Shown: positions 1-64,000 of the stretch, piece after piece
Position numbering within the stretch: position 1 is the stretch's first letter
How the letters are laid out: each line of letters starts with the position of its first letter
Origin: an uncultured Clostridia bacterium
GTDB lineage: Bacteria; Bacillota; Clostridia; Oscillospirales; Ruminococcaceae
Reading direction: 5' to 3'
NCBI GenBank assembly: GCA_947588805.1
Contig: CANPYR010000004.1
Location: 1-64,000, forward strand
Length of the DNA stretch: 64,000 bases
Made by a program: the position numbers and the translations under genes
Notes under the pieces: generated by a model
What the model saw: the letters and a program-made list of their open reading frames with translations, nothing else
The model's database searches: none
What the model was told of the DNA's origin: nothing

Positions 1-647
1 TCGCCTACCCACATGCCGAGGACGTCCTTTTTACCTTCAAGATCTATCCCTATCGCTATGTATACAGCTTTCTTGACGATCTGTCCTTCGCTGCGAACGT
101 GGTAATGGATAGCGTCTAAAAACACCACAGCATAGACGCTCTCAAGCGGCCTTTGCTGCCATTCTTTGGCGATAGGCAGTATCTTATCCGTAATGCGGCT
201 TACGGTAGTATCTGAGACCTCTATGCCGTAGATGTCACGTATATGAGTCTCTATGTCCCCGGTAGTCATTCCCTTTGCGTACATAGACAGGATTTTCTCT
301 TCAATATCTTGGCTGATGCTTGTCTGGTTCTTCTTAAGAACCTGAGGCTCAAATTCTCCCTTTCGATCGCGGGGAACAGATACCTCTACATCGCCGAAGC
401 TGGTTCTCAGCGTTTTACTGCTGTGACCGTTTCGGCTGTTATCTGTGTTCTTGCTCTTGTAGTCGTACCTCGAGTACCCGAGTTCGTCCTCAAGCTCTGC
501 ATCAAGACCGTTTTCCATAAATTCTGCAATCGTCTCCTTGAACAGATTTTGGATGTCTTCCATGCTGCAGATGTTGCTTTCCTGCAACAGCTCTCTGATT
601 TTTGCCCTGCGTGCCTGCTCCTCGGCACTTCGATTTCTTCTGCTCAT
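1..647 (-). CDS. IS256-family (mutator) transposase, N-terminal part, cut by window edge
   Basis: Reading the minus strand from the ATG at 645-647 gives an open frame of 215 codons that runs off the window start. The translation begins MSRRNRSAEEQARRAKIREL and contains the IS256 hallmarks: an N-terminal block ending ELEDELGYSRYDY, the segment FGDVEVSVPRDRKGEFEPQV, and the start of the DDE core, FLDAIHYHVRSEG, whose Asp is the first catalytic acidic residue. A family member is about 400 residues, so roughly half is present. A GGAGG-like ribosome site (cctcc at 657-660 on plus) precedes the start. The enzyme cuts and pastes its own element. Nothing visible is broken, so the element could be active. 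Confidence 0.93.
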   Translation of the reverse strand, partial: MSRRNRSAEEQARRAKIRELLQESNICSMEDIQNLFKETIAEFMENGLDAELEDELGYSRYDYKSKNTDNSRNGHSSKTLRTSFGDVEVSVPRDRKGEFEPQVLKKNQTSISQDIEEKILSMYAKGMTTGDIETHIRDIYGIEVSDTTVSRITDKILPIAKEWQQRPLESVYAVVFLDAIHYHVRSEGQIVKKAVYIAIGIDLEGKKDVLGMWVG

Positions 648-716
648 AATTTAAACCTCCATTGTGACGTCTCTATTATACATCACTTTGGAGGTTTACA
701 CAAGATTTGGGAGGAC
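1..716 (-). mobile_element. IS256-family insertion sequence, one end
   Basis: The transposase start is followed outwards by about 70 bases, including gtttacacaagatttggg at roughly 694-711, which resembles the gtgtaaa-containing terminal inverted repeats of IS256 relatives. The outer boundary is estimated; the other end and the target duplication lie outside the window. Confidence 0.6.
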
Positions 717-1073
717 CTCCCCGCCTTGCTCACTTCGCCCTACAGCCTTACCCCAATAAAAATCACCACCATAATTCCCCATCGACGTCCAATTCATCCC
801 TTCCCGCCGCGCAAAATTAAAACAAGAAGCAGAAAGCTATCCTCCGCGCTCTTGCCTGATTCCGCATCATGCGAGCTCCATAACTTTCTGCTTCTTTATC
901 AATTTGTCAATACTTGCCCACTCTGTTGCTGACGGAGTTTCCCAGCCTTTATTTCCCCCAATTCATCCCCCAAATCTGCAAGCGCTCATCCCGCACAAAT
1001 TATCCCCAACATTCATATATGCAGCCGAAGAGTCCTCACCTAAAATTCCGCCTTCTGATCGCCCCACCGTCCC
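717..1073. other. Intergenic, no gene seen
   Basis: No frame here has coding character or a ribosome site. The only structure is a long-armed hairpin at 824-896, listed separately. Confidence 0.5.
824..896 (-). terminator. Long-armed hairpin, possible terminator of the Rnf-like operon
   Basis: Thirteen-base arms AAGAAGCAGAAAG (824-836) and CTTTCTGCTTCTT (884-896) enclose a 47-base loop that itself holds a small GCAT/ATGC hairpin. On the minus strand the second arm is followed by a T-rich run (gttttaatttt), so it may end transcription about 180 bases past the operon's last gene. The large loop is unusual for a simple terminator; a small structured RNA is an alternative. Confidence 0.4.
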
Positions 1074-2291
1074 TCAATAAACCAAAATCAGCTTCTCGTC
1101 ATACCCTATGCTTACAAGCTGAGGGATGAGCGCGGCGTCGGTTATCGCGGGGATTATCTGCTTTCCGGTCCCCGAAAGCGCTTCGCTCACGCTTCTCATC
1201 ACCACCGTGAGCTTGTCGGTTTCGCTAAGCCCAGAATACGAGATCTCCGTCTCGTCAGTTCTGATTATCCGAAGCCCTACCGCTGCGGAATCGTATTTTA
1301 CATATATTACCTGAGCGTTCAGCTCATCGGGATTTCTCAAAACCTCCGCGCGTCCCGCGACTATGTCCTGAGCGTCCAGCTCCACGGCGTAGGTCTTATC
1401 GCTTCCCACGGCGCTCTGAAGGGCGTTTGAGAATTCGATCAGCCCCTCGTATCTTGAAGCAGACTTTACCGAAGCACCGACGTAGTTCAGGTCGGAATTT
1501 CTGAACGGCGGGAATTCGATCTCTCCGGCGATGATTCCTGAAAATCCCGCGTCGGAGATCTCTTTGACTATAGACGATACGTAATCCCTTGCGGCCTGCG
1601 AGAAGCAGGATATCCAGGGCTTGCCGCCCTTTGAGACCTCGTTGTCGAGCCATGTCGAGGTCGAGTTTTCAAAGAGATAGCAGACAGATTTATCCCAGCT
1701 TGCCAAGTGATCCGAAAGAGCGGATACTCTTGCATAGGGGACGAGTCCGGCGTTTATTATCATGTCCGCCGCGGATTTAAGATCCGGGATTGCGGACTGA
1801 GAAACAGCGTGAGCGGAATTCGCAAGCTCGTTTGAAGTGAGATATTTAATTGAGCCGCCGTCGGCTAAAAGCTCCAGCGATATCCCGTAGTAACCGTTTT
1901 CGCGTGCAAATTCAACGCGTTCCGAGATATAGTCTGCGCCTGCGCCCGCGGGGATGGATACATATAGTATTCTCTTTCCGATCGGGGGTTCGGGCTCCGG
2001 CTCAGGGGGTTCGGTCTCGGGCTGAGGCTCTTCAGTCGGGGAAGTCGTTACCGGCTTCGTCTCGGCTTCATGCTGCCGCTCCGGCTGTTTTTCGGGTTCG
2101 ACCGTGACCTGGTTTTTGGGGCCGTCCTTGGCGAAGAAGGATATGATCGGCCTTCCTACGCTGTATCCCAAAAATCCTATCGCCGCAAGAAGAAGTATCA
2201 CAAGAAGGATACTCAGAAGCGTTTTGGATAGGGAACGCCTTTTTTTGAACATTGGTTTTGACTTTTTCCGATAGACTTTTCTTTTCTTCAT
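1074..2291 (-). CDS. Membrane-anchored TIM-barrel protein, putative glycoside hydrolase (DUF4015-like)
   Basis: The protein has a very basic N-terminus (KKRKVYRKKSKPMFKKRR), one transmembrane helix at about residues 27-45, a Pro/Glu-rich linker, and a C-terminal domain starting KRILYVSIPAGAG. That domain has the alternating strand-helix pattern of DUF4015-type putative glycosyl hydrolases (for example GYYGISLELLADGG and SGIIAGEIEFPPF), so it should sit outside the membrane. I chose the ATG at 2291 because AAGGAAG lies about 10 bases upstream; a GTG at 2303 is in frame but falls inside that ribosome site. It is the last gene of the Rnf-like operon, 16 bases after the RnfA-like gene. Catalytic residues are not certain, so the hydrolase role is only suggested. 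Confidence 0.65.
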   Translation of the reverse strand: MKKRKVYRKKSKPMFKKRRSLSKTLLSILLVILLLAAIGFLGYSVGRPIISFFAKDGPKNQVTVEPEKQPERQHEAETKPVTTSPTEEPQPETEPPEPEPEPPIGKRILYVSIPAGAGADYISERVEFARENGYYGISLELLADGGSIKYLTSNELANSAHAVSQSAIPDLKSAADMIINAGLVPYARVSALSDHLASWDKSVCYLFENSTSTWLDNEVSKGGKPWISCFSQAARDYVSSIVKEISDAGFSGIIAGEIEFPPFRNSDLNYVGASVKSASRYEGLIEFSNALQSAVGSDKTYAVELDAQDIVAGRAEVLRNPDELNAQVIYVKYDSAAVGLRIIRTDETEISYSGLSETDKLTVVMRSVSEALSGTGKQIIPAITDAALIPQLVSIGYDEKLILVY

Positions 2292-2307
2292 TTTCTGAAC
2301 CACTTCC

Positions 2308-2892
2308 TTAGATTCTCAGGCTGTAGATGACCATTGAAATTATGCCTATATAAAGGACGCAGGCGGGGAATCCGCGGAAAGACGCGGGAACGTCCTCGCT
2401 TGAAAGCTTTTTGTAGTTTATTGCAAGAAGGTAGGTGGCGAAGATAAATCCGATACCTATCTCCGCGGCGTAGAGGAGTCTCTCGCCCAGAGCGCCGCCG
2501 TTAATGCCGTTTGTGAAAAGGCATCCGAGAACCGCGCAGTTGAACGCCGAGAGGTGGACGTATTTTTTCAGAGTCTTGAACCGCTTTCTTGCGACCGTCC
2601 AGATGAATAAAAGCGTAAGGACATAGACCGTTCCGAGACAGAGAACATAAAGGCTCGGAAGGAAGAGCTTTGCGGTATCGGATTTTAAGAGCGGCTCGCA
2701 GAAGTATGCCAAAAGCGAAGACAGAACCGAGAACTCGGTTATAAAGAGTCCGAAAGAAAGAAGGTGCTTAGGCGAGCGCGCGCATTCTATCAGCGTGGAG
2801 GTGCCGATAGCGGTGGTAAAAATAACGTTGTCGAGAGTCACCGCCAAAAGCGCGGAAAGAAGTATCTCAGCTATCTGTGACGACATAGACAT
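2308..2892 (-). CDS. RnfA-like integral membrane subunit (Rnf/Nqr family), divergent
   Basis: A 194-residue protein with about six membrane segments, the normal size for RnfA (about 190). Family landmarks are NCAVLGC at about residue 117 and the C-terminal VPASFRGFPACVLYIGI, matching the VPKxFRG block of RnfA/RsxA. In canonical RnfA a Cys in the first membrane segment (LGICPFLG) helps hold a [2Fe-2S] cluster with RnfE. Here the aligned stretch reads VIFTTAIGTSTLIE, so that Cys is absent while the second (NCAVLG) remains. The start at 2892 has an AGGAG site. It lies between the RnfE-like and TIM-barrel genes. Family membership is clear; electron transfer is doubtful. Confidence 0.82.
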   Translation of the reverse strand: MSMSSQIAEILLSALLAVTLDNVIFTTAIGTSTLIECARSPKHLLSFGLFITEFSVLSSLLAYFCEPLLKSDTAKLFLPSLYVLCLGTVYVLTLLFIWTVARKRFKTLKKYVHLSAFNCAVLGCLFTNGINGGALGERLLYAAEIGIGFIFATYLLAINYKKLSSEDVPASFRGFPACVLYIGIISMVIYSLRI

Positions 2893-2922
2893 GCACGCTC
2901 CTGTATCAGAATTAAAGCGTTA

Positions 2923-3546
2923 TCAGGCGTTCTTTTTATAAACGCCGTTTGTTATCTGCAGGATCCAGCGGAAAATCGCGCTGACTACCGCTAAGAGTAT
3001 GAAACCGCCGTAGGGCGTCGAGAGGATTCTCAGAGAGAACGGAAGGATCTTTGTCCCGAATACCGTTCCTGAGGTGAGAAATCCCCGAAGCGCGGAGAAG
3101 AGTATCAGCGCTATATCGTATCCTATCACGTAATACCCCGCCGTTCTGAGGACATACGGCTTTGCGAGCCGGAAGAACTTGGTTTCAGAGCGGAGAGTGA
3201 TAAGGGAATTGGTTATAAGAAGCGGAGCGTATATCCCGACTGCGGAATAGAGCTCGTTGAGAGAGGGGTTGGAGGTGAAATAAATGTGTATCGGTACATA
3301 CACCAGCGAAGCCACGAGGGTATATAATGTTATGCGGAGGGTATAAACTATCTTTCTCGGGACAAATCTGCAGAGCGAAAGAGTTATTATCGTAACGACC
3401 GTGAAGACGGAAGCCAGGATTATGCCGCTGTATACGTCTACTCCCGCGGCGACTGCCGGAGCGATTATTACTCCGCTTGTGAACAGAGGGTTTCTTGTGA
3501 GTATCCCCTCGCGCTCGCTTGAATGCAAAAAGCTCTTGTCGGTCAT
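2923..3546 (-). CDS. RnfE-like integral membrane subunit (Rnf/Nqr family), divergent
   Basis: A 207-residue polytopic membrane protein. Matches to RnfE/NqrD are NPLFTSGVIIAPAVA (canonical NPVxVQxLGLCPxLA), the basic loop FVPRKI, and PLLITNSLITLRSE (canonical ITNCLILGRAE). At both positions where the canonical protein has a cluster-binding Cys, this one has Ala and Ser; its only Cys is in SLCRF at about residue 58. The start is 6 bases past the RnfD-like stop and has only a weak ribosome site (AAAGAG), consistent with translational coupling. No rnfB, rnfC or rnfG is present nearby. Confidence 0.8.
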   Translation of the reverse strand: MTDKSFLHSSEREGILTRNPLFTSGVIIAPAVAAGVDVYSGIILASVFTVVTIITLSLCRFVPRKIVYTLRITLYTLVASLVYVPIHIYFTSNPSLNELYSAVGIYAPLLITNSLITLRSETKFFRLAKPYVLRTAGYYVIGYDIALILFSALRGFLTSGTVFGTKILPFSLRILSTPYGGFILLAVVSAIFRWILQITNGVYKKNA

Positions 3547-3552
3547 TTCTCT

Positions 3553-4920
3553 TTAATCCCCCTCCCCGCCGTTGTTGTCGTCGCCGTCGGAAGCTTCGTC
3601 ATGCGATACGTCTTCGTCGCCTGCGTTTATGTCTTTATCGGCGTTTTCGTCGTTACTTTCGCTCTCATCCGAAATTTCCGCGAAGTCTTCAAGGATAGTC
3701 CCGGGAGCGGTTTTGTCTTCTTCGTCGTCTTCTTCTTTGGATACTATCCCGACGATCCCCGAGATCTGAAGCGTGTTTTCATCCGAGCGGGCTTTATTAT
3801 TATCCCGATCCTTATCCGAATCGGTTTCGCCAAGCTGTCTTTTCTTCCTCTCGACTATCCTTCCCGCGACATATTCGCAGAACCTGTCGAACGCCTTCGC
3901 AGCCCACTTAGCCGCGACGACTGTAAACTTCCAGATCTTTTTGGCGGCAAGTGCGGAAATGATCCTTATCCACTTCCACAAAAACAGAGCGAAGCGTTCC
4001 AGCGCGTCGGTAAGGCGGTCAAGCTCGCCGCAGAATATATTAAGGGCGGGAAGAGCAAAAACGCCGCTGTTTTCTATCGAGGTATACTTTCTGATTAAAA
4101 ACGCCGAACCCGCAAAAGCGATCCCGTAGAGGATCTGGGAGAAATCCCGCTTCGGTACGAATCTTAGGTCGCAGGCGAGAAATACGAGCGTAAAGAGATA
4201 GGATCCCGCGGCTAAAGAGTTTAAAACCGCATACCAACCGGTTTCTCCGAACGGGAAAAGCACGTTTAAAAGAACGTTTGCGCCGAATCCCGCGAAGAAT
4301 ACCGCTGTCGGGATATCCCCGAGAAAGTAAAGAGCGATCCCGGCTATGAGAATTATAAGAACCGAAGACGTTCCCATAGGTCCCGCAAGCTTTCCCCAGA
4401 TTATGTCAAGAAGACTGAATGCGGAAGATGTGCCGTTATCAAGCGCGTAGGTGTAGGAATGCCCCAAAGCGTCCGAGACTCTGTTGGCGGTATCGAGACT
4501 TCCGAACGGAATCGGCTCGGGGTATCTTACGATATCGGACGGAAAACAGAAGGTCGTGAAGATATATGATACGCAGACCGGGTTGAAGATCAGATTACCG
4601 TTCCCGCCGAATGCGTGCTTGCAGACTGTCGCCATGAAAGCCGAAGCGAAGGCGATAACGGTATAAGGGACCGAAGCCGGCATTAAAAGCGCCAGAAGAA
4701 CCGCCGACATGATCGGCGAGGTATCGCTCCAGTCGTATTTTTTCCGTCTTGCAACGCATGCGAAATATTCCGCCGCCACGCTTGAGACTGCAGAGACCGC
4801 GGTGACATAGAGCGCGCGCAAGCCGTAGAAATAGCAGGACATGAAAACAATGGTGAAAAGAAGCGCGGTGTTTTTGCCGTATCGCAGCTTCTCGGATTTA
4901 TCAATTTTATCAATCGACAT
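3553..4920 (-). CDS. RnfD-like integral membrane subunit with long acidic C-terminal tail
   Basis: The first about 330 residues follow RnfD/NqrB: FGGNGNLIFNPVCVSY matches the GGLGxNIFNPA block, and SLLDIIWGKLAGPMGTSS matches the SLLDLFLGNxPGSIGETS block. Canonical RnfD carries FMN on the Thr of an SGAT motif just before SLLD. Here that position reads NGTSSAF, so the flavin-attachment motif is missing. The last about 120 residues are a basic stretch followed by a low-complexity Asp/Glu/Ser/Asn tail, not found in ordinary RnfD (about 320-350 residues). It is first in its operon; the ATG at 4920 has AAGGATC about 8 bases upstream. Confidence 0.8.
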   Translation of the reverse strand: MSIDKIDKSEKLRYGKNTALLFTIVFMSCYFYGLRALYVTAVSAVSSVAAEYFACVARRKKYDWSDTSPIMSAVLLALLMPASVPYTVIAFASAFMATVCKHAFGGNGNLIFNPVCVSYIFTTFCFPSDIVRYPEPIPFGSLDTANRVSDALGHSYTYALDNGTSSAFSLLDIIWGKLAGPMGTSSVLIILIAGIALYFLGDIPTAVFFAGFGANVLLNVLFPFGETGWYAVLNSLAAGSYLFTLVFLACDLRFVPKRDFSQILYGIAFAGSAFLIRKYTSIENSGVFALPALNIFCGELDRLTDALERFALFLWKWIRIISALAAKKIWKFTVVAAKWAAKAFDRFCEYVAGRIVERKKRQLGETDSDKDRDNNKARSDENTLQISGIVGIVSKEEDDEEDKTAPGTILEDFAEISDESESNDENADKDINAGDEDVSHDEASDGDDNNGGEGD

Positions 4921-4941
4921 TTATAAGATCCTTTATTAAAA

Positions 4942-4970
4942 TTTACAGATAAGATTATAAATAATATTAT
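4942..4970 (+). promoter_or_regulatory. Promoter for the small Cys protein at 5019
   Basis: TTTACA (4942-4947), 17-base spacer, TATTAT (4965-4970), reading toward 5019. The same A/T-rich stretch must also hold the divergent promoter of the Rnf-like operon, but I see no clear -35 for that one. Confidence 0.6.
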
Positions 4971-5018
4971 TATAAGCTATCGGCGGTCGGTATTCGACTC
5001 TGAAAGGGGATAGAACGT

Positions 5019-5273
5019 TTGAAAAAACTTGCGGCCCGGCCGGCATACGTCTGGCTTCTTCTCGGATTCGGCGAAAAGGAGCCGGGGAAATTCATCTCGG
5101 ATTTTTTATATAATCGCGGCGCGAGTCCCCGACGTGAAGGGAATAATATACTTGTAAGGCTTAAGACGCGCTCTCTCGGATTTTTTCTGCCGGTTATCTG
5201 CGAGCACTGCGAGACGGTATGCATAGGAAACCTTTACGCGGAGATTTTCAAAGAGCACGCTAAGGATTTATGA
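5019..5273 (+). CDS. Small uncharacterised protein with a CxxC motif, TTG start
   Basis: An 84-residue frame beginning at TTG 5019, supported by AAGGGGA at 5004-5010 (8-base spacing), an upstream sigma-A-like promoter, and codon choice like its neighbours. The translation starts MKKLAARPAYVWLLLGFGEK and ends with a VICEHCETVC segment: three Cys and a His that could bind a metal. There is no clear membrane helix or signal peptide. I do not recognise the family. It is divergent from the Rnf-like operon. The competing minus-strand frame over the same bases has no ribosome site and is rejected. Confidence 0.6.
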   Translation: MKKLAARPAYVWLLLGFGEKEPGKFISDFLYNRGASPRREGNNILVRLKTRSLGFFLPVICEHCETVCIGNLYAEIFKEHAKDL

Positions 5274-5291
5274 AAATCAAAAGCGGAGAAA

Positions 5292-5945
5292 TCATTCTTC
5301 CCGCCGCAGGGCGTTTACTGAAGCGCTCATGTCCTCGGATTTAAAGAGGAAGGATCCCGATACCAATAGGTCCGCGCCTGCTCGGGCGACTTTCGGGGCG
5401 GTGTTGAAGCCTATGCCGCCGTCCACTTCTATATGGGTATCAAGCCCGCGCCGGATTATCTCGGCTCTTAAAGCGGAGATTTTATCAAGCGTTTTCGGGA
5501 TGAAACCCTGCCCGCCGAATCCCGGCTCTACGGTCATGACAAGTACCATGAAGAGACGGTCAAGATAAGGATAGACTCTCTCGATCGGAGTATCGGGCTT
5601 TACCGAGATCCCGGCAGTTATCCCGCGGGAGAGGATCTTATCTATGACCTCGTTTTTATCGCCGCATATTTCTTCATGGAAGGTGATATGATCTGCTCCC
5701 GCGTCGGTAAAAGCGTCTATATATTTAAGCGGGTCGGTTATCATAAGATGAACGTCGAAGGGAAGTCGGGAGCGGCTTCGTATCGATTTCAGCACCGGAA
5801 CTCCGTAGCTGATGTTCGGGACGAAATGCCCGTCCATAACGTCGAAGTGGATCATATCGCAGCCGGAATCTTCGGCTCTTTTAAGTTCATCCCCCAAAAA
5901 AGCGAAATCGGCGCTCAGAATAGAAGCGGAAACTTTGATATTCAT
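5292..5945 (-). CDS. rpe: Ribulose-phosphate 3-epimerase
   Basis: Interconverts D-ribulose 5-phosphate and D-xylulose 5-phosphate in the pentose phosphate pathway (cytoplasm). The 217-residue protein begins MNIKVSASILSADFAFLGDE and shows the family blocks MIHFDVMDGHFVPNISYG (metal- and substrate-binding His/Asp), DVHLMI, VEPGFGGQGF and EVDGGIG. I set the start at 5945 rather than 17 codons upstream because GAGGA lies 8 bases before this ATG and family members begin here. The gene stands alone with its own promoter and runs convergently with the small protein at 5019. Confidence 0.96.
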   Translation of the reverse strand: MNIKVSASILSADFAFLGDELKRAEDSGCDMIHFDVMDGHFVPNISYGVPVLKSIRSRSRLPFDVHLMITDPLKYIDAFTDAGADHITFHEEICGDKNEVIDKILSRGITAGISVKPDTPIERVYPYLDRLFMVLVMTVEPGFGGQGFIPKTLDKISALRAEIIRRGLDTHIEVDGGIGFNTAPKVARAGADLLVSGSFLFKSEDMSASVNALRREE

Positions 5946-6010
5946 ATTCAAAATCCTCGGTCGTTTATAAAGATATGCAAAATAAAGCAAGAGCATAAAG
6001 ATACAAAATA

Positions 6011-6039
6011 ATTATACTATATTTTTCGCCCGTTGTCAA
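6011..6039 (-). promoter_or_regulatory. rpe promoter
   Basis: On the minus strand, TTGACA (6034-6039) and TATAAT (6011-6016) are separated by exactly 17 bases, about 65 bases upstream of the rpe start: a consensus sigma-A promoter. Confidence 0.85.
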
Positions 6040-6296
6040 ACATAAATAAATACAATTAAAGGCGTGTTTTCACCCGCCTGATTTGTACACTATTTCACAG
6101 TTTAACCCGATAAGGAGAATTTTTTTGCTTTGAGCGCGTAGCGCGCAGTATTCATCTCTTCGCCGCCCCCGCCCGAAGCCCTGACCGATCCCCCGGACGA
6201 AGACGGCGTATATAAACGGCCCCGGGCCGATATTTCATACTATGCGTATAAGCGCAGAACGGTGCGCGGCAAAGAGAGGGACATCAGTCAAATCTG

Positions 6297-6425
6297 ACTT
6301 CTGACATCTGATTTCTGATTTCTAACCCTCTGACATTCTAACCTCTAATCCCCCGCACGTTTAATCGCAGAAACCCATAGTTACAACATCTGACTTCTGA
6401 CATCTGATTTCTGTCCTCTGATAGC
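6297..6425. repeat. Degenerate 7-base tandem repeats (CTGAYWT-like)
   Basis: CTGACTT CTGACAT CTGATTT CTGATTT appears near 6303-6330, and a second run CTGACTT CTGACAT CTGATTT CTGTCCT near 6390-6417. The second run is preceded by gcagaaacccatagttacaac, shared with 36888-36909. The rest of 6040-6426 holds no gene that I can support. Confidence 0.7.
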
Positions 6426-6426
6426 C

Positions 6427-6455
6427 TTGACATTTCGGGATAACTGTGATATAAT
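6427..6455 (+). promoter_or_regulatory. Promoter of the CaCA exchanger leader
   Basis: TTGACA (6427-6432), 17 bases, TATAAT (6450-6455): a perfect consensus. It starts a leader of about 200 bases before the exchanger. Confidence 0.88.
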
Positions 6456-6460
6456 ATAAG

Positions 6461-6602
6461 ACCGTAAAGGGAGTAATTGGCGCGTAAGCGTTATCTTGCC
6501 AACAATCTCGGCTCGGAATTCCCGAGTCTGGTAAGGTTATAAACAATGAGACTTACACCTGAATAACAGCCTTCTGAGCTTATTTCGGGTGAAGTCTTTT
6601 TT
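6461..6602 (+). ncRNA. Structured leader with intrinsic terminator, candidate cation riboswitch (yybP-ykoY-like)
   Basis: The leader starts accgtaaagggagta, has a TTGGC/GCCAA stem, a CTCGG/CCGAG hairpin, then aatgagacttacacc. GTAA near its 5' end can pair with TTAC near 6553-6556. It ends in a hairpin (CACCTGAATAA at 6556-6566 with TTATTTCGGGTG at 6580-6591) followed by a T-run, a typical attenuator. The TTAC strand overlaps the terminator arm, so forming the aptamer stem would prevent termination: an ON switch. The AGGGAGTA and GAGAC elements resemble the yybP-ykoY Mn2+ motif, and a cation exchanger lies downstream. The attenuator is well supported; the aptamer class is a suggestion. Confidence 0.5.
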
Positions 6603-6659
6603 ATTACTTCTTACTTTCTTTACCTCGTAAATCCATATCAAAAAAGAGAGGTCAAAAAA

Positions 6660-7652
6660 ATGTCAATCTGGCTGCACTTTTTACTCTTCGCCGTCGGAAT
6701 AGTACTGATAGTCAAGGGCGGCGATTTCTTTGTAGATTCCGCTTCATACATCGCGGAGATCTCCGGGATTCCGAAATTCATCGTGGGCGCGACGATAGTT
6801 TCACTCGCGACGACGATGCCGGAGATGCTGGTATCGGTGATGGCGTCGATCCAGGGCGCAAGGCTCGGAGATACCGTCGAAGCGGCGGGGAAGTATTCGA
6901 TGGCGGTGGGAAACGCCATAGGCTCCGTGACTGCAAACACGGGTATCATACTTTCAATAGCTGTGCTGTTCATGACCATCGCCGTGACGAGGAAAAAATA
7001 TTTAGTCAAAAGCCTTCTTCTTATCGCGGCGGTAACTACGGTATGGCTCGGCTGCCTTTCGGGGAAGCTCTCCATCGTCGCTTCGATAATACTTTTAATT
7101 GTTTTCGCGATATTTGTGGCTGAGAATATCAAATCCGCAAAGGATGATCTTTCGGACAGCTCCGACCGCCCGAAATTCGTAAAAAAGGACTTTGCGATAA
7201 AGCTGATATTATTCGCAGCAGGCGCGGTTATGCTTGTAATAGGTTCCGATCTTTTGGTTGACCACGGAACTCCCATCGCGCAGTTTTTGAAAGTTCCCGA
7301 CGGAATAATAGCGGTGACGATGATAGCAATCGGCACGTCTTTACCGGAGCTTGTGACAACCGTCACGGCGATAATAAAGAAGCAGTCGAGCCTGTCCGCG
7401 GGAAATATAATCGGCGCAAACATTATCGACCTGACGCTTATCCTTCCGCTGAGCTCGCTCGTTTCGGGAGGGAAGCTTACAATCGATTCCCAGGGTCTCG
7501 CTTACGATATGCCGGCCTGCCTGATAATCACGCTTATAGCTATGCTTCCGACGATAATAACCGAGAAGTTTCATAAGTGGCAGGGCGTGCTGATGCTGAT
7601 AGCGTACTGCGCGTATCTGTATCTTATAATCTCGTCCGGAAAGTTAGCGTAA
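6660..7652 (+). CDS. CaCA-family calcium/sodium (cation) antiporter, YrbG-like
   Basis: A 330-residue inner-membrane exchanger with about ten hydrophobic segments. Both diagnostic alpha repeats are present: VSLATTMPEML (about residues 48-58) with GNAIGSVTANTG, and IAIGTSLPELVTT (about 221-233) with GNIIGANIIDLTL. Their acidic residues (MPE, LPE) bind the cation. Family members exchange Ca2+, and sometimes other divalent ions, against Na+ or H+. The start has GAGAGG 7-8 bases upstream. The riboswitch-like leader implies control by a metal or ion, so Mn2+ export is possible, though the ion cannot be read from sequence. Confidence 0.93.
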   Translation: MSIWLHFLLFAVGIVLIVKGGDFFVDSASYIAEISGIPKFIVGATIVSLATTMPEMLVSVMASIQGARLGDTVEAAGKYSMAVGNAIGSVTANTGIILSIAVLFMTIAVTRKKYLVKSLLLIAAVTTVWLGCLSGKLSIVASIILLIVFAIFVAENIKSAKDDLSDSSDRPKFVKKDFAIKLILFAAGAVMLVIGSDLLVDHGTPIAQFLKVPDGIIAVTMIAIGTSLPELVTTVTAIIKKQSSLSAGNIIGANIIDLTLILPLSSLVSGGKLTIDSQGLAYDMPACLIITLIAMLPTIITEKFHKWQGVLMLIAYCAYLYLIISSGKLA

Positions 7653-7745
7653 CGCGGGGGAGGGGATGGAGCAGGAAACCGGCCGTGAAGCCTGAGAGGG
7701 GGATGAGGACTTCGGAATTTCAGAGGAATTCACGGGCGGGGATGA

Positions 7746-7826
7746 TTAAAAGCAGAGGGTAGACAGTCCCGAATAAAACGGCAAAAGCAGACGAAGAGCA
7801 TACCGCCCCTTTGTGGATATTTTCAT
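7746..7826 (-). pseudogene. Truncated Rrf2-family regulator
   Basis: The minus-strand ATG at 7824-7826, after an AAGGAGGTG ribosome site, encodes MKISTKGRYALR, the signature N-terminus of Rrf2/IscR/CymR-type repressors. The frame then departs from the family and stops after 26 residues, where about 140 are expected. Only the promoter, operator and first half-helix survive. Confidence 0.8.
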
Positions 7827-7841
7827 GGTCTTCACCTCCTT

Positions 7842-7863
7842 TTAGGTTAATAACCTAATTATA
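7842..7863 (-). promoter_or_regulatory. Operator palindrome and -10 of the Rrf2 remnant
   Basis: A perfect palindrome TTAGGTTAATAACCTAA (7842-7858) directly follows a minus-strand TATAAT (7858-7863), as expected for an autoregulated Rrf2 gene. The -35 position (about 7881-7886) falls at the edge of the 122-bp repeat beginning at 7885 and is not consensus. Confidence 0.65.
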
Positions 7864-7884
7864 ACATATATTTTGTAGGTGTTC

Positions 7885-8006
7885 GATGTGGCCAAGGCGG
7901 CCACATCAAGAATACAGAAGTCAGAAGTCAGATGTCAGAACTTCAAGGCGTCGCCTATGGCGACGATTTTAAAAATAATGAATAATGCGGGCGATTTAGA
8001 CGCTCC
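7885..8006 (-). repeat. 122-bp interspersed repeat, copy A
   Basis: Read on the minus strand, this is nearly identical over 122 bases to 38125-38246, 44854-44975 and 46383-46504. It contains CGTCGCC-ATA-GGCGACG, a run of 7-base CTGACWT repeats, and a terminal GATGTGGCC-N5-GGCCACATC hairpin. The hairpin end abuts the promoter of the Rrf2 remnant. Confidence 0.93.
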
Positions 8007-8039
8007 CGGATTTTATTTTTTAAAAGAGAGAGTGTTAGA

Positions 8040-8362
8040 TTGATAGAGATAAAAAAACTTCAGCATGACTGTCCGCGACGGAGAAATTTTCGGCATTATA
8101 GGATTCTCGGGTAGGGAAAATCGACTCTGATTCGGTGCATAAATCTTTTGGAGCGCCAACTTCGGGAGAGGTTTTAACCGACGGACGGGATATTACGAAA
8201 AATGTCTGCAGGGGAATTGCAGTCGGCGCGGAAGAAGATCGGAATGATTTTTCAGCATTTCAATCTCATTCCCTCGCGAAATACTTTTGAAACGTAGCAT
8301 ACGCGCTTAAAGGCAGCGGAAAGTCAAAAGACGGGATCGCAAAAAAGGTCAGAGACGCTATA
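8040..8362 (+). pseudogene. metN: metN relic (methionine ABC transporter ATPase), frameshifted
   Basis: Pieces of MetN read in order across frames: IEIKKL, TVRDGEIFGIIGFSG, then after about one lost base inside the Walker A loop GKSTLIRCINLLERPTSGE and VLTDGRDIT, then [19 protein letters not shown], and finally [21 protein letters not shown]. At least three frame changes and missing segments mean that no protein can be made. The final segment runs in frame straight into the aminotransferase relic. With the neighbouring Rrf2 remnant, it suggests a decayed sulfur or methionine locus. Confidence 0.85.
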
Positions 8363-8772
<410 letters not shown>

Positions 8773-8933
8773 GGAGGGGATACGCAGGGGAGGGATGTAG
8801 GGAGGTTTAAATAATTAAAACAGAGCGCTGTAATATTTCAAAATGATATAAAAATTACATCCGGCGAATTTGGAATTCATCTCACCAAATCGCCGGCTTT
8901 GTCGTATTCCGGAAAAGAGGTTAGTTCAGTGAG

Positions 8934-9105
8934 TCAGCCTTTTTTACGGCGGAATATTTCCTCGCAGTTCGGACATTTTAACTTTTTAACTTTCGCTTAG
9001 TAACGTATGCAACCCGGAAATATATGCTGTTGCACTCGGCTCAGACCTACTGCCGCATTCAGGGCATTCAAAGGCTCCTGTTGACAGCTCAAGCGTAACC
9101 GCCAC
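8934..9105 (-). pseudogene. Small double zinc-ribbon protein, apparently frameshifted
   Basis: From a GTG at 9105, with GGAGG upstream, the minus strand reads MAVTLELSTGAFECPECG and stops after about 38 residues. The adjacent frame continues KKLKCPNCEEIFRRKKG to a stop at 8934. Two CPxC knuckles split over two frames suggest a small zinc-ribbon protein broken by a frameshift, or a sequence error. The family is not identified. Confidence 0.4.
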
Positions 9106-9168
9106 GGCGATCCCTCCTGATATCACTGTCGCCGCATTATATCAAATTTATGCAAAGTTTCCAAGGAC

Positions 9169-9470
9169 GTGAAAATTTTTGATATTCGAGAGAATTTCCG
9201 CTCTTATGGACATATGAAAAAAGAGACATTTTTTCGTTATACGACGCTTAAATCCGAGATTATTGCCTTGCAGGCAGAAATCGGAGAACATAAGGGACAG
9301 TTGGAAAATCCGGAAGTGTTCTTTAAGAGCGTCGAAAATACGAAGGACTTAATGAGCTAACATCATACGACTTGCGCGAGATTGTTAAGGCGATTAACGT
9401 TGAGAAGCCTGACGAATCGAGCGGCAAGCAAAAAGCAGAAAAGAGATTCAAGAACAGACTTCTTCGGCAG
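9169..9470 (+). pseudogene. Serine-recombinase C-terminal relic
   Basis: The frame from 9169 ends EVFFKSVENTKDL; after a one-base shift the text continues NELTSYDLREIVKAI and NVEKPDESSGKQ. This resembles the ELTxxxLxELVxKIxVHEP stretch near the end of large serine recombinases of the TnpX type. The catalytic N-terminus is absent. A second relic of this kind is at 14336-14700. Confidence 0.5.
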
Positions 9471-9524
9471 CCGGTTTTACCGAAACATTCACGACTAAAA
9501 TCATTTAAAATTTTCAAAATCCTC

Positions 9525-9559
9525 TTGACAAATATAACACTATATAGTATAATCCTATA
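9525..9559 (+). promoter_or_regulatory. marR promoter with overlapping palindromes
   Basis: TTGACA (9525-9530), 17 bases, TATAAT (9548-9553). A perfect palindrome ACTATATAGT (9539-9548) lies in the spacer, and ATATAG/CTATAT arms (9542-9547, 9554-9559) flank the -10. This arrangement suggests autorepression by the MarR protein. Confidence 0.8.
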
Positions 9560-9583
9560 TAAGGTAAAATTGGAGGTGAAATT

Positions 9584-10015
9584 ATGGCGTCGCAAAGCGG
9601 ATTTATGATCTCAAAAATCAAGAGAATAGGCGACAGGATCTTTCAGAAAAAGCTGGAAAAAGCCGATATTTCGGCATTTAACGGCGCTCAGGGGAAGCTT
9701 CTGTACATTCTTTGGCAGCAGGACGGGATCTCGGCTGCTGAGCTTGCAAGGCAGGCCGGACTCGCCGTCACAACGCTCACAAGTATGCTCGACAGGATGG
9801 AACAGTCGGGGCTGATAAGTCGTGAGCGGGACGATCCGGATCGCCGAAAAACCAAAATCTGCCTGACTGAGCTCGCAAGGGGGCTTCAAGGGGAGTATGA
9901 ACGTCTTTCGGACGACATGACCGACGTTTATTTGCGCGGATTTTCGCATGAAGAAGTTAATCTTTTTGAGCAGTTTCTTGCTCGAGTTTTAAAAAATTTA
10001 GAGGATGAAGAATAA
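9584..10015 (+). CDS. MarR-family transcriptional regulator
   Basis: A 143-residue winged-helix protein: ISAAELARQAGLAVTTLTSMLDRMEQSGLI (recognition helix) followed by the wing RERDDPDRRKTKICLT, the canonical DxRxxx motif of MarR repressors. It starts at 9584 with GGAGGTG upstream. MarR dimers bind palindromes near their own promoters and release on ligand or oxidation; such palindromes overlap this promoter. The next gene encodes a flavin reductase-like protein, a plausible target in an oxidative or xenobiotic response. The inducer is unknown. Confidence 0.92.
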   Translation: MASQSGFMISKIKRIGDRIFQKKLEKADISAFNGAQGKLLYILWQQDGISAAELARQAGLAVTTLTSMLDRMEQSGLISRERDDPDRRKTKICLTELARGLQGEYERLSDDMTDVYLRGFSHEEVNLFEQFLARVLKNLEDEE

Positions 10016-10106
10016 TAAACTGATAAATAATTTTATTTATCATGACTCCCGGAGTTTTCGGATTGCCTACTGAAAAAGTTGAAATTTTTGGCAGCATTTT
10101 AGCATG

Positions 10107-10140
10107 ATTATTCAAAAAGCAGGCGCCGCTTTTGAATAAT
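10107..10140. repeat. Inverted repeat between marR and the flavin reductase
   Basis: Arms ATTATTCAAAAAGC (10107-10120) and GCTTTTGAATAAT (10128-10140) pair with a single bulged A around a 7-base loop. No T-run follows, so it may be an operator or mRNA structure rather than a terminator. Confidence 0.6.
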
Positions 10141-10180
10141 ATATTAAACAAGTTATTAAAAATTCGGAGTAAAAAGAAAA

Positions 10181-10750
10181 ATGAATGAAAAAATTTCCGT
10201 ACCTATCTCAAACGATTTTTGCCCTCAAACGCTGTTTTGCTACGGCACTTACTGCGACGACGGCCGTCCGGATTTCGGGCTGTTCTGCTGGTTCAGCTAT
10301 CTTTGGGACGGCGAACTCGGCGTGATGATGTGCATCGGCGACGAGAAGCAGACGAGGGACAACATACTCAAAAACAGGTACTTTTCTGCAAATCTCGTGA
10401 CGGAAAAGATTCTGCCTTTGGCGGACTATCTCGGCAATTCCGACGGCAGAGATCCCGGAAAAATAAGTTCTGAAATCGCGATAGAAAAGGCTCAGAAGCT
10501 TGACGTGCCGATTCTTTCGGACAGCCCGATGGTCTTTGAGCTTGAAGCTGTGCGCTCGTTCCCGCTCAACGAAGGAGAGGTCTTTTTCTGCAAAATTCAT
10601 AACGTGCTGATGGACAAAGATTTGACCGACCAAAGCGTTCCGCTTGAGAAACGTATAGGCGACGTCGCGCCGGTTTCGACAACCTGCGAGACTTACTTTT
10701 CCCGGAATGGAAAAGCTCTGGGCGGTTGGGGAGAGTTGGCTAAGAAGTAA
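10181..10750 (+). CDS. Flavin reductase-like (FMN-binding split-barrel) protein
   Basis: A 189-residue cytoplasmic protein with the flavin-reductase-like order: an N-terminal PQTLFCYGTYCDDGRPDFG, GVMMCIGDEKQTRDNILKN (the substrate and phosphate-binding loop that usually reads RxTxxNI), YFSANLVTE, and a C-terminal RIGDVAPVSTT with EVFFCKIHNVL. Relatives bind FMN and reduce flavin or act in redox stress. It follows the MarR gene by 165 bases and is closed by a terminator, so the two may form one regulatory unit. The substrate is unknown. Confidence 0.82.
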   Translation: MNEKISVPISNDFCPQTLFCYGTYCDDGRPDFGLFCWFSYLWDGELGVMMCIGDEKQTRDNILKNRYFSANLVTEKILPLADYLGNSDGRDPGKISSEIAIEKAQKLDVPILSDSPMVFELEAVRSFPLNEGEVFFCKIHNVLMDKDLTDQSVPLEKRIGDVAPVSTTCETYFSRNGKALGGWGELAKK

Positions 10751-10776
10751 GGAGGATAATAAAACTGTATAATTTT

Positions 10777-10807
10777 AGCGCTCGGAGGTATGTCCGGGCG
10801 CTTTTTT
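10777..10807 (+). terminator. Intrinsic terminator after the flavin reductase gene
   Basis: AGCGCTCGGA and TCCGGGCGCT arms are followed by TTTTTT. Confidence 0.85.
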
Positions 10808-11026
10808 GTCTCCTAAAACCCCGTCTTAGACCGGGGGATGGTTATTAGATTGAAAAACTATCTTTCGAGTTCTTAAAACCTTTCCCCGCGATTAAGCTTC
10901 TACCCTCTTCCCCGGGAGAAGAGTCAATACCCGTAGAGAACCCTTGTAGAATCAAACAAAACGCACCAATTTAAGCCATGCATTATGCCGCTCAAAACTT
11001 TTTTATCAAAATTTCCGAATTTGCTA

Positions 11027-11076
11027 TTGACAAATTTATTCTACTGTGATAGAATGAGTCTATACTATTGCAATAG
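11027..11076 (+). promoter_or_regulatory. blaI-type promoter with two operators
   Basis: TTGACA (11027-11032), 17 bases, TAGAAT (11050-11055). Operator 1 is ATTCTA-N6-TAGAAT (11038-11055), covering the -10. Operator 2 is the perfect palindrome CTATTGCAATAG (11065-11076), downstream of it. The double dyad fits autorepression by a BlaI/MecI dimer. Confidence 0.82.
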
Positions 11077-11101
11077 AATAATAAAACAGGAGTGTGTTTT
11101 T

Positions 11102-11467
11102 ATGAGCGTCAAGTTTTTTGTATCGGAACTGAAGGTAATGAATGTGCTTTGGAATAACGGCGACACCCCGGCGAAGACCGTCGCGAAGATCCTCGGGGAA
11201 TCTGTCGGATGGAAGGCCAACACCACGTATACCGTCATCAAGAAGTGCGTCGACAAAGGCGGGATTGAGAGGATCGAGCCCGGGTTTATCTGCCATGCGC
11301 TTATTGAGAAGGAGGAAGTGCAGAAAGCGGAAACCGGCGAGCTTCTCAAAAACATCTTCGACGGCTCGGCCGAACGGCTGTTCGCGGCTTTGCTCAGCAC
11401 TAAAAAGCTCTCGGGCGAGGAGATCTCAAGGCTCAAAGCGCTTGTCAATGAACTCAAGGAGGACTGA
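11102..11467 (+). CDS. BlaI/MecI-family repressor
   Basis: A 121-residue winged-helix repressor: ELKVMNVLWNNGDTPAKTV, KANTTYTVIKKCVDKGGI (recognition helix; the family reads TVxTLLxRLxxKG), and a C-terminal dimerisation helix ending in LKALVNELKED, the normal length for BlaI. I chose the ATG at 11102 because the promoter and both operators lie inside the longer open frame that begins at 10985. The BlaR1-like gene follows 2 bases after the stop, the standard blaI-blaR1 order. In this family the repressor is cleaved when the BlaR partner senses a signal. No beta-lactamase gene is nearby. Confidence 0.92.
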   Translation: MSVKFFVSELKVMNVLWNNGDTPAKTVAKILGESVGWKANTTYTVIKKCVDKGGIERIEPGFICHALIEKEEVQKAETGELLKNIFDGSAERLFAALLSTKKLSGEEISRLKALVNELKED

Positions 11468-11469
11468 GC

Positions 11470-13524
11470 GTGGGATTTGTCGAGATTTCTCTGACGGCAG
11501 GGCTGACGGTTCTTCTGATCGTTGTAATCAGGGCGCTTACCCAGCCGTCGCTCCCGAAGGTTTGCTTTGTCGTGATGTGGGAGCTGACATTTCTGAGACT
11601 TCTGATACCGGTTTCGCTCCCGCTTCCGATCCTCCCCGCTGAGGAACAGTCTTATTCCGGCGAGATTGTCATGCCGCAGGAAGAAGAAATCCCGTCGGCT
11701 TTCTATGAGATCCCGTCGGCCGAAGATCCTGAACCCGCCGAGGTCTATGAAGTCCCGACGAATTCCGATCATGCTCCCGAGATTATCCAAAATACCTCGC
11801 CGCCGAAGTCTGAGCGGCAAAAGGACGGAATTTCCATCGAAAAGCTTGCTAAAGCGGTATGGCTTGTCGGAGCGGTTATGCTGGCGGCAATATTCGGCGC
11901 GAGCTATCTTAAAACGCTCGGAAAATTCAAAGGAGCCGAAACGGTCAGGGACGGCTGCGCTCTTGAAACCGTCAGCGGCTTCGGACTAAAAAGAAGTGTA
12001 ACAATAAAATGCAGCGGCTCGGCAAGCGGCCCGCTTACCTACGGCGTTATTCGACCGGTAATAATGCTGCCCGAAGGCTGGAAGAGTCTCTCTCAAAACG
12101 ATCTTGGGCTTATTCTCTCACACGAGCTTATTCATATCCGCAGATTTGACTCGCTCAGAAAGGCGCTATGCGCCTTAGCGCTCTGCGTTCACTGGTTCAA
12201 CCCTCTGATCTGGGCGATGTGGGTTCTGTATTCGCGAGATATCGAGTATTGGTGCGACGAAGGAGTTCTGAAGCGCTCAGGTTCGGGCAGAGAGAACTAC
12301 GCCTCGCTTCTGATCGGAATGGAGGAGAGAAAGAGCTTCGGAAGCCCGCTTGTGAGCCGGTTTGGCAGAATGGCTGCCGAGGAAAGGATATTTAACATTA
12401 TGAAATTCAAAAAGACAACTTTGATCGCTTCTGTCACGGCGCTTGCGCTTGTGCTTGCAATAACGGCCGCCGTCCTTGCGACAACGGTAACGCCTGTCCT
12501 GAAGACGGTGCCAGAGCCGGTGGTAAATTTATCAAATCCCGCCGCAGAAGATAAAGAGGATAATTCTGTCATTGAAGTTAAAGAGGATAACTATGCCGTC
12601 GAAGATACAAAGAATAAAGCTAATGCTTCAACTGAACGGAATCCTAAAGCAGCTCCCGAAAAGCTGCCAGGAAGAGCTTTAAGCAAAAAAGGCTTTGTCG
12701 GCGCGAGTCTTTCAGAAGGCGAAGCGGTAGAGCTGAACGACTACGGCTACGCATTTGAGCTCAAAAAGGGTGAACAGGTAGTGATCGAATATTCTCAGGC
12801 CTACGCTCTTCATCAGCCCGTGCAGTACGGGTATATCAAGGACGGCGAAATGATTCCCATTACGGCCGCCGCGGCCTGCATTAACGAATCCGCTTGCTCG
12901 GTGTTTGTCGCCCCGGAAGACGGGGACTACACATTCTATCTCTATAATCTCAGTGACGACGAGCTGGTGGTAAAGACTTTTTCGGCCGTCTGTCTCGAAG
13001 CGCCGCTCCACACCGACGCCGATCTCTCTTGCTTCCGTTACAACGCGGTGACTTCCACCAATAGCTTTTACACCTTCCGCGATACGTATCTCGGCCAAAC
13101 CGATAACATGATCAATATCGGCGACGTTATCTATGACGGCGTTAATGATCTTGACCACCACCACTTTGAAAAGGGACAGCGCGCGGTCGTAGTTCTCGAT
13201 TTCAGAAGAGATATCCCGGAGAGATTTCTCTCGATGAGCGCGGGGTGCGTCATCTATAGCGGCGGCTGCCTTGAAGATGGCGAAGTCCGACAGGGGATAC
13301 AGGCGAGATACAGCCTTGGCGCGCCGTTTGTCTATGACGAGACCTGCCTTATCTTCCCGTTTGTCGCGCTAAGACAGGGGATTATGAGTTCCACTTCGGA
13401 AGGGATTGGACGGAAACGTTTCTTATACCCGGAAGATGGGTCGAAGCGGAAAACAGCGGCGAGCCCTATGTATTCGGGAAAATCACACTCGACGAAGCGG
13501 CGTTTAAAAACGCCAAGGCGATAA
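11470..13524 (+). CDS. BlaR1-like M56 metalloprotease sensor, frameshifted near its C-terminus
   Basis: It starts with GTG at 11470, coupled to blaI. Membrane segments lie at about residues 7-22, 36-57 and 130-150, and the last at about 315-340. The cytoplasmic M56 protease domain carries SHELIHIRRFD (His218, Glu219, His222 bind zinc) and CVHWFNPLIWAMW with YWCDEGV, as in BlaR1/MecR1. The extracellular part has no penicillin-binding SxxK that I can find; instead it has beta-rich repeats such as APEDGDYTFYLYN. At about 13369 the reading frame is lost: in-frame codons continue to 13524 with unrelated sequence, while the adjacent frame carries the true continuation to 14093. Signal transduction may be impaired, or this may be a sequence error. 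Confidence 0.88.
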   Translation: MGFVEISLTAGLTVLLIVVIRALTQPSLPKVCFVVMWELTFLRLLIPVSLPLPILPAEEQSYSGEIVMPQEEEIPSAFYEIPSAEDPEPAEVYEVPTNSDHAPEIIQNTSPPKSERQKDGISIEKLAKAVWLVGAVMLAAIFGASYLKTLGKFKGAETVRDGCALETVSGFGLKRSVTIKCSGSASGPLTYGVIRPVIMLPEGWKSLSQNDLGLILSHELIHIRRFDSLRKALCALALCVHWFNPLIWAMWVLYSRDIEYWCDEGVLKRSGSGRENYASLLIGMEERKSFGSPLVSRFGRMAAEERIFNIMKFKKTTLIASVTALALVLAITAAVLATTVTPVLKTVPEPVVNLSNPAAEDKEDNSVIEVKEDNYAVEDTKNKANASTERNPKAAPEKLPGRALSKKGFVGASLSEGEAVELNDYGYAFELKKGEQVVIEYSQAYALHQPVQYGYIKDGEMIPITAAAACINESACSVFVAPEDGDYTFYLYNLSDDELVVKTFSAVCLEAPLHTDADLSCFRYNAVTSTNSFYTFRDTYLGQTDNMINIGDVIYDGVNDLDHHHFEKGQRAVVVLDFRRDIPERFLSMSAGCVIYSGGCLEDGEVRQGIQARYSLGAPFVYDETCLIFPFVALRQGIMSSTSEGIGRKRFLYPEDGSKRKTAASPMYSGKSHSTKRRLKTPRR

Positions 13525-14093
13525 AGTGGACGGGGTCCCTTAGCTTCGACAAACCCGACGCTGAACTCCTTGCGGAAATGAAGGCGGCGGAAAAGCCCGT
13601 GTCCGGTCTGACAAAGGCTTATCCCAACAGCCGGCTCGACGTTTCGGCGATATATAAGGACGGCTCGGCGGCGTTTGACAGATATAACGGCGATAAATTC
13701 GGCGTAGAGCTTGAAGCGGGCGAGTCGGTGCTGATCCTTGTCGATCTCGGCGGCGAAGATTCAGAGGGCGGTGAAATCCGCAAAACCGCCGAGGAGAGCG
13801 CAAAGAGTCTCAAAGCAGGCGCAGCCGCAATGGGCGGTAAGGCCGAGGATTATCTCGGCAAGGCCGTGACCTTTAACGTCTTGGGCAGGGAGTATCTTTG
13901 CTATCTCTTCACCGCGCAGAGAAGCGACGATTACCGGTTCTTCACCGTCGCCGATTCCGACGGTATCTGTTACGTCCGGCAGTTCGGAGTTATAGCCGAA
14001 AGCGGTGAAAGGTTCGCATTAGACGAAACGAATTCCGTCACGGTGACATTCGATGGCGGCGGTATTTTGGATGTTTACGTTGAGGAGCGGTGA
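13371..14093 (+). pseudogene. Displaced C-terminal part of the BlaR1-like sensor
   Basis: From AAG at 13371 this frame reads KTGDYEFHFGRDWTETFLIP and GRWVEAENSGEPYVFGKITL, then runs open to a stop at 14093. It continues the upstream protein directly: FVA before the shift, and KTGDYEFHFGR after it parallels the earlier EDGDYTFYLYN. One lost base near 13370 explains the break. A third similar unit, QRSDDYRFFTVADSDG, lies near the end. The intact protein would be about 874 residues. Confidence 0.82.
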
Positions 14094-14184
14094 ATGATGT
14101 TTTGACGCGCGGTCAATGACGGGGCATAAAGAAGGGTTTAATCAAAAATAATTTACGGCATCCGTCAAGCGGAATTTGGCAACC

Positions 14185-14227
14185 AAAAAGCACGAAGTAT
14201 AGGGATTTTCCCCGCTTCGCGCTTTTT
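14185..14227 (+). terminator. Terminator after the blaI-blaR1-like operon
   Basis: AAAAAGCACGAAG (14185-14197) pairs with CTTCGCGCTTTTT (14215-14227) with one mismatch and ends in T. Confidence 0.7.
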
Positions 14228-14335
14228 CTATTTGCTTTTTTTCACCGCACTTTTCCTGATGGTCTTTCCACTCCTCAAACTCCTTGCAGCTTTCTTTGTG
14301 GGAATAAAACTCTTGTATAAAATTGAATATTAGCC

Positions 14336-14700
14336 ATTGAAAACAGGTGGATGAAAATTATGCAAATCAGAGGCTTTCGGAATCTCGATATGAACTGCTT
14401 TCGGGAAATTTTGAAGCCGATCAGATTGAACTGAAAGAATAAGTGTCAACCTTGGCCGACGAAATTGAGCGGCAAGAGGAGCAGACGTACAACATCGACA
14501 GGTTTGTAACCAAATAAAAAATATTTCGGTATGACCAAGTTGACGTCAGAAATGCTCAATGATTTAGTTAAGTCGGCGTATGGTCACAAGCCTGAAAAGG
14601 TTGACGGCAAGCGATTTCAGGACGTAGATATTCCTATGATTTTGTGGAAATCCTGCCCAAAAGCTTGCTTGAGGACATAAAAACGAACCGCATAGGGAGC
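14336..14700 (+). pseudogene. TnpX-type large serine recombinase, C-terminal relic
   Basis: Fragments in changing frames read YANQRLSESRYELLSGNFEA, ADEIERQEEQTYNIDRFVTK, YFGMTKLTSEMLNDLVKS, HKPEKVDGKRFQDVDI and YDFVEILPKSLLEDIKTNR. This is the C-terminal coiled-coil and DUF4368-like end of Tn4451/TnpX recombinases. Several stops and shifts prevent expression; the catalytic half is gone. Confidence 0.88.
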
Positions 14701-14785
14701 CTTTTTGTGGGGAAAGCAAATAAAAAAGACTTTTTTCACATAATTTTTTCTAACGTTAGCCGCGGGATTAAATGCTTCTTCGCAG

Positions 14786-15055
14786 ATTCGCTAAATACTG
14801 CTCCACGGCGGTTAGAAAACAGAATTGAGAAATCAGAAGTCAGAATTACCGACCGTAACTCTCTGCTCTAACCCATGTCAAGATAAATGCGCGGCTGCGG
14901 CTTTCGCTCCTAACAACCTTCTGCTTGCTTTCCCCTTCCCGCTCCCACACCGGGCGAAGCCCGGCGCGCTTCGCGCGCGACTCGCCGTCCTTAGTCCGGC
15001 GAGCCCGTCCGGCCTGCGGCCGTTCGCGGGCTGCGCCCTCTCGCTCCTGCGTATT
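14786..15055 (-). repeat. Long GC-rich structured repeat (family R2), copy 1
   Basis: Read on the minus strand, this matches 42640-42904 over most of its length: agagggcgcagcccgcg, a ccggacgggctcgccgg segment, hairpins GCGCGC-GAA-GCGCGC and CCGGGC/GCCCGG, then agcaagcagaaggttgtt, ggagcgaaagccgc and CTGACTT CTGATTT CTCAATT CTGTTTT. It is transcribed away from iorA. Confidence 0.85.
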
Positions 15056-15193
15056 CACCCCCGGTCAGTTGTTCCCGAATCTCCCGTTTTTAAAAAGATA
15101 CAAACCTAAAGCGTCTGTCGCCGACAAATCATCCTGCAAAAATTTTATAATTATAGCGCGTAGGGACGTGCATTCATCCCCCGAAAAAAACAC

Positions 15194-15222
15194 TTTACAT
15201 TTCCCCGGAAATATGCTACAAT
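15194..15222 (+). promoter_or_regulatory. iorAB promoter
   Basis: TTTACA (15194-15199), 17 bases, TACAAT (15217-15222), about 108 bases upstream of iorA. Confidence 0.78.
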
Positions 15223-15330
15223 ATCAGTATACCCGCGCGCCCGACGAATCGCCCTTATCACCGTACGTCGCCGCGCAAAGACAGAGACTGCGAACTGATA
15301 ACGCTCGTCTCGGAAAAAGGTGAGTCAGAT

Positions 15331-17070
15331 ATGGAAAAAGAATTGCTTTTAGGTAACGAAGCCGTCGCCCGAGGGCTTTATGAAGCCGGAGTCGGGTTTG
15401 TTTCGTCCTACCCCGGAACGCCTTCTACGGAGATCACCGAGACGGCTGTAAAATTTGATGAAATATACTGCGAGTGGGCTCCTAACGAGAAGGTCGCTTT
15501 TGAAGCCGCTTTCGGAGCTTCGCTCGGAGGAAAAAGAAGCTTTTGCGCGATGAAGCACGTCGGTCTTAACGTCGCCGCAGACCCTCTTTATACCGCGTCT
15601 TATATCGGCGTGAACGCAGGTCTTGTATGCGCGGTAGCGGACGATCCGGGAATGCATTCCTCGCAGAACGAGCAGGATTCAAGACGGCACGCGATAGCTT
15701 CAAAGGTCCCGATGTTAGAGCCGTGCGACTCGAAAGAATGCAAGGAGTATGCAAAGCTTGCGTATGAGATATCCGAAAAATTCGATACGCCGGTACTTTT
15801 AAGGCTCTCGACGAGGATCTCTCACTCACGCTCGCCGGTCGAGCTTCTTCCGAGAGAGGAGCTTCCTCTCAGGGAGTATAAAAAGGACGTTCAGAAAAAC
15901 GTCATGATGCCCGCGATGGCGAAGCCCGCGCATAAAAGAGTCGAGGAAAGGCTTTTAAAGCTTAAAGAGTACGCAGAGACTTCGGGGATAAATAAAATCG
16001 AATGGGGAGACAGAAAGCTCGGGATAATCGCCGCAGGATCCTCCTATACATACGCAAGGGAAGCTTTAGGGGAGTCCGCGAGCTATCTTAAGCTCGGGAT
16101 GGTAAACCCGCTTCCGGTCGAGCTTATAAGGGAATTTTCAGACGGAGTCGAGAAGGTGATAGTCGTTGAAGAGCTTGACGGTATAATCGAGGATCACTGC
16201 CTTAAAAACGGGATAAAAGCGATAGGGAAGGAGATATTCCCGCTCGAGGGGGAATTTTCTCAGGCGACGGTCAGGGAAGCCGTGCTCGGCAAAAAGCCGG
16301 AAACGGTAAGCTTTGACGGGGAGATCCCGGGAAGACCGCCGACGCTCTGCGCGGGATGTCCGCACAGAGGGCTGTTCTATGCGTTAAGAGGGCTTGATCT
16401 TTATGTGAGCGGCGATATCGGCTGCTATACCTTAGGCGCTCAGGCGCCGCTGTTGATGATAGATTCCGTGCTCTGCATGGGAGCTTCCATAAGCGGGCTT
16501 CACGGCTTTAACACGGTAAGAGGAAAGGAACAGGCGAAAAAGTCCGTAGCGGTGATAGGGGATTCGACGTTTATACATTCCGGGATAACGGGACTTATAG
16601 ATATTTCTTACAATCAGGGGCTTTCAACGGTTATAGTGCTTGACAACTCGATAACCGGAATGACCGGCCATCAGAACAATCCCGCGAACGGTCTTACGAT
16701 AAAAGGGGATCCGACGGCAGCGGTCGATCTTGAAGCTCTTGCAAGGGCGGTAGGATACAGAAGAGTCGCGGTAGTCGATCCGTATGACGTAGCTGCGACA
16801 AGAAAGGCAGTGATCGAGGAGCTTTCCGCAGAGGAGCCTTCGCTTATAATTGCAAGACGTCCCTGCGCTCTTCTTAAAAACGTGAAGCATGCTCCCGCTC
16901 TTAAGGTCGACCGTGAAAAATGCGTAGGATGTAAAGCTTGCCTGAACGTAGGATGCCCGGCGCTCTCTCAGAAGGATAAAAAAGCGGCGATAGATCCCAT
17001 GCAGTGCACGGGCTGCGGGATCTGCGCATACGCGTGCAAACCCGGAGCGATAGTAAAGGAGGGGATCTGA
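15331..17070 (+). CDS. iorA: Indolepyruvate:ferredoxin oxidoreductase, alpha subunit
   Basis: Oxidatively decarboxylates aryl pyruvates, formed by transamination of aromatic amino acids, to aryl-acetyl-CoA with reduction of ferredoxin. The 579 residues show the pyrimidine-binding domain (GNEAVARGLYEAGVGFVSSY, PGTPSTEI), the TPP-binding domain (CAGCPHRGLFY, SGDIGCYTLG, IGDSTFIHSGITG with LDNSITGMTGHQNNP), and a C-terminal ferredoxin domain with two [4Fe-4S] motifs, CVGCKACLNVGCPAL (about residue 531) and CTGCGICAYACKP (about 559). Length and domain order are normal. It starts at 15331 after an AAAAGGTGA site and is followed immediately by iorB. Confidence 0.96.
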   Translation: MEKELLLGNEAVARGLYEAGVGFVSSYPGTPSTEITETAVKFDEIYCEWAPNEKVAFEAAFGASLGGKRSFCAMKHVGLNVAADPLYTASYIGVNAGLVCAVADDPGMHSSQNEQDSRRHAIASKVPMLEPCDSKECKEYAKLAYEISEKFDTPVLLRLSTRISHSRSPVELLPREELPLREYKKDVQKNVMMPAMAKPAHKRVEERLLKLKEYAETSGINKIEWGDRKLGIIAAGSSYTYAREALGESASYLKLGMVNPLPVELIREFSDGVEKVIVVEELDGIIEDHCLKNGIKAIGKEIFPLEGEFSQATVREAVLGKKPETVSFDGEIPGRPPTLCAGCPHRGLFYALRGLDLYVSGDIGCYTLGAQAPLLMIDSVLCMGASISGLHGFNTVRGKEQAKKSVAVIGDSTFIHSGITGLIDISYNQGLSTVIVLDNSITGMTGHQNNPANGLTIKGDPTAAVDLEALARAVGYRRVAVVDPYDVAATRKAVIEELSAEEPSLIIARRPCALLKNVKHAPALKVDREKCVGCKACLNVGCPALSQKDKKAAIDPMQCTGCGICAYACKPGAIVKEGI

Positions 17071-17643
17071 ATGTCGGTAAAGAATATACTCATAGTCGGC
17101 GTTGGGGGTCAGGGCACTCTTTTGGCGTCCAAGATAATGGGAAAGGTATACCTCGGAAGAGGATACGACGTAAAGGTGAGCGAGGTGCACGGAATGTCCC
17201 AGCGCGGAGGTTCCGTGGTAACATATGTAAGATACGGAGAAAAGGTCTGGTCGTCGGTGATAGAGAAGGGCGAAGCGGATGTGATAATATCCTTCGAGCA
17301 GCTTGAATCCGCAAGGTGGCTTGAATATCTCAGACCGGACGGCGTTTTGGTATCGAGCACGCAGAAGCTCGACCCCGCGACGGTGATAATGGGAAAAGCT
17401 GAGTATCCCGAAAAGGTTCTTGAAAGAATAGAGAAGCTCGGGGTGAAGGTGATATCGCTTGCGGCCGACGAGCTTGCTGAGGAAGCGGGTAACGCAAGAT
17501 CGGCAAATATAGTTCTTTTGGGAGCATTTGCAAAGACTCAGGATATCCCCAAGGAGGTATGGAAAGAAGCGGTAGCCGCGACGGTCCCGAAAAAGACTCT
17601 TGAAACGAATCTGAAAGCCTTTGAATTGGGGTACAATAATTAG
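17071..17643 (+). CDS. iorB: Indolepyruvate:ferredoxin oxidoreductase, beta subunit
   Basis: A 190-residue gamma-type domain of the 2-oxoacid:ferredoxin oxidoreductase family: NILIVGVGGQGTLLASKIMG (nucleotide-binding glycine loop), VHGMSQRGGSVVTYVR and SFEQLESARWLEYL are all typical of IorB. It partners IorA in an alpha2beta2 enzyme. The gene begins directly after the iorA stop, with GGAGGGGAT overlapping the end of iorA, and is closed by an intrinsic terminator. Confidence 0.96.
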   Translation: MSVKNILIVGVGGQGTLLASKIMGKVYLGRGYDVKVSEVHGMSQRGGSVVTYVRYGEKVWSSVIEKGEADVIISFEQLESARWLEYLRPDGVLVSSTQKLDPATVIMGKAEYPEKVLERIEKLGVKVISLAADELAEEAGNARSANIVLLGAFAKTQDIPKEVWKEAVAATVPKKTLETNLKAFELGYNN

Positions 17644-17660
17644 GAAGAATCAAGAACCCA

Positions 17661-17693
17661 AAAACGCTGCGGAAAATTCGCCGCAGCGTTTTG
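17661..17693 (+). terminator. iorAB terminator
   Basis: AACGCTGCGG (17663-17672) pairs with CCGCAGCGTT (17681-17690) and continues into T. Confidence 0.85.
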
Positions 17694-17813
17694 CGTTGAT
17701 GAATGAGAGGGGAGCGGGAGTTGGGAGATACCGTTAGATATTAAGCCCCCTCCCCGCACCCCCAAATTCTCCCGAATGTAAAGTCATGTTGCGCAAATGT
17801 AAACCCAAAGCGG

Positions 17814-17842
17814 TTGCATAAGCAAGGGAATTCTGCTACAAT
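17814..17842 (+). promoter_or_regulatory. Promoter upstream of a broken HTH gene
   Basis: TTGCAT (17814-17819), 17 bases, TACAAT (17837-17842). Confidence 0.65.
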
Positions 17843-17871
17843 GATATCACAGAACCAAAGGAGGTTTCAGA

Positions 17872-18003
17872 ATGAATTTAGCGGAAAAGCTGAACGTATC
17901 CCGACAGGCCGTTTTCCCATTTGCTGACGGCCTGAAAAGTCACGCCGAGAAAATTCGCAAGATATTCCTGAGAGATCCCTTTTTCTTTGCGAAGAGATCT
18001 TAA
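17872..18003 (+). pseudogene. XRE-type HTH gene remnant, rearranged
   Basis: After AAAGGAGG, the ATG at 17872 reads [14 protein letters not shown], the second and third helices of an XRE helix-turn-helix; the family continues SKWE. Here the next bases are the reverse complement of another HTH gene, so the frame ends after 43 residues. Confidence 0.65.
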
Positions 18004-18023
18004 TTTTTCTGAAAATTATTCAT
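17878..18023 (-). pseudogene. Second XRE-type HTH remnant, head-to-head with the first
   Basis: The minus strand carries [20 protein letters not shown] then [13 protein letters not shown], a complete XRE HTH. Its ATG at 18021-18023 follows AAGGAG but is in another frame from the HTH, giving a stop after 7 codons. The gene also ends abruptly at 17878. Confidence 0.7.
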
Positions 18024-18382
18024 TATTGATTCTCCTTTAAATTGAATTGCGGCCGCTGAATATATAATAATTCTTTTTGATAAAAGAATCAATAACTTAT
18101 CATTTTAGTCCGTAACTCAAAAATTCAACCTTTGTTAGAGACATGAAAAAATGCTGCAAGTTATTTTTTTAAGTTTGCCGTTCTAAGCATGGCGTACATT
18201 TTGCCTATGGTTTTGTTGCGTTAAATCGCGGATGTCAAGTCACCACTAAGTTTTTTCTTATTCCTTTTTAGCCTTTTTCCGATTCAAATTCACTCTGCAA
18301 GCCGTTTCGGTCGATGACCTGCACGCACCTTTTTGTAACCTTTGCGTGTTTTCGGGATTTATGATGAAAAAATTTTTTCCTA
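18024..18382. other. Intergenic, no gene seen
   Basis: A/T-rich sequence between the broken HTH genes and the HxlR promoter. I see no intact frame, RNA or repeat in it; it may be worn coding sequence. Confidence 0.4.
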
Positions 18383-18411
18383 TTGCATTTATGCAGATGT
18401 TGCAGTATAAT
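18383..18411 (+). promoter_or_regulatory. Promoter touching the HxlR start codon
   Basis: TTGCAT (18383-18388), 17 bases, TATAAT (18406-18411). The ATG is at 18415, only 3 bases past the -10, so a normal transcript would begin at or after the start codon. Confidence 0.6.
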
Positions 18412-18414
18412 CAT

Positions 18415-18739
18415 ATGAAAACGAAAGCCGAGTTATTGCCCGAATGCCCGATCGCAACGACCGCTCAGCTCATCGTGAACAAGTGGAAGCTGTTGATTTT
18501 GCGGAATCTTTTACAGCGACCGTGGCGATTCAACGAGCTGCAAAAGAATTTAGAAGGCATAAGCCAAAAGGTGCCGACTGACAGCCTACGCTCGATGGAG
18601 GCGGACGGAATCATCACCCGCACCGTCTATGCCGAGGTCCCGCCGAGGCGGAGTATGCCCTGTCGGAACTGGGGAGAGTTTGAAGCCGATACTTGAAGCG
18701 ATGAGGGTGTGGGGAGAAAATTTATGGGCGAACATATAA
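18415..18739 (+). pseudogene. HxlR-family regulator, two frameshifts
   Basis: Begins MKTKAELLPECPIATTAQLI then NKWKLLILRNLLQRPWRFNE and TDSLRSMEADGIITRTVYAE, a clear HxlR winged helix. Near 18650 the frame shifts to EYALSELGR, and near 18680 again to LKPILEAMRVWGENLWANI, which reaches the family's normal end. All segments survive, so the decay is recent, or both shifts are sequencing errors. Confidence 0.82.
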
Positions 18740-18802
18740 AAACCGCCTGATTGGCATAACAAGGTTTGGCTTGAAAGGTGCGCCGAAAGTGGAAATACGC
18801 AT

Positions 18803-18837
18803 AAAAAAGCCATACCCAAAATCTCGGATATGGCTTT
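18803..18837 (-). terminator. Terminator of the atp operon
   Basis: On the minus strand, CAAAGCCATA pairs with TATGGCTTT and is followed by TTTTTT, about 120 bases after the atpC stop. Confidence 0.8.
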
Positions 18838-18955
18838 GTAAGTACATTTTTTGCAAACCGTTGTACCGTAATCTTAATATGCAGGGGGATTCGCTTTCCT
18901 TTTCTCCAATTCCCCCGCCTTGCCTATTTGCCTATTTGCCTACTTGCCGCCTTCA

Positions 18956-19369
18956 CTACTTCCCCGCTTTCTCTGCGATCCTTATTCTCAGCTCCGCGCG
19001 ACGGAGCTTTATCTGCGCCAGCTTTTTCGCAGCGTCGTTCTTCGGGCTCTCTATTCTTCCGAGAGCCTTTTCTTTTGCGGCTTCGGCTCTTTTTATGTCT
19101 ATATCCTCGGCCCACTCAAACGTCGTCGGAGCTAAGAATACCCCGTCCTTCGTGACGTTTAAAAGACCTCCGCAGCAGGCTGCGATTTTAGGCTCGCCTT
19201 CGTCTCCGGGGTAGACCCTGCATTCTCCTATTCCTACTGCGGTAAGATATGGGATATGCCCGGCAAGGATCGATACGTCTCCGTCGATGGAGCGAAGCGT
19301 TATCTGGCGCGCTTTTCCGTCGTAGAAAACGCCGTCCGGAGATACTATTTTCAGATCAAATTCTGACAC
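18956..19369 (-). CDS. atpC: F1 ATP synthase epsilon subunit
   Basis: A 137-residue central-stalk subunit: N-terminal beta-sandwich with FDLKIVSPDGVFYDG, RSIDGDVSILAGHIPYLTAV (canonical GxxGxxxILxxHxP) and GGLLNVTKDGVFL, then a C-terminal helical hairpin. It couples gamma rotation and inhibits ATP hydrolysis. The start is GTG at 19369 with AAAGGAG upstream. It is the last gene of the operon, 28 bases after atpD. Confidence 0.96.
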   Translation of the reverse strand: MSEFDLKIVSPDGVFYDGKARQITLRSIDGDVSILAGHIPYLTAVGIGECRVYPGDEGEPKIAACCGGLLNVTKDGVFLAPTTFEWAEDIDIKRAEAAKEKALGRIESPKNDAAKKLAQIKLRRAELRIRIAEKAGK

Positions 19370-19397
19370 ACGCCTTAACTCCTTTCAGGAAGAAGAA

Positions 19398-20846
<1,449 letters not shown>

Positions 20847-20852
20847 TTACAC

Positions 20853-21698
20853 CTATTCGGCCTGCGCTCCCGAAACTATTTCGGTTATCTGCTGAGTTAT
20901 CGAGCTCTTTCTCGCCTTGTTATATTTAAGCTGAAGATCCGATATAATGTCGTCGGCGTTAGAAGTGGCGCTTTCCATCGCGGTACGTCTTGACGCAAGC
21001 TCGCTTGCAAAGCTTTCGCATACCGCGCCCCAGATAAGCCCGGCTACGGTATCGGGGATGATTGAGTTGAACACCGCTCCCGCGCCCGGCTCCACAAGAG
21101 TGAATCCCGGCTCGGGGCCGTCCGAAAGAAGGCTTCGGTCAAGCGGAAGAAGCTTAAGCTGAGCTGGCTCCTGTCCGAGCATGGAAACGAAGTTGGTATA
21201 CACGCATACTATTTCGTCTATTTCGCCGTCAAGATACATCCTGCATAAAAGCCTTGATATCTCAAAGCAGTCCCCGACGTCGATATCCTCTACCGAGACG
21301 TACTCATCGGTTATTATCTCATACCCGCGGCGCTCGAAGTGCTCAAGCGAACGCTTTCCGATAGGAAGCACCGCGACGTTTTTTCCTTCGGATATTCCGG
21401 AAGCGAATTTGAAGAGGTTGTTATTGTATCCCCCCGCGAGACCTCTGTCTCCGGCTATCGCTATCATGCAGCTCTTTTTTACTTCACGAAGGTCGCAGTA
21501 GAGCGTATCGAGCGGAGAGACGGCTCCGGCTACGTCCGAAAGAGCCGAGTAAAGCTCGGTGTAAAACGGTCTTATCCTGTCTATCCTCTCGCGCGCCTTT
21601 GAAAGCTTAGATATCGCGACAAGCTCCATCGCCTTCGTTATCTGGCGCGTTCCGGAGATGGATTTGATCCGAAGGTTTATTTCCTTCATAGAACTCAT
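20853..21698 (-). CDS. atpG: F1 ATP synthase gamma subunit
   Basis: A 281-residue rotor shaft. The N-terminal MKEINLRIKSISGTRQITKA and the C-terminal SRRTAMESATSNADDIISDL with LKYNKARKSSITQQITEI are the invariant coiled-coil ends that penetrate the alpha3beta3 ring; DRGLAGGYNNNLFK is the central family block. It follows atpA by 35 bases. Confidence 0.97.
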   Translation of the reverse strand: MSSMKEINLRIKSISGTRQITKAMELVAISKLSKARERIDRIRPFYTELYSALSDVAGAVSPLDTLYCDLREVKKSCMIAIAGDRGLAGGYNNNLFKFASGISEGKNVAVLPIGKRSLEHFERRGYEIITDEYVSVEDIDVGDCFEISRLLCRMYLDGEIDEIVCVYTNFVSMLGQEPAQLKLLPLDRSLLSDGPEPGFTLVEPGAGAVFNSIIPDTVAGLIWGAVCESFASELASRRTAMESATSNADDIISDLQLKYNKARKSSITQQITEIVSGAQAE

Positions 21699-21733
21699 AC
21701 GCCGTCGCTCCTTTCATAAGTCATAAGCTGAAA

Positions 21734-23242
21734 TCAGATCCCGGAAATATATTTTTCGGTGTACTTCTCAACCGCAGTCGAAAGCTCGGCCTTATGTTCG
21801 TCGTCAAGCCCGCCGCCGGTGAGAAAGTAATCCAAAAGCTCGCGGTGATAGGAATTCATCTCAAAATAGAGTCCCTTTTCATAGTCCTTTACTTTTTCCA
21901 CGGGAACGTCCTTTAAATAATTGTTTACCGCCGCGAATATTATGCAGACCTGAAGCTCTACGGGTACCGGAGAATTGCGGTCCTGCTTCAGAACCTCGAC
22001 TATTCTTTCGCCCTGAGCAAGGCGGTCCTTAGTATCCTTATCAAGATCCGAGCCGAACTGAGCGAAGCTTTGAAGCTCACGGTACTGCGAATACAGGAGC
22101 TTCAGAGTGCCCGAGACCTGCTTCATAGCCTTTAGCTGAGCGGCGCCGCCGACTCGGGATACCGAAATACCCGGGTTCACGGCGGGCATTATTCCGGAGT
22201 TGAACATCTCGGTCTCAAGGAAAATCTGACCGTCGGTTATTGAAATTACGTTAGTCGGGATGTAAGCGGAAACGTCTCCCGCCTGAGTCTCGATTATCGG
22301 AAGCGCTGTCAGAGAACCCCCTCCGGCTTCGGGAGAAAGCCTTGCGGCGCGCTCTAAAAGTCTTGAATGGAGATAGAATACGTCTCCGGGATAAGCTTCT
22401 CTTCCCGGCGGGCGGCGAATCAGAAGCGACATGGTCCTGTAGGCGACGGCGTGCTTGGAGAGGTCGTCGTAAATGACAAGAGCGTCAAGACCCTGCTTCA
22501 TGAAGTATTCTCCCATCGTGCAGCCGGCGTAGGGAGCTATATACTGTAATGTTGAAAGCTCCGAAGCGGTAGAGCTTACTACTATCGTGTATTCCATCGC
22601 TCCCGCACGGGTAAGAGTCTCCACCAGCTGCGCTACTGTCGAATTCTTCTGACCGATGGCTACGTATATGCAGATACAGTTTTTACCCTTTTGGTTTATA
22701 ATGGTATCGGTTGCGATAACCGTCTTACCGGTCTGGCGGTCGCCGATGATAAGCTCGCGCTGACCTCTTCCTATCGGTATCATCGAGTCTATGGCCTTGA
22801 TACCCGTCTGGAGCGGGACCGAGACGGATTTTCTCTCGATTATTCCCGTGGCCTTCTGCTCTATCGGGAGCACGGCTTCGCTTTCAATAGGTCCTTTTCC
22901 GTCGATAGGGCGGCCGAGGGCGTTTACGACTCTTCCTATGAGTCCCTTTCCGACCGGGACCGATACTACCGAGCCGGTTCTTTTAACTACGTCGCCCTCC
23001 TTGATTCCTACGTCCGAGCCGAGCATAACTACCGAAACGGAGTCCTCCTCAAGATTTAAGCACATCCCATAGGAGCCGTTCGGGAACTGCACGAGCTCGT
23101 TTGAAAGGCAGTTGTCAAGACCGTACACCGAAGCTATACCGTCGCCGACGGTTATGACCGAACCGGTTTCGGAGAGCTCGGCTTTAACGTCGTAGTTTTT
23201 TATCTGTGCCTTTATGATGTTTGAAATATCCTCTATATTCAT
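21734..23242 (-). CDS. atpA: F1 ATP synthase alpha subunit
   Basis: The 502 residues have Walker [16 protein letters not shown] (about residues 168-182), [14 protein letters not shown], the arginine-finger region [12 protein letters not shown] with [19 protein letters not shown], and the N-terminal crown. Its start overlaps the atpH stop by 4 bases, a translational-coupling arrangement. It is a non-catalytic nucleotide-binding partner of beta. Confidence 0.98.
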
Positions 23243-23805
23243 CTGTCATCACCGCTTTTCTGTAATTCGGGGGTTTTGATAGCGCCCAAAAGTCCCGAAA
23301 GCTTTCCTCTTACGCTCGCGTCGTAGCGCTTGCCGTCGTATTCGAGCCTTATGCCGCCTATGCAGGACGGATCGGTAAAGGCTTCAAGAAGCACTTTCCT
23401 GCCTGTTTTACGCTCAAGCTGCTCCGAGAGTCTTTTTTTCTGCTGATCGCTGAGCGCTACCGCCGAATACGCTTTGACGGGTAAGATCCCGTTGTCGGCG
23501 CAGTAGAGCTCCTTATAGACCTCATAGCATTTTCCGACCGAAGCCATCCGTCTTTTTTCGGATAAGAGCTTCAGAAAATTCAGAAGACTGCGGTCTATTT
23601 TTCCTTCAAAGACTTTTCCGACAAGATCAACTCTCTCGCTTTTCGGAAAGCTCGGGATCGAAACGTACCGTATAAAATCCGGGGACGCTTCAAAAAGCTT
23701 GGCAAGCTCTGAAAATTCGTTGAAAACGGTTTCGGAGGTGTTCTCCTCGACGGCGAGGTTATAAAGCGCCGTACCGTATTCGCGTGAAAAATTATTTACG
23801 TTCAA
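23239..23805 (-). CDS. atpH: F1 ATP synthase delta subunit
   Basis: A 188-residue OSCP-type subunit: the N-terminal helical domain opens [20 protein letters not shown], with [19 protein letters not shown] in the middle and the C-terminal [19 protein letters not shown] with SVRGKLSGL. It links the b stalk to the top of F1. It begins 3 bases after atpF and overlaps atpA. Confidence 0.95.
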
Positions 23806-23808
23806 AGA

Positions 23809-24327
23809 CTATTCCCCCAGACTTTCAATCGCTTCGTTGATAAGCTCTTCGTGAGTCTTGGGATCGATTTCTTTTCCCACGACCTTCGTCGCCAGATCTA
23901 TTACCATTTCGCCCAGCTCGTCCCGCATTTCTTCCACGGCTTTTCTTCTTGCAAGCTCGATATCCTCGTCGGCGTTTTTGCGCCTTCTCTCGGCTTCGGC
24001 TCTTGCGTTCTGAATTATCTCCGCGGACTCCGCTTTCGCGCGCTCCGACGCCGAGGAAATAAGGCTGTCGGCTTCGGATTTTGCGGCGCTGAGTTTTTTC
24101 TGATACTCGGCCTTTTCGTTCTCCGCGTCGGATAAAGCCTTATCCGCGTCGGAATAGGTCTTATTTATCTCCTCCTCGCGCTGTCTGAGAATGTTCTGCA
24201 CGGGCTTGAAGAGGAACTTTTTAAGTATCAGGACAAGTATCAGAAGGTTTCCTACCGCCATAAGGATATGCCAGACGTTGACCGATAAAAAGTCAAGCGT
24301 AGCGGAGGCAATTACAACATTCAACAT
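23809..24327 (-). CDS. atpF: Fo ATP synthase b subunit
   Basis: A 172-residue peripheral stalk: one N-terminal membrane helix (WHILMAVGNLLILVLILKKF) and a long charged coiled coil rich in Ala/Glu/Lys (for example INKTYSDADKALSDAENEKA). Normal length. The start at 24327 has an AGGTGG site. Confidence 0.95.
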   Translation of the reverse strand: MLNVVIASATLDFLSVNVWHILMAVGNLLILVLILKKFLFKPVQNILRQREEEINKTYSDADKALSDAENEKAEYQKKLSAAKSEADSLISSASERAKAESAEIIQNARAEAERRRKNADEDIELARRKAVEEMRDELGEMVIDLATKVVGKEIDPKTHEELINEAIESLGE

Positions 24328-24381
24328 AATTTACCACCTTCTCTGCGTTACGGACAGCACGCAGTATTCGCTTCATCCGGA

Positions 24382-25475
<1,094 letters not shown>

Positions 25476-25492
<17 letters not shown>

Positions 25493-25895
25493 CGCCCTCC
25501 TTTGATTTTTTTCTGTTTAAAGCCTGATATGCCGCCACCGTCGCCCTCGGAACGAGCATCGAAAGAGCGAGCGGAAGCCAGTGGAAGATGCCGAATTCGA
25601 CGGCAAGAAACACCCCGGCGCCCATAAAGATCACCAAAAGAAACATTCTGAGACTGTAAGCGGACTGAACTCTTTTTTTGACGGTCTCGGGATCCGCTTC
25701 CACGGCCTTTGCGGTGGCTCTGGCGAAGAGGTAATAGTAAAGAGTCATGACCGCGGAGCCGTAGAGAGCTCCGAAGAAAACCGCAAGAGAAAGTCTTTCA
25801 GCGATCAGGAAGGCTATGCAGACGAGCGGGATATATACGGCGAAGCCGAGCAGAATGCAGAGCATAAAATCTCTGACGGCCTTTTTGCTTTCCAT
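25476..25895 (-). CDS. atpI: ATP synthase subunit I-like membrane protein
   Basis: A 139-residue protein with four predicted membrane helices in the ATP-synt_I arrangement (two pairs; ALYGSAVMTLYYYLFARAT in the centre and FGIFHWLPLALSMLVPR at the end). It is the first gene of the atp operon, where AtpI commonly sits and helps c-ring assembly or ion supply. Its start at 25895 has a strong AAGGAGGT. The family is poorly conserved, so assignment leans on topology and position. Confidence 0.85.
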
Positions 25896-25958
25896 CCGAC
25901 TACCTCCTTAGGAAAAGCCCTCCCCGGGCGGGATATTTTTTCTAATCTGCCAATCGTA

Positions 25959-25987
25959 ATTATAAATCATTTGCGGCAAAATGTAAA
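25959..25987 (-). promoter_or_regulatory. atp operon promoter
   Basis: On the minus strand, TTTACA (25982-25987), 17 bases, TATAAT (25959-25964), about 65 bases before atpI. Confidence 0.85.
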
Positions 25988-26132
25988 GGGCTTTTTTATT
26001 ATTTTCGGTGATATGCTGTATACTTTCCCACTTTGCCGAAAAAAATTGTAAAAATGCGCTGATTCCGATACCCTTGCGGCGCGTATACGCGCTGCGCGCG
26101 CCAGGACCTGGAGCCGCAAAATTAAAAACTGC

Positions 26133-26171
26133 AAAAAAGCTTTTCGGGAGCGAAACCCGCGCTCCGCTCCC
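26133..26171 (-). terminator. Terminator of the glucan synthase gene
   Basis: GGGAGCG/CGCTCCC arms followed on the minus strand by GAAAAGCTTTTTT, 11 bases past the stop. Confidence 0.75.
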
Positions 26172-26181
26172 TTCGGTTAAA

Positions 26182-29100
26182 CTAAAATCCCGCGTCTTTA
26201 ATGCCGTCCTCCGACTCCTCCAATCCTCTGAAGGCCCAGCCCGCCGCGCCGGTATAAATGCTCCAGCCTCCCCGTCCCATGCAGTTATTGTTGGTATAAA
26301 CATCCCCGCAGAGATAATAAGGCTCGGTCTTATATCTTAAATACCCGCCGTTTTCGGAATGCGCGATCGGGTTGATCGCGTCGAATATATTCTTTGATTC
26401 CTCGGTAAGTCCCGCCCTTTTAAGCGCGATCGCGAGCCAAACAGCCGCGTGGGTATACTGCCCGCCGTTTTCCCGAAGTCCCTCGGGATAGAATTTCACA
26501 TACCCCGGGTCCGGCTCGGAATCGGTATCGAACGCCGGTGTAAAAAGCTTTACCGTCTTTCTTTTCGGATCGTAAAGCTCGGAATAAGCCCTAAGAAGAG
26601 CTTTTTTTGCAAAGCCGTCGCTTCCGAGCCCCGCAAACTGCGCAAACGACTGCGCCACCGAATCTATCTTGCAGCAGACTGACTCTTCGGAGCCGAGCTT
26701 TTCCCCGCTGTCGAAATATCCTCTTATATATCTGTCGCCGTCTTTGCCGTATTCTTCTATCGCTTTTTCAAGCTCTTCGGCGCTGTCGATAAGCTCCTCG
26801 GCGTAGCTTTTTTCGTTCATCTTAAGAGCCGTCTCGGAAAAGCTCTTTGCGACAATTATATAAAATTCGCTCAGCCATACCGATTCGCCCTTTCCGTCCT
26901 TTCCGACCGAGTTGAAGCCGTCGTTCCAGTCCCCGGCTCCGATAAGCATAAGCCCGTGCGGTCCCTTTTTCCCGGATCTTGAAGCGAGCGCTCTCTTGCA
27001 GTGCATATAAACGCTTTCCCGTGAAGCGGTCCTGTAGACCTCTCCGTAGCTTTCCTTTTTGCTGTCCGGGATTTTTATCCCGTCGCAGTAGGAAACGTTT
27101 ATATCAAGTATCCCCATGTCCTTTGAGACCGAGATATATCTTGATACCGCGTATACGAGCCAGAGCGGATCGTCGGAGATCTCGGTTCTTATCCCTCTCG
27201 GCTTCTTGCCGGGAAGAGTGTGCCGCCAGTGCAAAACGTCTCCCTCCGGGAACTGAGCCATGCAGGAGCGAAGAATCATGGATTTTAATATCCCGGGGTA
27301 CGCTCCCGCTATCCCGCATGCGTCCTGGAGCTGATCCCGAAAGCCGTAGGCTCCGGAGCACTGATAGAACCCGGTCCGCGAATAGATCCTGCCGTGAAGA
27401 GTCTGGTACAGAAGCCAGGGAGTTATAAGCCGCGTTTTTTCATCCATAGATCCGCTCTTCATCCAATTCTTCCCATCAAAGCTCTGTTCTTTGAAGTATT
27501 CCGGCATGGCTTTCGCGGCGCTTTCGCAGAGCGCGAAGCTGAGATAAAAGTCCGCGCGCCGATATCCCGAGACCTCGCAAACTACCGCCGCTATAAGTCC
27601 CGGGCAGGGCGATACGCTTTCCGACCAGTCTCCGGATAAAAACTTCTCCCTGTCAGCGACCGCGCTCACGCAGCCCTTCACGCTTATATAAGTCCAGCCG
27701 CCGAGCTCCGAAGCCGGGGCGTGCAAGATAATCCCGTCCTCCGTCCTCTTCGGGATGATCATCGAAGCTCCCGCCCGCGTGACTCCCATGCAGGGCTCGG
27801 TGTAGTATGCAAGCTCCGCTTTTTCTTCGGTCCGTATCTCCGCTCTTATCCTCTTAGACATTCCCTTTTCCGAGACCTCGACCGTAACATGCGCGCGGTA
27901 TCCTTCCCCGTGAGAGAAATATTCCGCTTTTCCGAAGGAGAATAACGCCGCCGAGCCGTCTGTGAGATCGAACATCTCTCCCCTTATTTTAAGGATAAGT
28001 CTCTCGCCCCTGTTGTCCCTCGTCGGATCGTTGTCCCAGGGCGTAAGGCGGTTTTCACGGGAGTTGAACGCGTAGGTGAAGCCGAGAGAACAGCTTGATA
28101 AAAGCGTTCCGAATACCGGGTTTGAAAGTATATGGCACCACGGAAGCGGAGGGACGGAATTTATCGCGTAGGACGTTCCCGAAAATCCCCCGCATGCCAC
28201 CGGCCTGTCAAGCGGTATCTCATCCGGAAGCGACTTCTTTATTTCTTTGAACGCCGCAGTCTTGGGCTCGGCTTCGCGCTCCGTTATATCCTCCTCGCAG
28301 ACGTAAAACGCATACGCGCAAAGAAGCTCCCAAAGCCCGCGTCGGACCTTTGAAAGATCTAAGGGCAGAACGCCGCCCGGGGAATATATCTGAGCTTCGC
28401 AGCGCTCCTCCCTTGCCGCGGATATCAGAAGATTATAGTGCTCCCGTTCGTATCTTCCCCCGTCGTCGAACGCAAAGATAAGCTGCATCGAAATCCCGCT
28501 CCGGCTTATAAGCTTATACGCCCCGAGGTATGCCGAAAGCTTTCCCGAATCGTTTTTGCCGTTCAGAATTACCACCGCAGCCGGGATATCAGTAGAAACC
28601 GAAAGCTCCCAAAGACAGCTCAGCGGCAGAGAATTATTCATAACTCCGTTAAGCTTTTCGCGGTTCATACCGGAGCCGTAGAGAAGCTTCGGCAGCAAAA
28701 ACGAAGTCAGTCTTCCCGAAGCCGTATCCAGCCTTGGGAGACTTGAAAACTTAAGCCGCTTTCTTCTTATCGCGCAGGCGCGGTTTATAAGCTCCGCTTT
28801 TGAATCCGCGCAGACCGTGAACATATTTATCTCCGTCTCCGCGCCCTCGGGGATAGTGATCTCCGCGCGGATGAATACGCAGGGATCCGGTTCGGAGATA
28901 AGGCTTGACTGGATCCCTAAGAATCTTTCCTTAAGCCCGTATAGCCCGTCCGGGTATGAAAGCGCTTCGCCCCTGTCGAAGCTGACCGTCTTTTTAACGT
29001 CCTCTATAAAGCCAATCCCCATATAGACGCTTTTGTCCTCGCGGAGTCTTGTTACGGTTATGATATCGTATTCCGGATCCCTTTCGAGCCGAAGAAACAT

Positions 29101-32100
29101 CTTAGAGTAGGCGGGATGAGCGCGCGCGTCCGAGTCGGACTGTAAGCAGGGGTCGATATAGCATATCACTGAGGTATCGAGAGCTTTGCCGGAAGTATTT
29201 TTGAACGCAAACGTCTTTATCTCGCAGGGAAGCTCCTGATGTAGCCTAAGCTTCATCCCCGCTGACAGAAGCTCGGTGTTTCGGTAAAACGCCGCGCCGT
29301 CCTCGGAAAATTCCGCGCAGGCCCCCGGGAGCTTGTCCGGAAGATAGCTAAAGGGCAGAAGGCTGTTTCCGTCATAAAAATAATAAAAGCAGCCCTGCGG
29401 TCTTGAATAGGGATCGAAGCCGGGAAGATAGAGATTTTTCGAGCGGTATAACGCCCTGAAAAGCCCGCCGTCCGATACCGTAAGAGTCATCTCGCCGTTT
29501 GAGAGAAGCTTTACCCGCGGCGAGCTTAAGCTTATATCCTCAAAAGTCTCGGTCTCGCTTTCGGGCTTCTCGGGGGAGGAAAGCGCAGGGCGGCGAAGGG
29601 TGTTTTCAAATACCGCCGCGCCGAGGTGGAAGCGCTCGTCCAAGAGCTCCAGAGCGCCTTTTACTCTCAGGTCGCGCATGAAGCGCTTCTGCATAATCCC
29701 GCCAGTCAAAGCGTTGTCGCAGCCTAAGATCGACATCCCCATGTGGTGAGACATATAGCTTCTCACGGGCTCCGGCCGCCCGGAATCGGAGTAGGTGAAG
29801 TCGAGAGCTTCATAGAGTCCGAAGCTCCCTTTCATCCCGTACTCGGATATAAGTCTCAGATTCTCAGCGCCCTCGGATGGAGCGTAGCCGAGCGACAGAT
29901 AGGTCGAATAGGGGGATACGACATAGTTGTTTTCAAGCCCCCGCCTTATTCCGGTCTTAGGAACGCCGTTTGCGGAGTATCTGTAATTCAGGGCGGTGTC
30001 GAAGCTGTAGATCCCGCTCTCGGAAACGCCGTAGGGGCGTTTTAGTGATGAAGCGTATCGTCTCTGGACGGAGAGCGCGTATTTAAGACTTTCACTGAAA
30101 AGCGAGCCTTCGGGGCTCTTTAAGAAGAGCTCCGGCATGAAAAATTCAAACATAGTCCCGGAATAGGAAGCCGCGCCGCTGAAAAATCCCGAGGAGAGCA
30201 TGGCGCGGGAAAGTCTTGACCAGTGGGACTTCGGGACCTGGCGCGAAGCTATCGCCCAGAAAGAAGCGAGCCGCGCTTCGCTCATCAGGTAGTCGTAGTG
30301 ACCTCTTGTTTTTTCGCCGGTTTTGGGATCTATCCCTATTGCCAAAAGCCCCCGGACGGGATTATAGAAGATCCCGAGGTCCGTTTCGTTTACTATCCCG
30401 AGAACTCTTCCCGCAAGCGCTTTTCCTCTTGCTCCGAACTCTTTAAGGCCCTCTTTGAGAGTTACCATGCAAACCGCGAAGTTTCCGCTGTCTACGCTTG
30501 AGACGAATTCCGGATAGCATATCTCAAGAGTTTCGGTATCGTACCAGTTATAGAGATTACCTCGGTATTTTTCAAGCCGTTCCACAGTTCCAAGAGTTTT
30601 TTCTATCCTGTCAAGAGCCGCTTCCGAGGAAAGGAGCCTGCGGTCCCTTGCGGCTAAGACAGAGAGCATATAAAGCCCGATGTTTGTCGGAGAGGTCCTG
30701 TGAGCGACTCTGTATACCGGCGAGAACTGCACGTTATCAGGCGGCAGGAAATTATCCTTCGGGCCTGCGTATTCCTCAAAAAATCCCCACATATCCGCGA
30801 CCTGCTTGGAGATCTCCCTGCCGTCCCGGTATCCGAGCGCGGGTTCGTTTCTGATATTCCCGGAGTTTATCCCGAGGAGCGCAGGCATAAGTGAAAATAC
30901 CGCTCCGAAGAGCCTTATAAGATAGTCCGGGGACCAAAGAAGCGAAAGGCTTAAAAGCTCCGGAACAAGATAAAATCTCAGCGGAAGAGTCCCGAGACGG
31001 TCCGAAGCGTCCGAGGTGGTCCATTCCAAAAGCTCCCTTCCCGTAAAAAGCCTTATTATCGCCGTGAGCGCGGCGCGAAGGGATTTTACCGCAAGAGTCG
31101 GAAGCATTACCGCGCTGTAGAGAATATTTCTTAAGGACAGCGAGGCCGAGTTTATAAGTCCGGAATAAAATCTTCTTCCGTGGGAGCGGTCTTTAATAAG
31201 AGAAAACGCCGCGCCCAGAATATGAGGAAAAAGCCATAGAACGAGTCCCGCGGCAGCCGTTATCGCGCCGGACGGCGGGAAGAGCAGAAATCCCGCGAAC
31301 ATGATCAGAAATACCGATACGGGAGTCATAGCTCGCCTTATATTGTCAAGAAGCTTAAGCTTTGAGACCGAATCGTAATTCTTTGAAAAGATCTCCGGGA
31401 TGTTCTGAAAATCTCCCCTTATCCACCGATCGAGCCTTCGGTAATAGCTCTGCGGCGTTTTCGGAAATCCTTCCGTAAAGCATACGTCCCCGGCGTAGGC
31501 GGTATTTATGAGTTCGCCCTCCAAAATGTCGTGGGAAAGTATCCTCTCCCCGGAAAGCTTTTTTTCGGTGAGAAGAAGCGCGTCGACGTTTATAAGCCCC
31601 TTGCCGCAGAAGGTCGCCCTGCCGAAAACGTCCTGCCAAAGGCTTGCGGCCTCGGAGTCATAGCTTGAGCGGGAGCCTATGCCGCCGAGACTTTTTGAAA
31701 ATTCCGTTCTTAAGCTCTCGTCGAGCCGTGTAACCATCCTCGGCGCGATTATCCCGTAACCGGATATTATCCTTCCGTTATCGGTTTTAAGCCTGTTCGC
31801 GGGATGAAGAGCTATCCCGATAAGACTGCTTACGCCGTCCATCAGCGGGACGGTATCGCTGTCGAGCGCGCAGATATATTTGCAGCCCGAAAGCTCCTTA
31901 TACGCCCCTATCGTCGCGCAGAAATCCCCGCTCCCGGTCTTTATATATTTTGCAAGCTGCAAAAGCGCCCCGCGCTTTCTTAACGCTCCCATGTATTCCT
32001 GCTGTGTTTCCGAAAAGGTTCTTTTTCTCACTAAAGCCGAAAAGCGGTTCGGGGATATTTTTTCAAGCTTTTCTATAACCTCCGAAAGGCTGTCCGTAAC

Positions 32101-33177
32101 CGATCTGTCCTCGGAGGATATCGGCGCCTGCTCCGGCGGCAGATCTATAAGCGCGCAGATTTTGATATTCCCGCCCGGTTCTGAGCAGTGGATCCTTAAA
32201 AGCTTTTCATAAAGCCCCGCTGCGTCCTCGGCCCCTAAGACCGCCGAAGAAAGCACGACAGCGGTCTTTGTATTTTTTACCTCTTCAGAGTCGGGATCAA
32301 ATCTCATCAGCCGCTCGTATCCGCGTTTATGATATAAGATCCTGTCGGAAAATGGCCTTAGCGCTTCAAACGCAGGGAGAAACAGAAGAGGAGTCATGAA
32401 GAGCGCGTCGGCAAAATATGAAACCGAAAGAGCGACGCCCAAAGATACAAGCGAAAGAACCGCAGCCGCGAATACCGCTTCCCAAGGGGATCTGTGCGGG
32501 GAGATCACGCCAAGACTCATTATATCTATATCCCCGCCGCCGCTTTTTTCAAAAAGCCGCTCGCAGATCTTCACGCCGTCAGAGCCTGATTTCACCGCGC
32601 AGAGATAAACGGCTTCGCGGTAGTAAAGCCTGGTCCGTGAATCGCTTTTAAGATATGCGGGATCCTCTCTCAGCTTTATCGCCACGGGGTTTATGAGCGA
32701 ATTTATCCCCGCGGAGTCAAGCCCGCCCAGCTCCGAAAGAAGAGTCATATACTTTATAAGCGCGCGGTCGTTGTCCTTAAGACATTTATATATCTTCTCG
32801 ATAAGACAAAAGCTCGCGGTCTCGCTTAGATATTCGGTCTCGGGGCCGCGAAGGATTTGCCCGGAAAGCGCTTGCGAGATGATAAGCGCCCCGCTCTCAG
32901 CGGACGGAAAGAAACCGTCTGCGCACTCGATTATTTTCTCCGCGGCAGGAAAGGTCCCGTTTTCCGCCCACACAAATCTTGACTTCATCGCCTTACCGGG
33001 CTTTTGCTCCTTGGATAAAACGGCGTGGAAGCTGTCGGCGAAGAATCCCTCCAAGGATGTTTTCACGCCTTCGCTGCAGAGCTCGGAATATATCTTCTTC
33101 AGCTTCTTTATAGTACGCAGGTTTATCTTAGAGAGCGCCCAAAGGCTTACCCACCCGGTTTTTCCGCTTATTTTCAT
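26182..33177 (-). CDS. Cyclic beta-1,2-glucan synthase-like protein (GT84-GH189-GH94)
   Basis: A giant 2331-residue membrane protein. Residues about 300-620 form a glycosyltransferase domain with CKYICALDSDTVPLMDG (DxD at 439-441) and RRLDRWIRGDFQ (580-591), flanked by membrane segments at about 230-275 and 620-800. The middle region has KRPYGVSESGIYSFD (about 1050) and SYMSHHMGMSILG (about 1140), as in the transglycosylase (GH189) domain. The C-terminus is GH94-like: GAYGFRDQLQDACG (about 1940), GAGDWNDGFNSVG (about 2082; Asp is the general acid) and ENGGQYTHAAVW. NdvB/ChvB enzymes with this order build cyclic beta-1,2-glucans from UDP-glucose. The start has GGAGGT. Single-gene unit; no dedicated exporter nearby. 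The product is inferred. Confidence 0.88.
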   Translation of the reverse strand: MKISGKTGWVSLWALSKINLRTIKKLKKIYSELCSEGVKTSLEGFFADSFHAVLSKEQKPGKAMKSRFVWAENGTFPAAEKIIECADGFFPSAESGALIISQALSGQILRGPETEYLSETASFCLIEKIYKCLKDNDRALIKYMTLLSELGGLDSAGINSLINPVAIKLREDPAYLKSDSRTRLYYREAVYLCAVKSGSDGVKICERLFEKSGGGDIDIMSLGVISPHRSPWEAVFAAAVLSLVSLGVALSVSYFADALFMTPLLFLPAFEALRPFSDRILYHKRGYERLMRFDPDSEEVKNTKTAVVLSSAVLGAEDAAGLYEKLLRIHCSEPGGNIKICALIDLPPEQAPISSEDRSVTDSLSEVIEKLEKISPNRFSALVRKRTFSETQQEYMGALRKRGALLQLAKYIKTGSGDFCATIGAYKELSGCKYICALDSDTVPLMDGVSSLIGIALHPANRLKTDNGRIISGYGIIAPRMVTRLDESLRTEFSKSLGGIGSRSSYDSEAASLWQDVFGRATFCGKGLINVDALLLTEKKLSGERILSHDILEGELINTAYAGDVCFTEGFPKTPQSYYRRLDRWIRGDFQNIPEIFSKNYDSVSKLKLLDNIRRAMTPVSVFLIMFAGFLLFPPSGAITAAAGLVLWLFPHILGAAFSLIKDRSHGRRFYSGLINSASLSLRNILYSAVMLPTLAVKSLRAALTAIIRLFTGRELLEWTTSDASDRLGTLPLRFYLVPELLSLSLLWSPDYLIRLFGAVFSLMPALLGINSGNIRNEPALGYRDGREISKQVADMWGFFEEYAGPKDNFLPPDNVQFSPVYRVAHRTSPTNIGLYMLSVLAARDRRLLSSEAALDRIEKTLGTVERLEKYRGNLYNWYDTETLEICYPEFVSSVDSGNFAVCMVTLKEGLKEFGARGKALAGRVLGIVNETDLGIFYNPVRGLLAIGIDPKTGEKTRGHYDYLMSEARLASFWAIASRQVPKSHWSRLSRAMLSSGFFSGAASYSGTMFEFFMPELFLKSPEGSLFSESLKYALSVQRRYASSLKRPYGVSESGIYSFDTALNYRYSANGVPKTGIRRGLENNYVVSPYSTYLSLGYAPSEGAENLRLISEYGMKGSFGLYEALDFTYSDSGRPEPVRSYMSHHMGMSILGCDNALTGGIMQKRFMRDLRVKGALELLDERFHLGAAVFENTLRRPALSSPEKPESETETFEDISLSSPRVKLLSNGEMTLTVSDGGLFRALYRSKNLYLPGFDPYSRPQGCFYYFYDGNSLLPFSYLPDKLPGACAEFSEDGAAFYRNTELLSAGMKLRLHQELPCEIKTFAFKNTSGKALDTSVICYIDPCLQSDSDARAHPAYSKMFLRLERDPEYDIITVTRLREDKSVYMGIGFIEDVKKTVSFDRGEALSYPDGLYGLKERFLGIQSSLISEPDPCVFIRAEITIPEGAETEINMFTVCADSKAELINRACAIRRKRLKFSSLPRLDTASGRLTSFLLPKLLYGSGMNREKLNGVMNNSLPLSCLWELSVSTDIPAAVVILNGKNDSGKLSAYLGAYKLISRSGISMQLIFAFDDGGRYEREHYNLLISAAREERCEAQIYSPGGVLPLDLSKVRRGLWELLCAYAFYVCEEDITEREAEPKTAAFKEIKKSLPDEIPLDRPVACGGFSGTSYAINSVPPLPWCHILSNPVFGTLLSSCSLGFTYAFNSRENRLTPWDNDPTRDNRGERLILKIRGEMFDLTDGSAALFSFGKAEYFSHGEGYRAHVTVEVSEKGMSKRIRAEIRTEEKAELAYYTEPCMGVTRAGASMIIPKRTEDGIILHAPASELGGWTYISVKGCVSAVADREKFLSGDWSESVSPCPGLIAAVVCEVSGYRRADFYLSFALCESAAKAMPEYFKEQSFDGKNWMKSGSMDEKTRLITPWLLYQTLHGRIYSRTGFYQCSGAYGFRDQLQDACGIAGAYPGILKSMILRSCMAQFPEGDVLHWRHTLPGKKPRGIRTEISDDPLWLVYAVSRYISVSKDMGILDINVSYCDGIKIPDSKKESYGEVYRTASRESVYMHCKRALASRSGKKGPHGLMLIGAGDWNDGFNSVGKDGKGESVWLSEFYIIVAKSFSETALKMNEKSYAEELIDSAEELEKAIEEYGKDGDRYIRGYFDSGEKLGSEESVCCKIDSVAQSFAQFAGLGSDGFAKKALLRAYSELYDPKRKTVKLFTPAFDTDSEPDPGYVKFYPEGLRENGGQYTHAAVWLAIALKRAGLTEESKNIFDAINPIAHSENGGYLRYKTEPYYLCGDVYTNNNCMGRGGWSIYTGAAGWAFRGLEESEDGIKDAGF

Positions 33178-33266
33178 AAAGACCTCCGCTTTTTTCGTTT
33201 AGTATGCTCCTTAAAAAGGAATTTTATGCTAAGACAAGCGGATAAGTATAATTTATGAAAATCTGC

Positions 33267-33297
33267 AAAAAAGGCTCCCCGGAAAACCCGGGAAGCC
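33267..33297 (-). terminator. Terminator of the beta-galactosidase gene
   Basis: On the minus strand, GGCTTCCCGGG-TTTT-CCGGGGAGCC is followed by TTTTTT. Confidence 0.88.
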
Positions 33298-33313
33298 CGT
33301 AAAAGTAATCTCT

Positions 33314-36300
33314 TTATTTCTTTTCCACCGTAATCCTGAACCCGTATTTCATATTCGGCTCGTTGGATACCTTATATTTCGGAAGCGTTTCGGGTCCGCA
33401 TGAAGCGCCGCCGGTGCCTCTGGTCTTGTAGCTGAGGTTGAGATAAGTGTATTCCGGCTCGGCTTTGAGCTGATAAGGCGCTCTTGCCCGTTCAAGCTCC
33501 TGAGCGGTATAGTGAAGCGCAGATGCTTCTATATTCCCGTCTTCGCCCGCAGAGATCCTGACTCTGTATTTTGAATTCTCAAGAGTAAGATATCTCACGT
33601 CGGTCTTATTTCCCGTATCCTGCGGGTTTCCGTACGGGAAGAATCCGTCGTAAACGGTCTGCGAATAAATTCCCGCAAGACTTCCCCGCTGTCTGTCGCA
33701 GTAGGTATCCGCAGGCCCGCGGCCGTAGTAAGTCATATCCTCAAAATCCGCGGGGAGTATAAGATTAGAGCCGTAGCGGTAAATTTCCGAGAATTCCGAA
33801 GAAAGATCGAGACTTCCGGAGTAGTCTATGGTTCCGTCGCCTAAGACGGTGATATTCACCTGCTCCGAGGTGTTTCTCGGGAATTTAAGCGTTACGCTCA
33901 TGCTGAACCTCTTGCCGCTTTCGTCAAGCGAATATTCAAGATTTTCTACAGACTCGATTCCCGCTCCCGAGAGAGGACTTCCGAGGTTGTCGTTAGAAAG
34001 ATGGGCGCGCTTGAAATCTGTTACGGGTCCCGATACAAGTATCTGATCTTCGCCTAAAGAATACCTGTCTATAGTTCCGGTCTTTTTGGATATCCCTATA
34101 AGAAGCCCGTCTTCGTTTGTAAGAATTATTTCGTCCGCGCCGTCCTCCAAAATCAGCATGGGAAGATCCCCAAGATCCTCTTCCGCTTCTTCGGGCTTAT
34201 CGGTTTTGACTTCAAACTGCTCGAGCGCTACGGTATGCCCCGCTTCGGCCCAGGAGGAATCGGTCTTAAGCTTGCAGTAAAGACTTACAAGATATTCCCC
34301 TTCGCCGTAGGAGGTAATGCCCTCCGGAAGCTCGGCCATTACCGTCTCCATAGGCGCGCAGGATATTTCGCCTAAGCTTCCCTCGGCTACCTTTTCGCCG
34401 TCCTTTAGTATCTCGTAGCAGAGATCGAATTTATTAAGATCCGTAAATCTGAATTCGTTATAGATATTCACGGTCCTGCTCTCGGCGGTTATCTTATCCG
34501 CAGTGAACCATACGGGCTGGTATACGTATTTTACTTCATACGCTTCGGGCTGTATAGTCCTGTCTGCGGAGATTATTCCGTTCTGGCAGAAGTCGCCGCT
34601 GTTCGGATTATCTCCCCATGAGCCGCCGTAGGCAAGATATTTCCCGTTTCCGTAGTAGTCGTATCCCGACGACGGGATCTCGGTCCATACCGCCTGGTCC
34701 ACGAAGTCCCAGATAAACCCGCCTAAGATGTTGTCGTACTTTCTGAATACCTCCCAGTATTCATAGAGATTGCCGACCGAATTTCCCATCGCGTGCGCGT
34801 ATTCGCACATCAGGTACGGCATATGATTTTCCCACTGCCCGCGCTGTTCGACGTCGCCGATCGAGGAATACATCGTGGAAGCGATATCTACGCCGCCGCC
34901 GCTGCCCTGAGATTCAAAGTGCACGGGACGCGTCGGATCGCGCTGCTTAAGCTCCTGTATAAGATTAAGATAAGTTTCGCTGCCGCCTACGGTCTCGTTT
35001 CCTATCGACCAGATCAGTATGCAGGTGCGGTTTTTGTACGCAATAGTATGAGCTTCAACGCGGTCTCTTATAAGCTCTTTGAAATACGTCTCTGTATCCT
35101 GAGCCGATACGTTATAGTGAGTCTCGATGTTGCATTCGCCAAGAACCAGGATCCCGTAGCGGTCGCACATATTATAAAAGCTCTCCGAATCGGGATAGTG
35201 GGATGTCCTGACGGCGTTGATGTTCAGGGACTTCATTATCTTAACGTCCTTTTCCTCAAGCTCGTCCGGCATATAACGTCCGGTCTCGGGATTTATCTCG
35301 TGCCTGTCCACGCCCTTTAAAATCAGCGGCTTGCCGTTTAAAAGGACCTGCGAATAGCTCTCGTTTTCCTGAGTTCCCTCGGTCGGAGTGAATTCGAGTT
35401 CCCTGATCCCGAGCTGCTGAGATACGCTGCCGAGATACGCTCCGTTATTTTCATAGAGAGTTATCACGAGCGTATAGAGATACGGGTCCTCGTCGGACCA
35501 AAGGCGCGGCTGAGATACCGTCTTTTTCATCTCTATGACTTTGCTCTCCCCCGGCAAGATCTCCGGCACGGATTTGCTCATTTCGGCGACCGTCTCGCCG
35601 TCCGCGTCCACAAGCTTCGCGATAACGCCGTAGTTTCCGCTCGATACCGAGGTCGCGGCGGTATCCGAGATCTCTACCGAGAGATTTATATCGGCCGAGG
35701 TATAGCTCCCGTTCAGGTCGGTCACGACGGTGTAGTCGGAAATTCTCACCGCAGGGGTGCTGTAAAGATACACGTCGCGGAAGATCCCCGCAAGACGCAG
35801 AAAGTCCTGATTTTCAAAATAGCTTCCGTCGCACCAGCGGTGGACTCTTACCGCAAGAAGGTTGTCCTTTCCGTCGGAGTTCAGATAAGGAGTGATATCA
35901 AAATCGCAAGCGTCGAAGGTATCTTCGGAATACCCGACCTCGCGGCCGTTTACATACACATAATACGCCGACTCAACGCCGCCGAAGGAGATATAGACTC
36001 TTCTTCCCGAGCCCACCCATTCGGGATCTACGTCGAAGCTGTATCTGTAAAATCCCACGGGATTAGTCACCGTCGGAACGTTCGGCGGGAAGAGTCTTTC
36101 ATTTCCGTACGCTCCGTCGGCCCAGGGGTAGACGGTGTTTGTATATATCGGAAAATCAAAGCCCTGAGTCTGCCAGGAAGCGGGGAGGGTTACGTCTTTG
36201 AATCCCCCGTAATAGGCGTTTGAAGAAGAATATATCTTCTCTTCGCCTTCGTATTTCGGCGCGGACTGCATATCGTAGTCCGGCTTATAGAAGCCGTCAG

Positions 36301-36715
36301 ATACACCCGCGGCTTCCGCGTCGTCCATATTCTTATAAACTGCAAGCTGCCAGGTGTTCTCATCCCCCGTCAGGAGTTTATAGTACTTCGAGAGCGAGCG
36401 GTCGTAGTTTTTAGCCCCCTCTACGGCCTTTTCTTCGCTGTCGTAGACTACTGTTCCTACGGTATGATACGGCAGGTTTCCCATCCTCACTATCGCGGGC
36501 TGGCTTGCGAAATTTCCGTCAGCGTCCTGGGAATACGGCTTTCCGTTCCATTCCCTGCCGCTGAACTTAACGGTTTCCGTCGGCAAAAGCTCAAGCGCCG
36601 TCGGCGCGGTATCGTAGTTGAAAGGCTGCTCCTCGGCCCCGCAGGATGATAAAATCCCCGCGAAAAGCGTTATGGCGGTCATAGTCAGCAGCAATCTGAT
36701 AAAGGAAGTTTTCAC
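33314..36715 (-). CDS. Lipoprotein beta-galactosidase (GH2, LacZ type)
   Basis: The 1133-residue protein begins with a lipoprotein signal, LFAGILSSCGAEE, so it is probably anchored on the outer face of the membrane. It has the five-domain LacZ plan: sugar-binding domain (FYRYSFDVDPEWVGSGRRVY, then SYFENQDFLRLAGIFRDVYL), TIM barrel with LKGVDRHEINPETGR, general acid WSIGNE (about residue 573) and nucleophile LMCEYAHAMGNS (about 640), and a C-terminal small-chain domain. The start is GTG at 36715 with GGAGGT 8 bases upstream. About 110 extra residues lie between the signal and the GH2 core. It hydrolyses a terminal beta-galactoside; the natural substrate is unknown. Monocistronic, with its own promoter and terminator. 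Confidence 0.94.
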   Translation of the reverse strand: MKTSFIRLLLTMTAITLFAGILSSCGAEEQPFNYDTAPTALELLPTETVKFSGREWNGKPYSQDADGNFASQPAIVRMGNLPYHTVGTVVYDSEEKAVEGAKNYDRSLSKYYKLLTGDENTWQLAVYKNMDDAEAAGVSDGFYKPDYDMQSAPKYEGEEKIYSSSNAYYGGFKDVTLPASWQTQGFDFPIYTNTVYPWADGAYGNERLFPPNVPTVTNPVGFYRYSFDVDPEWVGSGRRVYISFGGVESAYYVYVNGREVGYSEDTFDACDFDITPYLNSDGKDNLLAVRVHRWCDGSYFENQDFLRLAGIFRDVYLYSTPAVRISDYTVVTDLNGSYTSADINLSVEISDTAATSVSSGNYGVIAKLVDADGETVAEMSKSVPEILPGESKVIEMKKTVSQPRLWSDEDPYLYTLVITLYENNGAYLGSVSQQLGIRELEFTPTEGTQENESYSQVLLNGKPLILKGVDRHEINPETGRYMPDELEEKDVKIMKSLNINAVRTSHYPDSESFYNMCDRYGILVLGECNIETHYNVSAQDTETYFKELIRDRVEAHTIAYKNRTCILIWSIGNETVGGSETYLNLIQELKQRDPTRPVHFESQGSGGGVDIASTMYSSIGDVEQRGQWENHMPYLMCEYAHAMGNSVGNLYEYWEVFRKYDNILGGFIWDFVDQAVWTEIPSSGYDYYGNGKYLAYGGSWGDNPNSGDFCQNGIISADRTIQPEAYEVKYVYQPVWFTADKITAESRTVNIYNEFRFTDLNKFDLCYEILKDGEKVAEGSLGEISCAPMETVMAELPEGITSYGEGEYLVSLYCKLKTDSSWAEAGHTVALEQFEVKTDKPEEAEEDLGDLPMLILEDGADEIILTNEDGLLIGISKKTGTIDRYSLGEDQILVSGPVTDFKRAHLSNDNLGSPLSGAGIESVENLEYSLDESGKRFSMSVTLKFPRNTSEQVNITVLGDGTIDYSGSLDLSSEFSEIYRYGSNLILPADFEDMTYYGRGPADTYCDRQRGSLAGIYSQTVYDGFFPYGNPQDTGNKTDVRYLTLENSKYRVRISAGEDGNIEASALHYTAQELERARAPYQLKAEPEYTYLNLSYKTRGTGGASCGPETLPKYKVSNEPNMKYGFRITVEKK

Positions 36716-36750
36716 TGTAATTACCTCCGGAAAAATTATTTTATACTGTC

Positions 36751-36779
36751 ATTTTATCACAATTTTACGCGGTTGTAAA
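36751..36779 (-). promoter_or_regulatory. Promoter of the beta-galactosidase gene
   Basis: On the minus strand, TTTACA (36774-36779), 17 bases, TAAAAT (36751-36756). Confidence 0.78.
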
Positions 36780-36825
36780 CAGTCTATTTATGCAAATTTT
36801 ATTGATGAAAAGGGAGATGGGGGCA

Positions 36826-37045
36826 CAGGCAAAAGGTTTCTGGGAGCGAAAGCCGCACCTGCGGTTTTATCGCGCCGACTTTTATGCGCAGAAACCTATA
36901 GTTACAACTTCTGACTTCTGATTTCTCAATTCTGTCTTCTAATAGCGCAGGATTCGCTGCTTCTATGCTGAATCTTTACCGACTGCGCCCACCCACCCGC
37001 CCAAGTCCGCTCATCTTGCCGTCCCCTCCCACAAATTTCCCTTCA
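36826..37045 (+). repeat. R2 repeat, partial copy 3
   Basis: Shares with 42770-42985 the blocks gggagcgaaag.cgcac, ttatcgcgccga, CTGACTT CTGATTT CTCAATT CTGTCTT, ggattcgctgc, and accgactgcgcccaccc with ccgctcat. The GC-rich hairpin half is missing. It ends a few bases before the -35 at 37050. Confidence 0.8.
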
Positions 37046-37049
37046 GCGA

Positions 37050-37078
37050 TTGACATTTTTGCAAAAACGTAGTATAAT
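37050..37078 (+). promoter_or_regulatory. Promoter of the DUF6465-like gene
   Basis: TTGACA (37050-37055), 17 bases, TATAAT (37073-37078): perfect consensus. Confidence 0.88.
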
Positions 37079-37120
37079 ATAAATACCGAATTATTTTTAT
37101 TTTTATCGGAGGTAATAATT

Positions 37121-37441
37121 ATGCCGGCAAAGAAAAAGGCCGAGACCGCAAAAGCAGCGGCCGAGGCGGAAGTAAAAACAGCAAAGGCGGCTGAGAAGCC
37201 CGTAAAGAAGACTGCTGCGAAAAAGCCAGCCGAGAAGAAAACTTCTACCGTTAAGGAGACCGTCAAGGTCCAGTTCGGCGGCAGCGAGTATGATTTTTCG
37301 GATATCAAGAAGGCTGTGGAAGCAGACTATAAGGGCAAATTCAGCGGCAAGGTCAAAACGCTTGAGATTTATATCAAGCCCGAGGATCAGGCAGTATACT
37401 ATGTCATAAACTCCGACTTCTCGGATAAAGTCGCGCTTTGA
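37121..37441 (+). CDS. DUF6465-like small protein with Lys/Ala-rich N-terminus
   Basis: A 106-residue protein. Residues 1-48 are a low-complexity Lys/Ala/Glu tract like histone-like or nucleic-acid-binding tails. Residues 49-106 form a compact domain (VQFGGSEYDFSDIKKAVEAD, then VKTLEIYIKPEDQAVYYVIN) matching the pattern of the Clostridia-restricted DUF6465 family, of unknown function. GGAGGT precedes the ATG; the strong promoter and terminator suggest high expression. A DNA- or RNA-associated role is only a guess from the basic tail. Confidence 0.8.
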   Translation: MPAKKKAETAKAAAEAEVKTAKAAEKPVKKTAAKKPAEKKTSTVKETVKVQFGGSEYDFSDIKKAVEADYKGKFSGKVKTLEIYIKPEDQAVYYVINSDFSDKVAL

Positions 37442-37455
37442 TCTGACGATCCTAA

Positions 37456-37489
37456 CCCCGCCGGTACCGCTATCGGCGGGGGATTTTTT
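37456..37489 (+). terminator. Terminator after the DUF6465-like gene
   Basis: CCCCGCCG and CGGCGGGG arms, then a T-run. Confidence 0.9.
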
Positions 37490-37659
37490 GACGGTTTGGC
37501 ATGACAAATCCCACGGTTCAGATATAATAAATTATCTTCTTGACGCCGTTCTTACGCGGACGGGACGGTAATATCTTTTTTGAGTTAGTGCAAACAGCAG
37601 CTTCGTCTGCCGGTTTTGAATTTATAAATATAAAATGAAGAAAATTTTAATATCAGCGC

Positions 37660-37688
37660 TTGACAATCCCGCGGCGGTATGATATAAT
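37660..37688 (+). promoter_or_regulatory. tRNA-Leu promoter
   Basis: TTGACA (37660-37665), 17 bases, TATAAT (37683-37688), about 67 bases before the tRNA. Confidence 0.88.
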
Positions 37689-37754
37689 AATCGGGCGGGT
37701 GAAGCTGAAAAAGCTCCGTCTCGGTATCCCGACCGTGTAAAAATAACGGGAAAC

Positions 37755-37841
37755 GCGGGTATGGCGGAATTGGCAGACGCGCATGGTTCAGGTCCATGTG
37801 AAAGCAATTTCATGCAGGTTCAAGTCCTGTTACCCGCACCA
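37755..37841 (+). tRNA. tRNA-Leu (anticodon CAG)
   Basis: An 87-base class II tRNA with acceptor arms GCGGGTA/TACCCGC, anticodon stem CATGG/CCATG around loop TTCAGGT (anticodon 37789-37791), a long variable arm, T-loop GGTTCAAGTCC, and encoded CCA. It reads CUG codons. Confidence 0.96.
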
Positions 37842-37850
37842 AATTAGTAT

Positions 37851-37896
37851 AATCCGAACCTGTTCCCAATTGGCGACGCGTTCGGATTATTTTTTT
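37851..37896 (+). terminator. tRNA-Leu terminator
   Basis: AATCCGAAC and GTTCGGATT arms followed by seven T. Confidence 0.88.
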
Positions 37897-38124
37897 GACG
37901 GATGGGAGGCTGACAGGTTTCAAAACCGTAAGCGCCGCTGTTTCAGCATATGAATTTACGGTCAGTACCTCGCTTTACTTCATTCTCAATTCTGCACACC
38001 GTGTGGGAGAGTCCATGCACATATTATTTCAAATTTTTTAAATCCTCGCCGAAGCGAAACCCTGAAATTTTAAAATCCGACTTTCTGACCTTTGTCTTCC
38101 GGACGCGCCGCTTCGGCGCATCTG

Positions 38125-38246
38125 GGAGTGTCTAAATCGCCCGCATTATTCATTATTTTTAAAATCGTCGCCATAGGCGACGCCTTGAAGTTCTGACATC
38201 TGACTTCTGACTTCTGTATTCTTGATGTGGCCGCCCTGGCCACATC
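38125..38246 (+). repeat. 122-bp interspersed repeat, copy B
   Basis: Near-identical to the copies at 7885, 44854 and 46383. The only change in the terminal hairpin is in its loop (GCCCT for GCCTT). It ends 16 bases before the -35 of the parE-like gene. Confidence 0.93.
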
Positions 38247-38262
38247 AGCGCATCTGTCGCTC

Positions 38263-38291
38263 TTGCATTTATTTCAAAAATGTGTTATAAT
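38263..38291 (+). promoter_or_regulatory. Promoter of the parE-parC-like operon
   Basis: TTGCAT (38263-38268), 17 bases, TATAAT (38286-38291). Confidence 0.82.
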
Positions 38292-38344
38292 ACCTACATA
38301 TCGTGCCGGGCGGGACGCTCGGCTGCTTCAGGGGAGGTATTTTA

Positions 38345-40330
38345 ATGCCGGCTAAAAAAGAATACGGCAACGAAGCTATCCGCTCTTTGAAGGGAGCGGA
38401 CAGAGTAAGGCTGCGCCCGGCGGTCATTTTCGGCTCGGACGGGCTCGACGGCTGCAAGCACTCTGTTTTTGAGATCATTTCCAATTCCGTGGACGAAGCT
38501 AATCAGGGCTACGGCAAAAAGATCTCGGTGACATACTATAACGATCACTCGGTCGAGGTCGAGGATCAGGGCAGGGGCTGCCCGGTCGATTTCAACAAGG
38601 CCGAAAACCGCTATAACTGGGAGCTTGTATACTGCGAGCTTTACGCGGGAGGTAAATACGACAACGCTCAGGGCGGCGGGAATTATGAATATTCCCTCGG
38701 TCTTAACGGTCTCGGAGCCTGCGCTACGCAGTACGCTTCCGAGTATATGGACGTGGAGGTGTACCGCGACGGGTATAAGTATGACCTTCACTTTGAAAAG
38801 GGAGAGAATATCGGCGGTCTCAAAAAAGAGGAGACCAAGCGCCGCCAGACCGGTACCAGAACGCGCTGGCTTCCGGATCTTGAGGTCTTTACGGATATCG
38901 TTATCGAGAAGGAATATTTCTGCGACGTCTTGAAGAAGCAGTCGATAGTGAATCCGGGGATAGAATTCTGTCTGAGATATCAAAACCCCGAGGGGGATTT
39001 CGAGAGCTTCGACTATCTGTATCAAAACGGTATTCTTGATTATGTGAACGAGATCGTGGGGCTTGATTATCTCACCGCGCCGCAGCTCTGGACTGCGGAC
39101 AGAAAGGGCCGCGACCGCGAGGACATGAACGATTATAAGGTTAGATATAACTTTGCGTTCGCATTTTCTAAGACCGTTAAGCTATCGGAATATTTCCACA
39201 ACTCAAGCTTCCTTGAATACGGCGGCTCGACCGAAAAGGCCGTAAGACAGGCTTTCACGAGCTTTTTGGACGGATATCTCAGGCAAAACGGGAAATATCT
39301 TAAAAACGAAGCAAAGATCCAGTATCAGGATATAGAGGACTGCCTTGTGATGGTATCGAGCTCCTTCTCGACTCAGGCTTCGTATGAGAACCAGACCAAA
39401 AAGGCTATAAACAACAAATTCATCTACGACGCGGCTGTGGAATTTTTAAAGCATCAGCTTGAAGTTTATTTCATAGAAAATCCCGAGGACGCGGGAAAGA
39501 TTTGCGATCAGGTGATGATAAATAAGCGCAGCCGAGAGTCCGCGGAGAAGACGAGGATAACCCAGAAGAAGATCTTCACCGAAAAGCTCGACATGGCTAA
39601 TATGGTAAAGAAATTCGTAGACTGCCGCTCTAAGGACGTTGAAAAAAGAGAGCTCTATATCGTAGAGGGAGATTCGGCCTTAGGCTCCGTAAAGCTTGCA
39701 AGAAACGCGGAATTTCAGGCGGTGATTCCGGTAAGAGGAAAAATTCTCAACTGCCTGAAGGCAAGCTATAACAAGATCTTCGAGAGCGAGATCATAACCG
39801 ATCTTATGAAGGTCTTAGGGTGCGGAGTGGAGGTCAAGTCCTCTAAGAATAAGGACCTTTCAAGCTTTAATCTTTCAAATCTGAGATGGTCTAAAATAGT
39901 TATCTGCACCGACGCGGACTACGACGGCTTCCAGATAAGGACTCTTATTCTCACCATGCTCTACACCCTCGCTCCGACGCTTATAGAGAAGGGGTATGTG
40001 TTCATAGCGGAGTCTCCGCTTTACGAGATAAATACAAAGGACAGAACATACTTTGCCTACGACGAGTCGGAGCGCGCGGATATAATGAATAAGATCGAGG
40101 GGCAGAAGTTTACTATCCAGCGCTCAAAGGGACTCGGCGAAAACGAGCCGGATATGATGAGCCTTACAACCATGAACCCCGAGACAAGAAGGCTTATAAA
40201 GGTCGGTCCCGACGAAGCCGAGCATACGAAATTCATGTTCGAGATGCTTTTGGGAGATAACCTTTCCGCAAGAAAGGAATTCATAAATAACAACGGCCAC
40301 GACTATCTCGATATGGCCGACATCAGCTGA
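38345..40330 (+). CDS. parE: Type IIA DNA topoisomerase, B subunit (ParE/GyrB family)
   Basis: The ATPase and TOPRIM subunit of a type II topoisomerase. GHKL ATPase motifs are EIISNSVDEANQG (Asn and Glu of the Bergerat fold), VEDQGRGCPV and GLNGLGACAT; the TOPRIM metal site is YIVEGDSALGS with CTDADYDGFQI. At 661 residues it is in the ParE/GyrB range. I chose the ATG at 38345 over the open frame start at 38303 because GGGGAGG lies 9 bases before it. The A subunit follows after 34 bases. The sequence looks divergent from main GyrB, so this is probably the second, topo IV-like enzyme; it relaxes or decatenates DNA. Confidence 0.9.
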   Translation: MPAKKEYGNEAIRSLKGADRVRLRPAVIFGSDGLDGCKHSVFEIISNSVDEANQGYGKKISVTYYNDHSVEVEDQGRGCPVDFNKAENRYNWELVYCELYAGGKYDNAQGGGNYEYSLGLNGLGACATQYASEYMDVEVYRDGYKYDLHFEKGENIGGLKKEETKRRQTGTRTRWLPDLEVFTDIVIEKEYFCDVLKKQSIVNPGIEFCLRYQNPEGDFESFDYLYQNGILDYVNEIVGLDYLTAPQLWTADRKGRDREDMNDYKVRYNFAFAFSKTVKLSEYFHNSSFLEYGGSTEKAVRQAFTSFLDGYLRQNGKYLKNEAKIQYQDIEDCLVMVSSSFSTQASYENQTKKAINNKFIYDAAVEFLKHQLEVYFIENPEDAGKICDQVMINKRSRESAEKTRITQKKIFTEKLDMANMVKKFVDCRSKDVEKRELYIVEGDSALGSVKLARNAEFQAVIPVRGKILNCLKASYNKIFESEIITDLMKVLGCGVEVKSSKNKDLSSFNLSNLRWSKIVICTDADYDGFQIRTLILTMLYTLAPTLIEKGYVFIAESPLYEINTKDRTYFAYDESERADIMNKIEGQKFTIQRSKGLGENEPDMMSLTTMNPETRRLIKVGPDEAEHTKFMFEMLLGDNLSARKEFINNNGHDYLDMADIS

Positions 40331-40364
40331 TTTTAATTGAAAAAAGTAGGAGAGAAAACGGCAA

Positions 40365-42608
40365 ATGGCTAAGAAATCCAAAGACAGAGAAACAAAACAG
40401 CCGAAGCTGTCCGAAAGGCATCAGCAGGCTTATATACAGGGCGCGGGAACGGTCGTCGACGAGCCTATTACGGTCACGCTCGAAAAAAACTATATGCCCT
40501 ACGCCATGTCGGTCATAGTTTCGCGCGCTTTCCCGGAGATAGACGGCTTCAAGCCCTCTCACAGAAAGCTTCTTTATACTATGTATACGATGGGACTTCT
40601 TAAGGGCCCCAGAACCAAGTCCGCAAATATCGTCGGGCAGACAATGAAGCTGAACCCACACGGCGATCAGGCGATATATGAAACGATGGTAAGGCTCGCA
40701 AGGGGAAACGAAGCGCTTCTGCATCCTTATATAGATTCAAAGGGAAACTTCGGAAAAGCATATTCGAGCGATATGCAGTACGCGGCTTCAAGATACACCG
40801 AAGCCAAGCTTGAACCTATTTGCAACGAGCTTTTTTCGGATATAGACAAAAACACCGTGAATTTTGTCCCGAACTACGACAACACGATGCAGGAGCCGGA
40901 GCTTTTGCCGGTGACATTCCCGTCGATCCTGGTGAATTCAAACGTCGGTATCGGCGTTTCGATGGCAAGCTCGGTATGCCCGTTTAACCTTAAAGAGCTC
41001 TGCGAAGCGACCGTGGCGCTTATTCGCGATCCCGAGACCGACGTTATGCAGTACATGAAGGGTCCCGACTTCCCGGGCGGGGGATATCTTATTTACGACG
41101 AGGAAAAGCTTAGGCAGATATTCAACACCGGCAGGGGAGCGGTCAAGATCAGGGCGAAATATACCTACGACAAGTCCGCAAACTGTATTGAGATAACCGA
41201 GATACCGCCCACTACTACGGTGGAAGCCATTATTGAGAAAGTGATCGATCTTGCGAAAACGAGTCTTAAAGAGGTAAGCTATATCCGCGACGAAACCGAT
41301 CTTTCGGGTCTTAAGATCGCGATCGACCTTAAAAGAGGAGTTGATCCCGAGGAGCTGATGAGAAAGCTCTATAAGCTCACGCCGCTCCAGGACAGCTTCT
41401 CGGCTAACTTCAATATCCTTGTGAACGGGTATCCCAAGGTTTTGGGAGTTACGGATATTTTGCGGGAGTGGATAAAGTTCCGCGTGGGATGCGTTAAGCG
41501 AAGAGTGGCGTACGATCTTGACAAGAAGGCCGAAAGGCTGCATTTGCTTGAAGGGCTTGAAAGAATACTTCTTGACATCGACAAGGCGATAAAGATAGTT
41601 CGCGAGACCGAAGAGGAAGCGGACGTGGTGCCGAATCTGATGATAGGGTTCTCGATAGACGAGATCCAGGCCGAATACGTAGCGGAGATAAAGCTTAGGC
41701 ACTTAAACCGCGAGTATATATTAAACCGCTTAAAGGACGTAACCGATCTTACAAAAGAAATAGCGGACCTCCAGGAAGTCCTCGGAAGCGAAAGAAAGAT
41801 AAAGCTTATAATTATCGACGAGCTTAAAAAGGTAGCGGAAAAATACGGTATCCCGAGAAAGACCATGATAATTTACGCCTACGACGAGCCCGAGGTATCC
41901 TCCGAGCCGGAGATCCCTGACTATCCCTGCCGCCTGATCCTTACGAGAGAGGGGTACTTCAAAAAGATAACCCCGCAGAGCTTAAGGATGTCCGGAGAGC
42001 ACAAGCTAAAAGAAAACGACGTTATCACAACCGAGATAGACCTATCCAACCGCGCGGAAATTTTGTTCTTCACAAATAACGCGAAGTGTTATAAGGCGAA
42101 GGCTTCACAGTTTTCCGACTCAAAAGCGAGCGTTTTAGGGGATTACATCCCCGTCGCGCTTAAATTTGAGGAGGGCGAGACGGTGACGGCTATGGCGGCG
42201 ACTCTTGATTATTCGGGATGTATTTTAGTCGTATATAAAAACGGAAAAGCTGCAAAAGTCCCGCTCAGCTCGTTTGAGACAAAGACGAACAGAAAGGTGC
42301 TGTTAAAAGCCTACAGCGACAAATCAGAGGTTGTGGATATTCTTGACGTCAAAGAGGGCGCGGAGATAATGCTTCGCTCAACAAACGGCAGGATGATAAT
42401 TTTCAACACCGGGATGATACTTCCGAAGTCTACAAGGGATACCCAGGGCGTGCAGGTAATGACTCTGAAGGCGGGGGCTTCTGTAGAGAGCGCGCATATT
42501 ATTGACGAAGCGAAGGCGCAGGAGCTTTCAAAGTACAGAACAAAGACTCTGCCCGCCGCCGGTCCTTTTGCTAAGGATATACCGGATCCGGATCAGATGA
42601 CGCTGTGA
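40365..42608 (+). CDS. parC: Type IIA DNA topoisomerase, A subunit (ParC/GyrA family)
   Basis: The 747-residue breakage-reunion subunit. The catalytic tyrosine lies in YAASRYTEAKLEP, the winged helix in NYMPYAMSVIVSRAFPEIDG with KPSHRKLLYTM, and the tower and coiled coil follow. The C-terminal region is a beta-pinwheel (residues about 530-730) without a recognisable GyrA-box, favouring topo IV over gyrase. The quinolone region reads LNPHGDQAIYE: Gln102 stands where GyrA has Ser83, a position tied to quinolone susceptibility in well-studied bacteria. Ribosome site AGGAG. Cotranscribed with parE. Confidence 0.9.
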   Translation: MAKKSKDRETKQPKLSERHQQAYIQGAGTVVDEPITVTLEKNYMPYAMSVIVSRAFPEIDGFKPSHRKLLYTMYTMGLLKGPRTKSANIVGQTMKLNPHGDQAIYETMVRLARGNEALLHPYIDSKGNFGKAYSSDMQYAASRYTEAKLEPICNELFSDIDKNTVNFVPNYDNTMQEPELLPVTFPSILVNSNVGIGVSMASSVCPFNLKELCEATVALIRDPETDVMQYMKGPDFPGGGYLIYDEEKLRQIFNTGRGAVKIRAKYTYDKSANCIEITEIPPTTTVEAIIEKVIDLAKTSLKEVSYIRDETDLSGLKIAIDLKRGVDPEELMRKLYKLTPLQDSFSANFNILVNGYPKVLGVTDILREWIKFRVGCVKRRVAYDLDKKAERLHLLEGLERILLDIDKAIKIVRETEEEADVVPNLMIGFSIDEIQAEYVAEIKLRHLNREYILNRLKDVTDLTKEIADLQEVLGSERKIKLIIIDELKKVAEKYGIPRKTMIIYAYDEPEVSSEPEIPDYPCRLILTREGYFKKITPQSLRMSGEHKLKENDVITTEIDLSNRAEILFFTNNAKCYKAKASQFSDSKASVLGDYIPVALKFEEGETVTAMAATLDYSGCILVVYKNGKAAKVPLSSFETKTNRKVLLKAYSDKSEVVDILDVKEGAEIMLRSTNGRMIIFNTGMILPKSTRDTQGVQVMTLKAGASVESAHIIDEAKAQELSKYRTKTLPAAGPFAKDIPDPDQMTL

Positions 42609-42639
42609 ATTTTGCGAAGGGTTGGGGAGTTGGGAGAAG

Positions 42640-42985
42640 CGCAGAGCGGGAGGGCGCAGCCCGCGGACGGCCGTATGGCCGGCCGGGCTCGCCGGCCGAA
42701 GGACGGCGAGCCGTGCGCGTCAGCGCACCGGGCTGCGCCCGGGGTGGGAGCCGGAAAGGGAAAGACAAGCAGAAGGTCGTTGGGAGCGAAAGACGCACCC
42801 GAGCATTTATCGCGCCGAGGGGGGAGCGCAGAGGGGTACAGTAAGCAGATCTGATTTCTGATTTCTCAATTCTGTTTTCTGACAGCCGCGGCGGGATTCG
42901 CTGCATATCTACTGAATTACTACCGACTGCGCCCACCCGCCCTCCCTCTCCCGCTCATCCCGCCGCTTTCCCTCGCCAAAACCTC
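42640..42985 (+). repeat. R2 structured repeat, copy 2 (fullest copy)
   Basis: The GC-rich half holds stacked palindromes, including GTGCGC-GTCA-GCGCAC (42713-42728) and CCGGGC/GCCCGG (42728-42742). A unique middle (gacaagcagaaggtcgtt, ggagcgaaagacgc) is followed by the heptads CTGATTT CTGATTT CTCAATT CTGTTTT and an end shared with 36826-37045. It stops at the -35 of the NfeD promoter. Confidence 0.85.
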
Positions 42986-43014
42986 TTTACAAATCCGCGA
43001 TTATATGTTATAAT
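42986..43014 (+). promoter_or_regulatory. Promoter of the NfeD-SPFH operon
   Basis: TTTACA (42986-42991), 17 bases, TATAAT (43009-43014). Confidence 0.85.
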
Positions 43015-43070
43015 ATACTCAGCGGCTCCCGCTAAGGGCGGGCGCTTGCAAATAACAGGGGGTGTTCACT

Positions 43071-43502
43071 GTGACTGTAACTATGGTTCTCGTTTGGGTG
43101 ATAATCCTTATAGGCGCGATCGTGCTTGAAATTATGACCGTGCAGTTCGTCTCGATCTGGTTCGCATTCGCGGCTCTTGTCGCCGTGATCCTTGCGGGGC
43201 TCGGGACTCCCGTTTGGGCGCAGCTTCTTTGCTTCGTCGCCGTGACTCTTATCCTTCTTATCGCCACAAGACCGCTCGTTAAAAAGCTCCGCGGGGAGTA
43301 TGTGAGAACAAACGCCGATATGAATATCGGAAAGCTTGCGGTAGTTACCGAGGATGTGATCAACGAAAGATCCCTCGGAAGGGCGATCATAGGCGGGGTA
43401 TCCTGGAAAGCGGTGAGCGAGGACGGCGAGCATATCCCGGAGGGTTCGACGGTCGTTATTAAGGACGTAGACGGCGCTAAGCTTATCGTCTCCCAAAAGT
43501 GA
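43071..43502 (+). CDS. NfeD-like membrane protein
   Basis: A 143-residue short NfeD: membrane segments at about residues 4-24, 28-45 and 49-65, then a soluble OB-fold domain (IGKLAVVTEDVINE, IIGGVSWKAVSEDGEHIPEG). Short NfeDs occur next to SPFH proteins and are thought to tune membrane microdomains or SPFH assembly. I chose GTG 43071 because AGGGGG lies 8 bases upstream; a GTG at 43062 overlaps that site, and an ATG at 43083 is possible. The SPFH gene follows 60 bases later. Confidence 0.87.
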   Translation: MTVTMVLVWVIILIGAIVLEIMTVQFVSIWFAFAALVAVILAGLGTPVWAQLLCFVAVTLILLIATRPLVKKLRGEYVRTNADMNIGKLAVVTEDVINERSLGRAIIGGVSWKAVSEDGEHIPEGSTVVIKDVDGAKLIVSQK

Positions 43503-43562
43503 AGCTTTTCCGTCATTTTTACACTCTGTCAAAAAATAAATTAAAAAAGCGAGGTCATGAGC

Positions 43563-44528
43563 ATGTTACCGATAATAGTTTTCGTAGTGGTACTGATACT
43601 TATTTTCGTCATTATCTCAAACTTCAAGATCGTGCCGCAGGCGCAGGTGTTTGTAGTCGAACGTCTCGGCGCTTTCAACCGTGAGCTCCACACAGGTCCG
43701 CACCTTCTCGTCCCGTTCATAGACAGAATAGCGAAGAGGGTGTCGATAAAAGAACAGGTAGCGGATTTCCAGCCGCAGCCGGTTATCACCAAAGATAACG
43801 TCACCATGCAGATAGATACCGTCGTGTTCTTCCAGATCACGAACGCGAAGCTCTACACCTACGGCGTAGAACGCCCGATCGCGGCCATAGAGAACCTTAC
43901 CGCCACGACTCTGAGAAATATAATCGGCGAGATGGAGCTTGACGCTACTCTCACATCGCGCGATACTATCAACACAAAGATCACTGTGATACTTGACGAA
44001 GCGACCGACCGCTGGGGTATCAAGGTAAACAGAGTCGAGCTTAAGAACATCCTGCCGCCGAGAGAGATTCAGGACGCGATGGAGAAGCAGATGAAGGCTG
44101 AACGCGAGCGCCGTGAAAAGATCCTTCAGGCCGAGGGCGATAAGAAGTCTCAGATACTTGTAGCCGAGGGCGAAAAGGAGTCGAAGATCCTAAAAGCCGA
44201 AGCTGATAAACAGGCCGAGATACTTCATGCCGAAGCCGAAAAAGAAGCGATGATACTCCGCGCGAACGCGGTCAGGGAGCAGAAGATCCTTGAGGCGCAG
44301 GGCGAAGCGGAAGCGATAGAAGCCGTACAGAGCGCGCTTGCGGAGAGCATAAAGAAGCTCAACGCGTCTAATCCGAACGAGCGAGTAATAGCGCTTAAGT
44401 CGCTTGAAGCCTTCGGCAAGGCCGCTGACGGCAAGGCGACGAAGATAATAATCCCGAGCGAGATCCAAGGTCTTGCGGGATTGGCGTCGAGCCTGAAGGC
44501 GCTGACGGAGGACGGAAAGACGGAGTGA
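43563..44528 (+). CDS. SPFH/stomatin-like protein (paraslipin, QmcA type)
   Basis: A 321-residue protein: one N-terminal membrane helix (LPIIVFVVVLILIFVII), an SPFH domain (IVPQAQVFVVERLGAFNREL, VSIKEQVADFQPQPVITKDN), then a long Ala/Glu/Lys coiled coil with AEGEKESKILKAEADKQAEI-type repeats, and a short C-terminal helix. Such proteins form membrane-anchored oligomeric cages and scaffolds with an NfeD partner, which is present just upstream. GCGAGG fits the ATG at 43563 better than the one at 43557, which is too close to it. Confidence 0.93.
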   Translation: MLPIIVFVVVLILIFVIISNFKIVPQAQVFVVERLGAFNRELHTGPHLLVPFIDRIAKRVSIKEQVADFQPQPVITKDNVTMQIDTVVFFQITNAKLYTYGVERPIAAIENLTATTLRNIIGEMELDATLTSRDTINTKITVILDEATDRWGIKVNRVELKNILPPREIQDAMEKQMKAERERREKILQAEGDKKSQILVAEGEKESKILKAEADKQAEILHAEAEKEAMILRANAVREQKILEAQGEAEAIEAVQSALAESIKKLNASNPNERVIALKSLEAFGKAADGKATKIIIPSEIQGLAGLASSLKALTEDGKTE

Positions 44529-44599
44529 ATTAAGGGAACCGGAGCGGGGGAGATTTAGGATAAAGAATTTTGGGGCGGAGGAGTTGGGGATATAAAAGG

Positions 44600-44637
44600 T
44601 CCCGCGGTCTTTACATGATAGGCCGCGGGATATTTTT
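44600..44637 (+). terminator. Terminator after the SPFH gene
   Basis: TCCCGCGG and CCGCGGGA arms followed by TATTTTTG. Confidence 0.85.
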
Positions 44638-44789
44638 GTCGGTGATGAAGAGGTATTATAACTTAATTACTTACTACTCCTGAATTTCACTTTCGGTGAA
44701 AAGCAAGCCGGTATAAAGCGGCGGCGAGATTCTCAATCTTTCATTGTGATAATATAATTTCCGGATAAATTCAAAGCCGTTTAAAACTT

Positions 44790-44840
44790 AATCTCCAATC
44801 TCTAATTTCTATTTTCTATTTTCTAATCTCTGATTTCTGC
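44790..44840 (+). repeat. Degenerate 7-base tandem repeats
   Basis: Runs such as ATTTCTA TTTTCTA TTTTCTA ATCTCTG ATTTCTG with period 7, next to copy C of the 122-bp repeat. Confidence 0.6.
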
Positions 44841-44853
44841 TTTCCCCCGCCCG

Positions 44854-44975
44854 GGAGTGTCTAAATCGCCCGCATTATTCATTATTTTTAAAATCGTCGC
44901 CATAGGCGACGCCTTAAAGTTCTGACATCTGACATCTGACTTCTGTATTCTTGATGTGGCCGCCTTGGCCACATC
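44854..44975 (+). repeat. 122-bp interspersed repeat, copy C
   Basis: Same 122-base sequence as copies A, B and D with a few substitutions. It ends 17 bases before the -35 of the SGNH lipoprotein gene. Confidence 0.93.
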
Positions 44976-44992
44976 TTCCCCGCCCCCACATA

Positions 44993-45021
44993 TTGACATC
45001 ACATTGACAATGTGCTATAAT
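44993..45021 (+). promoter_or_regulatory. Promoter of the SGNH lipoprotein gene
   Basis: TTGACA (44993-44998), 17 bases, TATAAT (45016-45021). A second TTGACA lies inside the spacer. Confidence 0.87.
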
Positions 45022-45055
45022 ATTTTTAACTAAATATAATATCGGAGGTCTTACC

Positions 45056-46312
45056 ATGCTTAAAAAATTTATTCCCGCTGTTATCTGCGCTTCGATCTGT
45101 TTCGGGATCTCGGGCTGCGGCGCTTCCGAGGAGGTGAGCCGGCTCGCCGACGCTCCGGAATCAGACGGGTGGAGCTGTATCTTTACCGCCGCGACTCAGC
45201 CTTCTAAGGTCGATATGATGCCGAAAAATCCGCATCTTTCCGACTCGACCTGCCGTCAGGAGCTTCGGGCTTCTATGTCCGGATCGAAAATCCGTCTCAC
45301 ATTTTCAAACGAGCATTCCGAAACCCTTGATCCTCCCGGCTCGGATCTTGTGATCGAGTCGGTGCACGTCGCGAAGCTTCTTAAGCCGGGCGAGCCTGAT
45401 ATCGATACCTCGACCGATACCGTAATTACGTTCGGCGGTTCCGAGAGCGTGACGGTGGCTTCCGGGGAAACTGCCACCTCGGACGGCGTGGATTTTGAAT
45501 TCTCCGCGCTTGAATATTTGGCGGTAACGGTAAAATTCGGCTCAGTTCCATCCTTCCCGGCGGTGCATCAGGAAGCCGACTGCGCAAGCTGGGTAGTGAG
45601 CGGGAACCACGTGAGCGAGAACTTCAGTCCTACCGAATGGATGTGGAGTTACTTCTCGCTTTGCAGAGCGGACGGTTATAATGAAGGCTCCGAGACTCTT
45701 GTCTGTTTCGGGGATTCCATCACCGACGGCTCTATTTCGACCTGGAACGGCTTTGACGCATGGCCTGACGTTTTGGCAAACGAGCTTCAGTCGGATCCCG
45801 GGACCTCGCATATTTCCGTCGTTAATACCGGGATCGGCGGCAACGCGATCTGGGGCGGCGCAGGGATGCCGGCAAAGGAAAGATTCAAGCGGGACGCTAT
45901 AGATATCCCCGGGGTAAGAAGCGTGATAATACTTATCGGCACAAACGATATCCCCGGCGCGCAGACCGATACCTCGCAGGACATGATAAACGAATATAAG
46001 GCGATGATAAACGCCTGCCACGAAAAGGGGATAAAGATCTACGCGGGAACGATAACGCCGTTCGGCTCGAACGAGTGGTGGGAATCTGAGCTCCACGAGA
46101 GCGTAAGAGAAAAGGTAAACGACTGGATGAGAAGCGACGGCAGCGGTTTCGACGGGTATATAGATTTTTACTCGGCGGTAGCTGATCCCGATTCGCCGAA
46201 CAAATTAAAAGCCGAATACGATTCCGGAGACTGTCTGCACCCGAGCGCAAAGGGTCATAAGGCGATGGGAGAGGAAGCGGCGAAGGCATTAAAAGGGTAT
46301 TTGGGGAAATAG
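45056..46312 (+). CDS. SGNH/GDSL-family hydrolase, lipoprotein
   Basis: A 418-residue protein with a lipoprotein signal ending ISGCGASEE (Cys21). Residues about 40-205 form a beta-rich accessory domain; residues about 210-418 carry the SGNH blocks CFGDSITDGS (Ser about 220), NTGIGGNAIWG, IGTNDIPG (Asn) and DCLHPSAKGHKAM (catalytic Asp and His about 392-395). Such enzymes deacetylate or de-esterify polysaccharides or lipids outside the membrane. GGAGGT precedes the ATG. Single gene, between repeat copies C and D. Confidence 0.92.
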   Translation: MLKKFIPAVICASICFGISGCGASEEVSRLADAPESDGWSCIFTAATQPSKVDMMPKNPHLSDSTCRQELRASMSGSKIRLTFSNEHSETLDPPGSDLVIESVHVAKLLKPGEPDIDTSTDTVITFGGSESVTVASGETATSDGVDFEFSALEYLAVTVKFGSVPSFPAVHQEADCASWVVSGNHVSENFSPTEWMWSYFSLCRADGYNEGSETLVCFGDSITDGSISTWNGFDAWPDVLANELQSDPGTSHISVVNTGIGGNAIWGGAGMPAKERFKRDAIDIPGVRSVIILIGTNDIPGAQTDTSQDMINEYKAMINACHEKGIKIYAGTITPFGSNEWWESELHESVREKVNDWMRSDGSGFDGYIDFYSAVADPDSPNKLKAEYDSGDCLHPSAKGHKAMGEEAAKALKGYLGK

Positions 46313-46382
46313 GCGAGCGGCGAACAAATAATATCCGATATCTGAATTCTGCCGTCCGGCTTCTTGACACGTCCGTTCAGGA

Positions 46383-46504
46383 GGAGTGTCTAAATCGCCC
46401 GCATTATTCATTATTTTTAAAATCGTCGCCATAGGCGACGCCTTGAAGTTCTGACATCTGACTTCTGACTTCTGTATTCTTGATGTGGCCGCCTTGGCCA
46501 CATC
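46383..46504 (+). repeat. 122-bp interspersed repeat, copy D
   Basis: Identical to copy C over nearly all of its length. It ends 16 bases before the -35 of the GH26-like gene. Confidence 0.93.
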
Positions 46505-46520
46505 TCGTTCAGGCCGCGTC

Positions 46521-46549
46521 TTGACATTCCCATGAATTTAGTATATTAT
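46521..46549 (+). promoter_or_regulatory. Promoter of the GH26-like gene
   Basis: TTGACA (46521-46526), 17 bases, TATTAT (46544-46549). Confidence 0.8.
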
Positions 46550-46610
46550 ATCAATACCACACCCCGCTCAACCCCTTTTAAACTTCATCACACATTTGGA
46601 GGATCCGAAA

Positions 46611-48059
46611 ATGGAAGTAAAAAACACTCTTGAAAATCTTAAGACATATTCCCTGCACATGGGAAAAGCGAAATGCGCGGTCGATTTAGGCGACGGCAGC
46701 GAAAGAGGAGAATATGTTAATCAGGACTATATCCTTTCTAAGCTCGGCAGACCCCACCGCGCGATAAATCTTATGTACTGCTACTACCCGCTCGACGAGG
46801 GATGGCCGGAAAGGGCTTCCGTCGCATTTCCTTCGACCGATTCTTCTAACGCCTGGGGATATCCCTACGACGACTATTTCCCCTATAGGGGAGGTCTTGA
46901 CGGCGATAAGAACGCCGAGGTCTTCGAGCAGATGAGGGATATACGCAGGCACGGCCAGGACGTGATCTTTACTCTTACCGTCGATCCGCACGTCTCGGAC
47001 GACCGGCTTATAGCGATAGCGGAGGATCTCAGACCGTTCGGAAGAGTCATGATGAGAATAAATCACGAGTGCACGGGGAGCTGGTTCAGCTTCAATAAGC
47101 GCTGCACATATAAAGAAGTAGCGGATTTCTTTACGAGATTTTCAAAGATCGTCCACGAGCACGCCCCCAACGTAAAAACGATCCTCTGCGCGGGAGCTTA
47201 CAGAGGACGCGAGGGAAAGCTCGAGATGGAGGAGCTTTTCATGGAAGCCGCGAAGGAGACCGATATCTGGTCTATAGATCAGTATTTCACCCTACACTAC
47301 GGATACCCGAACGACATAGCCGAAAAGGGCGGCCACAGCTATACCTATAACGGAAACGAGCCGGTCTGGAATTCGGTCAGGGATACGCTTAAGAGATACC
47401 GCGAGATAACAGGTCAGGATAAGCCGATGGTAATGAGCGAGCTGAATACCGACGGAGACGTTACCGGCCCTTACGATCAGGCGAAGATGGTAAGAGCGTT
47501 CTGCGAGAAGATAAGGGATGAAAAAGCCGACTGGCTCTCAGGCTTCACTTTCTACCAGTTCCGCGATCAGGGAAGGCTCGGACTTGAGTTTGAGGATCCT
47601 AATAATAAAGAGGTCGGGATCGAGTGGCCGATACTTCGGGACTATAAGGAAATAATCTCCGACGACTGGTTTAAGCCTGAAATGACGGTAGGGGAGGAGA
47701 TAAAGCTTCCCGCAAGACTTCGCTGGGGCGGCTCAGAGGACGCGGAGGGAATAGCTGTCCCGATTGAATTCGAGGGCGATCCGACGTTCTGCGAGCTGTA
47801 CTTTGAGGGAGAGGAGAACCTGATGATAGAAATAAACGGCAGGTGGTTCTATAAAGCTCCGAAGACCAAGTTTGTGGATCTTATGCCGGCCTTCTTTGAT
47901 TCCCGACTTGACGGCAAAAAGACTCTGACTCTTAAGCTTTTCGCACCTCCCGCAAGCGGCGAAAACGACGTCCCCGCGAGCACGGATACATATTCTACGC
48001 TGAGCGCTCTTCCAAAAATAAGGATAAGATACGAGCCGGTACAGGCCTTCACATTTTAG
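46611..48059 (+). CDS. Glycoside hydrolase, clan GH-A (GH26-like), no signal peptide
   Basis: A 482-residue protein starting at ATG 46611 after GGAGGA. A TIM barrel covers residues about 40-340: MRINHECTGSWFSFNK resembles the GH26 block RPxHExNGxWFWW, whose Glu is the general acid, and VMSELNTDG (about residue 277) supplies a candidate nucleophile. The C-terminal about 130 residues form a separate beta domain. With no signal peptide it should be cytoplasmic, acting on an imported oligosaccharide, perhaps a mannoside. The exact family is uncertain; GH39 or a related clan-A group is possible. Confidence 0.65.
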   Translation: MEVKNTLENLKTYSLHMGKAKCAVDLGDGSERGEYVNQDYILSKLGRPHRAINLMYCYYPLDEGWPERASVAFPSTDSSNAWGYPYDDYFPYRGGLDGDKNAEVFEQMRDIRRHGQDVIFTLTVDPHVSDDRLIAIAEDLRPFGRVMMRINHECTGSWFSFNKRCTYKEVADFFTRFSKIVHEHAPNVKTILCAGAYRGREGKLEMEELFMEAAKETDIWSIDQYFTLHYGYPNDIAEKGGHSYTYNGNEPVWNSVRDTLKRYREITGQDKPMVMSELNTDGDVTGPYDQAKMVRAFCEKIRDEKADWLSGFTFYQFRDQGRLGLEFEDPNNKEVGIEWPILRDYKEIISDDWFKPEMTVGEEIKLPARLRWGGSEDAEGIAVPIEFEGDPTFCELYFEGEENLMIEINGRWFYKAPKTKFVDLMPAFFDSRLDGKKTLTLKLFAPPASGENDVPASTDTYSTLSALPKIRIRYEPVQAFTF

Positions 48060-48124
48060 AGGACAGAGGGATAGGAGCCGAAAGACAGTAGCAGGATTTT
48101 TTGGTACGGACAGATATATCGAAG

Positions 48125-48146
48125 CAGCGCTTCGGCGCTGTTTTCG
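48125..48146 (+). terminator. Terminator after the GH26-like gene
   Basis: CAGCGC-TTCG-GCGCTG followed by TTTTC; short but stable. Confidence 0.65.
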
Positions 48147-48177
48147 TTATTTGTCCGGAAAATAGGAGTAATGATTT

Positions 48178-49032
48178 ATGGAAATTATCGATACGTATTC
48201 TTCCGTTCGGACGGCCTATGATTCGTCGGGATTCTCGTTTGAGCGGTGGAAAAGATATATAGATACGGCCCTGCCGGGACTGTGTTCAAAGCTTGTCTCG
48301 GACGCTAAGAACGCAATCGGTACCGGAGAATTTTCCGAAGACGATTATTTATCGGTATTAAACCTTCCAGCGAGCGAAAGCGATCTGCTTGAAGCCGCGC
48401 ACGGCTCGTTTTTAAAAGCGACGGAAAATTTGGATGATAAAATAAAAAAATGCTTCGGCAGAAGTCCGGACGTGACGGTAGCGTTCTATCTCGGGCTCTG
48501 CAACGGAGCAGGGTGGGCGACGGAGTACCGCGGGAAAACGGCGATACTTCTCGGAATTGAAAAAATATTAGAGCTTAACTGGTGCGGGGTAGACGATATG
48601 CGCGCCCTTATCTACCACGAGCTCGGCCACGCCTACCAGAAGCAGTACGGGATCCTGAACCGCGATTTTGAAAAAGCCGAAGACTCGTTTCTCTGGCAGC
48701 TCTTCACCGAGGGGATAGCGATGTGCTTTGAGCAGACCATAGTCGGCGATCCCGGATACTGGCGTCAGGATAAAAACGGCTGGAAGGAGTGGTGCGAAAA
48801 CCGCTTTGAGCAGATAAAAAAGGATTTTTCAAGCGATTTAAAGACCATGACTCCTTCAACTCAGCGCTATTTCGGCGACTGGGTAAGCTATAACGGCCGC
48901 GGCGACGTGGGATATTATCTCGGCGGCAGGTTCGTGAGATTTATTCTTTCAAGCTGTGATTTTGATGAAATAATCGGATTTGATATAGAAAAAGTGAGGG
49001 AGATGTTCGGGAAGTTTTTGCGGGAGGGATAG
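48178..49032 (+). CDS. Putative zinc metalloprotease (HELGH, DUF2268-like)
   Basis: A 284-residue soluble protein. LIYHELGHAYQKQYG (about residues 144-158) is a zinc-binding HExxH, and LFTEGIAMCFEQ about 30 residues later provides the third ligand Glu in the EGxA pattern of gluzincins such as the DUF2268 group. The N-terminal about 90 residues are helical and unrecognised. No signal peptide, so probably cytoplasmic. It follows a terminator at 48125-48146 and has AGGAG upstream of the ATG. Substrate unknown. Confidence 0.72.
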   Translation: MEIIDTYSSVRTAYDSSGFSFERWKRYIDTALPGLCSKLVSDAKNAIGTGEFSEDDYLSVLNLPASESDLLEAAHGSFLKATENLDDKIKKCFGRSPDVTVAFYLGLCNGAGWATEYRGKTAILLGIEKILELNWCGVDDMRALIYHELGHAYQKQYGILNRDFEKAEDSFLWQLFTEGIAMCFEQTIVGDPGYWRQDKNGWKEWCENRFEQIKKDFSSDLKTMTPSTQRYFGDWVSYNGRGDVGYYLGGRFVRFILSSCDFDEIIGFDIEKVREMFGKFLREG

Positions 49033-49091
49033 TGGTTTGCGGTAAACACAGCGGTATTTTAATTTATTTCGGAATTGGCGGACGAGCCCTT

Positions 49092-50258
49092 CTATCCCTC
49101 TAACGCCCTGCCCTCTAAAAGGCAGACGGCGTGGGCGGCTATGCCTTCTCCCGAACCCGTGAAGCCGAGACGTTCCTCTGTAGTGGCCTTTACCGAAATT
49201 TTGTCAACTTCCGTTTTCATCGCTTCCGCTATTCTTTCCCGCATCTTTTCTATATACGGGGAAAGCTTCGGAGCCTGAGCTATCACCGTCGCGTCTACGT
49301 TTATCGGCTTAAATCCCTTTTCCGAGACGTATTCCGTCACCCGCTCAAGAAGCTTGATACTGTCAGCGCCGGAATATTTCGGATCGTTATCCGGAAACAG
49401 CTTCCCTATATCCCCAAGAGCTGCCGCGCCGAGCAGGGAATCAATTATCGCATGAACTAAAACGTCCGCGTCGGAATGCCCCAAAAGCCCCTTTTCGCAG
49501 GGGATATTCACCCCGCCCAAAATCAAAGCTCTCCCCTCGACAAGCCTGTGCACGTCGTAGCCGTGGCCGATCCTGAAATTCATATTCGTACTCATATTCA
49601 TCTCTCCTAAAAGTATACGCGCAAGCGATACGTCGTCCGGAGTCGTAAGCTTGATGTTGCGGAAGCTGCCGAGGGTGATGTGCGGGACCCGGCCTATCGC
49701 GTCAAGAAGCTGCGAATCGTCTGTGATACCCGGCTCGCAGGCGTTTAACATCTTTAAATAAAGCGAGCGCTCGAAGGTCTGCGGCGTGCGGACGGTATAA
49801 AGAAGATCGCGGTTCGGGCAGAAGCTTTTTTCGCCGTCGGAATATCTTACGGTATCCTTTTGGGGCGTGCAGACGACCGAGCTTCCGTAGATAAAAGCGT
49901 CGTCGATGGAGGACTGGACCTCCTCGGGACTTACGAGCGGGCGCGCGCCGTCGTGGATAAGAATAAGGCTGTCGCGGGATAATTCCGCGGCGTTTTTCAC
50001 GCTTTCCGAGCGTGTAGCGCCGGCGGGAGCGAATAAAGGCTTAAGCCGAAGTCCCGAAAGCTCTTCGGAATACTTTTCGGTCATGTCCTCGGGAGCCGCG
50101 ACGATAAGAGTTTTTACGTCCGGGGATGACAGAACCGCTTCTGCGGAACGCCGAAGACAGGACTTGCCGCAAAGATTTATAAGAAGCTTATTTTCGCCCA
50201 TTCTAAGGCTTTTTCCCCCGCAGGCCAAAACAGCGGTAACGTTTTTTGTTTTCGGCAT
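49092..50258 (-). CDS. ispDF: Bifunctional IspD-IspF, MEP isoprenoid pathway
   Basis: Residues about 1-222 are IspD (MEP cytidylyltransferase: [39 protein letters not shown]); residues about 228-388 are IspF (MECDP synthase: [16 protein letters not shown] with metal ligands Asp and His, [34 protein letters not shown]). The chain therefore catalyses two non-consecutive steps of the MEP pathway, with IspE encoded elsewhere. Bifunctional IspDF is known in some bacteria. The start at 50258 has a GGAGGTGG site. It is convergent with the metalloprotease gene. Confidence 0.96.
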
Positions 50259-50325
50259 AAATGGCCACCTCCGTGGAAAAGTATAGCATATTTCGGCGAG
50301 GTTGTCAAATGGAGAAAACGGTGGG

Positions 50326-50395
50326 GAGAAGACAGAAGACAGAGGACAGATATGCAGAGGATAGAGGATTAGAGGATTAGAAGATAGAAGATATA
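50326..50395 (-). repeat. Degenerate 7-base tandem repeats, minus orientation
   Basis: AGAAGACAGAAGACAGAGG followed by AGAGGATTAGAGGATTAG and similar; the complement gives CTGTCTT-like heptads as elsewhere in the window. Confidence 0.6.
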
Positions 50396-50483
50396 GAACT
50401 CGGAACTAATCCTATTCCTATCCGTAAGCACTTATATGTGATAAAACAACAGTAGATTCCTTCACCCCACATTTTTCCAAAAC

Positions 50484-50511
50484 AAAAAAACAGGCGCCCT
50501 ACGTCGCCTGC
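50484..50511 (-). terminator. tRNA-Pro terminator
   Basis: GCAGGCG and CGCCTG arms followed on the minus strand by TTTTTTTG. Confidence 0.82.
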
Positions 50512-50519
50512 TTTTTATC

Positions 50520-50596
50520 TGGTCTGAGTGACGGGACTTGAACCCACGGCCTCTACCACCCCAAGGTAGCGCTCTACCAAGCTGAGCTACACCCAG
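50520..50596 (-). tRNA. tRNA-Pro (anticodon GGG)
   Basis: A 77-base cloverleaf on the minus strand: acceptor CTGGGTG/CACTCAG with one G-T pair, D-arm TAGCTCAGCTTGGTAGAGC, anticodon stem CTACC/GGTAG with loop TTGGGGT, T-loop GGGTTCAAGTCCC, and encoded CCA. It reads CCC codons. Confidence 0.96.
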
Positions 50597-50623
50597 ACGC
50601 TGCGCCTTTTGGCGCCGACAAAT

Positions 50624-50652
50624 ATAATACCACATTTCCTGAAAAAATGCAA
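50624..50652 (-). promoter_or_regulatory. tRNA-Pro promoter
   Basis: On the minus strand, TTGCAT (50647-50652), 17 bases, TATTAT (50624-50629). Confidence 0.8.
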
Positions 50653-50686
50653 GTGTTTTTCGTAAAAAATTTTTATTTTTTTATTA

Positions 50687-50715
50687 TTGCACTTTTGCTC
50701 CAAAAGTAGTATAAT
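50687..50715 (+). promoter_or_regulatory. Promoter of the GT28-HTH gene
   Basis: TTGCAC (50687-50692), 17 bases, TATAAT (50710-50715). Confidence 0.8.
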
Positions 50716-50800
50716 AATTTTAAATAATTTGTTCAGTTTTTACTATCTTACTATCTCTCACCGCGCCTTATCCAAAATAATTTTTTTCGGAGGTAATAAA

Positions 50801-52117
50801 ATGAAAGCGCTGATTCTGACTTGCAACACAGGACAGGGACATAATTCCGTCTCGGCTTCGCTGGCGGGAGTATTCGGGAAAAAGGGGATCGAATGCGAGA
50901 CTACAGACGCTCTTGCGTTCATCTCGGAGTGGGCTTCAAAAACTATCTGCGACTGGCATGTCAGGCTCTACAGATATTTCCCTAAAACGTCCGGGAACTC
51001 CTACAGCTTTATCGAACAGCATCCTGAGCTTTTTAACACCGGCTCTCCTATACACAGACTTTTGGATCTCGGAATCGATAAGCTTTATGCTAAGATATCC
51101 TCCGGCGGCTTCGATACGGTTATTTGCCCTCACGTTATCTCCGCGCTGATGGCGACGGATCTTGAAAAGCAGTATCCCGACGTTAAGCTGAGGACCTGCT
51201 TTATCGCGACCGACTATACCTGCTACCCCATGACCGAGGAGTCGGATCTGGATCTTTACTTCGTGCCGTCGGGAGAACTTATCCCGGCGTATGAAAATAT
51301 CGGGATAAATAAGGAGAAAATCAGGCCGATAGACGGGATACCGGTCCGGGAGGAATTTTTTGCCGGGATAGATAAGTCCGAAGCCAAAAGGCGGCTCGGG
51401 ATCCCGGAGAATTATCTTCATACCCTTATGATGTTCGGCTCGATGGGATGCGGGAATATCCCGAAGCTTGCGGGGCTGATAGATGAAAAAATGCCGGAAA
51501 ACGCAGTTCTGACGGTGGTATGCGGCACCAACGAGACGGTATATAAAAAGCTTGAGAAGCAGTTTGAGGGCTCGGAACGAGTCAGAGTCGAGGGATTTGT
51601 GAAAAACGTCCCGGAGCTTATGGATTCTGCGGATCTCTTTATAACAAAGCCGGGAGGACTTTCTACGGCCGAAGCTGCGGTGAAGCGGCTCCCTATGCTC
51701 TTGGATAACGCCGTATCGGGCTGCGAGCAGTATAATCTTGACTACTTCTGCGGCTCGGGGGCGGCAGTTACCGCAAAGGGCGAGGAGGAGATCGCAAGCG
51801 TATGCGCGGAGCTTCTTCGGGATCCCGAAACGCTTGAAAGGATGAAAGAAAAGCTTCCCGAAAGGAAAAACTCAGCGGAGCAGGCGATAGAAATCCTCTT
51901 GGGGGAGACCAAGGAAGCAAAAGCGCCGCCGGAGATAGAGAACGATTTCAGATACTGGCGCGAACGCATAGGGCTTGAACAGAACGAGCTCGCAAGGATG
52001 ATGGCGATACCGCCGAGGACTCTTAAGAGTTGGGAAAGCGGAAAAACCTCCCCGCCGGAATATGTAAAAAGACTCCTTATATCCGAACTAAAACGAATCA
52101 GCAGAAATAAAAAGTAA
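50801..52117 (+). CDS. GT28 glycolipid glycosyltransferase (MGDG-synthase/UgtP-like) with C-terminal HTH domain
   Basis: A 438-residue protein. Residues 1-370 follow the MGDG synthase/UgtP fold: LILTCNTGQGHNSVSASLAG (N-terminal glycine loop), DTVICPHVISALMAT, CFIATDYTCYP and MMFGSMGCGNIPKLAGLI, with the nucleotide-sugar site FITKPGGLSTAEAAVKRLPM. These enzymes add a sugar to diacylglycerol at the cytoplasmic membrane. Residues about 380-438 form a separate XRE-like helix-turn-helix: YWRERIGLEQNELARMM then IPPRTLKSWESGKTSPP. This is unusual for a lipid glycosyltransferase. The start at 50801 has GGAGGT; the upstream part of the open frame overlaps the promoter. Monocistronic. Confidence 0.88.
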   Translation: MKALILTCNTGQGHNSVSASLAGVFGKKGIECETTDALAFISEWASKTICDWHVRLYRYFPKTSGNSYSFIEQHPELFNTGSPIHRLLDLGIDKLYAKISSGGFDTVICPHVISALMATDLEKQYPDVKLRTCFIATDYTCYPMTEESDLDLYFVPSGELIPAYENIGINKEKIRPIDGIPVREEFFAGIDKSEAKRRLGIPENYLHTLMMFGSMGCGNIPKLAGLIDEKMPENAVLTVVCGTNETVYKKLEKQFEGSERVRVEGFVKNVPELMDSADLFITKPGGLSTAEAAVKRLPMLLDNAVSGCEQYNLDYFCGSGAAVTAKGEEEIASVCAELLRDPETLERMKEKLPERKNSAEQAIEILLGETKEAKAPPEIENDFRYWRERIGLEQNELARMMAIPPRTLKSWESGKTSPPEYVKRLLISELKRISRNKK

Positions 52118-52125
52118 AAAGTAAA

Positions 52126-52150
52126 AAACCGCGTCCTCAGGACGCGGTTT
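52126..52150. terminator. Bidirectional terminator between convergent genes
   Basis: AAACCGCGTCCT and AGGACGCGGTTT arms with a 1-base loop; T-run on the minus side, TTTCTC on the plus side. Serves the GT28-HTH gene and the DUF2079 gene. Confidence 0.82.
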
Positions 52151-52175
52151 CTCTATCTTCTAACCATCTAATCCT

Positions 52176-53978
52176 CTAACCTCTATAACCCCATATCTGT
52201 ACAAAGTCCTTTGATTCCGCTACAATCTCGAACCCTTCTTCTTCAAGGATCGGGGTAAGCTTTTCGGTCAGGGGATCGTATATGCTCAGGGCGTAATAGT
52301 CGTAATCGTCGGGATCTATTCCTGTTTTGACTAAGCTCTCGGTCAGCTCGTATACCTCAAGCCTTTCGGCGACGTGGGGCAGAAGGAAGGTGTTCGCAAG
52401 AACGGTAGCGTCCTCGGGAATTTCCGAAAGAACTTCGTCGGCGCTGTCGTAATACTCCCGGTTCTCGCGGTAATCCTTGACGTAGGAAATCTTCGGGGTG
52501 GCCATCGCAAAGGCGCAGATGAAGGATACCGTCGCCGCCGCCGCAAGAATTTTCCCCCTGCCTTTTTCTATTTTTCCGGCGTTGATAACGCTTAAATAAA
52601 TCAAAAGACAGATCGGACCCGTGACGTACTGAAAGCCTATGTCAGAAGCGTAGCCGTATCCCGCGCCTATGACAAGGCACATTATGACGTAGGGGATCAT
52701 AAGAAAATACCCGCTGAGACTCGCGCTCATGAACGGCAGGAACATAAGCGGCAAAAACGTTTCAAGTATGAAAAGAAACGAGCGCTCGGTAATAAAGAGA
52801 CTGAAAAATCTTGCGGGATTTTTTATCACAGTTGAGAATATCCCCGCAAAGCCCTTGGTCTCGCCGTCGATGAGTATCCCGAGACGGGAGGAGGTCATAT
52901 AGCCTCCGTCGCCGTATTTGGTAAGATAGGACATGATAAAGATGAAATAAATCCCCGCAAGCGCCGAAGCGATAAGCCCGTGGAAGCGTTCCGGGGATTT
53001 TTCCGTCGCAAGAAAGTAAAACCCTATGCAGATGACATAAAGCGGAGCGTCCTCTTTTACCGTGCACACGAGAGCGGACATGAGATAAAACACCGTCGGG
53101 TTCTTTCTGTCAACCGACCAGAGAAGCCACATCAAAAGCAACGGAAGAAGAGAGTTTTCATGAAACGGGTAGTAGCAGGGCATTAAAATCCCGAGACTGA
53201 AAATATAAGTCATGCATATGCATAATATCTGTAAAGGCTCGAAGCCGCGATTTTTAGCTATAAGATAAAGCGGGACGACCGCAGCCGTCATCGCGACCGC
53301 CTGAAAGACAAGAAGCGTCTCGGGGGAGGGGAATAGGGAATAAAACGGCAGGAGAAGATAGAATATAAACGAGCCGTGGACCCTGAAATGAGACATGGCG
53401 ACGTTTCGCTCGCAGGTTATCACCGCGGTAAGAGTCTCTTTAAGGGCGTGGAAGGTCTGGACGAAGATCCCCATATCAAAACAGGGAGTGCCGAAGGTCT
53501 TTTGCTTGCAGAACGTGGTCGCGATCACGAAGATAAAGGTCGAGATCGCAAAGAACGCGATTAAAATCTGCGGCAAAAGCTTCGGAAGCTTAGGAGCCGA
53601 GGTCAGCTTTGAATATGCGTAAAGAGAAAAAATCACCGCGCAGACAGATATCGCCGCGGCAGTATAAAAGCTGCCGGATCTTCTTACCGCAAGCACCGAA
53701 AAGGCTGAGACCGAGATGAAAAGAAGATAGCTGTCGGCGTTTTCGTAATATATATGCAGAGCGCTCAGCGCTAAAAAGCATAACGCGGCGAAGATGAGCT
53801 TTGTTATGACGGAAAATTCCGAAGAAAAGACCTGCCATGCCGCGATAGGATCTATATTTCTTTTTGCGGATATGATAAGCTCAATAAGCGAAACGGTAAA
53901 ATACGCCGCGAAAAGCCTTAAAAAGAAGCTTTCGCGTATCCCGGCGCGTCTTAAGATCTCCGACGGTTTTTTGTACAT
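52176..53978 (-). CDS. DUF2079 polytopic membrane protein
   Basis: A 600-residue protein with about 12 membrane helices. The block FDMGIFVQTFHALKETLTAV with MSHFRVHGSFIFYLLLPFY is the conserved core of DUF2079, related in layout to GT-C glycosyltransferases that use lipid-linked sugars; the Asp and His here resemble catalytic positions. The C-terminal about 90 residues are soluble (SADEVLSEIPEDATVLANTF). The start is ATG 53978 with AAGAGGTG upstream; the longer frame to 54041 begins inside the promoter's TTGACA. A sugar-transfer role is inferred, not shown. Confidence 0.85.
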   Translation of the reverse strand: MYKKPSEILRRAGIRESFFLRLFAAYFTVSLIELIISAKRNIDPIAAWQVFSSEFSVITKLIFAALCFLALSALHIYYENADSYLLFISVSAFSVLAVRRSGSFYTAAAISVCAVIFSLYAYSKLTSAPKLPKLLPQILIAFFAISTFIFVIATTFCKQKTFGTPCFDMGIFVQTFHALKETLTAVITCERNVAMSHFRVHGSFIFYLLLPFYSLFPSPETLLVFQAVAMTAAVVPLYLIAKNRGFEPLQILCICMTYIFSLGILMPCYYPFHENSLLPLLLMWLLWSVDRKNPTVFYLMSALVCTVKEDAPLYVICIGFYFLATEKSPERFHGLIASALAGIYFIFIMSYLTKYGDGGYMTSSRLGILIDGETKGFAGIFSTVIKNPARFFSLFITERSFLFILETFLPLMFLPFMSASLSGYFLMIPYVIMCLVIGAGYGYASDIGFQYVTGPICLLIYLSVINAGKIEKGRGKILAAAATVSFICAFAMATPKISYVKDYRENREYYDSADEVLSEIPEDATVLANTFLLPHVAERLEVYELTESLVKTGIDPDDYDYYALSIYDPLTEKLTPILEEEGFEIVAESKDFVQIWGYRG

Positions 53979-54012
53979 ATAAACACCTCTTAACATTGTA
54001 TACCATGTAAAG

Positions 54013-54041
54013 AGTCTATCATTTTTCTGAGTGTTTGTCAA
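54013..54041 (-). promoter_or_regulatory. Promoter of the DUF2079 gene
   Basis: On the minus strand, TTGACA (54036-54041), 17 bases, TAGACT (54013-54018). Confidence 0.72.
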
Positions 54042-54069
54042 CCGCAGAAGGAAAAATTAAGAAAGAAAT

Positions 54070-54096
54070 AAGAGCGGAAATTTACTTCCCGCTCTT
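54070..54096 (-). terminator. Terminator of the GH-A hydrolase gene
   Basis: AAGAGCGG and CCGCTCTT arms about 20 bases past the stop; the following T-run is short. Confidence 0.6.
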
Positions 54097-54115
54097 TGTA
54101 TTAAATTATTAGGCT

Positions 54116-57100
54116 TCAGTCTTTAAGACCGTACTGCGCGACCGTCTCGCCCTCGGGAGAAACCCAGAGCTTTACGCTTCTTCCGTCCGGGATATGCGCT
54201 TTGAAGCTCTTTCCGCTTCTTAAGTCCTTAAGCTCTATATCGTCGTCCGGGCCGTCGTTTATCAGGGTGTATTCGGTGCAGCCGGAGTATTTTATCGCCT
54301 GTATAAGAACCGCTTCATGTCCTTCGGGCGTCTCGTAAACGGTATTTTCGGCTCCGCTCACGCTTACCGCATAGCGGTAAAGAGCCTTTGCGGAAGCGCC
54401 GTCCGAGGAAAGCTCAAGCGGCAGGGGAGAATAGATAATTTTTCCCTTTCCGCATTTCGATACCGTAACGCTGAGCTGCTCCGGGGCCGCAACGCTTAGG
54501 ACGTTTTCGACCTCGGCGTATTCCGCAGCTTCTTTGAAGCAGCAGACGTAGTCGCTGCCGTCGATAGTTATTCTTTCATAGCATCTGCAGGGACGGAATA
54601 CCGTCCTTTCGCGTGTGATTTTACCTATCCTTTCGGTGTGCTCAAAATAGCTGTTTTCATCCACGCAGCCGCTTATAAGAAGCGAAGCGCCGCCGCGGAC
54701 GTATTCAAGAACCGTCTGCCAGCAGGATTCCGAAAGTCTCATCGCCCCGGGGATGATTATAAGCTTCGGGTTTCCGATGATATCCTTATGCTTCTGATCG
54801 AAGAGGTTTTCCGGAACAAGATCGCTCTGCAGACGAAGATCGCGATTAAGGATATCTATATGCTTTCTCAGGGCGCTCAGGGCGAACTGAGAATACATCG
54901 AGTAGTGCGAGCTCGTAGGATAAAGAGTGATTATCGGGAAGGCTTCCTCGTCGCGGTCGGTCATATATGCAAGCGCGGAGTTTTCGGCATTTATAAGCTC
55001 TCTTATCATCGGCACTGCGGGCGTGAAGCTTCTGTCCGAGCGGTAAACGCCGAGCATATTCTCGCAAAGCTCGTCCCTGTCGGGATCGCTGTAGGACTGC
55101 CACTGTATCCAGTTCCCGAATCCGAACATAAGCTTGCGTTCAAGATCGTTTCTTATATTTTCATCGCTTAAACGCCGTGAGCCGCGCGGATCGATGAACC
55201 TGTATATACCGAGCTCCTGAGCGCAGCAGACGCGGTTTTTGATCCTGTTAAGCATATACTCCTGATGAAGCTGCTCGTCGTAGTGCCACTGGTGCCAGCT
55301 GACCATGTCGATATGACCGTTAGCGGCTCCGTTCTGCTCCATCGGGACTCTGAGAGTTTCGTCCCTTCCCATTATGACTACGGTCTCGGGAGCTATCGCC
55401 CCGACTTCCTTTCTTATCATCCCGAGCCAGTTATCAAAGCTCTCCTGCGCGAACTGCCAGAAATCCGCGGCGGCCGAGGATCTTCTGTCATGCTCGGTTC
55501 TGTCGAAAGCGCCGCCGAAATCCGATCTTTGAGGGACCGGGATATTTCCGAGCTCCGGAATTTCCTTGGAATTTTCGCCCCAGGCTATCCTTAAAGCGCT
55601 CGCGGTCTTATACTTCTTTTCAAGCCACCTGTTCCACGCCGAAAGCTCATACGGATCCCCAGACGGCAGACATCTCTGCCACATCCCCTTATAAGAATAG
55701 GACGGCTCGTTTAAAATGTCGAGCATTACGTTCGGATACTCCCCGAAGAGCTTCGCGAAGCTTTTAACAAGATTTTTGACCTTAGCGATATTTTCGGGAT
55801 TATGTATCGCGCACTTCGAGCGGTCCCAGTCGTTCAGCGCGATATGACCGAGAGTAAACTGCACGCTCAGGCCGTTTCTTGCCGCGGTGAGGAAATACGC
55901 CTGCAAAGCTCGTCTTGAGTATGTTTCTATCTTCCCGTCCGGGCCGTGGAAATCGGTCTGTCTGACCCAGTTTCCGGATCTTAAAATGTTATACCCGTCC
56001 CGCTTTAGGATCTCAAGATCGCGGCGGCAGAGATAATAGTTGAAGTCTGTAAAGCAGTTCTGCCAAACGTCGGTGACAAAATATGTTGTTCCGTGCAGCA
56101 GAACGGGCTTGCCGCCCTGAACGCAGAGAGTCTTCGATACCTCGGGATCGATCTTTATCCTCTCGTACTTCTTAACCTCATCCAAGAGCGCGGAGTCGCT
56201 GATAACAACGAATCCCGTCCTTCTCAGATACACCGATTCGCCGTTTCTTTCAAGATCCACAGTGACGGTATAGTCCCCCTCGGGGAGCTTCGGGAGCTGG
56301 AATCTTTTCGTGGTGATGGTCCCGCGCAGGACATATCCGAAAACCTCCGCGCCGCTTTGATCGCAGACGGAAATATTGAATCTCAGCGCGACCTTTGACT
56401 GGCTGTTCAGACCTCCGATATAGATGGCCGGCTCCTCGTCCGGAAGATATCTCGGAAGCTCGGATCTTAATATGAAGGACGCGTCCCCTAAAGAAGCGAT
56501 CTCGACTATGCCGCGGTAGACTCCGGTTATGAAGGGCGAATCAAGAAGATTTTCGGCGTCAGCGGCGATCAGGAAAACGGTTCCCCCGCCGATATACTTT
56601 ATCCCGACCGCAGGCGCGGCGGCGATATCGCCGTTTTCATCGTAAAGCTCGGCTAAAACCGTGAGATCGGCATGCTTCACTCTTCCCGCCGTAAGCTGAT
56701 GGGAAAGGCAGTAAAGCCCGGAATATGCAGCGGTCAGAATATCGGTTTTCTCGCTTTCTGGAGAATTTTTTCTCAGCGGAGAATTTTTTCCCACGTTCTC
56801 GCTAAGTCTCAGCTCATACTCCCCGGAAAGCGGGATTTTGGTGAAGCTGTCGCCGATATCGAGCGCTCTTAGGCCCTTTTTCACCTCGGGATACCGCCTG
56901 TCCCTGTCCTTCGGGACGGAAAAAGGAGCGCCGCCAAGGTTTATGAACGCGCCGCCGTTTCCGATGAAGTCGCATATCATCGGAAGCTTCGATTCGTAAT
57001 ACTCCTCGCCGAGGGCGTTTACGACAGCCGTGGCCTGATGGAGCTGGGACGAAGTCAGATCCGCAAATTTCGCGATCTCTACCTTGAACCCGCAGCCCTT

Positions 57101-57166
57101 GGTCTTTTCGATAAGCTCTTTTAAGAACTCGTCTTTGTTTTCGTACAAAATTACCAGTTTTTTCAT
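54116..57166 (-). CDS. Large clan GH-A glycoside hydrolase, cytoplasmic
   Basis: A 1016-residue protein with no signal peptide. Residues about 1-220 form a glutamine-amidotransferase-like fold, a trait of GH42-type enzymes, here at the N-terminus (LVILYENKDEFLKELIEKTK; NGGAFINLGGAPF). A beta domain follows at about 230-340. The TIM barrel (about 350-720) has NILRSGNWVRQTDFHG, the general acid in LDILNEPSYSYKGMW (about residue 485), and MVSWHQWHYDEQ. Residues about 760-910 hold a second amidotransferase-like fold (LIIIPGAMRLSESCWQTVL with YVRGGASLLISGC), then a beta domain. GH42 or GH5-type beta-galactosidase or mannosidase activity is possible. Start by position; the upstream ribosome site is weak. 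Confidence 0.75.
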   Translation of the reverse strand: MKKLVILYENKDEFLKELIEKTKGCGFKVEIAKFADLTSSQLHQATAVVNALGEEYYESKLPMICDFIGNGGAFINLGGAPFSVPKDRDRRYPEVKKGLRALDIGDSFTKIPLSGEYELRLSENVGKNSPLRKNSPESEKTDILTAAYSGLYCLSHQLTAGRVKHADLTVLAELYDENGDIAAAPAVGIKYIGGGTVFLIAADAENLLDSPFITGVYRGIVEIASLGDASFILRSELPRYLPDEEPAIYIGGLNSQSKVALRFNISVCDQSGAEVFGYVLRGTITTKRFQLPKLPEGDYTVTVDLERNGESVYLRRTGFVVISDSALLDEVKKYERIKIDPEVSKTLCVQGGKPVLLHGTTYFVTDVWQNCFTDFNYYLCRRDLEILKRDGYNILRSGNWVRQTDFHGPDGKIETYSRRALQAYFLTAARNGLSVQFTLGHIALNDWDRSKCAIHNPENIAKVKNLVKSFAKLFGEYPNVMLDILNEPSYSYKGMWQRCLPSGDPYELSAWNRWLEKKYKTASALRIAWGENSKEIPELGNIPVPQRSDFGGAFDRTEHDRRSSAAADFWQFAQESFDNWLGMIRKEVGAIAPETVVIMGRDETLRVPMEQNGAANGHIDMVSWHQWHYDEQLHQEYMLNRIKNRVCCAQELGIYRFIDPRGSRRLSDENIRNDLERKLMFGFGNWIQWQSYSDPDRDELCENMLGVYRSDRSFTPAVPMIRELINAENSALAYMTDRDEEAFPIITLYPTSSHYSMYSQFALSALRKHIDILNRDLRLQSDLVPENLFDQKHKDIIGNPKLIIIPGAMRLSESCWQTVLEYVRGGASLLISGCVDENSYFEHTERIGKITRERTVFRPCRCYERITIDGSDYVCCFKEAAEYAEVENVLSVAAPEQLSVTVSKCGKGKIIYSPLPLELSSDGASAKALYRYAVSVSGAENTVYETPEGHEAVLIQAIKYSGCTEYTLINDGPDDDIELKDLRSGKSFKAHIPDGRSVKLWVSPEGETVAQYGLKD

Positions 57167-57229
57167 GTTACACCTGCGATCTTTCTAATATTTCTTTAAG
57201 TCAATTCTTGCTATCTAAACGTCAGTAAT

Positions 57230-57258
57230 ATATTAACATATATTTTTACATTTTGCAA
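57230..57258 (-). promoter_or_regulatory. Promoter of the GH-A hydrolase gene
   Basis: On the minus strand, TTGCAA (57253-57258), 17 bases, TAATAT (57230-57235), about 65 bases before the start. Confidence 0.65.
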
Positions 57259-57304
57259 GTGTGAAAATAAATAAAATATAGTACGTTTAAGCGTGTGAAA
57301 ACAC

Positions 57305-57333
57305 TTGAAATTACTAAAAAAATGTGTTATGAT
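57305..57333 (+). promoter_or_regulatory. Promoter of the yitT cluster
   Basis: TTGAAA (57305-57310), 17 bases, TATGAT (57328-57333). It probably drives the genes 57402-59671 and perhaps further. Confidence 0.65.
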
Positions 57334-57401
57334 AAATCATAACGTAAAAATCCTGCCGCTCGGCGTTTTAACGCCGGGGCGAGCCGGGATGAAAGGGGCG
57401 T

Positions 57402-58361
57402 ATGGAAGTGGAGAAGCTTCGGGGATTAAGACCGCTGAATTTTATCATGCTCACGGCCGCGGGAATAATAAACGCCTTCGGGGTGGTGATGTTTTTAAGT
57501 CCTGTGAGACTTTACGACAGCGGGATCTCCGGGACGGCGATGCTTCTTGATACGCTCACTCCGCTCGGTCTGTCGGCGCTGCTGATTATCTTAAACGTCC
57601 CGCTCTTTCTTTACGGTTATAAGCGCCAGGGCGCGGCGTTCACGGCGTATTCTCTTTACGCCGTCGCGGTGTATTCTTTGGCGGCGTGGGTAATAAAAGC
57701 CGCGCTGCCGGCTGAAGCGGCGGCTTCGCCGATAGCGGGGAGCGATCTTTTGCTCTGCGCCCTCTTCGGAGGTATGATCTCCGGAGCGGGTTCGGGCATA
57801 ACCATTCGCTTCGGCGGGGCGATAGACGGAATAGAAGTCTGCGCGGTCATATTCGCTAAGAGGATCGGGGTTTCGGTAGGAACGTTTGTGATGAGCTTTA
57901 ACGTCGTCTTATATATCGCCGCGGGGATTGCGACAAAAAGCTGGATCCTTCCGCTTTATTCGATAGTTGCGTATATGGCGGCGCTAAAGACCGTGGACTT
58001 CATCGTGGAGGGACTTGACAGATCGAAATCCGCGATGATAATCACCGAACGTCCGGACGAGGTATCAAGAGCTCTTATGGAAGCCTTCGACTGCGGCTCT
58101 ACAAGAATAGCCGCCAGGGGAGGATATATGAATACCGAGAGAACGGTGATATATTTTGTCGTGAACAGGTTCCAGATAGCGAGGATGAAGAATCTGATCC
58201 ATGAAGCCGACCCGAACGCATATTTTACCGTAAGCGAAGTAGCGGAGGTGTTCAAGAGCTCGGGAGCGGGTTCTGCGACGGCCGCGCCGATGGAGATAGA
58301 ATACGGGGGCGAGCTGAGGGAGTCTGAGGAGGAGAACGAGGATGAAATCTCAAAGACTTAA
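57402..58361 (+). CDS. YitT-family membrane protein (DUF161/DUF2179)
   Basis: A 319-residue protein: five or six membrane helices (LTAAGIINAFGVVMFLSPVR, GGMISGAGSGITIRFGGAID with GIEVCAV) and a cytoplasmic DUF2179 domain (SAMIITERPDEVSRALMEAF, ARGGYMNTERTVIYFVV). The RFGGAxDG block is diagnostic. Function of the family is unknown; the C-terminal domain resembles a ligand-binding ACT/GlnB-like fold. The C-terminal about 40 residues are acidic. Its last 20 bases overlap the next gene's start, so the two are coupled. Confidence 0.9.
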   Translation: MEVEKLRGLRPLNFIMLTAAGIINAFGVVMFLSPVRLYDSGISGTAMLLDTLTPLGLSALLIILNVPLFLYGYKRQGAAFTAYSLYAVAVYSLAAWVIKAALPAEAAASPIAGSDLLLCALFGGMISGAGSGITIRFGGAIDGIEVCAVIFAKRIGVSVGTFVMSFNVVLYIAAGIATKSWILPLYSIVAYMAALKTVDFIVEGLDRSKSAMIITERPDEVSRALMEAFDCGSTRIAARGGYMNTERTVIYFVVNRFQIARMKNLIHEADPNAYFTVSEVAEVFKSSGAGSATAAPMEIEYGGELRESEEENEDEISKT

Positions 58362-58878
58362 AAAGATCGCGGCGGCGCTTATGTGCATAACTGCGGCCGT
58401 ATGGATAGCGGTTTCCGCACTGCTTTCGACCGTCTCGGTTTCGGGGGTATATATAGGATATATGACGGCTCTCACGCTCGGAGGAGTTCCGGTGGCATTT
58501 TTGCAGCTCAGGCTTTGTCTTGCCGAGAAGGAAAGATGGGTAAGATGGGTTCCTGCGGTAGTCGCGGCAGGGGTATACTCCCTCGCGCTGCTTTTCTATT
58601 TCGGCGGCAGTATGTATTCGCTGCTCGGGATGATTCTGGCGGTTTTCGGGATGGCTCCTCTTGCCGGGATATGCCTTGGATGGCTCGCCTGCGGAAAGAG
58701 ACACGCGTTTTTGCTTCTTGATATCTTATTCATAATTTATCTTATTGCGAACAGGATACCGTTTTTCAACCGTCCGTTCGAGGGGACCGATCTTATAGCG
58801 TTTTTATATTTAGCGGCGGGGATATACCTGTTTATAAAGCCCGCTGCCGAAATCGGAGGTAAAGAGAATGAATCCTAA
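58342..58878 (+). CDS. Uncharacterised membrane protein, paralogue of the next gene's membrane half
   Basis: A 178-residue protein with about five membrane helices. GVPVAFLQLRLCLAEKERWV with RWVPAVV and PLAGICLGWLA resemble VPCTFLQVCMFLRPVEKWVR with YIPAI and PLAGFIIGWTI in the following protein, so the two derive from a duplication. No known family recognised. It starts inside the yitT end with GAGGAG upstream and overlaps the next start by 11 bases: a tightly coupled operon. Confidence 0.7.
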   Translation: MKSQRLKKIAAALMCITAAVWIAVSALLSTVSVSGVYIGYMTALTLGGVPVAFLQLRLCLAEKERWVRWVPAVVAAGVYSLALLFYFGGSMYSLLGMILAVFGMAPLAGICLGWLACGKRHAFLLLDILFIIYLIANRIPFFNRPFEGTDLIAFLYLAAGIYLFIKPAAEIGGKENES

Positions 58879-59671
58879 AATCAGACCCGTCGTATTTTTC
58901 TGCGTTACCTTAGCGCTCTGGGTGATACCTTCATACGTCCTGAGCGGATATATGATAGGAGACATATGGTTCTACGGCTTCGGGATAGTTCCCTGCACTT
59001 TTTTGCAGGTCTGCATGTTCCTTAGGCCGGTGGAGAAGTGGGTGAGATATATCCCGGCGATCGGGATAATGTCCTTTGTCGCGATAGAAGTAGTAGTTTT
59101 AGCGATAAGGGGAAGGCTGAACATTTCCGAGCTTCTGACCGCTTCGCTCTTCCTGATAACCCCTCTTGCGGGATTCATTATCGGCTGGACTATCTATCTT
59201 TTGGTGTTAAGATACGAGACGGACTTTGAATTTCTCGACGTAAGCGACCTAAAGACCGGGGAGATATCCCTAAAGCTCAGAAAGCAGGTCCCCGGAAATC
59301 TCAAGGGCGACCGTTTACCGGACTACCGTTTTTATATTCTCGACTCCCGAGGAAACAGGGTAGGGGAGTGCGACTTAAGGGTAGGGCATAACGAAAAGGT
59401 CTTCTACGGAGGAAATATCGGCTACAGGGTATATGAAAATTTCCGGGGAAATCACTACGCGGCTAAAGCTGTGACGCTTTTAAAGATTTTAGCTAAGCGG
59501 CACGGGATGGAGTTTCTCTATATCTCCTGCAGCCCCGAAAATAAAGCCTCGTACCGCACCTGCGAGATAGCGGGAGGAAAGCTTTTGGGAACATTCACGC
59601 TTCCCGCCGACAACGATATGAGACTTCGGGACGGCGAGGAAGAAAAATGCGTGTTCAAATTCACGGTCTGA
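58868..59671 (+). CDS. Membrane protein fused to a GNAT acetyltransferase domain
   Basis: A 267-residue protein. Residues 1-115 hold about four membrane helices paralogous to the upstream gene. Residues about 125-267 form a cytoplasmic GNAT domain: YRFYILDSRGNRVGECDLRV, NIGYRVYENFRGNHYAAKAV (the acetyl-CoA-binding region; family Q/RxxGxG/A, here RGNHYA) and YISCSPENKASYRTCEIAGG (the NxxSxR/K-like block of the RimJ/Acetyltransf_3 group). It probably N- or O-acetylates an unknown substrate at the membrane. Overlaps the upstream gene; an esterase-acyltransferase gene follows after 139 bases. Confidence 0.78.
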   Translation: MNPKIRPVVFFCVTLALWVIPSYVLSGYMIGDIWFYGFGIVPCTFLQVCMFLRPVEKWVRYIPAIGIMSFVAIEVVVLAIRGRLNISELLTASLFLITPLAGFIIGWTIYLLVLRYETDFEFLDVSDLKTGEISLKLRKQVPGNLKGDRLPDYRFYILDSRGNRVGECDLRVGHNEKVFYGGNIGYRVYENFRGNHYAAKAVTLLKILAKRHGMEFLYISCSPENKASYRTCEIAGGKLLGTFTLPADNDMRLRDGEEEKCVFKFTV

Positions 59672-59810
59672 ATCCGGGCGATTCCCGCGCAGCCGGCAGC
59701 TAACGCCTTTTAGGAGCAAACGCGGGTAAGAACGGCTTTTATCCCGTCCGCAACGGAATATTCTTATAAAAATATAAAAAATAAAAAGCAAAAAGAAAAG
59801 GTTTGATCCG

Positions 59811-61979
59811 ATGACCGAAAAATTTGTACGTCAGAATCTTAAATACTTCAAGGGATTTATGACCGAAAGCTCTCTTGCCGCCGCAAGAAAGACTCACGTC
59901 CTCTTAGGAGACTTCATGGCGGTATCCCACGGAAACGGCGCAAGGCATGAGCGAAGGAGCTTTGAAAACTTCGAGGGAGAATGGATAACCCCCGGCGAGG
60001 AGACGAGACCGGGAGTGATACTTTATCTCCACGGCGGGGGATACACATGCGGAAATATCGAATACGCAAAGGGCTTCGGGAGCGTTCTGGCGTGCGAGTT
60101 CGGGATAAGGGTGTTTTGCTGCGCGTACCGTTTAGCGCCGGAGGATCCCTTCCCCGCAGCGCTGGAGGACGCGCTTTTTGCGTATAAATATCTGCTTGAG
60201 AGCGGCTTCGGGCCGGAAAAAATAATCCTCTGCGGCGAAAGCGCCGGAGGAGGGCTTTGCTATGCTCTGAGCCTTAAGCTCTTCAAAGAAAACCTCCCGC
60301 AGCCCGCGGGGATAGTAGCGATATCCCCCTGGACGGATCTGACTCTCTCCGGAAAATCCCATCTTGAAAACGACGAGATAGACCCTTCGATGACGACCGA
60401 GAGGGTGAAGTTTTTTGCGGACTGCTATTCTCAGGACCGCGAGAATCCGCTCGTATCGCCTATTTTCTTTAAAAAAGAAGAAGCGGATTTTCCTCCGTCG
60501 CTGATCTTTGCCGGCGGCGACGAAGTCCTTCTTGACGACTCTAAGGTGATGAATAAAAGACTTAACGGCGAAGGGTTTCGCTCCGAGCTTATCATAAGAC
60601 CGAATCTCTGGCACGCTTATGTGTTATATAATCTCAGAGAGTACCGCGGGGACTATGAAAAGATCGGGAGCTTTCTTGACAAAAGGCTCAACGGCGAAGC
60701 GAAGCTATGGTCAAGACTTGATAACGCCGCGCTTATATTCCCGGCGGCTAAAAGGCGCGGCTGGCATAATATCTTCAGACTCTCGGCCGAGCTTGACGAA
60801 CCGATAGACAGGGATATTATGCAGTCGGCGCTCGATCTGACCGTAAAGCGCTTCCCGCTTATCGGCTCTCGGCTCAGGGCAGGGGTTTTCTGGTATTATC
60901 TTGAACAGACCGAAGCGCCGGAAATTATCAAAGACGGAAGCTGCCCGATCATGAAGCAGCCCTTCGGCGAGGTCAGAAAATGCGCGATCAGAGTCTTGTA
61001 CTATAAAAAACGCATAGCCGTGGAATTCTTCCACGCCGTCACCGACGGAAACGGCGGGCTTATATTTTTAAAAACCCTTATCGCGGAATACCTGTCTCAG
61101 AAATACGGCGAGGAAATTCCGAACGAATGCGGAATAGCCGACAGGCTTGCAAATCCTACTCCCGAAGAGCTTGAGGACAGCTTCTCGGAGTACGCGGGAA
61201 GAGTGGGATTAAAAAGAAGCTCCGACAAGGCGTTTCACTTGACAGGCGTAAAAGAAAAGGACGGATTTCTGAATCTCACCTGCGGCATAATACCCGCGGA
61301 CAGCCTTTTAAAGCGCTGCCGGGAGCTCGGAGTCACCGTGACCGCATTCTTGGCGAGCGTGATGATATATACGCTCATAGCACTTCAGAAGCGTAAAGTA
61401 AAAGACGTTGACAGGCGAAGACCTGTAAGAGTTCAGATACCGGTGAATCTGAGAAAGCTTTTCCCGAGCCAGACGGTGAGAAACTTCGTCATGGTAGCGA
61501 ACGTAGGGGTGGATCCGAGGATGGGAGACTACGGATTTGAGGAGATTTTGGGGATAGTGACTCGCCAGATGGCGCTTTATGTCACTCCGAAGTATATGCA
61601 GGCGGCGTTCACCGCTAATGTGAACGACGAGAAGCTGTTTATTATAAAGCTCGTGCCGCTCTTTATAAAGAATATCGTCATGAAGACGGTGTTCGACAGG
61701 GTGGGGGAGTCGCAGGGGTGCATAACGATTTCCAACCTCGGAAGGATAGAGCTGCCGGAAGAAGCGAAAAAATATGTAAAGTCTTTCGACTTTATACTCG
61801 GACCGCAGGCTAAATCCCCGCACAACTGCGCGGTCTGCACCTACGGAAACGAGCTCAGGATCAACTTCATAAGGCGCTCGGAAAGCCCGGAGCTTGAACG
61901 CGAATTCTTCAGAAATCTCGTCCGGCTCGGGATCCACACGACGGTGGAATCAAACCAAAGAGAGCTTACGGAAAGGTAG
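59811..61979 (+). CDS. Two-domain protein: alpha/beta hydrolase (HSL family) fused to condensation-type acyltransferase
   Basis: A 722-residue protein. Residues about 60-290 are an HSL-type esterase: oxyanion motif LHGGGYTCG (about 73-81), nucleophile CGESAGGGL (Ser about 143), and a later Asp and His (GGDEVLLDD, NLWHAYVLY). Residues about 300-720 resemble alcohol acyltransferase/condensation enzymes: EFFHAVTDGNGG (about 407-418) matches the catalytic HxxxDG, and INLxNLG-type text appears as ITISNLGRIELP. In many clostridia these are separate neighbouring genes. The pair could make and remove an acyl ester on a lipid or glycan. AAAGG precedes the ATG; the next gene starts 12 bases after. Confidence 0.85.
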   Translation: MTEKFVRQNLKYFKGFMTESSLAAARKTHVLLGDFMAVSHGNGARHERRSFENFEGEWITPGEETRPGVILYLHGGGYTCGNIEYAKGFGSVLACEFGIRVFCCAYRLAPEDPFPAALEDALFAYKYLLESGFGPEKIILCGESAGGGLCYALSLKLFKENLPQPAGIVAISPWTDLTLSGKSHLENDEIDPSMTTERVKFFADCYSQDRENPLVSPIFFKKEEADFPPSLIFAGGDEVLLDDSKVMNKRLNGEGFRSELIIRPNLWHAYVLYNLREYRGDYEKIGSFLDKRLNGEAKLWSRLDNAALIFPAAKRRGWHNIFRLSAELDEPIDRDIMQSALDLTVKRFPLIGSRLRAGVFWYYLEQTEAPEIIKDGSCPIMKQPFGEVRKCAIRVLYYKKRIAVEFFHAVTDGNGGLIFLKTLIAEYLSQKYGEEIPNECGIADRLANPTPEELEDSFSEYAGRVGLKRSSDKAFHLTGVKEKDGFLNLTCGIIPADSLLKRCRELGVTVTAFLASVMIYTLIALQKRKVKDVDRRRPVRVQIPVNLRKLFPSQTVRNFVMVANVGVDPRMGDYGFEEILGIVTRQMALYVTPKYMQAAFTANVNDEKLFIIKLVPLFIKNIVMKTVFDRVGESQGCITISNLGRIELPEEAKKYVKSFDFILGPQAKSPHNCAVCTYGNELRINFIRRSESPELEREFFRNLVRLGIHTTVESNQRELTER

Positions 61980-61991
61980 TGTAGATATATT

Positions 61992-62684
61992 ATGTACTGT
62001 GTAAAATGCGGCGTTCAGCTTAAGGACTCCGAAAAAGTCTGTCCGCTTTGCAAAACCGCGGTTTTCCATCCCGACATCCCCGCGCCGGAGGGCGAAGGAC
62101 CCTATCCCGAATTCATCCCGCCGTCAAGAAAATTCAACCGCTTCGGAGCGCTATTTATCCTCACCTTCGTCTTTCTCATCCCCTTCGCGATCTGCCTTAT
62201 GATTGACCTGAGAATAAACGGAAGAGTGCTCTGGTCGGGATATGTGATAGGCGGGCTCGCGCTCGGATATATCTGGTTTGTGCTGCCGTTCTGGTTCAGA
62301 AGGCCTAACCCGGTGATATTTGTGCCGATAGATTTTGCGGCGGCGATACTCTTTCTTTTGTATGCGGATCTTGCGACCGGCGGGGACTGGTTTTTACCGC
62401 TCGCGTTTCCGATAACGGGAATCGCCGGGATAATCGTCACGGCGGTGGTGGGGCTTTGCAAATACCTTAAAAAAGGCAAATTATTTGTATTCGGAGGAGC
62501 GTTTATCGCGCTTGGCGGGTACAGCATGCTGATAGAGATGTTTATAGTTATAACCTTTAAGACGAGGTTTGTATTCTGGTCGGTATATCCGTTGACGGCC
62601 TGTGCGATGATAGGGATCATGCTGTTGATAATCGGTGTATGCAAGCCGCTGAGGAGATCGCTGGATAAGAAGTTTTTTATCTGA
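61992..62684 (+). CDS. Zinc-ribbon membrane protein (DUF6320-like)
   Basis: A 230-residue protein that opens with a zinc ribbon, MYCVKCGVQLKDSEKVCPLC (CxxC-CxxC), followed by a short Pro-rich linker and six membrane helices (for example FGALFILTFVFLIPFAICLM). The arrangement matches the DUF6320 family, whose genes often follow alcohol-acyltransferase-like genes, as here. Function unknown. It is translationally close to the upstream fusion gene and ends the cluster. Confidence 0.8.
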   Translation: MYCVKCGVQLKDSEKVCPLCKTAVFHPDIPAPEGEGPYPEFIPPSRKFNRFGALFILTFVFLIPFAICLMIDLRINGRVLWSGYVIGGLALGYIWFVLPFWFRRPNPVIFVPIDFAAAILFLLYADLATGGDWFLPLAFPITGIAGIIVTAVVGLCKYLKKGKLFVFGGAFIALGGYSMLIEMFIVITFKTRFVFWSVYPLTACAMIGIMLLIIGVCKPLRRSLDKKFFI

Positions 62685-62731
62685 ATACGGAAAAAATTTT
62701 GGTATGAGATGGGAACTAAAAAGGTTTCGCC

Positions 62732-62750
62732 GGCCTTTCCTTAAAAGGCC
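62732..62750. repeat. Short inverted repeat
   Basis: GGCCTTT (62732-62738) and AAAGGCC (62744-62750). First of three palindromes in a GC-rich non-coding stretch. Confidence 0.5.
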
Positions 62751-62780
62751 GCAGGGGTCCAGGGGGCAGAAATCGTAGCG

Positions 62781-62831
62781 TTAAAACTTGCTTTTCAAGG
62801 CTCCACAGGAGCCTTGAAAAGCAAGTTTTAA
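62781..62831. repeat. Perfect inverted repeat, 24-base arms, 3-base loop
   Basis: The arms at 62781-62804 and 62808-62831 are exact complements around ACA. No T-run follows on either strand, so it is not a textbook terminator. Confidence 0.9.
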
Positions 62832-62900
62832 TCGCAACGACCTTTGGTCGCGCCCGCAGGCCGCAAAACTCCCCCAGTGTAAGCGAGCGCAGGACGGGGA

Positions 62901-62929
62901 GCAAAAACAGTCCGGCGGACTGTTTTTGC
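62901..62929. repeat. Perfect inverted repeat, 13-base arms
   Basis: GCAAAAACAGTCC and GGACTGTTTTTGC around GGC. Confidence 0.85.
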
Positions 62930-63003
62930 GTGGGGAGACACTCGCCGCTGCCTAACCCAAATTTTCTCCCTGCACAAATGAAATTCCAAAAGCAGCATCC
63001 CAT

Positions 63004-63400
63004 AGCCCCGGCCTGCTCCGCGCCGCGTCCGTTTTATCCGTTTACGCTGCGAAAATGACGTAAACAAAGAACATTTTCAACCTAAACTGCCTGTAATGTC
63101 ATAAGCCTTTACAGACAGCTCTGTTTTTTTTTACCACTTTATTCCGACGCTGCGCTGTCATTTTGCTGTATTGCGATGTTAAAAAAACATGAAAAATTGC
63201 CCTAAAAATGCCCCTTTTTAATCACTATTTTTTATGCTGCCGTGTATATAGTATTATAATCTTCCAAAAGCGCAATATATAGTTGTATTTTTTAAAAGTC
63301 CCTGCCAATTTATAACATAAAAAATGACCAAAACAAAAAGGGCATTTTGGCTATTTTTAACGAAAATTTGTAAATCATTGATAATTCCGAATATTTCTTA
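63004..63400. other. Intergenic, A/T-rich, no gene seen
   Basis: No supported frame; the sequence from about 63110 on is strongly A/T-rich and leads into the promoter at 63401. Confidence 0.5.
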
Positions 63401-63428
63401 TTGACTTTAACGCACGAAATGATATAAT
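63401..63428 (+). promoter_or_regulatory. Promoter of the secreted-protein gene
   Basis: TTGACT (63401-63406), 16 bases, TATAAT (63423-63428). The leader of about 105 bases holds a CCGAT/ATCGG hairpin near 63470-63490. Confidence 0.72.
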
Positions 63429-63536
63429 ATTTATGAGTTAATTTATATGGAGTATGTATAAACAGTTAGTCCGATTAACTTTTATATCGGAACTCACGCA
63501 ACAAAAAAATTATAAAAAGCTAAGGAGGAAGAATAA

Positions 63537-64000
63537 ATGAAGAAGATAAGAAAAGTTCTGGCGGTAGTCTTGACGCTGGCGCTTATGCTTTCACTCTTCA
63601 GCGACGGTATTTCGGCGACTCTGAACGAAATGCTGCCGAACGGCGAGACCGAAATGACGGTCGAGGGAAGCATAGAAAGCAGCGTAGGCATGGGCGACGA
63701 GCCGTATGTAGCCCCGCCGACGCCTGAAACGGTCATCTTCGGCGCGGTAAACGGGGGTTATATGCCGGAAGTTACGCTGGGCGGCATATCAGACAAAGTG
63801 GTATCCGGCAATACTGTTACATATACCTATAATGATACTGATTTCGGACCGGTTAATGTAACGGTGAAGTTTTCATGCAGCACTAATTCGCATTCCTTAA
63901 ATGCACCTGTCGGCTCGGCAGGACCTATTTTCGATTACTGTGATAAAATTGATATCTCCTTCGATTTTTACAAAGTACCGGACGGACAGCTTGCTAAGTC
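63537..64000 (+). CDS. Secreted protein, N-terminal part, cut by window edge
   Basis: After AAGGAGGAAG, the ATG at 63537 opens a frame that runs off the window. It begins with a signal peptide (KKIRKVLAVVLTLALMLSLF, ending about GISA), followed by an acidic, Thr/Gly-rich, beta-type region (VIFGAVNGGYMPEVTLGG, VTYTYNDTDFGPVNVTVKFS). It is likely an extracellular or cell-wall protein. Too little is visible to name the family. Confidence 0.75.
   Translation, partial: MKKIRKVLAVVLTLALMLSLFSDGISATLNEMLPNGETEMTVEGSIESSVGMGDEPYVAPPTPETVIFGAVNGGYMPEVTLGGISDKVVSGNTVTYTYNDTDFGPVNVTVKFSCSTNSHSLNAPVGSAGPIFDYCDKIDISFDFYKVPDGQLAK

Follow-up and report, generated by a model that had tools for sequence, protein, structure and literature searches.

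The window analysed here, i.e., a stretch of 64,000 nucleotides of contig CANPYR010000004.1 from an uncultured Clostridia bacterium of the Ruminococcaceae, contains four copies (A to D) of a short repeat located just upstream of the promoters of different genes, which raises the question of what places the same sequence so regularly beside a promoter. Three readings had been put forward in the first-pass annotation, i.e., a mobile element with a strict target preference, a regulatory module bound by a protein, and an insulator blocking upstream transcription. The analysis described below indicates that the repeat is very probably a promoter-targeted MITE that would be moved in trans by an IS1-like transposase of the same genome.

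The coordinates of the four copies and of the features surrounding them are reported in Table 1. The copies share about 98–99% identity with the reference copy, as had been claimed for the 122 bases originally delimited, and the true ends lie one base further out on each side. Measured from these true ends, the fixed spacing described for copies B, C, and D holds as well (15, 16, and 15 nt from the -35 hexamer, respectively), and each of the three copies is flanked by a target duplication of 8 bp. Copy A does touch its own promoter, in the -10 region; since the same promoter sequence is present in a relative (locus L055), where TTGAAA is kept 15 nt from the element (as judged by eye), the stretch containing the -35 has most likely been lost at copy A. 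Behind the promoter of copy A, a minus-strand frame (7700–7840) with the start MKISTKGRYALRL, which we take to resemble that of an Rrf2/IscR-type regulator, soon breaks off and is possibly a remnant. Another repeat family of about 135 bp is located in the window at 36886–37021 and 42826–42965 (with a partial copy at 6365–6425); it contains a conserved GGATTCGCTGC block and CTGACTT-like tracts resembling the interior of the 122-bp element.

Table 1. Positions of the element copies, target duplications, promoters, and genes within the window.
Feature	Positions	Strand	Basis or remark
Copy A, 122-bp element	7885..8007	minus	right end at 7885, pointing leftwards; BLAST, nhmmer
-10 hexamer TATAAT adjoining copy A	7858..7863	minus	sequence
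Decayed older element copy, stacked directly upstream of copy B	38005..38117	plus	nhmmer 52 bits, E 1.8e-15
Left target duplication of copy B, GCGCATCT	38116..38123	plus	sequence
Copy B, element	38124..38246	plus	BLAST, nhmmer
Right target duplication of copy B, GCGCATCT	38248..38255	plus	sequence
Promoter TTGCAT-17-TATAAT of the ParE-type gene, 3' of copy B (15 nt)	38263..38291	plus	sequence
GyrB/ParE-type topoisomerase gene, downstream of copy B	38345..40330	plus	PF00204, PF00986, PF01751
Left target duplication of copy C, CCCCGCCC	44845..44852	plus	sequence
Copy C, element	44853..44976	plus	BLAST, nhmmer
Right target duplication of copy C, CCCCGCCC	44978..44985	plus	sequence
Promoter TTGACA-17-TATAAT, 16 nt from copy C	44993..45021	plus	sequence
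GDSL/SGNH-type hydrolase gene, downstream of copy C	45056..46312	plus	PF13472, PF00657
Weak element fragment abutting copy D upstream	46330..46381	plus	nhmmer 16.9 bits, E 1.7e-4
Left target duplication of copy D, CGTTCAGG	46374..46381	plus	sequence
Copy D, element	46382..46505	plus	BLAST, nhmmer
Right target duplication of copy D, CGTTCAGG	46506..46513	plus	sequence
Promoter TTGACA-17-TATTAT, 15 nt from copy D	46521..46549	plus	sequence

The element is about 124 bp long, i.e., short, non-coding, and bounded by terminal inverted repeats, the features by which MITEs are recognised. Its true ends read GGGAGTG...CACATCT and are unequal, the left repeat (GGGAGTGTCTAAATCGCCCGCAT) and the right repeat read inward (AGATGTGGCCAAGGCGGCCACAT) being identical at 14 of 23 positions; over the copies sampled (see below), 12–15 of the 23 positions are identical in 76 out of 101, with a median of 13/23 for this family (family I). 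The interior (about 66–99) contains 7-base CTGACTT/CTGACAT units in variable number. Both palindromes of the element remain paired in 96 distinct copies, including some two-sided changes that may be shared by descent, and the right palindrome is the same stretch as the right terminal repeat.

A BLAST search of the genome of origin (2.0 Mb, 53 contigs, 86% complete) with the repeat gave 42 matches, and in 24 cases the match covers the whole or nearly the whole length at an identity of at least 90%; a search with the left-end pattern gave 25 matches, every one of them on a copy already known from BLAST. The repeat is present in 12 of the 31 genomes of the genus and absent from all the 29 genomes searched alongside that belong to other genera. 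The plasmid and phage collections gave no match to it, and an Rfam scan of the region 44500–47000 (around copies C and D) returned no family at E 1 or better. Spacing and duplications were analysed on 101 unique full-length copies (31 from the genome of origin and 70 from 10 other genomes of the genus), which represent a large sample from fetched loci rather than a census; 43 partial copies and 10 full rows with a score of 70 or less were left out before counting.

A target duplication of at least 7/8 bases flanks 63 of the 101 copies, versus 16 out of 10,100 mismatched flank pairs, in which the left flank of one copy was paired with the right flank of another; the other 38 copies show no clear duplication. 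The start of the -35 hexamer is located 15 nt beyond the right end in 25 copies and 16 nt beyond it in 33 (58/101), all other positions being occupied by 0–4 copies each. When promoters were predicted outward from each end by means of a simple in-house -35/-10 score, a sigma-A-type promoter at 14–16 nt was found in 62/101 right flanks and 14/101 left flanks, random positions giving 1.04%; in the genome of origin, the corresponding figures are 25/31 and 3/31. The predicted promoter lies on the right side only in 57 copies, on the left side only in 9, on both sides in 5, and on neither in 30, the bias between right-only and left-only copies being strong (P 6e-10). The same orientation that the first-pass annotation had attributed to the copies is thus retained as a strong bias (57 vs. 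9 of 101) but not as an absolute rule, given the 9 left-only copies and the 5 with promoters on both sides; the random orientation and spacing that it had named as evidence against its reading did not emerge from the 101 copies. Where the promoter lies 15 or 16 nt away, no base of the stretch separating the element from the -35 exceeds 61%, except for the C directly preceding the -35 (68 and 82%); the conservation of the -35 and -10 hexamers is partly a selection effect, the copies having been picked by these hexamers. Since the spacer is hardly conserved, the sequence indicates that the element has no promoter of its own and stops at a set distance from a promoter belonging to the host.

The same can be observed at a single site by comparing genomes with and without the element upstream of the ParE-type gene. 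The start of this gene was located in 30 of the 31 genomes of the genus, and a promoter match is present upstream of it in 26 of the 30 genomes aligned, an element profile match within about 330 bp upstream being found in just five. The right end of the element in the genome of origin and the -35 are separated by 15 nt; G022 contains a reversed copy whose decayed end is about 15 nt from the promoter, in G004 and G020 decayed or variant elements end less than 15 nt from it (alignment extrapolated in all three cases), and in G017 the match is far upstream of the promoter. The aligned genomes indicate that the parE promoter exists in host DNA without the element, whose presence or absence at one site is what is expected of a MITE. 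The target duplications, the inverted repeats, and this presence/absence at one promoter support the first of the three original readings, i.e., a mobile element with a strict target preference, and the repeat is accordingly described here as a non-autonomous miniature element and not as a fixed regulatory module.

A mobile origin might be followed by a function, and it could be supposed that, after a targeted insertion, the palindromes of the MITE have been co-opted to protect the promoter from transcription or regulators acting from upstream. Each insertion displaces the DNA upstream of about -52, leaving the core promoter in place, and the hairpins persist; however, no T-run was seen by eye 3' of the hairpins in the downstream direction, and the right palindrome, being the same stretch as the right terminal repeat, may have been retained for the sake of transposition instead. 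Co-option of this kind is therefore considered unlikely, even though the element may have an insulating side effect.

A candidate for the enzyme moving the element was reached through relatives with a longer interior. Elements sharing a similar left end (L205, L207, and L189, the last ended by a contig end) led to an insertion sequence of 0.85–0.91 kb (907 bp in L205) harboring two ORFs. The left and right repeats of L205 are identical to those of the MITE at 18/23 and 19/23 positions, respectively, and the two elements are alike at their ends only (matches of 25–34 nt); L205, L219, and others would represent the autonomous relatives with similar ends that are expected for a MITE. ORF A and ORF B match the IS1-family model NF033558 at positions 1–80 (E 3e-15) and 94–199 (E 5e-8), respectively, so that an InsA-like zinc ribbon and an InsB-like DDE domain are encoded by two consecutive ORFs, as in IS1. 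The element is referred to as IS1-like because its scores fall below the curated IS1 cut-offs (NF033558, 56.5 and 33.1 bits vs. 100 for the whole; PF03400, 21.8 vs. 24.1; PF03811, 26.0 vs. 26.1). In alignment A1, NF033558 is matched by all the nine ORF B proteins and is the only NCBIfam model that they match at E 0.001. The structure model of ORF B (pLDDT 69.8) is predicted to adopt a DDE/RNase H-like fold: the 50 listed of its 428 PDB matches are DDE transposases or retroviral integrases, with a moderate best E of 9e-4 and a TM of at most 0.48 by query length among those 50. In IS1 of E. coli the two ORFs are joined by a programmed -1 frameshift; in the element described here, the junction could be read in 12 copies, 8 of which contain an A7C run at the ORF overlap, and the frame of ORF B is +1.

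The insertion sequence was detected by DNA search, whole or in clear pieces, in 8/12 MITE-bearing genomes of the genus and in 0/19 MITE-free ones (raw counts that ignore kinship, with G010 and G020, whose matches do not exceed 34 nt, left out of the count of insertion-sequence carriers). In four MITE-bearing genomes (G009, G015, G016, and G020) the DNA search gave no insertion sequence beyond short end matches, and in G028 it gave end pieces only (56–66 nt), mostly at contig ends. In the genome of origin, an apparently intact copy (L219) is flanked by a 9-bp duplication, CGCGCTTTT, and lies 16 nt from a TTGACT -35. Elsewhere in the genus, copies L220 and L223 lie between exact duplications of 8 bp, 15 nt from a -35, and copy L249, with a duplication of 9 bp, lies 16 nt from a promoter. 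Among the copies of the genus with two ends, a promoter at 15–16 nt is found at an end in 5/11 and an exact 8-bp duplication in 3/11; among the rows with one end, such a promoter is found in 2/13 (L206 and L228 being the same copy). In the genus, the promoter can lie beside either end of the insertion sequence.

An alignment scan with ORF B over named genomes disclosed 42 loci, including MAGs of uncultured Clostridia (from samples named Lapin, presumably rabbit gut), Ruminococcus, Angelakisella, and Oscillospiraceae. Four copies were found in Ruminococcus sp. Marseille-P6503, each of them flanked by an exact 8-bp duplication and, at its ORF B end, by a -35 at a distance of 15 nt. More generally, in distant relatives (55–69% protein identity) a promoter at 14–16 nt is present at 12 of the 19 located ends, versus a background of 2.0% (P 2e-16), the ORF B-side ends having been located from the stop codon with a regular expression written after those flanks had been seen. 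Of the 31 distant loci, 12 had been dropped (four at contig ends and eight without a recognisable end). The 12 ends include the four Ruminococcus copies, which share length and ends; each of the 12 is therefore an insertion site of its own, but the inserted elements are not all distinct. At three further distant loci (L257, L258, and L265), TTGACA is located at 15–16 nt with no -10. When duplications were searched for automatically over 34 loci, the only reliable pairs were those of L249, L250, L259, and L261–L264. The mobile-element reading is further backed by this full-size insertion sequence, which resembles the MITE at its ends and shares its target.

Related miniature families were also detected. 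Family II is about 112 bp long and has more symmetric ends (median of 17/23 identical positions); after merging copies listed on both strands, 13 of its 32 copies show target duplications, versus 6/992 in the control, and a promoter at 14–16 nt was found beyond the right end of 11 copies and beyond the left end of 6, the other 15 having none at either end. The comparison of its orientation (11 right to 6 left) with that of family I (57 to 9) gave a Fisher P of 0.07, which weakly supports the idea that symmetric ends lead to random orientation. A third, hairpin-rich family is present in G004 and G022 (L147, L130, L140, and L156); its copies with two visible ends measure about 290 bp, and its left end, GGGAGTG, resembles that of the MITE.

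Other transposases were considered as mobilisers of the MITE. A p-MULT 3 transposase was the first hypothesis, derived from the target behaviour of TnGBS and ISLre2, and it was set aside because none was found over cut-off in the genus: NF033529 gave no such hit in the 31 genomes (two weak cross-hits correspond to an IS256-like and an ISL3-like gene), versus 28 out of 391 genomes of the class, and PF06782 gave none in the genome of origin (86% complete), the control genomes being likewise silent; the PF06782 search was also extended to 148 genomes of the family. One weak NF033529 match, L061, looks like an ISL3-type gene, judging from its sequence. ISKra4 (NF033572) was considered as well, since the target is common to some ISKra4 elements; the weak matches to this model, in genomes that also contain the MITE, are IS256-like genes by sequence. 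Such genes occur in several MITE-bearing genomes, and IS256 was rejected as the source of the MITE ends, the IS256 of the genus running from GATAAGG to ...TTACC, unlike the MITE; in contrast to the IS1-like element, a promoter at 14–16 nt was found in none of its five located copies (one of the six loci was dropped, its ends not being found). An IS256-like transposase fragment (L209) is also present in the window, at about 1–650 on the minus strand.

It could still be argued that a p-MULT 3 (ISLre2/TnGBS-type) transposase moves the MITE and that the IS1-like element merely resembles it. For p-MULT 3, a target distance of 15–17 bases, duplications of 8–9 bp, and oriented insertion are reported in PMC3942029, and in three of the four clear-ended ISLre2 copies from other Clostridia (L167, L168, L180, and L185) the right end is, by eye, 16 nt away from a -35-like hexamer. 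Against this stand the searches described above and the IS1-like element itself, which has similar ends and the same duplications and spacing, and the proposal appears very improbable. Two of the ISLre2 copies (L180 and L185) also show, by eye, AGTGT-like end letters.

Hardly credible, finally, is the idea that the repeat is a regulatory module (a binding site, an UP-like element, or an insulator) under selection upstream of promoters, which would account for the fixed spacing, the biased orientation, and the paired palindromes (with the caveat on shared descent given above) but not for the target duplications, the occurrence of both orientations, the weak conservation between element and -35, the scarcity of the element upstream of a widespread ParE-type promoter, and the full-size insertion sequence with the same target. 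The protein-bound module and the insulator of the first-pass annotation hence found no positive evidence, the promoter lying in host DNA independently of an element that occurs in both orientations.

The promoter-targeted MITE moved by an IS1-like transposase might operate as follows. The two-ORF DDE transposase of the related insertion sequence would cut and join the unequal ends of the MITE, and would join them to host DNA through a staggered cut of 8–9 bp about 15–16 nt upstream of a sigma-A -35 box, with the right end most often facing the promoter. We infer this mobilisation in trans from the similar ends, the shared target, and the co-occurrence of the two elements. If the -35 hexamer starts at about -36, strand transfer would take place at roughly -52 to -44, i.e., in the DNA bound by the C-terminal domain of the polymerase alpha subunit. 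To find the site, the transposase might dock on the RNA polymerase sitting at the promoter or on the stretch of DNA that the polymerase contacts, and the spacing points to guidance by the promoter or by the bound polymerase. As the promoter-side duplication and the promoter would remain intact, the gene would keep its core promoter and the same site would stay open to new hits; elements might stack because the duplication leaves the promoter-side target intact. The decayed copy upstream of copy B and the fragment abutting copy D fit repeated hits at one promoter. A bolder version, to which we assign even chances, is that the IS1-like transposase independently evolved an RNA-polymerase-guided insertion, using the sigma-A holoenzyme as a ruler and inserting at about -52; the guide would serve MITEs too and would converge with p-MULT 3 on one docking platform, where elements pile up and the promoter is left unbroken.

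These elements would provide many natural insertion sites that mark promoters, together with a small two-ORF transposase suitable for biochemistry, and they might account for short repeat families located 5' of genes, which one would otherwise take as regulatory modules.

As for known systems, the IS1 family shares with the element described here a short length, a zinc-ribbon ORF followed by a DDE ORF, duplications of 8–9 bp, and consecutive NF033558 ranges, whereas the element is divergent, scores below the curated cut-offs, and has ORF B in the +1 frame. We know of no strict promoter-proximal insertion for classical IS1. The open-licence literature, to which the search was directed (subscription papers lying outside its scope), gave no recognised report of promoter-targeted insertion by the IS1 family or of the 122-bp repeat, and within that literature promoter targeting by an IS1-like element appears to be new. 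Bacterial MITEs such as the Correia elements are likewise short, non-coding, present in many copies, provided with terminal repeats, and often located upstream of genes; however, the review PMC10969869 reports that Correia elements carry promoters, whereas the element described here sits outside a host promoter at a set distance. Promoter-anchored insertion in bacteria has already been published for Mutator-like transposases. For p-MULT 3 (TnGBS and ISLre2), Guerillot et al. 2014 (PMC3942029) describe insertion about 15–17 bases upstream of the sigma-A -35, with 8–9 bp duplications, unequal ends, and one end facing the promoter. The MITE and the insertion sequence share the distance (15–16 nt here), the duplications, and the unequal ends, a likeness of behaviour and not of membership, since the transposase here is IS1-like and is encoded by two ORFs in an element of less than 1 kb, in a genus where no p-MULT 3 gene was found over cut-off. 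The same distance in an IS1-like lineage across several groups of Clostridia suggests that the transcription machinery has been adopted convergently to guide landing, a situation similar to that of the yeast Ty elements at Pol III genes.
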